Shown here: piece after piece, positions 1-24,177 of the stretch | Numbering within the stretch: the stretch's first letter is position 1 | How the letters are laid out: each line of letters starts with the position of its first letter | Source of the DNA: a virus | Virus record (IMG/VR): IMGVR_UViG_3300037585_003527 | Coordinates: 1-24,177 of that record | Strand: one strand, 5' to 3' | DNA length: 24,177 nt | Notes under the pieces: generated by a model | The model's database searches: none | Seen by the model: the letters and a program-made list of their open reading frames with translations, nothing else | What the model was told of the DNA's origin: nothing | Program-made: the position numbers and the translations under genes

Positions 1-3000
1 CCCCTATAAGCCATTTACTAGAAATACCATACGATATTCAATATGGATCAGGATATAATCAACCGCAGATCCCTCTATTCAATAATAAATTAGATTTCAG
101 TACACTATCTGATATTAGTGGTAGTGATGTCGATGTAATTATATTTGACTCATCTATAGATCCAATGCATAGTGAATTTAAAAACCGTATAGGGGAGAGT
201 AGACTTCAACTTATTGATTGGGAATATTTGTATAATAATCCTAATACAACTTGGGAAGACTTACGTGCACATGATATAACTCTTAGTGAATTAGATGCTT
301 GCATTAAAGATGTATGTAATATTGCAGTTGATAATTTTATTGAAGCTAAAGGTGCTGATGCAACTATTGAAGAGATTGAAGCATTTGATTGGCCTCAGGA
401 AATAGAAACCATCTTATGTGGTACCAAACCTCGTGATTCACATGATCCAGATAATCAATCACAATGGGTTACACCTTGGACTTGGACTGGAAGAAATTAT
501 ACAGCACCATCTGGTAAATCGATGTGGCAACATCCACTGTTTAATAGATTAGGAAACTACTTACTGCATATAGTAACTAGACCTGCAAATTCCTCCACCC
601 ACTATCACGGTACAGCTGCAGCTGCAACTAGTGTAGGATTAGATACAGGGTGGGGATCAGATGCAACAATTTACTTTTTATCACATAATTTTAGGTTAAT
701 TAGTAGTGATGGTAAGATCCGTGATCATTCAGAAGGCGTAGGTCAATACCTACTATCTAAATTTCAAGAACTTAAAAAAGCTTCTAATAACATTAATACA
801 CTTACTGTAATAAATCACTCAGGCGGAAGTTTCAGTGGTGGACTCTTCGCGAATATGCGACATCATAGAATACCTACTCATGAGAAGATTTTTGGTAAAA
901 CAACTTCGAGTGCTGGGTTCTCAGGTTTATTCGGTTACACAGCTGTAACAATAGATGAAAATACGGAATTTTACTTATCACAAGTAAGTCAAAGTATCAT
1001 TGGTTATACACAATCACAACATGCTCATAACACTGGTGATACAACACAATGGCCAATGTTCCACCCCTGGTATACGTATTTTGGTGATATTAATGATAAA
1101 GATAGTATACTTGCCCATAATAAAAAAATAAATAATTTTATAGATCAGTATAAAATAAATAAAAGCGCCACTAATATGAATTTTGGTGTATATGGCGGTG
1201 AAGATGAACAGAATATAAACTTCCCATCAACTCGAGGTGCATATCACCGTATGTGGAGAACACTAGTAAGTGAATCTAACGTGTTAGCAGATTATCCTGG
1301 AGAGGTAGGTTATATAACTGCATCAGCAGAGCAATATCTTTTACTTGAATCTCACTCACATGATCCTAGCTATAATAAAGCACTACCTAGTAGTTACTGG
1401 GAAGATAGAGGTACAAGATTACAGGATGATATCATGTTTTGCAATCATCTCCACATTGCAAAGTGTTTCGTAACAGGTAGTGATGGTAGGACCATCGACA
1501 ATAGAAGTAAGCACTTAGACATAGCTACAGATAATGGTGCTATATACATCCACTCAGCTGGTAATACTCTCTTATCAAACAATGCAAATATAACAGAACA
1601 TGTTACAGAGGTCGGTGAATACCCCAAAGCTAAGTTACATAAGTATAATGATATAGCAGGTGATGGTGTTAATGTATATGATGATTACTATACTATCTTT
1701 AACACAGGATCACGGGTTATAACACCGAAGATAAAATGTAAGATATTTAGATCTGGATTAGATCACCCTGATCAGATAGTTCATCAAAATGAAGGTATTA
1801 TGTTGGATAAGGTCACTACTGCACCATCAGGTGTGTATCAAATTGGATTTTGTGACCCTAGTGATGAAATACTAAACAAGATACCATCAACACCGCAAGG
1901 GCTTATAATATCAAATTCATTATCAAACTATAGCTGCCAATCTGGAAGTATTTATGAGCTACAAGATATAAGCCCAGATAACTTTAAAAGAGTAACAGAT
2001 AGTGATTTAATGATTATGCCAATAGTATTATCAAGTTACGCATCAAGTTCGTGGGACCCTTTAGAAGATAGAAACAACGATCCTACACGACAGCCGTGTT
2101 TCTTAGGTGGTAATGCTAGATTTGACGATATAACTGTTCCATTTGATCCTACTATATATCAAAATTCCTTCTACCCTTCGTACGCTGTACTTGCTAATAA
2201 CCTTACATATGGTGGTACAACATCAACTCAGCGAAAAGTTCCTATAATTTATAAAACTTTTGTTGATAGTATAAATTATCAATTAAAAGGTAATATATCT
2301 CATAGTACAAATGTAGCAGAGTATGTAACTCAAAATTATCATACAGCATCATTAGCGGCTAGTAAAATTAGACGCTTATCTAATAACGAACCAGCATATG
2401 ATTGTTATCGAGGAAAAGGACAACCTAGCAAGACTAGTAGCTTTGAGTATATATATGGCTATCAAAAAAATGATGAGACTTTTACCTCAAGAGTGGATCG
2501 TGGCTTAGTACACCCATATATACTACCAAACGGTGAGTTAGCAAAATCAGAAAGTAATAACTTATCAACATATCTAAGTGATTTCCACCATGCAGGATTT
2601 GACGAGGATATGGCCATACCACGTATTAACCTAGATCCAACAAGTCCAAATAAGCCGCAGTATCTAGCATTATGTGATCCGAGATTACCTAACTCATTGA
2701 GAAGTGATATTGTTGGACTGGTAAGTTCAGCATCTGGTCTTGAGATGCAAGCAGATGGATGGATACCGTATGCTAATTATGTAGCTAGCTCATCAACATG
2801 GGAAAAAATATTTAGAGTGTTAAATGTAGGAAGAGGTGTTGGTCACTTTGGTCCACTTGGAAATGATCAAGCACTTAACTACCCTGTATCGATCACGACT
2901 ACTCATCCATGGGGCACCTCATTTACAGAATTGTCAAGTCTATATAATATTACATTTTCTTACTGTAATCATGATTGGTATGATGGTGGAATGAGAAATG

Positions 3001-6000
3001 GTGGTGCAGTAACTGGATTACATTCTAGTAGTATGATCAATTCAGAATATACTTATACTAGTGAATATGCAGATTCTAATAATGTGAACTATAATGGAAT
3101 GACGCTATCGCAATCAAATTATATATTTGAACAAGAGACAGATGATGAAGGAGCTCTAACAGGTGGTAGAGTTGTGTCTTATATTAATGGTGCTATAGCA
3201 TGGTATTCATGTTCACAAGATAAAGTACCATATACATTAATTGAAAGCGATGGTAAAATTGAGGAGTTTTTAACTGAAGTAAATGGTGAACTTCACTTTT
3301 CTGAGTCATTTGAATATCTCGCTACAACTGCATCCTATCATATGTACAATACTACTCATTATAATACAAATATAGCATGGAATGCACAAACAGAATTTTC
3401 ACAAACTTCAAGTTGGTGGTTAGCACAAACCTTGAATACCTCTGAAATATATTATGATACAACAGAGAGTAGAAAATATTATGATATCCCAATAAATAAT
3501 AACTTAAATACAGGGTTTATTAGCTATGATGTTACCTTCATGACAGCCCCGGTAGACACTATGGCACAATTACCTAATGGATTTTATATTAAATCTGCAA
3601 GCGGTGATCCTGATAGTATGGATTACTATATTAGTGAATCATCAATTACAGTGATAAATACAGATTCTCCGTTTCATGGCCACACATTTTCAGGTTCAGG
3701 AGTAACCGCTTATAATAGAGTGCCGCTACCGAGACATAATATAGATAATTACTTTACATCACCATATAATTTTAAGTCAAGAACATCAACTACAGCTGAT
3801 TATGAAGCTTCGAAGGATTTTGGTTATACGTCATATTCACCAATGTATGTTGCTGGATATTTTTCTTCCGGATCACTAGTATCACAATCTGTTAGTTTTC
3901 CTAAAATAACAGGAAATTTTCTAATGGGCACAGACGGTAGTTTAGGGGGATTTTTAGAAGAACTTGATGCAGTAGATCCTGATTTTATTTTAGAAGAAGT
4001 AAGTAATGTAGGGTCAAGTGCAACTACAGTTACTTTACCTGATGATTATATGATACATTATGCATCACAGTCACAGCAAGAATATGTAGAGGAAGTAATT
4101 GGCAATCGCCAAATTACAAATATAATGAATGATGTAGTTACAACAGATTGGATTACTGTAAATGAGTTAGATTTATACATTAACGGGTATATAACTACAG
4201 GGAGTATAATTCTTGTATCAGAATCTAATCAAAGTACTTTTGAATGGTATACAGGACTATTACCGTACTGTGGCGTTACATCAATAACTGCTGGAACACC
4301 GTATTTTAATAACTGTATTACTGTAGGTGGTGTTGAGCCTAGAGCGATTGCAGATGACCCTACCAGCTTAGCTATAGGCCCAAATCAAACATATTGGATT
4401 GAAGGTGGATTTGAAGGTACTGTAACTGAACCTCAACTATCAATACACACTAGTAGTGGTAAATTTATAGTAAAACATCAGACACATTCTTTTTATAATG
4501 CAGAGTTATTAGAAACATTAGATAATAGTGGTTCAGTGTCTTATACGAGAAAATCTCTCAGAAGAGCTTATGGTAGCAGTAGTGGCCATCCGTTTGGAGG
4601 GTATGTGAATGAACCTGATGGAGGTTATAGATTTAAATACACGCAATCATATAATAACACATCATCAGGTAATTCATATACATCAGGTCCTGTAGGTATT
4701 CCACTTCATAGGCCAAAGAGACATAATTGGGTTAATCAATATTCTCACGGTAGTCACATAAACGTACAGGCATTAGGTGCGATGACTTATGCTGGTACAC
4801 ATGTGGCTTCCATTAATAGTTCCTTTCCATATTATATTTTCACAGAAGAAAAAGATGAACTGAGAAAATATCATGGTTTAACATACACTAATTACCCGCA
4901 GTTGGTAAATCTACAGGATACTGATATAAGTGTTGAAGTGTTACCAACAGGAGATGTTGTATCGAGGTTAGATACCTCTGAAGGATATAATGTGCAGAGG
5001 AAGAGGCATTACCATAAAAGGAATCTACCAGAAACAGATGGTGGGTATAGCTATTATAAGAGTTTTAGCGGTACATCAGCAGCTTCACCGCAAGTGACTG
5101 GTGTTGCATCTTTAATAGGGCAACTTGATCCAACTGCTAACGTAACCACAATGATTAAGTATTTAGATCACTTATCATATAAAACCGCAATAGGATCTTT
5201 ATCAGGTATTGGACCAAATGCACCGGAGCATGATAAGGACTTAGGTGTTAATGATTTTGAAAAATGGTATCATGGAATGTGGTTCTGGGGAGGAGATATG
5301 GAAGGAACAAGCGAAAACATAAGGCAATACAACTACAGTAAAATTAGTGCAGAAAAAGCTGATCAAATTTCACAGGACTATTATCCTAATTATCAATCCG
5401 AAGGCCACAGTAGTACACCAAACACGCGATACTACCGTACAGGAATGCAAGGTGAGGCTAGAGATACGAGTTTAACAACATTCTTGGGTAAAAAGACATC
5501 ACAAGCAGCAGTGGAAGATATAATAGGGTTATGTAATGGTACGTATGGATATACTTGGGATTATATAGTTGAGAATAATGGTATAGTTCCTATGTCATTC
5601 AAGCCAGGCTTTGACCCCGCATCGGACGATCATTACTTTAGATATTTCCCAGGTGGATCTGCTTCTGTCCATTCACCTAGCGTTGAATATATAAATTTCA
5701 CACGGACCTCTATGAATCATACTCCAACATCTTCTGTTAAGAACTGGTATGGTGCATTTCCTGATGATCCATATAATGGTATGGCGTGGAGTGTATTTGA
5801 TAATATTATGTACCCTAAATTTCTCGGTGGTCAATCGAACACTTTTTATGATGAGTTTGCACAGTATATGAAGATTGTAGGTATAAATCCAAAACTAGGT
5901 GTAGATGCAGGTACCTACCCTGACGGTGATAATGGACCCTTTGCAACTGGTATGGGTAGACAGCAATGGTTAGTACCATTACTTACACCAAACACCACAG

Positions 6001-6626
6001 AATCTTACTACGATTCGATCCCGAGCACAACTCGTGGTGTGACAGGACCACACTGGATGAGTGAGATCTTAAGAAGACGATACTTAGGTACTTGGAATAG
6101 ATTAACGTTTACGCAACCGTATATACATTACGATACAACACAAAATGTACTTCACTGGCCATATAGAGAAGTATCGTCATTTGCAACAGACCCTGAATTT
6201 AATTTAACAAATATTGTACCTACTACACCATCTCCTGGATCTTGGCAAAATTCTAATAAAGGATTAGGTAGTAATTTAGAGTTATTAGGTGATATGACAT
6301 TCAAGACAGATGGAATTTCACCTACACCGATTAGTACACCAAGTGTCGTATCAGGAGAAATAACTCCAATAATATCACTCAACAACCTCTATACGGAAGG
6401 ATCAGAATTAAATTTACCAGATGAGACTGATTATATCGGTAGTTACCACATTCACTATACACATGGTGCGATGGTCGGTGCAGAGCATACTACAATACCT
6501 CATAATATGTTAACACCTACAACCACTCAATTCTCTGAAAGTATTGTTAGTATTATGAGTTTATTAGCTGTAGGTGATACATCAGTTGACTCTGGAATGG
6601 GAGACGTATCTAGTGGTGGATACTAG
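1..6626 (+). CDS. Giant virion-associated subtilase-like protein, 5' truncated by the window edge
   Basis: The reading frame is open from position 3 through the ATG at 165 to the TAG at 6624-6626, so the start lies outside the window and Met165 is internal. Subtilisin (S8) landmarks occur in order. The Asp motif VIIFDSSIDPMH has its Asp codon at 147-149. Numbering from Met165, HGTAAAAT has His148, VINHSGG is at 215-221, HSAGN has the oxyanion Asn467, ITVGGVE is at 1385-1391 and GTSAASP has Ser1638. In ordinary subtilisins these lie within about 200 residues; here the loops between them hold insertions of roughly 80 to 900 residues. The inserted sequence is rich in Tyr, Ser, Thr and Asn and I recognise no other domain in it. 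The gene lies just upstream of the neck gene, where T4-like phages often carry large tail or fibre genes. A virion or tail-surface protease is inferred; catalytic activity is plausible because the triad is intact. Confidence 0.75.
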   Translation, partial: PISHLLEIPYDIQYGSGYNQPQIPLFNNKLDFSTLSDISGSDVDVIIFDSSIDPMHSEFKNRIGESRLQLIDWEYLYNNPNTTWEDLRAHDITLSELDACIKDVCNIAVDNFIEAKGADATIEEIEAFDWPQEIETILCGTKPRDSHDPDNQSQWVTPWTWTGRNYTAPSGKSMWQHPLFNRLGNYLLHIVTRPANSSTHYHGTAAAATSVGLDTGWGSDATIYFLSHNFRLISSDGKIRDHSEGVGQYLLSKFQELKKASNNINTLTVINHSGGSFSGGLFANMRHHRIPTHEKIFGKTTSSAGFSGLFGYTAVTIDENTEFYLSQVSQSIIGYTQSQHAHNTGDTTQWPMFHPWYTYFGDINDKDSILAHNKKINNFIDQYKINKSATNMNFGVYGGEDEQNINFPSTRGAYHRMWRTLVSESNVLADYPGEVGYITASAEQYLLLESHSHDPSYNKALPSSYWEDRGTRLQDDIMFCNHLHIAKCFVTGSDGRTIDNRSKHLDIATDNGAIYIHSAGNTLLSNNANITEHVTEVGEYPKAKLHKYNDIAGDGVNVYDDYYTIFNTGSRVITPKIKCKIFRSGLDHPDQIVHQNEGIMLDKVTTAPSGVYQIGFCDPSDEILNKIPSTPQGLIISNSLSNYSCQSGSIYELQDISPDNFKRVTDSDLMIMPIVLSSYASSSWDPLEDRNNDPTRQPCFLGGNARFDDITVPFDPTIYQNSFYPSYAVLANNLTYGGTTSTQRKVPIIYKTFVDSINYQLKGNISHSTNVAEYVTQNYHTASLAASKIRRLSNNEPAYDCYRGKGQPSKTSSFEYIYGYQKNDETFTSRVDRGLVHPYILPNGELAKSESNNLSTYLSDFHHAGFDEDMAIPRINLDPTSPNKPQYLALCDPRLPNSLRSDIVGLVSSASGLEMQADGWIPYANYVASSSTWEKIFRVLNVGRGVGHFGPLGNDQALNYPVSITTTHPWGTSFTELSSLYNITFSYCNHDWYDGGMRNGGAVTGLHSSSMINSEYTYTSEYADSNNVNYNGMTLSQSNYIFEQETDDEGALTGGRVVSYINGAIAWYSCSQDKVPYTLIESDGKIEEFLTEVNGELHFSESFEYLATTASYHMYNTTHYNTNIAWNAQTEFSQTSSWWLAQTLNTSEIYYDTTESRKYYDIPINNNLNTGFISYDVTFMTAPVDTMAQLPNGFYIKSASGDPDSMDYYISESSITVINTDSPFHGHTFSGSGVTAYNRVPLPRHNIDNYFTSPYNFKSRTSTTADYEASKDFGYTSYSPMYVAGYFSSGSLVSQSVSFPKITGNFLMGTDGSLGGFLEELDAVDPDFILEEVSNVGSSATTVTLPDDYMIHYASQSQQEYVEEVIGNRQITNIMNDVVTTDWITVNELDLYINGYITTGSIILVSESNQSTFEWYTGLLPYCGVTSITAGTPYFNNCITVGGVEPRAIADDPTSLAIGPNQTYWIEGGFEGTVTEPQLSIHTSSGKFIVKHQTHSFYNAELLETLDNSGSVSYTRKSLRRAYGSSSGHPFGGYVNEPDGGYRFKYTQSYNNTSSGNSYTSGPVGIPLHRPKRHNWVNQYSHGSHINVQALGAMTYAGTHVASINSSFPYYIFTEEKDELRKYHGLTYTNYPQLVNLQDTDISVEVLPTGDVVSRLDTSEGYNVQRKRHYHKRNLPETDGGYSYYKSFSGTSAASPQVTGVASLIGQLDPTANVTTMIKYLDHLSYKTAIGSLSGIGPNAPEHDKDLGVNDFEKWYHGMWFWGGDMEGTSENIRQYNYSKISAEKADQISQDYYPNYQSEGHSSTPNTRYYRTGMQGEARDTSLTTFLGKKTSQAAVEDIIGLCNGTYGYTWDYIVENNGIVPMSFKPGFDPASDDHYFRYFPGGSASVHSPSVEYINFTRTSMNHTPTSSVKNWYGAFPDDPYNGMAWSVFDNIMYPKFLGGQSNTFYDEFAQYMKIVGINPKLGVDAGTYPDGDNGPFATGMGRQQWLVPLLTPNTTESYYDSIPSTTRGVTGPHWMSEILRRRYLGTWNRLTFTQPYIHYDTTQNVLHWPYREVSSFATDPEFNLTNIVPTTPSPGSWQNSNKGLGSNLELLGDMTFKTDGISPTPISTPSVVSGEITPIISLNNLYTEGSELNLPDETDYIGSYHIHYTHGAMVGAEHTTIPHNMLTPTTTQFSESIVSIMSLLAVGDTSVDSGMGDVSSGGY

Positions 6627-6656
6627 TAGATATACAGTGTTAAACTAGATGATCTT

Positions 6657-6675
6657 ATATTTATAATATATAACT
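6657..6675 (+). promoter_or_regulatory. Candidate late promoter element (ATATTTATAATATATAACT)
   Basis: This 19-nt AT-rich element lies in the 63-nt gap before the neck gene and is repeated perfectly at 15001-15019. It contains TATTTATA and TATAAT and ends 14 nt before the ATG. No -35 box is convincing, which would fit a T4-type late promoter, but the T4 consensus TATAAATA is the reverse complement of TATTTATA, so function is inferred only from its recurrence upstream of genes. Confidence 0.45.
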
Positions 6676-6689
6676 AGCTAGGAGACAAC

Positions 6690-7850
6690 ATGGCAACATC
6701 TTCATATTTCGATAATAGTGAATTATTCACAAACGCTCCCCAAGAGGTGCCATTCGGCACTTATGGGATAGAAACATCATTTCAAAATGACTGTAATAAT
6801 GCTACATTATGGTGCGCTAGACGATTGGGGTATCCAATGGTTGATATTGAATTGCAAACTATGCAATTTTGGGCTTGCTTTGAAGAAGCAACATTAGAAT
6901 ATACAGCGCAAGTTAATAGATTTAATATACGTGAAAATTTACTATTAGCTAAAGGTGCAAGTACAGGTTCAAATTTATCACATAGAAATTTAACACCTAA
7001 TCTCGGACGTCAAATAGCTATTAGTAAGCAATATGGAACTGAAGCCGGTGTCGGTGGAGATGTGCCGCTATATTCTGCATCGCTATCTATAACAGCAGGG
7101 CAGCAAACATATAATTTAACAGATAGTGATATTGTGACTTTTGAATCAGGTACTCCAAATAATGATGTATTTGAAGTACGTAGAGTATTCTATGAATCAT
7201 CACCTGCTATGACAAGATTCTTTGATCCACATATTGGATCAGGATTAGGATCCCAGCAAATGCTATCAACTATGGGATGGGGTAGTTATTCACCTGCAAT
7301 AAATTATCTCATGATGCCATTATATGATGATCTATTAAGAGTGCAAGCTATTGAATTTAATGATTTAGTACGTAAATCAGCGTATAGTTTCGAATTAGTA
7401 AATAATCAATTAACTATATTCCCACAACCAGAGGGAGCATCAACGTTGTGGTTCCACTACTTAAAAACAGAAGATAGAAATAATCTATTAATAGAATCTG
7501 TAGGAACTGTATCTGACTATTCAAATATTAATTACTCAAATACTTTGTATGCGGATATAAATGATCCCGGAAAGCAATGGATTAGAAAATATACATTAGC
7601 TTTATGTAAAGAATTATTAGGTACTGTTAGAGGTAAATACCCTTCAATACCTACTCCAGGCGGAGAAACATCACTAGATGGTGATACACTACGTTCTGAA
7701 GGAGCAGCAGAGAGAGATGTATTAATAGAGCAATTACGAGAAGATTTAGAGCAATCATCAAGACGAAATATGATGGAGCGTAATAGTGAAGAAGCACAAT
7801 TTCAACAAGATACAATTAACAAAATACCACTTAATATTTATATAGGATAA
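6690..7850 (+). CDS. 13: Neck / head-completion protein, gp13-like
   Basis: A 386-aa protein at the head-tail joining position. The N-terminal region (residues about 10-75) has the pattern I associate with gp13-type neck proteins of marine T4-like phages: a short YFDNSELF start, then PMVDIELQTMQFWACFEEA, a helical segment in which a Cys-Phe-Glu-Glu core precedes YTAQVNRFNIRENLL. The middle is beta-rich and the last 60 residues are charged and probably helical. T4 gp13 is 309 aa, so this form is longer. The start is supported by AGGAG at 6680-6684, five bases before the ATG. The next two genes look like gp14 and gp15, which reproduces the 13-14-15 order of T4 and supports the call. gp13 and gp14 complete the head and form the collar to which the tail attaches. 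Confidence 0.7.
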   Translation: MATSSYFDNSELFTNAPQEVPFGTYGIETSFQNDCNNATLWCARRLGYPMVDIELQTMQFWACFEEATLEYTAQVNRFNIRENLLLAKGASTGSNLSHRNLTPNLGRQIAISKQYGTEAGVGGDVPLYSASLSITAGQQTYNLTDSDIVTFESGTPNNDVFEVRRVFYESSPAMTRFFDPHIGSGLGSQQMLSTMGWGSYSPAINYLMMPLYDDLLRVQAIEFNDLVRKSAYSFELVNNQLTIFPQPEGASTLWFHYLKTEDRNNLLIESVGTVSDYSNINYSNTLYADINDPGKQWIRKYTLALCKELLGTVRGKYPSIPTPGGETSLDGDTLRSEGAAERDVLIEQLREDLEQSSRRNMMERNSEEAQFQQDTINKIPLNIYIG

Positions 7851-7851
7851 T

Positions 7852-8358
7852 ATGCCACTGTTTAACTCAAAAAATGATGCAGCGTTTATTAATAAAATCA
7901 ACTATGAATTGATAGGTGATATTATTGAGCAGAATGTTCATATATATAAACTCGATGTTAATGTAACAGAAGATAATTTGTATGGAGAGGGAGCAACAGA
8001 TAAGTCATATAGAAGTTGTGTTCGAGTACCGTGCTTAATAACTAAAGAAGATGAAGAATGGGGAGATTCAGAATTTGGAACTGATATTAATCAGAGTGCA
8101 ACATTTGCTTTCTTAAAAGATATGTTAATTGATAGAGCTAATATAGTTATAGAAATCGGTGATATTATTGAGCATGATAATGCATTCTGGGAAGTAGATA
8201 GTACTGTAGAGAATCAATATTGGGGAGGTAGAAGACCTGCAGATCCTAATCTTACAGGAGGAGCAAGTATATCTATAGTAGCTTCTGCTCACTTAACTCG
8301 TCGCTCAAGATTATCAATAGAAAATACACAAGGTCCTACATCTAATAAGGTATTATAA
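7852..8358 (+). CDS. 14: Neck protein, gp14-like
   Basis: A 168-aa protein starting one base after the upstream stop codon, with a weak GGA at 7845-7847 as ribosome binding site. It has a Tyr- and Glu-rich N-terminus including LYGEGATDKSYRS and an acidic EDEEWGDSEFG stretch. A later IEIGDIIEHDNAFWEVDS segment fits gp14-type neck proteins, which have a GD-I-hydrophobic strand followed by an E-V strand near their C-terminus. T4 gp14 is 256 aa, so this is a short version. The main support is its place between gp13-like and gp15-like genes; the sequence match alone is modest. Its inferred role is to form the connector ring between the portal/gp13 and the tail terminator gp15. The stop codon overlaps the next ATG (TAATG at 8356-8360), suggesting coupled translation. 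Confidence 0.55.
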   Translation: MPLFNSKNDAAFINKINYELIGDIIEQNVHIYKLDVNVTEDNLYGEGATDKSYRSCVRVPCLITKEDEEWGDSEFGTDINQSATFAFLKDMLIDRANIVIEIGDIIEHDNAFWEVDSTVENQYWGGRRPADPNLTGGASISIVASAHLTRRSRLSIENTQGPTSNKVL

Positions 8359-9404
8359 TGGCGCAGAATAAACCACATAGAGGAACAGTTAGTCGAGAGA
8401 ATCACATTAGGCGTGATACGGATACATCGCAAGATGTGTCGTTAGGGTTAATGGAATTAGATGAAACCATTAAGTATTATTTTGAAAACGTAGCGCAATT
8501 ACAGGTAGTTGATAGTAATAATAGACAGCAAAAAGTACCAGTAATATATGGATCACCAGAGCGATGGAAGAGTGTTCAGAAATCGAATTTCTATAGAGAT
8601 ACGAAAGGTAAAATTCAGTTACCGATAGTGATGTTTAGACGTACTAGTATAGCAAAAAATCGAGAATTAGGTATGAAAGTTGATGTAAATAATCCATTAT
8701 ATCACTTTATAGAAAATAAATATTCAAAAGAGAGTAGGTATGATAAATTTGATGTACTACAAGGTAGACGTAAAGCTAGAGAATTTCAAAGAGTAGTAGT
8801 ACCCGATCATATAACAGCTACATATGAATGTATAGTGTGGACTGAATATATAACTCAAATGAATAAAATTGTCGAAGCTGTAAGTTATGCGGAAGGATCA
8901 TATTGGGGAGATCAAAACAAATATCTTGTAAAAGCTAAGATTGATGATTTTTCATCAGCAACAGAATTAGCATCAGGTGAAGATCGAGCTGTTAAATCAG
9001 AATTCACTATAACTATAAATGGTCATATAATACCTAATACTGTACAAAAGCAGATACAGCAAGGTAGTACTAAAACATTCAGCCCTGCTCAAGTTATATT
9101 TTCAGAGGGAATAGTAGGTGATACTACACCTACAGCTACATCTGGTAATGAGTGGGATGATGGTAGTGTAGATCAACCGTTGACGTTAACAGAGAATACT
9201 ACATTCCATATGGATACAGTAGCAGCAGCAGAAATAATTGTACCGCAAGGTATAGAGTTGCACATTGTAGGTATATTAACAGTTAATGTTACAATACAAA
9301 ATTATGGCTTCATCTCTATGACTGAAGCATTTATTGAAGATGGTGGTACAATTGAAAACAAAACTAACCCAGACGGTTCATCTGGACAATATGAAGTGGG
9401 ATAA
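8358..9404 (+). CDS. 15: Tail sheath stabiliser / tail completion protein, gp15-like, with C-terminal extension
   Basis: A 348-aa protein. Residues about 25-235 follow the T4 gp15 pattern: a helix ETIKYYFENV, then a strand VPVIYGSPERWKS (T4 has VPITYASKEHF), PIVMFRR, a YECIVWTEYITQMNKIVEAV helix equivalent to the T4 YELSIFTRYEDDMFQIVEQI, and a final ITINGHIIPN strand. gp15 forms the hexamer capping the last tail ring and joins the tail to the neck. T4 gp15 is 272 aa; residues from about 240 onward here are an added beta-strand-rich tail containing TLTENTTFHM and IQNYGFISM, reminiscent of a short beta-helix or surface decoration. The start overlaps the upstream stop in TAATG, with AAGG at 8347-8350. 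The next gene, only 12 nt away, is also beta-helix-like. Confidence 0.75.
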   Translation: MAQNKPHRGTVSRENHIRRDTDTSQDVSLGLMELDETIKYYFENVAQLQVVDSNNRQQKVPVIYGSPERWKSVQKSNFYRDTKGKIQLPIVMFRRTSIAKNRELGMKVDVNNPLYHFIENKYSKESRYDKFDVLQGRRKAREFQRVVVPDHITATYECIVWTEYITQMNKIVEAVSYAEGSYWGDQNKYLVKAKIDDFSSATELASGEDRAVKSEFTITINGHIIPNTVQKQIQQGSTKTFSPAQVIFSEGIVGDTTPTATSGNEWDDGSVDQPLTLTENTTFHMDTVAAAEIIVPQGIELHIVGILTVNVTIQNYGFISMTEAFIEDGGTIENKTNPDGSSGQYEVG

Positions 9405-9416
9405 TAAGGTAATACT

Positions 9417-11123
9417 ATGGCAATTAAAATAACCGGTGATGAAATAAGATTTACAAGTGCTAGTGGTGAGATAACTACATATAAGCAAGAAGATGCAAAA
9501 GAAGTTTTTGTAAAAAGGAAATCTGATGATGGATTACCTATGAAGCGTCTGCGATCTTTTGAAAGTGCATCGACATTTATCGATCTTAATGCATCAGGTA
9601 TAACTCCTTCAGGTCACTCAGCCCCTAGACCTGGAATGATTAAAGGGGATACTATTGATATTTTTGTAAAAGATACTTATGAAGCACTTCATATAGATTC
9701 ACACCTAATATCTATAGGACCTAAATCAAACACTCGTTTAGAATTAACAGGTTCTTTATTTAGTAATGGAATATCAGGTTCATTTGATTATAGTAATGTT
9801 AGTTGGATGCAACTTGAAAATATGGCAATGGATATAACTCAAGGAGGATTTTTTGGATTAGCAGTTTCAGGTTCTACATTAGCATCTAACTTATATAATA
9901 TGGCTAATAATCTATCCGGATTCTTTTTAACTGGTAGCAATGTAATTATATCAGGTTCAACAGAATTATCAGGTTCTACAATAATTACAGGTGGTGATAC
10001 ACAAATAACTGGAAGTCTTATCCAATCAGGTTCAACTACATTAACAGGTGGTGATGTAATTATATCCGGTTCTACAGAATTATCAGGTTCAACAATAATT
10101 ACTGGAGGTGATACTGAAATTACAGGATCAACAATTATATCAGGTTCAACAATAATTACTGGAGGTGATACGCAGATAACTGGGTCAACAATTATATCAG
10201 GTTCAACAACTATTACAGGAGGCGATACACAGATAACAGGTTCAACTGTAATCTCTGGTTCAACAATTATTACTGGTGGTGATACTGAAATAACTGGTTC
10301 AACAATTATATCTGGTTCAACAATTATTACGGGTGGTGATACACAAATAACAGGATCAACAATATTATCCGGTTCTACAGTAATCACCGGAGGAGATACT
10401 GAAATAACAGGGTCGACAACTATATCAGGTTCTACAGTAATCACCGGAGGAGATACTGAAATAACAGGGTCGACAACTATATCAGGTTCAACTACAGTTA
10501 TTATATCAGAATTCACTCAATCAGGTACTTCAATATTTGATGGTGGAACAACAACATTTACAGGTATATCAGGTTCATTATCAGCTTCGTTATCTGGATC
10601 AGATATAGCTGTAGAAGTATCAGGTACTATATCAGTGGATGGAGACGTAGCAGTAAATTATACTAATAATGCTCCAATATCATCATCATTAACATTAACA
10701 AATGGAGCCCATGGGTTAGGTAGAACACTAAATGTTAGAAGTGGTTCTAGTCCTTATATACCTTCTGGTCCATATAGCGGATTACCTGTAACTACAGGTG
10801 TATATAACGCAAATCCTGCAGGAGAATTAGAATTAACATTACCTGCCGCTACAATTGGGTTATCATTCCATGTTAGAAATTGCGGAGTTAATACATTCCC
10901 ATATGTCCAGTCTGGTTATCAAGGACCGCCATCAATAAAAATTTCTCCATCAGGAAGTAATAAATTTATATATGGAGCAGGTGGTAGTACCGGCGTAGCT
11001 GGAAAAGCAATAATAAATCATTCATCTTCATTTCAAATGGGAGATTTTGCAGTTGTAAGCTGTGTTTCACAATCTCATTGGATGATTCAACAAATGGGTG
11101 GAACATGGACAGATGAAGCATAA
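9417..11123 (+). CDS. Repeat-containing beta-helix-like virion protein (fibre or decoration)
   Basis: A 568-aa protein in three parts. Residues 1 to about 170 are a mixed N-terminal region starting AIKITGDEIRFTSASGE. Residues about 174-362 are nine tandem 19-residue units of the type ITGSTIISGSTIITGGDTQ, each with a GGD turn spaced exactly 19 residues apart from Gly192 to Gly344. The remaining ~200 residues form a C-terminal region with LELTLPAATIGLSFHVRNCG and an ending HWMIQQMGGTWTDEA. The regular Ile/Val, Ser/Thr and Gly pattern suggests one beta-helix coil per unit, as in phage fibres. The last part resembles C-terminal domains I have seen on phage virion proteins. AAGG at 9406-9409 supports the start. 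It sits between gp15 and gp18, where T4 has the terminase genes, so it is probably a late structural or fibre protein. Exact role is unknown. Confidence 0.65.
   Translation: MAIKITGDEIRFTSASGEITTYKQEDAKEVFVKRKSDDGLPMKRLRSFESASTFIDLNASGITPSGHSAPRPGMIKGDTIDIFVKDTYEALHIDSHLISIGPKSNTRLELTGSLFSNGISGSFDYSNVSWMQLENMAMDITQGGFFGLAVSGSTLASNLYNMANNLSGFFLTGSNVIISGSTELSGSTIITGGDTQITGSLIQSGSTTLTGGDVIISGSTELSGSTIITGGDTEITGSTIISGSTIITGGDTQITGSTIISGSTTITGGDTQITGSTVISGSTIITGGDTEITGSTIISGSTIITGGDTQITGSTILSGSTVITGGDTEITGSTTISGSTVITGGDTEITGSTTISGSTTVIISEFTQSGTSIFDGGTTTFTGISGSLSASLSGSDIAVEVSGTISVDGDVAVNYTNNAPISSSLTLTNGAHGLGRTLNVRSGSSPYIPSGPYSGLPVTTGVYNANPAGELELTLPAATIGLSFHVRNCGVNTFPYVQSGYQGPPSIKISPSGSNKFIYGAGGSTGVAGKAIINHSSSFQMGDFAVVSCVSQSHWMIQQMGGTWTDEA
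9936..10489 (+). repeat. Tandem 57-nt coding repeats, nine units
   Basis: In-frame tandem array inside the fibre-like gene. The GGD (GGT/GGA first codon) landmark occurs at 9990, 10047, 10104, 10161, 10218, 10275, 10332, 10389 and 10446, strictly every 57 nt. Most units differ at synonymous or conservative positions, so the array is old. However, 10371-10432 and 10428-10489 are identical over 62 nt, which indicates one very recent duplication of a unit. It is not a CRISPR array: there are no unique spacers and the reading frame is maintained. Confidence 0.95.
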
Positions 11124-11160
11124 AAAGTAACTAAATAGCATCGTTTGCACTTTTGTTCGT

Positions 11161-11169
11161 ATATTTATA
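11161..11169 (+). promoter_or_regulatory. Candidate late promoter element upstream of sheath gene
   Basis: ATATTTATA at 11161-11169, followed by TAAGAATAA, lies in the 88-nt gap before the tail sheath gene. It shares the ATATTTAT core with the other longer gaps. The 42-nt distance to the ATG leaves room for a leader containing the AGGAG site at 11200-11204. Confidence 0.4.
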
Positions 11170-11211
11170 TAAGAATAATTTTACTCATATTGCAATATTA
11201 GGAGAGTTTAA

Positions 11212-13329
11212 ATGGCTGAAAAAATTATAAGTCCTGGCGTCTTTACGCGTGAAAATGACTTATCATTCTTACCACAAGGTGTTGGTGAGATTGGTGCAGC
11301 AATTGTAGGTCCAACAGTAAAAGGACCAGTAGGTATACCAACACAAGTTACATCATACGCACAATATGTTGATATATTTGGAAACACATTCAAAAGTGGA
11401 AGTGATTACTTCCAATACTTAACTTCACATACAGCAGAACATTATCTTAAAGACGGTGGCCCATTAACTGTAGTTAGAATAGCAGGAGATGAGTATAGTC
11501 ATGCATCCAGTTCAGTATCAACAGGTGAGATAGCTAGTGATGGTACCATAATGACTGGATCTTTAGTGTATGATAATAGTGCATTTCAAGATGAAGGTGA
11601 TGAAGTACAAATTACTGTAGGTGGTGTAGAATATAGAATTATTGGAGCTGCAGCGGAAGATGATAATTTCCCAGCAGATGATTCACCTATATTCTTTGCT
11701 TCGACAGGTTCAACCCCTACATTAGCAATATCTTCTTTAGCAGCGAAAATTAATGCAATAGATATTGGTGTATCTGCGTTAGCCGTCGGTGCAACAAATT
11801 TAGAATTAACTGCATCTGCAGCTGGTAATCAAGTAATAACTGTTCAGACAGGTTCTGGTGGTACAATAGAAACAAATGCATTGACATTAGGTGGTGGTAT
11901 TAATGCCTCAGCATCGGTAGCATTCAATATAAGAACAATATCAGATGGTGATAATCTGAATAATTATCAAGAATCGGAAGGTATTAACCATGTATTAGAA
12001 AGTGGATCGAAAGATAATATTAGATGGGAAGTTACTAATGTAGATACTAAAGTAGGTACATTTAACTTAGTTGTTAGACGTGGGAATGACAGTAGTGTCG
12101 CTAAAATACCTCTTGAAACATGGAGCAACTTATCATTAGATCCAAACGCAAGTAATTATATCAGTAAAGTTATAGGTGATATGGTATACACTGTACGTGG
12201 ATCAGATGATGATCCTTACTTACAATTATCAGGATCATATTCTAATAAATCAAGATATATACGAGTTGAAGTATTAAAGCAAACTGTTGATTATCTAGAT
12301 GAAAATGGTGATGTTAGAATAGCAGCAGCATCACAATCACTACCTGTAAGTGGTACATCAGGATCATTTAATGGTGGAGCTGATGGTAATAAACTTGCTG
12401 CAGCGAAATTCTACGAAAATATTTCTGCAGCTAACTGTCAAGGATATGACTTAAATGATATTGGAAATAGTAACGGTGGTACATCATATGCTAAGGCATT
12501 AAATTTACTTGCAAATCAAGATGAATATGATATTAACATGCTATTAGTACCAGGTGCTAATCAAGCAATGCACGGTCCAGTTATAGATAAAGCAATTAAG
12601 GTTGCAGAATCTAGAGGAGACTGTTTTGTAGTTGCTGATCCTGTTGGATATGGCGCTGGGTCTATGGTATCAGTAACAGAGGAAGCAGCTAAATATAACT
12701 CAAGTTACGCAGCAATGTATTGGCCATGGGTTCAGGTACCTGATAATCAATTAAATAAATTAGCATGGGTTCCAGCAGGAGTTGTATTACCAGGAGTACT
12801 TGCATTTAATGATAGAATCGCTCATGAATGGTATGCACCTGCAGGATTAAATAGAGGTGGAGTTGATGTAGCAGTTAGAGCTGAGCGTAAATTAACTCAT
12901 ACAAATAGAGACGCATTATATGCAGGTCGTGTTAATCCACTAGCAACATTCCCAGGACAAGGAGTTGTTGTATGGGGTCAAAAGACTTTACAGAAAAAAG
13001 CTTCAGCATTAGATCGAGTTAATGTACGAAGATTATTAATTAACCTTAAAAAATTCATTGCATCTACTAGTAAGTATCTTGTATTCGAAAACAATACAAA
13101 TGAAACTAGAAATAGATTCTTATCAACTGTTGTTCCATATATGGAGAGAGTACAACAAAACAACGGATTATATGCATTTAAAGTTGTAATGGATGATTCA
13201 AACAATACACCTGACATCATCGATAGAAATATCATGAAGGGAGATATATTTATTCAACCAGCGAAAGCTGCTGAATTTATTGTAGTCGACTTTAATGTTA
13301 TGCCAACTGGTGCAACTTTTGGTGAATAA
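11212..13329 (+). CDS. 18: Contractile tail sheath protein, gp18
   Basis: A 705-aa sheath subunit (T4 gp18 is 659 aa). The N-terminus ISPGVFTRENDLSFLP and the following GAAIVGPTVKGPVGIPTQV stretch are typical of myovirus sheath proteins, as is the DYFQYLTSHTAEHYLKDGG segment leading into VVRIAG. Residues about 100-245 are Ala/Gly/Thr-rich and match the place of the protruding domain of T4 gp18. The C-terminal half contains the conserved core: AMYWPWVQVPD, the PAGVVLPGVLAFNDR region, GVVVWGQKTL, NVRRLLINLKKFI and a final DGDI-like KGDIFIQPAKAAEFIVVDFN strand arrangement ending GATFGE. The strong site AGGAG at 11200-11204 supports the start. The protein polymerises around the tube and contracts to drive it through the envelope. 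The tube gene follows after 29 nt. Confidence 0.95.
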   Translation: MAEKIISPGVFTRENDLSFLPQGVGEIGAAIVGPTVKGPVGIPTQVTSYAQYVDIFGNTFKSGSDYFQYLTSHTAEHYLKDGGPLTVVRIAGDEYSHASSSVSTGEIASDGTIMTGSLVYDNSAFQDEGDEVQITVGGVEYRIIGAAAEDDNFPADDSPIFFASTGSTPTLAISSLAAKINAIDIGVSALAVGATNLELTASAAGNQVITVQTGSGGTIETNALTLGGGINASASVAFNIRTISDGDNLNNYQESEGINHVLESGSKDNIRWEVTNVDTKVGTFNLVVRRGNDSSVAKIPLETWSNLSLDPNASNYISKVIGDMVYTVRGSDDDPYLQLSGSYSNKSRYIRVEVLKQTVDYLDENGDVRIAAASQSLPVSGTSGSFNGGADGNKLAAAKFYENISAANCQGYDLNDIGNSNGGTSYAKALNLLANQDEYDINMLLVPGANQAMHGPVIDKAIKVAESRGDCFVVADPVGYGAGSMVSVTEEAAKYNSSYAAMYWPWVQVPDNQLNKLAWVPAGVVLPGVLAFNDRIAHEWYAPAGLNRGGVDVAVRAERKLTHTNRDALYAGRVNPLATFPGQGVVVWGQKTLQKKASALDRVNVRRLLINLKKFIASTSKYLVFENNTNETRNRFLSTVVPYMERVQQNNGLYAFKVVMDDSNNTPDIIDRNIMKGDIFIQPAKAAEFIVVDFNVMPTGATFGE

Positions 13330-13331
13330 GA

Positions 13332-13339
13332 TATTTATT
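13332..13339 (+). promoter_or_regulatory. Candidate late promoter element upstream of tube gene
   Basis: ATATTTAT (13331-13338) followed by TATAAAG lies in the 29-nt sheath-tube gap. It is a variant (TATTTATT) of the motif seen in the other gaps and is immediately followed by the AGGAG site at 13347-13351. Confidence 0.3.
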
Positions 13340-13358
13340 ATAAAGTAGGAGATATATA

Positions 13359-13847
13359 ATGGCAGAGACTATTAGCGCACAACAATTAATGTTCAACTCA
13401 TTTACACCGAAAGTATCAAATCGGTTTGTGATGTCAGTTGGAGATATACCATCATTCATCTGTAAAAAGGTGTCACGTCCTGGAATAACATTCGGTGAGG
13501 TTGTAATTGATCATATTAATACAAAGCGTAAATTGCAAGGTAAAGCAGATTGGAATGATATAACTGTAACGTTATGGGATCCAATTGTACCATCAGGTGC
13601 ACAGCATGTAATGGAGTGGGTTCGTAAAGGATATGAATCAGCGACAGGAGCAGCTGGATATGCAGATTTCTATAAAGAAGATGTTACTATTGAAGTTCTA
13701 GGACCTCAAGGTGATATTAGAGAAAGATGGGTTATTAAAGGAGCATTTCCATTAACAACAGAGATGGGTGAATTAGATTGGTCTAATGATCAACCAGTAG
13801 AAATAACACTTACTTTAAAATATGATTATGCAGTATTAGAATTCTAA
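13359..13847 (+). CDS. 19: Tail tube protein, gp19
   Basis: A 162-aa protein, almost exactly the length of T4 gp19 (163 aa). It has the recognisable gp19 order: NRFVMSVGDIPSFICKKVSRPGI near residues 20-45, then DHINTKRKLQGKADWNDITVTLWDP, the VMEWVRKGYESATG helix, YKEDVTIEVLGPQG, and a C-terminal WSNDQPVEITLTLKYDYAVL strand. The protein stacks as hexameric rings to form the inner tube around the tape measure and is the channel for DNA. AGGAG at 13347-13351 supports the start. It lies 29 nt after the sheath gene, the normal sheath-tube pair, and is followed by a strong intrinsic terminator. The very high expected expression of the sheath-tube pair fits that terminator. No anomaly is seen. Confidence 0.95.
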   Translation: MAETISAQQLMFNSFTPKVSNRFVMSVGDIPSFICKKVSRPGITFGEVVIDHINTKRKLQGKADWNDITVTLWDPIVPSGAQHVMEWVRKGYESATGAAGYADFYKEDVTIEVLGPQGDIRERWVIKGAFPLTTEMGELDWSNDQPVEITLTLKYDYAVLEF

Positions 13848-13863
13848 TACATGTAAATATATA

Positions 13864-13893
13864 AAAAGAGTCCTGAGAAATCAGGACTTTTTT
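13864..13893 (+). terminator. Rho-independent terminator after the tail tube gene
   Basis: AGTCCTGA (13869-13876), a GAAA tetraloop (13877-13880) and TCAGGACT (13881-13888) form a perfect 8-bp stem, followed by a T run to 13893. Upstream A residues (13864-13867) can pair with the T run, so it may act in both directions. It starts 17 nt after the tube stop codon and separates the sheath-tube unit from the hub-chaperone unit. Confidence 0.9.
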
Positions 13894-13903
13894 AGTTTGT
13901 ATA

Positions 13904-13911
13904 TATTTATA
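13904..13911 (+). promoter_or_regulatory. Candidate late promoter element upstream of gp26-like gene
   Basis: TATTTATA at 13904-13911, followed by TATACATTAA, lies just after the terminator and 31 nt before the next ATG. A terminator immediately followed by this motif is what a transcription-unit boundary would look like. Confidence 0.45.
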
Positions 13912-13942
13912 TATACATTAATTAGAGTAAAGGAGTTATACA

Positions 13943-14794
13943 ATGTCAGGACAAGTTATAGATACAGATTATCCAGGTGATGTTTCTAATAAAGATATAA
14001 AAGAACAAGCAATTGCACGGGCAGCTGCTACAAATAATTTTGATTTCCCTACTGAAATAGTAGATTTACCGAGTAGAGGGTTAATATATTCAAAAGACCA
14101 TCCACTATCAACAGGTAAAGTTGAGATGAAATATATGACAGCACGTGAAGAAGATATTCTAACTAACCCAACACTTATTAAGCAGGGTAAAGCATTAGAT
14201 AAATTATTTCAAGCTCTTATTGTCGGTAATGGTGAAGGTAAAGCTGTTAACTATAATGATTTATTGCTCGGTGATAAAAATGCTATTATGATTGCTGCAC
14301 GCGTATTAGGATATGGACCAGAATATGATATTACTGTCAATATTCCAGGAACTACTGAATCATTTACATATACTGTTGATTTAACAGATATTGGTAATGA
14401 ACCTATTAATGCAGATAATTATAATAATTGTAACGAGTTTGAATTTGTATTACCTGTCGGTGGTCAAACCGTAAAATTTAGATTACTTACAGGGTTAGAA
14501 GAGGCATCCATCGCTACACAATTAGAAAAACAATCATTACGTGGTCACTCTAGAGGCGTTACTACTCGATTAAAGCATCAGATTTTTGCTATAGATGATA
14601 TAACTGATAAACAAGAAATTAGTAACTTTATAGATAATCAGTTGATAGCTAGAGATTCTCTAAAATTACGTACTTATATTGTTGAAATAGCTCCAGATAT
14701 AGATTTAACAGTTCGTGTAAAAAATGATGAGTTTAATTATGATAGTGAGATGACACTACCTATTGGATTAGACTTTTTTTGGCCTAGGGTTTAA
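13943..14794 (+). CDS. 26: Baseplate hub / tail assembly chaperone, gp26-like
   Basis: A 283-aa protein of the T4 gp26 family as found in marine T4-like phages. Diagnostic stretches are FPTEIVDLPSRGLIYSKDHP (residues about 34-53), then GKVEMKYMTAREEDILTNP, IKQGKALDKLFQALIVG, LLLGDKNAIMIAARVLGYGPEY and a late FRLLTGLEEASI. In T4, gp26 is needed for baseplate hub assembly. By position before the tape measure gene, this family also corresponds to the tail assembly chaperones of other tailed phages. AAAGGAG at 13929-13935 gives a strong start. The zero-frame product ends DFFWPRV. A run of seven T at 14774-14780 lies in the last codons and the +1 frame is open from there into a gp51-like sequence, so a frameshifted 349- or 350-aa product is likely as well. 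Confidence 0.85.
   Translation: MSGQVIDTDYPGDVSNKDIKEQAIARAAATNNFDFPTEIVDLPSRGLIYSKDHPLSTGKVEMKYMTAREEDILTNPTLIKQGKALDKLFQALIVGNGEGKAVNYNDLLLGDKNAIMIAARVLGYGPEYDITVNIPGTTESFTYTVDLTDIGNEPINADNYNNCNEFEFVLPVGGQTVKFRLLTGLEEASIATQLEKQSLRGHSRGVTTRLKHQIFAIDDITDKQEISNFIDNQLIARDSLKLRTYIVEIAPDIDLTVRVKNDEFNYDSEMTLPIGLDFFWPRV
14771..14794 (+). other. Probable programmed ribosomal frameshift site (+1 or -2)
   Basis: The last zero-frame codons are GAC TTT TTT TGG CCT AGG GTT TAA. The +1 frame has a TAG at 14769-14771 and is then open to 14993, so any shift must occur between 14772 and 14794. The Phe tRNA on TTT 14777-14779 could re-pair perfectly with TTT 14778-14780, giving GGC as the next codon (+1); a -2 slip on the same T run reaches the same frame with one more Phe. 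The -1 frame stops at once (TTG GCC TAG). Confidence 0.6.
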
Positions 14795-14993
14795 CTATAA
14801 GCCCATAATACATCAAGAGATATTCTATCTTGTACATCATGGTGGAGGCGGATATACCGTGTCTGATGTATACGCTATGCCAGTTTGGCTACGTAGATTC
14901 CACATAAAATGCTTAAACGATGTATTCAAAGAACGTACTGAGCAAACAGAGAAGCGCACGAAAGAACTACAAAGAAACGCTCGTAAAAGGTAA
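14781..14993 (+). CDS. 51: gp51-like chaperone extension, in the +1 frame relative to gp26
   Basis: Seventy codons in the +1 frame after the T run, ending at TAA 14991-14993. The product reads GLGFNYKPI, then HQEIFYLVHHGGGGYT, SDVYAMPVWLRRFHI and a charged, helical C-terminus ending RNARKR. The Gly-rich turn followed by Asp-Val-Tyr-x-Met-Pro-x-Trp-Leu-Arg-Arg-Phe is a pattern I recall from the small protein that follows gp26 in marine T4-like phages and is compared with gp51, the baseplate hub assembly factor. In many tailed phages two overlapping chaperone frames before the tape measure are joined by a frameshift, and this layout matches. An alternative is independent initiation at GTG 14859 behind GGAGG (14844-14848), giving a 44-aa protein; that would leave the conserved-looking upstream part (HQEIFYLVHHGGGGYT) untranslated, so I prefer the frameshift. 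Confidence 0.6.
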   Translation, partial: GLGFNYKPIIHQEIFYLVHHGGGGYTVSDVYAMPVWLRRFHIKCLNDVFKERTEQTEKRTKELQRNARKR

Positions 14994-15000
14994 ATCCCTG

Positions 15001-15019
15001 ATATTTATAATATATAACT
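15001..15019 (+). promoter_or_regulatory. Candidate late promoter element (second perfect copy)
   Basis: Identical over 19 nt to 6657-6675 and located 16 nt before the ATG of the 57-aa gene. Perfect conservation of an intergenic 19-mer 8 kb apart in compact phage DNA suggests a functional signal for the tape measure-baseplate block. Confidence 0.5.
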
Positions 15020-15034
15020 GAGAACAGGAGTATT

Positions 15035-15208
15035 ATGAATATAAATAAAATCGTCGCAGGTATGTTAGGATTATTTCTAGCAAAGAAGGGTATAAAGTCT
15101 TTAGCGAAAAAGAAGGCTTTAAGAGATCCTGATATCCTCGCACAAATACGAAAAATTCAAGCAGATGTAGATGCACTTAATTCTAAACTAGATAATATGA
15201 GAGATTAA
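15035..15208 (+). CDS. Small hypothetical protein (57 aa) upstream of the tape measure gene
   Basis: A 57-codon frame with the strong site AGGAG at 15026-15030 and its own candidate promoter element. The product has a hydrophobic N-terminal segment (KIVAGMLGLFLAKKGI), then a basic KSLAKKKALRD, then an acidic heptad-like helix DILAQIRKIQADVDALNSKL that could form a coiled coil. The combination suggests a small membrane-touching or helix-bundle protein. It could be a partner of the tape measure protein, whose ATG follows five bases after this stop codon. I do not recognise a family. The good ribosome binding site and clean spacing make it a real gene rather than a chance frame. Confidence 0.7.
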   Translation: MNINKIVAGMLGLFLAKKGIKSLAKKKALRDPDILAQIRKIQADVDALNSKLDNMRD

Positions 15209-15213
15209 TACCT

Positions 15214-16977
15214 ATGGCTAAAAATGATGGAGCAGAAGAATTAGCGAATTTGAAGCATTCAGTAGCTGTATCTGAAATAAAACTGAAAACTCAGAAGTCT
15301 ATCTATGGAACAGAATTAAAGATATCAGGTAATCTAAAACAGCAGGTAAAAGAAAAAGAGAAGCTTAATGAGTTAGATAGAGAAAATGAAAAAATAAGAC
15401 TAGATGTATTAAATCTTGAAAAGAAGATTGGTGATAAAGCTAAAGAGCAAGAGAAAGGATTAATAAACCATTTAAAGAAATCTGCTACAATCTTATCTAT
15501 TACCAAAACAATGCAGAGTGCTATTGAGAAGATTTCTGCTACCCAACGTGATACAGCCAATCACATGGGTGTAACTCTCAATAAAGCAGCAAAAATAAAT
15601 AAAAATATAGCAAAAGAGCTTGCATTATCTGGGCAAGTTGATACTACTAGACATGAAATTCTAGAAACTATGCATGAAATGGATGATGTAATGAGATCAT
15701 CTAATTTATATAACGAAAAAATGGCAATGAATTTGTCTGTAACTGCAAACAAATTAAATATATCTAGAACAGAAGCAGCTAAATTATCTGCAGACATGCA
15801 AATGATAGATGGGGCATCAGCAGAAGCCGCTGAAAGTACACTAGTACTAGTAAAGAATTTTGCAGACGCTAAAGGTGTTAAAATGGGTGCAGTAATGAAA
15901 GATGTCGCTGCGCAAGGAAAAGCTTTCACAAACTGGTCTGGTATGAGTTTAAAGAATATGATGCGTACTGCTGTTGAAACTAGAAAGATGGGATTTGAAT
16001 TATCTGATGCTATGAATGTAGCTAATAAACTATTAGATGTTGAAGGATCAATTGAATCTCAAATGAAATTCAATGTATTGACAGGAAAAGACGCTAACTT
16101 CGATAAAGCTAGAGCATTAATGCTAGAAGGTAAGCATGCAGAAGCATTAGCAGAAGTTCGTGATCAAGTTGGAGATATATCAAAACTTAATATATTAGAG
16201 TTGCAATCATTAGAACAAGCGACTGGAATGACACGTGATAAATTAATGACATCAACAGCGATAAAAGAAAATGCAGCAACCAATGTTGAATTAGAACAAC
16301 AAGCTGCTGAAGCTCTTGAAAGAGGAGATACCGCTTTAGCTAATCAACTTTTATCACAACTAGACGGAACAACAGCTGCAGAAGCAAATGCAAATGCACA
16401 AACAAATATCCAAGAATCATTAGCTACTCAATTTGCAGATCAGAAAAAGATGAAAAATATAATGCTAGGTATTCAAATTATACAAGGTACAATAGCTGCT
16501 ATTTCTGCTGCAAAAGCTGTTGCTGAATTAACGGCTGCATCAGCTTTAACAATGGGACTCGGTATAGTAGGAATATTAGCTGGGTTATCACTTGGTGTAG
16601 CTGCTATGACAGGAGCATTTAGTTCTACAAAACCAGCAGCAAAAAAACCAGGTGACTTGGGAATTGATCCAAATGGTGGACCTGTAGTAATGTCTCCAAA
16701 AGAGGGTGGACTATTCCAAGGGACAAAAAATGATGGTATATCAATGAGTCCTTCACATGGAGTTAATGGAGGTGGAGAAGGAAGCTCCGGTGTAGCACAA
16801 AAACTAGATACATTAATAGAAGTATTATCACGATCAGGAACTAACGGAAGCTCCGCTGTAGCACAAAAACTAGATATAGTGATACAATTATTATCACAGC
16901 AAAGAATATTAAATGTATCAGGAACACAATTAGCAGAAGTAATGGATTTAGAGCGAGTACCAGTTGGGATAGGATAA
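15214..16977 (+). CDS. 29: Tape measure protein, gp29-like
   Basis: A 587-aa protein, close to T4 gp29 (590 aa), in the tape measure position between hub chaperone and tube-cap genes. Residues 1 to about 100 are a charged coiled coil (KQQVKEKEKLNELDRENEKI). Residues about 100-410 are almost entirely alpha-helical and Ala/Lys/Glu-rich. Residues about 415-469 are a hydrophobic Ala/Gly/Ile-rich region ending GIVGILAGLSLGVAAMTGAF, as in tape measures that reach the host membrane. A Gly/Pro-rich linker (residues about 475-522) leads to two copies of GSS-x-VAQKLD (near residues 523 and 545), a 66-nt duplication with 30 of 31 leading bases identical. The protein fixes tail length and is ejected during infection. 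The ribosome binding site is weak (GAGAG about ten bases upstream), so translation may be coupled to the 57-aa gene. Confidence 0.85.
   Translation: MAKNDGAEELANLKHSVAVSEIKLKTQKSIYGTELKISGNLKQQVKEKEKLNELDRENEKIRLDVLNLEKKIGDKAKEQEKGLINHLKKSATILSITKTMQSAIEKISATQRDTANHMGVTLNKAAKINKNIAKELALSGQVDTTRHEILETMHEMDDVMRSSNLYNEKMAMNLSVTANKLNISRTEAAKLSADMQMIDGASAEAAESTLVLVKNFADAKGVKMGAVMKDVAAQGKAFTNWSGMSLKNMMRTAVETRKMGFELSDAMNVANKLLDVEGSIESQMKFNVLTGKDANFDKARALMLEGKHAEALAEVRDQVGDISKLNILELQSLEQATGMTRDKLMTSTAIKENAATNVELEQQAAEALERGDTALANQLLSQLDGTTAAEANANAQTNIQESLATQFADQKKMKNIMLGIQIIQGTIAAISAAKAVAELTAASALTMGLGIVGILAGLSLGVAAMTGAFSSTKPAAKKPGDLGIDPNGGPVVMSPKEGGLFQGTKNDGISMSPSHGVNGGGEGSSGVAQKLDTLIEVLSRSGTNGSSAVAQKLDIVIQLLSQQRILNVSGTQLAEVMDLERVPVGIG
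16780..16876 (+). repeat. Duplicated 66-nt unit in the tape measure C-terminus
   Basis: GGAAGCTCCG at 16780 and again at 16846 each begin a 31-nt stretch identical except for one base (G/C at the eleventh position), encoding GSSGVAQKLD and GSSAVAQKLD. Both copies continue into an amphipathic helix ending in IEVLSR or IQLLSQ. The offset is 66 nt (22 residues), in frame. Confidence 0.85.
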
Positions 16978-16980
16978 GAT

Positions 16981-18009
16981 ATGGCTTTAAAGTTAAAAAA
17001 TAAATTACAAGATTTATACAGAAAAATATCAGGTGTTCCTAAATCTGAGTTAAAATCTCAAGGTGAGATGATTCGAAAGGATTGGAAAGGTAAGCCCGGA
17101 TCTGACTACCGTATGAAGTCTGCTATACTTAATGCACATAATTTGAAAGGTAATTTTTTTAGACCAAAAGGTGGTAAAGTAGTACATGCTGCATTAGATT
17201 TAGCTGCCCCTCTACTTGGGTCGTCTGATGTTGGTAGAGCAGCAATGACTGCAGCTAGGTTAGCGACGAGAGGTAGGCCCCCGTATTCTGAGTACACTGC
17301 ACTTAACCCCATCGTTAGTACTAAAACAAATAGTATTGAGCGTAAATACGGATTTGCGTATGATAATGAAAAATCTTTTCCCACTACGAAAGATGGTAAA
17401 GAATTTGTACCAGATTATGACTTAGGAGCAGATGACATAGTACCTGTTCGGATTGGAAAATATCAATTTAGAGGTGCTATAAGTAGTCTTACTGATTCAT
17501 CATCACCATCATGGGGTGGATCATCGTATGCAGGTCGACCAGATCAAATATATTCTTATACAGGAGTAGAGAGAACAATATCATTTGATTTAAAAATATA
17601 TGCAGTGAGTCACACACAATTAAGAAATATGTATCAACGTGTAAATAAATTATATGACTTAGTACGACCAACACCAGATGATTTAATGGCACCGACACGG
17701 ATGTCTGCACCATTCACGAGACTAACAATCGGTAATTATATATCTGAAGCGGTAATAATGACATCACTAACAATGGCACCTATAGAAGAGCTGCCATGGG
17801 AGATAGGTGATCCTGATGCAGGAGGAGATTATCCTAGTAAAACATTACATCCTATATATAGATTACTGTCTGGAGTTCCTAAACTAACTCCAGAGAGGTA
17901 TATAGTACCACGTGGATTAAATATTAATTTAGGATTCACAGTATTACATGATGCACCACCAACAACAGCTAACGCTGTATTTAGATCGACAATAGAGAAG
18001 ATATCATAG
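16981..18009 (+). CDS. Baseplate tail-tube cap / initiator, gp48- or gp54-like
   Basis: A 342-aa protein directly after the tape measure. Residues 1 to about 150 are basic and poorly recognisable. The core (about 150-340) has the pattern of gp48/gp54-type tube initiators: a strand FRGAISSLTDSSSPSWGGSS, then YAGRPDQIYSYTGVERTISFDLKIYAVS, a helix QLRNMYQRVNKLYDLVRP, and a final LNINLGFTVLHDAPP strand. This is the tube-like fold that caps the baseplate hub and starts tube polymerisation. T4 has two such proteins (gp48, 364 aa; gp54, 320 aa) and only one is seen here; I cannot say which it represents. The start has AGGA at 16971-16974, and the ATG follows the tape measure stop by three bases. The order 29-48/54 agrees with T4. 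Confidence 0.7.
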   Translation: MALKLKNKLQDLYRKISGVPKSELKSQGEMIRKDWKGKPGSDYRMKSAILNAHNLKGNFFRPKGGKVVHAALDLAAPLLGSSDVGRAAMTAARLATRGRPPYSEYTALNPIVSTKTNSIERKYGFAYDNEKSFPTTKDGKEFVPDYDLGADDIVPVRIGKYQFRGAISSLTDSSSPSWGGSSYAGRPDQIYSYTGVERTISFDLKIYAVSHTQLRNMYQRVNKLYDLVRPTPDDLMAPTRMSAPFTRLTIGNYISEAVIMTSLTMAPIEELPWEIGDPDAGGDYPSKTLHPIYRLLSGVPKLTPERYIVPRGLNINLGFTVLHDAPPTTANAVFRSTIEKIS

Positions 18010-18019
18010 GTAAGGTATT

Positions 18020-18307
18020 ATGAGAAGATATAAACATAGCAAAGTAAAACGTGATAATACTGGTTCACGATATCGTGAGACAACTATATATCCAGGTAAC
18101 ATCCCTCGCCATGAAGATGATTTATACATCTATATTAGAGCAGGTGAGCGGTTAGATAATTTAGCAGATAAATATTACAAAGATTCATCATTATGGTGGG
18201 TGATAGCATTAGCTAATAATATAGGTAAGGGTACATTCTTTGTACCACCAGGAGTGAGATTAAGAATACCTAACAAATCATCTGAATATATACATAAGCT
18301 GAGGTAA
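18020..18307 (+). CDS. 53: Baseplate wedge protein with LysM-like fold, gp53-like
   Basis: A compact 95-aa protein. After a basic N-terminus it contains YIRAGERLDNLADKYYKDSS, then LWWVIALANNIGKGT and FFVPPGVRLRIP, which together are a LysM-like arrangement: Gly-Asp/Glu-Arg-Leu-Asp start, Trp-Trp-Val-Ile-Ala helix, and final Pro-Gly-x-x-Leu-x-Ile-Pro strand. Such a domain is found in gp53-type baseplate wedge proteins and in small baseplate LysM proteins of other tailed phages. T4 gp53 is 196 aa, so this is a minimal version. The fold is probably used for protein-protein contacts in the baseplate; glycan binding cannot be excluded. AAGG at 18012-18015 supports the start, and the gene is 10 nt after the tube cap gene and 3 nt before the hub gene. 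Confidence 0.7.
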   Translation: MRRYKHSKVKRDNTGSRYRETTIYPGNIPRHEDDLYIYIRAGERLDNLADKYYKDSSLWWVIALANNIGKGTFFVPPGVRLRIPNKSSEYIHKLR

Positions 18308-18310
18308 TAT

Positions 18311-21300
18311 ATGTCTAGTTTTAGAGGAATAGTATTAGATTCAATTCACCCTAATATTAAAACTGCATTAGATAAAGAAACTGCAGGGTTTACTCGTGAA
18401 GATGGACGATCATATCAACATATTACATCACGAACTCCATGGATGAGATCCGTGCCATTTACTGTCCCTGTAAATCCAGATGAAATGGAGATACCAGTAC
18501 CTAGATGGCAAGAATGGGTTTTATATTCACAGAAAGGTACAGATAGAAATGATCCCAAGAAAGTTACGCAATTTGGTAGAGCAGGTGTAGCAGGAGATAG
18601 CACTGGGCTATATCGTAGTAATCTTAGAAATACACCAATACCGGGTATTACAAGTATTCGAGTTAGTAATAAAGGTGATTTAGGTACATTACGTCGAGCA
18701 ACATTAGCTATCAAATGTTATCATGAAGCAGACTTACATGAATTAGAGATGATGTATATGGTCCCTGGTGTTAGTATCCTATTAGAATGGGGATGGTATT
18801 CAGAGGTAAAAAGTCAGCAACCGATATTTTTAGGTGATTTAGAAGACAATGGTAGATTAAATAATATAACCAAAATTCAAGAAGAGTTATTAAAGAAAAC
18901 TTTAGATATTGATAGTTTATTAGTTCAGCATAATCATGAAGGATCATTAGAAACTAGTGCTGGTTTATATGATGGATTAATAGGAGTTGTTACAAAATTT
19001 AATTGGTCTAATGCATCTGATGGATCATATGATATACAGATTGATATAATTGCTCCGAATAGCTTAACATTAGGTGTACCTACAGAGACTTATAAGTTAG
19101 GTGGTAATATAATAGATCCAGAAGATGGTAAATCAACACCAGTTACAGATGTTGATGTAATATATTATAAAATAAATACAAAATCTTCTCGAATTGAGGG
19201 AGATGCATCCAAGCAAGCTGTACAGCAAAATGAGAATATATCGCGAAATGCTGTATCGACAATAGATGAATTCTCTGATTCATTGATGTTTGAAGAAGCT
19301 TCTATGTTAAGTTTAGAAACTTCTGCTCTAAAAAATAGTTTTGGATTCGTTGAGTTTTATGAAGAAGATGGCGAACTTAAAGCAAAAATAGTACAAGACG
19401 ATCCAGAACAAGCACTTTCAGAAGTTGAGCATGAAGAGCCTGTATATGAATACACTGAGGAAAGCTGGTTATTCGGAACATCTACTACAATGGAAGTTAC
19501 TGCAGAATTCGCAGCGAATAATGAAGACGCTGTTAAAACAGATAGAACGGTGAAGGATGGAACTAGAGATTTAGTAATTAAAGATAAGGATGGTAAAGAA
19601 ATATACGCTGGAAATTATCTATCAGGAGTGGTTAAAAATGATTTATCAAATTTAATTGAGCAAGCCATTGCAGCTCATTCTAGAGAATTAAGTGCAAAAG
19701 TAGATCAGCAGCAAGAATCAGAAATAGAATTTGCAAGCCAAATAGAGTATGCAACTCAAGATGATGTAAATTATTTATCATGGAAAAGAGTTATATTTGA
19801 GCAAGGTTATGATCAAAAATCAGTTCCTATAATGACTTGTGACGAAGGAATAGGGACTACTATTCCACGAGCTCGTGAAATATCATTTATGGCAGAGAAT
19901 AATGAGATGGGAATATCTGCATATAGTGAAACATATGTGAGTTGGAGATTTATAGAAGAGTACATTATCAATGAACTATTCATGCCGCGTATGGAAGATA
20001 ATACTCTAGCAATTAAATTTATGAGTATGCATCCAATACCAGTAGTACCTGAAGAAGATCAAGAAGTTACAGAAGAAGATGTTTTATACGAGAGTGTAAA
20101 AATAATTAATAATCCATGGATTAGATCATTAGATCCTAGAGTGTGTATACTGCCAGGGCAAGAATATGATGCATCATTAATTACACGACTACCTGGATCA
20201 GATCCGACATTTGAAATGAAAAATCACTTCTATGTTGATACATCAGCGACGGAAGGGTACCTACGTAATATACTAATTAATATAAATATAGTTAGAGAAG
20301 CTGCAGAAGATTCAGAAAGCGTTAATGATTTTGCAATGGAGATTTTATCACAAGTATCAGAAGCATGTGGAAACCCTTGGTCATTTAAAGTAATTACAAA
20401 TACAGCATTACAGCAAGTTATGATTATCGATGAAAATCATAAAGGGAATCATAAAGGATATAAGGAAGCAGCAGATCAAAGGTCAAATGTAGCATATAGA
20501 TTCTCAGGTATTGGGACAAATAATATATGTAAAGATGTTAAAATTCAAACAAAGTTACCGAGTGAAATTCAAACCATGGCTTACTATGCAGCAAGTGGAG
20601 CAGGGTCATCTACTGGAGCTGATCTTAATATGTTTAAATTATATGGAGCAGGATTACGTGATAGAATGAAACCTAATTTCCAAGCTAATGAAACAACTGC
20701 TAAAGAGAAGGAAGCTAAAGAGAAGAATGAGCGAGATAATACATATAAAAGATATTGGGAGTTAGTAAAAAAGACTCGTACAGATACTTTACATGGATTA
20801 GAAAAAAGTAAAGCGTATAAACAAGGAACAAAAATTGCTACCAACTTTGCGAAGATATTTATATTAGATGCATCCGATAATAATCCATCATATGGACCAC
20901 CTATCCCGATAGATATATCTCTAACATTAAATGGTATATCTGGAATATATATGGGTAATGCAATTATGCTAGATACTGTTGATGATGGTGGAATGCTACC
21001 AAGTAGATATAAGAATATTGTAGCACTACAAACTACAGCTGTAGATCAAGATGTATCAGCAGATGGATGGACTACAAATATAAGTACACTAATGCGACCA
21101 ATGAAAACATTAGAAGCAGTTGAAGTTAAATTACGAGAGCCTGCAATGTCTATACCAAATTATGTAACGAAAGTTGAAACGGTAGATGATAAAGAGAATG
21201 CATTACCGGTAGTTGAAGAGTTTGCACAACATCTAACACATACGGGAGTTCCATATGTTCACGGTACACCACAACCATCTCAGGAATTCTATAAAATTAG

Positions 21301-21748
21301 AGGTAGTCAGTCAAATGGATTATTTGCAACTCAAAATGATGATGAAGAGTATTTTGCAGCATTAATATTCCCGTCATGGATTGCACTAACTAGAGAAGCT
21401 AAATCAGCTGGTATTAAGCTACAAGTAAATGATTCTTGGAGATCATTTGAGAAACAAGATTACTTATATCAAGGTCGACAAGATTATAAAGCACGTGGAG
21501 AGACGCCACCAGTATTCCATCCAGCAGATCAAGCAGGGTGGTCAAAACATCAATCAGGTATCGGAATAGACGTAAATTCATATCCAGAAGATCATTATAA
21601 ATGGATGGTAAATCACGCTCATAGATTTGGATTTAGACGAAATGTGCAAGGTGAAGCATGGCACTGGGTGTATCAACCAAATGAGGGTATTTATTCAAAA
21701 GTTCCAAAAGATCATGAATCTTGGAGAGGACAGGAGGCAATTGTATAA
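18311..21748 (+). CDS. Baseplate hub protein fused to an M15 (VanY-type) peptidoglycan peptidase
   Basis: A 1145-aa protein. Residues about 90-265 contain NTPIPGITSIRVSNKGDLG, LRRATLAIKCYHEADLHELE and MYMVPGVSILLEWGW, a pattern I recall from gp27-type hub proteins of marine T4-like phages. Residues about 290-490 are a charged, Glu/Asp-rich insertion. A second conserved core runs to about 960 and includes SEACGNPWSFKV. The C-terminal ~130 residues are an M15 D-Ala-D-Ala carboxypeptidase/endopeptidase-like domain: SWRSFEKQDYLY, SKHQSGIGIDVN with His1080 and Asp1087, and GEAWHWVY with Glu1115 and His1118, so all zinc ligands and the catalytic Glu are present. T4 uses a gp5 lysozyme at this place; a peptide-cutting enzyme here would serve the same penetration step. 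GAGG at 18301-18304 supports the start. The stop overlaps the next ATG (TAATG). Confidence 0.8.
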   Translation: MSSFRGIVLDSIHPNIKTALDKETAGFTREDGRSYQHITSRTPWMRSVPFTVPVNPDEMEIPVPRWQEWVLYSQKGTDRNDPKKVTQFGRAGVAGDSTGLYRSNLRNTPIPGITSIRVSNKGDLGTLRRATLAIKCYHEADLHELEMMYMVPGVSILLEWGWYSEVKSQQPIFLGDLEDNGRLNNITKIQEELLKKTLDIDSLLVQHNHEGSLETSAGLYDGLIGVVTKFNWSNASDGSYDIQIDIIAPNSLTLGVPTETYKLGGNIIDPEDGKSTPVTDVDVIYYKINTKSSRIEGDASKQAVQQNENISRNAVSTIDEFSDSLMFEEASMLSLETSALKNSFGFVEFYEEDGELKAKIVQDDPEQALSEVEHEEPVYEYTEESWLFGTSTTMEVTAEFAANNEDAVKTDRTVKDGTRDLVIKDKDGKEIYAGNYLSGVVKNDLSNLIEQAIAAHSRELSAKVDQQQESEIEFASQIEYATQDDVNYLSWKRVIFEQGYDQKSVPIMTCDEGIGTTIPRAREISFMAENNEMGISAYSETYVSWRFIEEYIINELFMPRMEDNTLAIKFMSMHPIPVVPEEDQEVTEEDVLYESVKIINNPWIRSLDPRVCILPGQEYDASLITRLPGSDPTFEMKNHFYVDTSATEGYLRNILININIVREAAEDSESVNDFAMEILSQVSEACGNPWSFKVITNTALQQVMIIDENHKGNHKGYKEAADQRSNVAYRFSGIGTNNICKDVKIQTKLPSEIQTMAYYAASGAGSSTGADLNMFKLYGAGLRDRMKPNFQANETTAKEKEAKEKNERDNTYKRYWELVKKTRTDTLHGLEKSKAYKQGTKIATNFAKIFILDASDNNPSYGPPIPIDISLTLNGISGIYMGNAIMLDTVDDGGMLPSRYKNIVALQTTAVDQDVSADGWTTNISTLMRPMKTLEAVEVKLREPAMSIPNYVTKVETVDDKENALPVVEEFAQHLTHTGVPYVHGTPQPSQEFYKIRGSQSNGLFATQNDDEEYFAALIFPSWIALTREAKSAGIKLQVNDSWRSFEKQDYLYQGRQDYKARGETPPVFHPADQAGWSKHQSGIGIDVNSYPEDHYKWMVNHAHRFGFRRNVQGEAWHWVYQPNEGIYSKVPKDHESWRGQEAIV

Positions 21749-22206
21749 TGGTAGATGATTTAGAAGCGTACGCGCATAAGATAAATAGTAAGATAAGTGA
21801 AGAGGCTATGTTACATACATATAAAGCTCTATCTAACAAAAAAGTAAAAGATGTACATCCAGGTGTAAAATCACATTACCCTGTACCTAGACCGAAAGAC
21901 TATAATAAAGGATTTATCCGTCGCCATTTCTTTATTAGATATGATGGTGGTATAACTGAAGTTAGTAGTAAAGAAGCTAGTAGGAAGAAAACAATAGTGC
22001 CTAGAGATTTATATACATATGTGATAGTTAAGTGGAGGATTGTTGACAGTGTTGTAATACCAACTGGAGTATTTAAAGATAATCCAACAACGGCAGATGT
22101 AAATGAGTTTTATATACGTGAAGGTAGTAAAACGTTATCAACAATACTACAAAGAACTTTCCGACAATATTTCTATGATTTAGAAGCGTTTAAGTTGTCT
22201 ACTTAA
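21748..22206 (+). CDS. Phage protein of unknown function, probably baseplate-associated
   Basis: A 152-aa protein starting MVDDLEAYAHKI. I chose ATG 21748, which overlaps the hub stop codon (TAATG at 21746-21750) and has AGGAGG at 21732-21737, over an upstream in-frame TTG at 21721. Visible features are YPVPRPKDYNKGFIRRHFFIRYDGG near residues 43-67, then a Lys/Ser-rich link, a YTYVIVKWRIVDSVV strand pair, and a helical ending LSTILQRTFRQYFYDLEAF. The Pro-x-Pro-x-x-x-Asp-Tyr-x-x-Gly-x-Ile-Arg-Arg start followed by Lys-Trp-Arg-Ile recalls a small conserved protein of T4-like marine phages that has no assigned function. Translational coupling to the hub suggests a baseplate or hub partner. There is no signal peptide or membrane segment. 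Confidence 0.65.
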   Translation: MVDDLEAYAHKINSKISEEAMLHTYKALSNKKVKDVHPGVKSHYPVPRPKDYNKGFIRRHFFIRYDGGITEVSSKEASRKKTIVPRDLYTYVIVKWRIVDSVVIPTGVFKDNPTTADVNEFYIREGSKTLSTILQRTFRQYFYDLEAFKLST

Positions 22207-22245
22207 AAAATATTTCTTATATTCAAGTATTAATAAAGGTTTTGT

Positions 22246-23523
22246 ATGATTGTAGATAGCGATCTGATTCTCAGTGAATTGAAGTCTAAGTATAAAGACT
22301 CGGAAAATATTGTTATACCTATTTATAGTGATGTTAATAAACATCGCATACATAATCGTGTATCTCTATTATATATTTATAATATAAACACTAAAAGTGA
22401 ATATATTATCCCTATCAATCATTCCGATAAAATCCATAATATCAGAGATTTGAATTTCATAAATAATGATAATAAGACATATACGTATAGCAGTGGAATT
22501 GAAAATTCAGTAAATATAGATGCGTTATATTATTTCCACAAATCTACAAATATAAAAGAATCTGATTTATATACAAATGCACATGCATATTACTATAATA
22601 GATGTTGGAGATTAAATAATATTAATGATATAATACCTCTATTAAAGCATAAAGAATACTGTAAGAAGATAGTAGATATTATATTACCATTATTAGAATT
22701 ATGTAATGAACCTGGATTTACTGAGTATAATGATGTATTACTGCCACAATTAAAACAAATTGAATCCGCAGGATTATATACAACTGATAATATACTAGAG
22801 CATACAAGGTATAATCCATGGTCTATTACAGGTCGTCCTAGTAATGCATTTAATGGTATAAATTACGCTGCTTTGAATAAAGATGATGAAACGAGAGAGC
22901 GATATATTAGTAGATTTGATGATGGTAAATTAGTTGAATTTGATTATGATGCATATCACTTAAGATTGATTGCTAATATAATTGATTATAAATTACCAGA
23001 TACTTCTATACATGCATACTTAGGAAAGTATTATTTCGATAAAGAACTGCTAACAGAAGATGAATATAATGAATCAAAATCAATAACGTTTAAAATACTA
23101 TATGGTGGGATTCCTAAAGAATTCGAGAATATACCATTCTTCAGTGAAATAAAGAAGTATATTTTTGAAGTTTGGGATATTTATAAGCGTAAAGGTTATG
23201 TACAAACACCAATTTTTAAACGTAAAATCTATAGAGATAATTTAAAATCACGTGATATAAAACCACAAACATTATTTAATTATACAATACAGGCTGTAGA
23301 GACGGAGCAAAATATTAACGTTATAAAAGATATACACACATTCTTAAACGATAAAAAGACTAAGCTAATACTATATACGTATGATGCAATGCTATTCGAT
23401 CTACATCCATCTGAAGCTAACATAATGAAAGATATTTCAAACCTAATGAAATTCCCAGTTAAATGTAAGACTGGTAGAGATTATAAAAATATGAAAGCTT
23501 TTGATTTTAAACTGCTTGGTTGA
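22246..23523 (+). CDS. Reduced family A DNA polymerase-like protein with altered active-site motifs
   Basis: A 425-aa protein with family A polymerase landmarks in order. These are TGRPSN at 195-200; motif A DYDAYHLR with Asp233 (E. coli Pol I Asp705); motif B with Lys278, Phe282 and Tyr286 in ESKSITFKILYGG; a Gln in FNYTIQAVETEQN; and motif C as YDA at 379-381, where Asp380 is the second metal ligand. Departures from Pol I are His238 for the steric-gate Glu710, Tyr274 for Arg754, and Tyr-Asp-Ala for His-Asp-Glu. Residues 1 to about 140 may be the remains of a 3'-5' exonuclease fold (SLLYIYNINTKSEYIIPINH), but I see no DEDD residues. Full-length Pol I is 928 aa and the Klenow fragment about 605. 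AAAGG at 22235-22239 supports the start. The gene sits inside a structural cluster, 39 nt after the preceding gene. Both catalytic Asp residues remain, so activity is possible but unproven. Confidence 0.8.
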   Translation: MIVDSDLILSELKSKYKDSENIVIPIYSDVNKHRIHNRVSLLYIYNINTKSEYIIPINHSDKIHNIRDLNFINNDNKTYTYSSGIENSVNIDALYYFHKSTNIKESDLYTNAHAYYYNRCWRLNNINDIIPLLKHKEYCKKIVDIILPLLELCNEPGFTEYNDVLLPQLKQIESAGLYTTDNILEHTRYNPWSITGRPSNAFNGINYAALNKDDETRERYISRFDDGKLVEFDYDAYHLRLIANIIDYKLPDTSIHAYLGKYYFDKELLTEDEYNESKSITFKILYGGIPKEFENIPFFSEIKKYIFEVWDIYKRKGYVQTPIFKRKIYRDNLKSRDIKPQTLFNYTIQAVETEQNINVIKDIHTFLNDKKTKLILYTYDAMLFDLHPSEANIMKDISNLMKFPVKCKTGRDYKNMKAFDFKLLG

Positions 23524-23531
23524 TATTTATA
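23524..23531 (+). promoter_or_regulatory. Candidate late promoter or leader element
   Basis: TATTTATA at 23524-23531, preceded by GA as in several other copies, lies in the 20-nt gap after the polymerase-like gene and only 12 nt before the next ATG. The closeness to the start codon argues for caution. Confidence 0.25.
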
Positions 23532-23543
23532 AGTAGGAAAATT

Positions 23544-24177
23544 ATGAAATATTTTATACAGAAAGCATTAGCAGATTGGGCATATCGTGTAAATGACGGT
23601 TGTCCAGATCCCCACAATAGAACTCATATTCAAGTATTAGAGAGTGTTCTACGTCAATATGGTTGCTCTGAGCAATTCATTTCCGAATATGTTACACGCG
23701 TGTATAGTCCGCAACTAACTGAAGATGGTAAAGATGATCAATATGTGCACAAAAGCAGCGGTGTGTGGGTTAAGAAGGGTCAAGAAGATAATGAAGATGC
23801 AACAAAGTATGAGAAGACAGATGATGGTCAGTATAAAGAGTTAGAAGGTGAAGAAGAATCAGGTGAAGATAATAGAGAGTATACTAAAAATATGCTTCTA
23901 ACACCAGAGCCTGGATCTGATGCAGCTGAGAAAGAGAGTGAAGAAGATACAGAAGATAAAAAAGGTGAAGAGGACGGTGATGTAGGTGAGTTTAGTGGTA
24001 AGGATAAATCCTTAAAAGATACAGATACTATAAACTCTGAAACGTATACTAACCCTGATACAGGTGTAGATGATGAAGAGTTTGAAAACGGACCTATAAA
24101 TTCTATTTATGAAAATAGTGAAGATGAGCTTAAGTCTGAAGATTTAGATGAGTATTTTAAATCCGATAAGATACCAA
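23544..24177 (+). CDS. Acidic phage protein, 3' truncated by the window edge
   Basis: An open frame of 211 codons from ATG 23544 to the right edge with no stop, so the gene continues outside. AGG at 23535-23537 is a modest ribosome binding site. The N-terminus KYFIQKALADWAYRVNDGCPDPHNRTHI... (residues 2-30) continues into LESVLRQYGCSEQFISEYV, a helical module that I recall at the start of large structural or scaffold-like proteins of marine T4-like phages. From about residue 60 the sequence is extremely acidic and low-complexity (runs of Glu, Asp, Lys, Gly and Ser) with no hydrophobic core, so it is probably disordered, with PxPGS-like and YTNPDTG fragments. The function is unknown; placement after the baseplate block suggests a further wedge or structural protein. 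Confidence 0.7.
   Translation, partial: MKYFIQKALADWAYRVNDGCPDPHNRTHIQVLESVLRQYGCSEQFISEYVTRVYSPQLTEDGKDDQYVHKSSGVWVKKGQEDNEDATKYEKTDDGQYKELEGEEESGEDNREYTKNMLLTPEPGSDAAEKESEEDTEDKKGEEDGDVGEFSGKDKSLKDTDTINSETYTNPDTGVDDEEFENGPINSIYENSEDELKSEDLDEYFKSDKIP

Follow-up and report, generated by a model that had tools for sequence, protein, structure and literature searches.

An extreme, loop-expanded member of a little-noticed family of subtilisin-type (S8) proteases of marine T4-like phages

The window, i.e., the whole stretch of 24,177 nucleotides that we analyzed (positions 1 to 24,177 of IMG/VR record IMGVR_UViG_3300037585_003527), opens with a giant ORF followed by a neck gene and, further downstream, the tail sheath and tail tube genes (Table 1). 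The first in-frame ATG of the ORF comes not before position 165; hence, the gene begins upstream of the contig or with a codon other than ATG. The contig cuts its 5' end, and the window shows no propeptide. All seven subtilase landmarks fall in a single frame and in the correct order within this ORF, precisely where a sequence-only reading had placed them. That reading had confined the gene to positions 1-5100, short of its actual end, and had rightly recognized neck genes next to it, as the head-tail adaptor match indicates. GC3 stays between 0.15 and 0.29 in all 15 segments of the ORF, and the codon composition is phage-like throughout with no in-frame stop; the other two frames carry 7 to 31 stops per 450 nt.

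Table 1. Coordinates of the predicted features in the window.
Feature	Position	Strand	Details and basis
Giant subtilase ORF	3-6626	+	2207 aa visible; stop 6624-6626; 5' end cut by contig
DVDVIIFD, catalytic Asp49 (147-149)	126-149	+	profile, BLAST, alignment
HGTAAA, catalytic His202 (606-608)	606-623	+	profile, BLAST, alignment
VINHSGG, S1-wall strand (SxG block)	807-827	+	profile, alignment, motif
GAIYIHSAGN, oxyanion Asn521 (1563-1565; G520-N521, 1560-1565)	1536-1565	+	motif and order
CITVGGVE strand (ITVGGVE, 4317-4337)	4314-4337	+	motif and order
INVQALGA, APG block	4758-4781	+	
GTSAASP, catalytic Ser1692 (5076-5078)	5070-5090	+	Pfam, profile, alignment, motif
Insert 1, Asp-His loop, +121	231-590 (approximate limits)	+	
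Insert 2, SxG-Asn loop, +218	840-1535 (approximate limits)	+	
Insert 3, Asn to ITVGG (N-VG), +898	1578-4310 (approximate limits)	+	
Insert 4, VG-APG, +125	4341-4754 (approximate limits)	+	
Insert 5, APG-S, +82	4779-5054 (approximate limits)	+	
C-terminal extension, 467 aa	5223-6623	+	
Neck gene (head-tail adaptor Ad2-like), synteny anchor	6690-7850	+	phrog_211, E 1.2e-10
Tail sheath and tail tube genes, context	11212-13847	+	PF04984, PF06841

The Pfam model PF00082 recovers only the Ser block (aa 1674-1717; 25.5 bits against a curated cut-off of 21.8, E 9.6e-6). A profile that we built from 62 ordinary phage S8 proteases scores 49.7 bits (E 1.1e-14), as against 7.5 bits for the best of 450 shuffled proteins, in three collinear blocks, respectively spanning the Asp motif (aa 36-76, i-E 1.8e-6), the His-to-SGG segment (aa 196-279, i-E only 0.18) and the Ser motif (aa 1684-1740, i-E 5.3e-6), which upholds the earlier idea of a subtilisin-type core pulled apart by insertions. 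BLAST alignments with relatives L090 (31.6% over aa 21-225, E 3e-20) and L088 (27% over aa 39-275, E 2e-12) each cover the Asp and His motifs together. The regular expressions for GN (a loose one) and ITVGG, composed after the sequence had been read, are expected 0.03 and 0.01 times per shuffled protein, respectively (2000 shuffles); the GN of the window was left unplaced by the profile HMM and MAFFT gave no alignment with the family GN, and the motif is also found in L088, L090, L012 and L092. The APG block has Leu in place of Pro. Read from its sequence, the ORF is a predicted subtilisin-type protease with five expanded surface loops.

Measured against the spacing of subtilisin BPN', the Asp-to-Ser excess sums to +1454, with the His-SxG spacing contributing +10, and the five insert sizes match the approximately 120, 215, 900, 120 and 80 residues estimated earlier; the C-terminus is 461 residues longer than that of BPN'. 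A part of insert 1 (QLxDWxYL ... RAxDxT) is common to L088, L090 and L091.

The clade holds five further uncultured phages with a giant S8 gene (1191-1703 aa), each at the corresponding place directly before the neck gene. In the neck-gene tree this clade, comprising six S8 rows and one cut row, has a support of 100/100; in its sister group PhoH occupies the S8 position in seven of nine cases. Collagen/tail-fibre-like genes lie between PhoH and the S8 gene in two relatives. The giants expand identical loops to differing lengths (+734 to +1454 residues between Asp and Ser relative to subtilisin), with the His-to-SxG segment remaining near ordinary (+3 to +10). The insertions can be seen directly where 858 residues of the L088 protein match 332 residues of the compact protease of cyanophage Sf-FR1. 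Whole-protein identity among the giants drops to 15-23%. Among those reaching the respective block, window included, the catalytic Asp is kept in 4/4 (the window and three relatives; also in 47/47 ordinary relatives), His in 5/5, and GN and Ser in 6/6 each. An Asp-His alignment search returned eight loci, namely three known giants and five others of 565-721 aa. Close homologues of the window ORF were absent from IMG/VR (query, the first 1999 aa), and no relatives emerged among 50,697 phage records at E 1e-3; the PDB sequences yielded no homologue, only chance ribosomal S12 rows, and a host-genome scan with the 270 N-terminal aa gave 84 pattern matches and no relative.

The AlphaFold model of the 1193-aa relative L088 displays a proteinase-K-like core, with pLDDT of ~75-92 across the core blocks, while most of the inserts stay below 50. 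VIA superposes 234-242 of its residues on proteinase K (Z about 24, rmsd 2.9-3.2), the core pieces being spread over 1035 residues (model residues 34-1071); the low Foldseek TM-scores arise because the model is mostly unfolded. The best row of a BFVD search with this model is the 'extracellular serine proteinase' of Agrobacterium phage Atu_ph07 (1251 aa, E 2e-3); the consulted portion of PMC6102473 mentions Clp proteases and not this proteinase. Homology, and for L088 the model, thus show a predicted subtilisin-type core; within the family, the L088 superposition and the conservation of the core residues both speak against the refuting condition set earlier, namely core residues that fail to converge or are not conserved in homologues.

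Cyanophages commonly encode compact relatives of about 550 aa, e.g., the T4-like marine phages S-H38 (550 aa), Sf-FR1 (570 aa) and P-SSM2 (P-SSM2_297, 611 aa, 'contains PF00082'). They have the same core as the giants and a similar neighborhood of virion genes, and the shared signatures are GWA-x-x-AN-x-Y after HGT, NPxIxNNSxG, RVDxxAPG and GTSMAxPQV. Unlike the giants, S-H38 has a near-ordinary Asp-Ser segment (+121 relative to BPN'), and the compact forms hold an N-terminal pro-region and NWGLxR within one chain. Their genes adjoin baseplate or fibre genes, in some cases next to a 'baseplate wedge subunit and tail pin' and in others flanked by tail fibre and tail spike genes, whereas the giants lie between PhoH and the neck gene. 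P-HM2 GC519 (1827 aa; no Pfam match at E 0.01) is likewise a large S8-type protein encoded directly before neck gp13, but its S8 blocks are compact (Asp277 to Ser555) and its bulk is a C-terminal extension; an S8 peptidase (T4-GC518) is named for P-HM1/P-HM2 in the consulted text of PMC3037559. The 'virion structural protein' of S-TIM54 (UYE97265.1, 2140 aa) is an S8 protease with an Ig-like tail and a whole inserted BD-FAE/esterase-like domain between the pro-region and the catalytic part; unlike the giants, it is one chain with an only moderately expanded catalytic part. The tandem medium-sized S8 paralogues of L176 (839 and 903 aa) have a ~300 aa insert between SWG and GN, a loop also expanded in the window protein, but their other loops are ordinary and the pro-region is in the same chain. 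The L088 giant matches PHROG 3677 (protease, 1125 positions; E 3.9e-13) and PHROG 9158 (696 positions; E 8.7e-28), and the window protein had no PHROG match at E 0.01. Among cellular subtilases, tripeptidyl peptidase II and lactocepin/C5a peptidase with its PA domain have insertions between the catalytic blocks, one or two of about 150-200 aa, as against five in the window protein, one of them ~900 aa. Our literature search, lying mostly outside subscription journals, turned up no publication describing a phage subtilase with expanded loops or divided between genes, the mention of T4-GC518 coming nearest, and term searches of the accessible text of PMC12796325, PMC9964418 and PMC10665884 returned nothing on one. 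The window protease is an extreme member of this little-noticed S8 family of marine T4-like phages.

The claim that one protein scaffolds everything may be incomplete, as the preceding gene of the relatives appears to carry the N-terminal segment of the enzyme. Designating that gene A and the giant S8 ORF gene B, gene A is complete in L088, L091 and L090, and in all three the WGLxR motif, which is typical of the mature N-terminus, is in gene A and absent from gene B, which is without the start of the mature protease. Thus, in two related lineages a putative N-terminal segment lies in a separate upstream gene. Correspondingly, the alignment of the L088 gene B model begins only at residue 26-31 of proteinase-K-like chains. 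A WGLxR pattern, composed after gene A had been inspected, gave seven matches among 1686 ORFs without the Ser motif: five gene A copies or parts and two S8 N-termini. The hhalign probability for gene A was only 28%, a pro-region profile ranked it low, and Pfam I9 did not match it, yet neither did it match any of four ordinary members. AlphaFold gave pLDDT under 50 at the start of gene A and no confident fold for its modules (best VIA Z 5.3), and a search for further copies recovered two of the three known contigs and nothing else. In the window, the 48 visible residues before the Asp contain no WGLxR, the 5' end being cut; a 130-position module of gene A and of the L090 and L012 inserts was not found in the window inserts (best E 31). 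In the relatives, the subtilase may be a two-gene one, the segment before the Asp block apparently being supplied from upstream. As a tentative and rather doubtful extension, gene A would be an adhesin-like protein bearing the pro-region and N-terminal segment and the giant would furnish the core, with loop modules drawn from a shared stock, such that the two-chain protease-adhesin would become active only once both parts come together on the virion.

The reading that we favor, with a probability of roughly 0.55, is that of a catalytically competent extreme S8 family member borne on the virion at the level of the neck or fibres, whose inserts recognize a host-surface protein that the protease cuts during adsorption. 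Marine T4-like phages keep this S8 family next to genes for the baseplate, fibres or neck; in the giant, the conserved core of about 240 residues would remain intact, with separate domains in place of the five surface loops and a long tail added at the C-terminus; and the giant protease would be built into or onto the virion, its inserted domains engaging the host-surface protein prior to cleavage. Protease activity, virion location, substrate and adhesion by the inserts are what we infer; the window inserts have no match in Pfam, NCBIfam, PHROG or PDB, such that adhesion is a guess. It is possible, though unlikely, that the protein is instead an assembly or maturation protease acting inside infected cells or on virions still being formed and trimming itself or the adjoining collagen-like fibres, with no need for host-surface contact. 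Subtilases commonly process themselves and cleave neighboring chains, and in two relatives the S8 gene is the last of a fibre cassette; however, the compact cyanophage relatives have diverse neighbors (baseplate, tail pin, tail spike) with no fixed fibre partner, and the relative Mel-JY01, from the same broad group, carries its usual prohead protease elsewhere.

In the window, inserted sequence exceeds the core about sixfold, which might suggest a dead scaffold, in which the core is a rigid frame displaying the inserted domains without proteolysis. This is improbable given that Asp, His, Asn and Ser are kept in every giant reaching the block despite the sequence divergence, where loss of catalytic residues in some lineage would be expected. 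Finally, the very large motif spacing might be ascribed to introns, inteins or a chimaeric contig, and the FNNC at aa 1435-1438, a Cys after the Asn-Asn closing insert 3, is superficially intein-like. Insert 3 nevertheless starts without a Cys, no intein model in Pfam or NCBIfam and no Rfam family matched, the frame stays open with even codon composition through all inserts, and independent contigs expand identical loops to other lengths. We therefore reject these readings, which have hardly any probability left.

The window protein illustrates the extent to which a classic enzyme fold can be stretched, with about 240 core residues held together across about 1,650. Should the two-gene arrangement of the relatives be real, it would constitute a natural split subtilisin and would be useful for testing how much of the N-terminal segment and propeptide must share a chain with the core. 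More broadly, the finding draws attention to a class of phage-borne proteases that has been neglected; many cultured cyanophages have compact forms, and such proteases could cleave proteins on the host surface.

The window, an IMG/VR virus fragment of 24,177 bases, opens with a giant subtilase ORF, after which come the head-tail adaptor (neck), three more genes and then sheath, tube and baseplate genes, an order that identifies the fragment as tail-module DNA from a T4-like phage. A sequence-only reading had placed seven subtilase landmarks in this ORF, and all seven are found where it put them, in a single frame. The Pfam match is limited to the Ser block (25.5 bits against a cut-off of 21.8). 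A phage S8 profile built from 62 ordinary proteases, mostly 550-570 aa, from IMG/VR and two cyanophage records, recovers three collinear blocks totaling 49.7 bits, whereas none of 450 shuffled proteins scored above 7.5 bits. The His block alone is a weak profile match (i-E 0.18); BLAST with two relatives covers Asp and His jointly (E 3e-20 and 2e-12). The GN and ITVGG blocks go undetected by the phage profile, and their assignment draws on motif, order and identical motifs in relatives, using post hoc patterns. We regard the ORF as an S8 protease, with a probability near 0.97.

Coordinates of the genes discussed
Feature	Location	Description
Giant subtilase	window 3-6626	first ORF, 5' end cut
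Tail/baseplate-region protein	window 18311-21748	1145 aa, C-terminal VanY D-Ala-D-Ala carboxypeptidase-like domain
DNA polymerase family A match	window 22246-23523	425 aa, directly 3' of structural genes
Gene A	L088 4151-6328	726 aa from first Met
Gene A	L091 1623-3773	717 aa from first Met
Gene A	L090 1935-5390	1152 aa from first Met
P-HM2 GC519	L260 5233-10716	1827 aa, S8-type
S-TIM54 virion protein	L259 4030-10452	2140 aa, S8 protease and Ig-like domains
Tandem S8 paralogues	L176 5431-7947; 7964-10672	839 and 903 aa
Collagen-repeat gene	L166 774-9062	2762 aa, 25 repeat stretches, between PhoH and subtilase pair of a relative

Residues beyond the spacing of subtilisin BPN' between successive landmarks (in the window: SxG, VINHSGG; N, GN; VG, ITVGG; APG, INVQALGA)
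Protein	D-H	H-SxG	SxG-N	N-VG	VG-APG	APG-S	C-terminal tail
Window	+121	+10	+218	+898	+125	+82	461 residues longer
L088	+111	+3	+324	+100	+147	+66	
L091	+102	+3	+313	+108	+140	+68	
L090	+85	+6	+151	+694	+45	+96	
S-H38 (compact)	+20	+9	+50	+21	+2	+19	

These spacings indicate that the same five loops are enlarged in the window protein and its relatives from the uncultured phage contigs L088, L091 and L090, with the His-to-SxG stretch spared. Of the 35 rows in the phage S8 set, 32 have a His-Ser distance of 238-268, and the outliers are 378, 787 and 795 (the last two from the giants of L091 and L088); in the window this distance is 1490. An AlphaFold model of the L088 protein (1193 aa, 53-row alignment) is confident in the core blocks and largely unfolded in the inserts (mean pLDDT 46.9). 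Its core, scattered over residues 34 to 1071, superposes on proteinase K-like enzymes (Z ~24, ~240 residues), and the best Foldseek E-value (3e-4) is to a subtilisin-like protease.

Cyanophages widely carry compact S8 proteases: the S-H38 protein finds matches in 43 records, and in those examined the gene adjoins baseplate or fibre genes. Among larger, S8-containing virion proteins, P-HM2 GC519 lies directly upstream of neck gp13 and is matched by the phage profile, without a Pfam match at E 0.01; PMC3037559 names an S8 peptidase in P-HM1/P-HM2. In the S-TIM54 protein an esterase-like (BD-FAE/COesterase) domain is inserted between the pro-region and catalytic part, while S-SCSM1, for which PMC9602691 reports 45 virion proteins by mass spectrometry, has a larger S8-containing protein with a lectin-like tail, annotated '(virion protein)'. 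In the tandem L176 paralogues, inserts of roughly 300 aa separate SWG from GN, and the first paralogue has GSSMAAA in place of GTSMASP at the Ser block. Given these precedents, the window protein is a new extreme variant of a known family.

As a query, the window ORF found no close match in IMG/VR (first 1999 aa) or 50,697 phage records, and relatives were gathered via the neighbouring neck gene (at least 75% identity). A giant S8 ORF (1191-1703 aa, two cut by the contig end) lies directly upstream of it in all five contigs reaching that far, namely L088, L090, L091, L012 and L092; the other three, L089, L126 and L011, start in or at the neck gene. Pfam S8 searches were positive in 5/5 giant-carrying records and 0/7 chosen outgroup records. 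A tree of 98 distinct neck proteins groups six S8 rows, including the window, and one cut row in a single clade (support 100/100); over the whole tree, the gene just upstream is PhoH in 34 rows, lacks a call by motif test in 38 and is cut in 20. The simplest reading is a single gain of the giant gene in this clade.

The giant ORF of L088, L091 and L090 begins just past the stop of the preceding gene A, with its own ribosome-binding site and ~40 residues before Asp, and the L088 model is alignable only from residue 26-31 of solved proteinase-K-like proteases. In ordinary phage S8 proteases an N-terminal region and NWGLxR segment precede the Asp block; gene A holds NWGFTR, NWGITR or SWGLWR, and among 1686 ORFs without the Ser motif the WGLxR-type pattern otherwise occurs only in two S8 N-termini. 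The case for a two-gene enzyme is weakened by several results: profile comparison gave a probability of 28%, a pro-region profile did not single gene A out, and AlphaFold returned no fold for its N-terminus. It is possible that these three subtilases are spread over two genes, with the N-terminal segment in gene A, an arrangement seen at most twice independently since L088 and L091 are close kin. The motif is absent from the 48 residues visible before Asp in the 5'-truncated window ORF.

Gene A also bears YGCTDPxAxNYDPxAxxDDGSC repeats, and a GWNxIS...WWPEFxFNGIG...PGQGYQ module recurs in it; its model reaches pLDDT of about 60-85 across much of aa 343-720, with no confident PDB fold. In L090, a 200-aa stretch of insert is homologous to part of gene A (31.5%, E 2e-13), and a 130-position module profile matches genes A and the L090 and L012 inserts, with no match in the window. 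Between PhoH and the gene A/subtilase pair, two relatives encode large genes in which collagen repeats and matches to tail-fibre PHROGs occur; a maturation protease acting on such neighbouring fibres is the second most likely role, though an unlikely one, and a dead scaffold is more improbable still. With odds slightly better than even for the statement as a whole, we favor a putative virion-attached protease that would cut a host-surface protein, its inserts serving in recognition. The inserts may represent exchangeable recognition modules.

Follow-up and report, generated by a model that had tools for sequence, protein, structure and literature searches.

The closest described counterparts of the gene reported here are the divPolA1 proteins, a phage variant of the family A DNA polymerases (PolA) published in 2024 (PMC11348598); in the literature searched, the name divPolA1 occurred only in that paper and in its preprint. 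As far as its main text goes, divPolA1 members include immuto gp001 (MW353175-7), QDP51333 and CAB4155247, they are found alongside a regular polymerase, and the gene neighborhoods around that regular polymerase vary among these phages. Three features that are described below were not found in the main text, and the figures or supplements may show some of them: clade-wide Glu-to-His, Arg-to-Tyr and His-to-Tyr changes, a beta domain of the exonuclease that was lost in one monophyletic group, and the linkage of divPolA1 to an exonuclease as tested from the exonuclease side. A second variant, divPolA2 of the barbaviruses (AUR84708), is likewise an extra, thumb-poor PolA that accompanies a regular replicase. 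However, it had no detectable profile similarity to the family studied here (hmmsearch, 1.0 bits; hhalign, probability 0.1), and main-text accounts describe it with a variable gene neighborhood and an unrelated N-terminal domain, whereas the neighborhood of our family is constant.

The window, which is the whole stretch of DNA analyzed and comprises an entire IMG/VR viral record of 24 kb (24,177 nucleotides) from a marine T4-like phage, contains an intact ORF of 425 codons plus a stop at positions 22246–23523 on the plus strand. The sequence-only reading had proposed a 425-aa PolA-like protein at this location, with which the ORF and a Pfam DNA_pol_A match to residues 211–401 (E 1.3e-9, exceeding the curated cut-off) agreed. 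A tblastn comparison with the immuto phages gave 32.6% identity over 90% of the query (E 4e-55). The gene is a new member of divPolA1, and on the basis of the ORF, the Pfam match, alignments and a structural model we annotate it as a likely accessory family A DNA polymerase. It is homologous to immuto gp001 over its full length and shares with the published variant the kept palm residues and the truncated thumb; no exonuclease site was visible in its translation. Although 26 records carry divPolA1, the Pfam profile (PF00476) detected it in just 12, and such genes are therefore easily missed in annotation; the copy in Microcystis phage Mel-JY01 is annotated as hypothetical.

An AlphaFold model of the protein (pLDDT 90.3, pTM 0.88) superposed over residues 1–417 on the large fragments of Klenow-type Pol I, with Z scores of 25–26, approximately 390 aligned residues and an rmsd of 3.3–4 Å. 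Since the superposition begins at residue 1, the first 90 residues (22246–22515, plus strand) are read as a remnant, rich in beta structure, of the 3'-5' exonuclease domain. In the structural comparison this N-terminal region fitted onto the exonuclease-type domain of Bst Pol I, and the canonical DxE motif was not seen in the translation, in line with the earlier description of a PolA without a visible exonuclease active site. Residues 91–176 (22516–22773, plus strand) form a helical segment before the palm, as assigned by DSSP of the model. Between the counterparts of E. coli Pol I residues 544 and 656, the alignment left only residues 177–185 (22774–22800, plus strand), i.e. 9 residues at the place of the 111 residues (545–655) of the E. 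coli thumb; the thumb is thus essentially gone, and the window protein does not possess the canonical Pol I thumb domain. In the fingers, the distance between motif B and the following conserved block has shrunk to 28 residues, compared to 44 in E. coli Pol I. Overall, the protein shares with Klenow- and Bst-type Pol I the palm and fingers fold, the two metal-binding Asp residues, Lys758, Phe762, Tyr766 and Arg668, and an N-terminal exonuclease-like fold. It differs from them in the size of the thumb and fingers, in the replacement of Glu710 by His, of Arg754 by Tyr and of His881 by Tyr, and in that the 5'-3' exonuclease of the window family is a separate gene located downstream.

Some relatives are shorter still. 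These forms, of 332–354 aa, have lost the exonuclease domain's beta part as well but kept the helical segment, and they make up one clade (support 98/85) that is sister to the clade of the window protein (95/89 for the pair) in a tree with the PolA of Roseobacter phage CRP-3 and that of E. coli as outgroups, in which the deepest splits are unsure owing to long branches. The absence of the whole beta part from this sister clade is one difference from divPolA1 as described. One short form was modelled (pLDDT 90.7) and consisted of the helical segment, palm and fingers. RNA polymerases were absent among the 50 best structural matches listed for either model. Having neither thumb nor exonuclease fold, the short sister forms are smaller than any other family A polymerase encountered here and would be a test of how much of the hand a polymerase can do without.

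The registers of the active-site residues were determined by two independent alignments, one made by MAFFT with eight PolA proteins of the ordinary kind and the other a profile alignment in which 37 relatives were set against E. coli Pol I, and the two agreed at every motif position. In motif A (residues 233–240, DYDAYHLR; 22942–22965, plus strand), Asp233 corresponds to D705 and His238 occupies the position of the steric gate Glu710. In motif B, or the O helix (residues 274–287; 23065–23106, plus strand), Tyr274 is found at Arg754, while Lys278, Phe282 and Tyr286 correspond to K758, F762 and Y766. Motif C (residues 377–385, YTYDAMLFD; 23374–23400, plus strand) has Tyr379 at His881, Asp380 as the counterpart of D882, Ala381 at Glu883, and an additional Asp385. 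The assignment of D233 and D380 as the metal-binding residues, and of H238, Y274 and A381 to the Glu710, Arg754 and Glu883 positions, had been made from the letters of this DNA, and both alignments concurred with it; in the profile alignment, the two Asp residues stayed where they had been placed. Arg197 (22834–22836, plus strand), Asn345 and Gln349 are the kept counterparts of Arg668, Asn845 and Gln849.

Conservation was evaluated in a set of 73 relatives that reaches down to about 30% identity and includes immuto, Mel-JY01 and the 484-kb genome LR756508. R197, D233, D235, H238, Y274, K278, F282, Y286 and G287 were identical in all 73, and Y379 and D380 in every relative whose sequence extends that far; position 381 held a Ser in 39 relatives and an Ala in 33. 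The dN/dS values of the six closest genes were 0.05–0.12. The invariance together with these values indicates that the odd residues have become fixed as a signature that purifying selection maintains and are not the result of decay, and at the level of sequence this conservation excludes chance as their source. A Glu at the steric gate has been described as conserved across family A (PMC12529929) and is a trait of canonical Pol I; here the invariant residue is His238. Among the eight ordinary PolA proteins of the MAFFT alignment, Glu710, Arg754 and His881 were unchanged in all, and the Glu883 position held a Ser in five; in immuto gp199 it is a Gln. The ordinary proteins with Ser at 883 have an Asp further along motif C, comparable to D385. 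The oddity of a YDA motif C had been noted from the sequence alone. Ala381 does lie at Glu883, but in view of these residues the motif is less odd than had been claimed; judged from the alignments, Ala or Ser at 883 is ordinary for phage PolA, and it is His710, Tyr754 and Tyr881 that mark the clade. The CRP-3 DNA polymerase scored highest of the ordinary PolA proteins compared with the divPolA1 family profile (E 1.4e-17). Like the window protein, it has an Asp six residues past the His of motif C (cf. Y379/D385), and its residue at Glu883 is a Ser, yet it has 705 aa, a full thumb region and a Glu at the steric gate, and it has kept Arg754 and His881.

The replacement of three side chains that are important in the Pol I active site, along with a thumb that is nearly gone, could be taken to mean that the protein is a catalytically dead scaffold or a DNA-binding subunit of a replication or recombination complex. 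We judge this to be very unlikely, since the counterparts of the metal-binding Asp residues and of Lys758, Phe762, Tyr766, Arg668, Asn845 and Gln849 have been kept through deep divergence, unlike in a pseudoenzyme. The window protein is probably an active catalyst. Another reading is that the His at the steric gate and the Tyr at Arg754 allow the use of ribonucleotides or unusual priming or extension, with lesion bypass or priming as the task. This appears improbable to us: Tyr286 (Y766) is kept, so that a His-Tyr pair could still block the 2'-OH, and DnaG-type primases are encoded by immuto, Mel-JY01, LR756508 and three long contigs. In these six longer records divPolA1 would therefore not be needed as a primase, and the proposal that it is the primase of the phage was rejected on this ground; in short fragments the lack of such a primase carries no weight. 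There is also little likelihood, in our estimate, of a palm-and-fingers-only polymerase whose lineage-wide Glu-to-His steric gate confers another choice of sugar or primer and which pairs with the neighboring 5'-3' exonuclease as the two halves of a Pol I encoded by two genes. The invariance of the steric-gate His makes altered handling of sugars or nucleotides more interesting, and sugar selection is directly testable in a natural enzyme.

The gene had been placed inside a tail gene cluster. The baseplate hub gene with a C-terminal VanY peptidase domain (18311–21748, plus strand; PF02557, E 1.2e-9), which is syntenic with the "carboxypeptidase" gene of immuto, does lie upstream, followed by a small conserved gene of no known family (21748–22206, plus strand). 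It is worth noting as a separate matter that the VanY domain of this hub-like protein is of the D-Ala-D-Ala carboxypeptidase type. In L001, a contig whose gene product is 97% identical, and in other relatives, divPolA1 is located at the junction of the tail and replication modules; the impression of a tail gene cluster arose because the contig ends before the replication genes. Downstream of the polymerase gene, L001 has a gene of unknown function with a product of 492 aa and then two small genes. The genes after these encode, in order, an SSB of the gp32 type, RecA, a 5'-3' exonuclease of the Pol I type, a helicase of the DnaB type, a ribonucleotide reductase of class II and a protein resembling QueD. 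Having SSB, RecA, exonuclease, DnaB and ribonucleotide reductase genes downstream is a feature that L001 and the relatives share with divPolA1 as published, and the window stops before them. Only the start of the next gene falls within the window (23544–24176, plus strand; the ATG at 23544 is preferred over the TTG at 23520). It had been called structural, a label that is not borne out, as its full-length L001 homolog had no significant Pfam or PHROG match. In that L001 copy (1442–2920, plus strand), the stretch LDHKVSLDNGGKDEPANWEFME looks like an HNH nuclease motif, again with no Pfam match.

Gene order was surveyed in 80 IMG/VR loci and three named phages (immuto, Mel-JY01 and LR756508), and was read where the flanks sufficed and the neighbors were detectable. 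The relatives had one order in common, on a single strand throughout: first the tail genes, then the LysM wedge and the hub, next divPolA1, and after it ssb, RecA, the 5'-3' exonuclease and DnaB; the immuto record begins at its divPolA1 gene. A scan of viral contigs seeded solely with an alignment of the exonuclease yielded 80 loci, and divPolA1 was upstream in 17 of the 17 that had at least 9 kb of upstream DNA (E 1e-104 or better), while the remaining loci either end short of the expected place of divPolA1 or carry it closer in. At least one contig is common to this set and the first, and the two are not fully independent.

The position of the gene behind the tail genes had also led to the suggestion of a late or virion-associated enzyme that mends DNA ends during packaging or entry. 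Only 39 bases separate divPolA1 from the small gene that follows the hub gene, and co-transcription with late genes is possible. Across the family, however, the genes downstream are replication genes, with ssb, recA, the 5'-3' exonuclease and the helicase following in relatives with enough flank (among them immuto, Mel-JY01 and LR756508), and the suggestion of a packaging or entry role drawn from the tail location was not supported; we regard such a role as extremely unlikely.

A further point was whether these phages also encode a gp43-type polymerase. The genome of the window itself is known from 24 kb only, but its 97%-identical relative G012 encodes a family B polymerase (PolB) of 842 aa (E 5e-45), and the replication genes that follow divPolA1 are on the same contig as that polymerase. 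The presence of a gp43-type enzyme in so close a relative makes an accessory role likely, and we consider an accessory rather than a main replicative role for the window protein to be probable. Among the 26 records, PolB was found in 17 and PolC in 4 (G003, G009, G022 and LR756508), with LR756508 (W03) having matches to both; no regular polymerase was seen in 5, all of which are fragments and so carry little weight. Mel-JY01 has PolB besides divPolA1; in immuto PolB is absent, and a PolA of 777 aa that includes a 3'-5' exonuclease domain is found instead. As a fragment of 24 kb, the window is thus compared through G012, immuto and Mel-JY01 when we say that, as in divPolA1 generally, the protein is extra to a regular polymerase. 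With regard to individual genomes, LR756508.1 (W03, 484 kb; regions 260623–266900 and 47415–48068) has family B matches on two open frames of 1022 and 625 aa and a PolC match, in addition to divPolA1. In immuto (NC_055915.1), the full-length PolA adjoins the GroES and GroEL genes (region 37898–42237), and the same genome has QueC, QueD, QueE, QueF and DpdA genes for 7-deazaguanine DNA modification; a QueD-like gene also stands after the replication module of L001.

Thus divPolA1 stays in place while the regular polymerase is PolB, PolC or PolA, and a second polymerase is kept as the main replicase switches among families A, B and C. Its retention suggests a task that the replicases do not perform. 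The same conservation could be read as a sign that divPolA1 shares in the copying of the genome, as could its place beside ssb, recA, the exonuclease and the helicase when the regular polymerases are, according to the main text of PMC11348598, in variable neighborhoods. We hold this to be unlikely, since low processivity and fidelity are expected of an enzyme with a thumb of 9 residues and no visible proofreading site, and most of the longer relatives have a complete gp43-like or PolC replicase.

The reading that we hold with slightly more belief than doubt is that of an accessory divPolA1 polymerase, working beside the regular replicase and filling gaps with the neighboring exonuclease. The protein retains a palm and shortened fingers in which the catalytic core is complete, together with almost no thumb and a vestigial exonuclease domain, and it would be an active polymerase with a weak hold on DNA, weakly processive and non-proofreading, that needs assistance in holding the DNA. 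It may fill gaps at Okazaki junctions or in intermediates of recombination, its partners being three products encoded just downstream: the 5'-3' exonuclease of the Pol I type, the gp32-type SSB and RecA. Polymerase and 5'-3' exonuclease together would then amount to a Pol I divided over two genes, and with the exonuclease gene a few genes from the polymerase half this is the simplest account. The gap-filling partnership itself is put forward tentatively, at somewhat less than an even chance. Three considerations count against the accessory gap-filling reading: (i) three residues that matter in Pol I, Arg754, His881 and Glu710, are replaced, (ii) a nearly thumbless family A polymerase might bind DNA too poorly alone, and (iii) the common synteny may come from the descent of one lineage and not from joint function.

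Two further comparisons were made outside this group of phages. RM378 was considered as a precedent for a split family A polymerase and rejected, as Rm378p092 matches other phage polymerase families (phrog_1918 and phrog_262) and is without PolA motifs in the alignment; Rm378p012 matches the 5'-3' exonuclease family phrog_107. No cellular homolog emerged when the species genomes of 84,980 bacteria and archaea were scanned with the single sequence, and an alignment scan of the same genomes gave seven MAG contigs. Five of the seven carry tail or replication genes of the divPolA1 neighborhood and so look like phage contigs binned with their hosts; a cellular source was rejected accordingly.

The window was also inspected for late promoters of the T4 type. 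The sequence TATTTATA, which resembles the T4 late promoter TATAAATA, did not occur within the 39-base gap before divPolA1, and its count in the window was not above chance (12 compared to 7.1 expected, with 6 of 100 shuffles reaching 12). It is present at positions 6658, 7835, 11162, 13904, 15002 and 23524 (plus strand), about 17–50 bases before likely starts with AGGAG-type sites, and this placement looks non-random. Elsewhere in the window, positions 9417–11123 (plus strand) encode a tail protein of repeats like GGDTQITGSTIISGSTI that matches only the PHROG of unknown function phrog_5070. In the tail region, an ORF of at least 2207 aa at positions 3–6626 (plus strand) has a subtilase match (PF00082) at about residues 1674–1717 that includes GTSAASP; motifs of the Asp and His types seem to be located close to its start, so that a very large insert may interrupt the protease.
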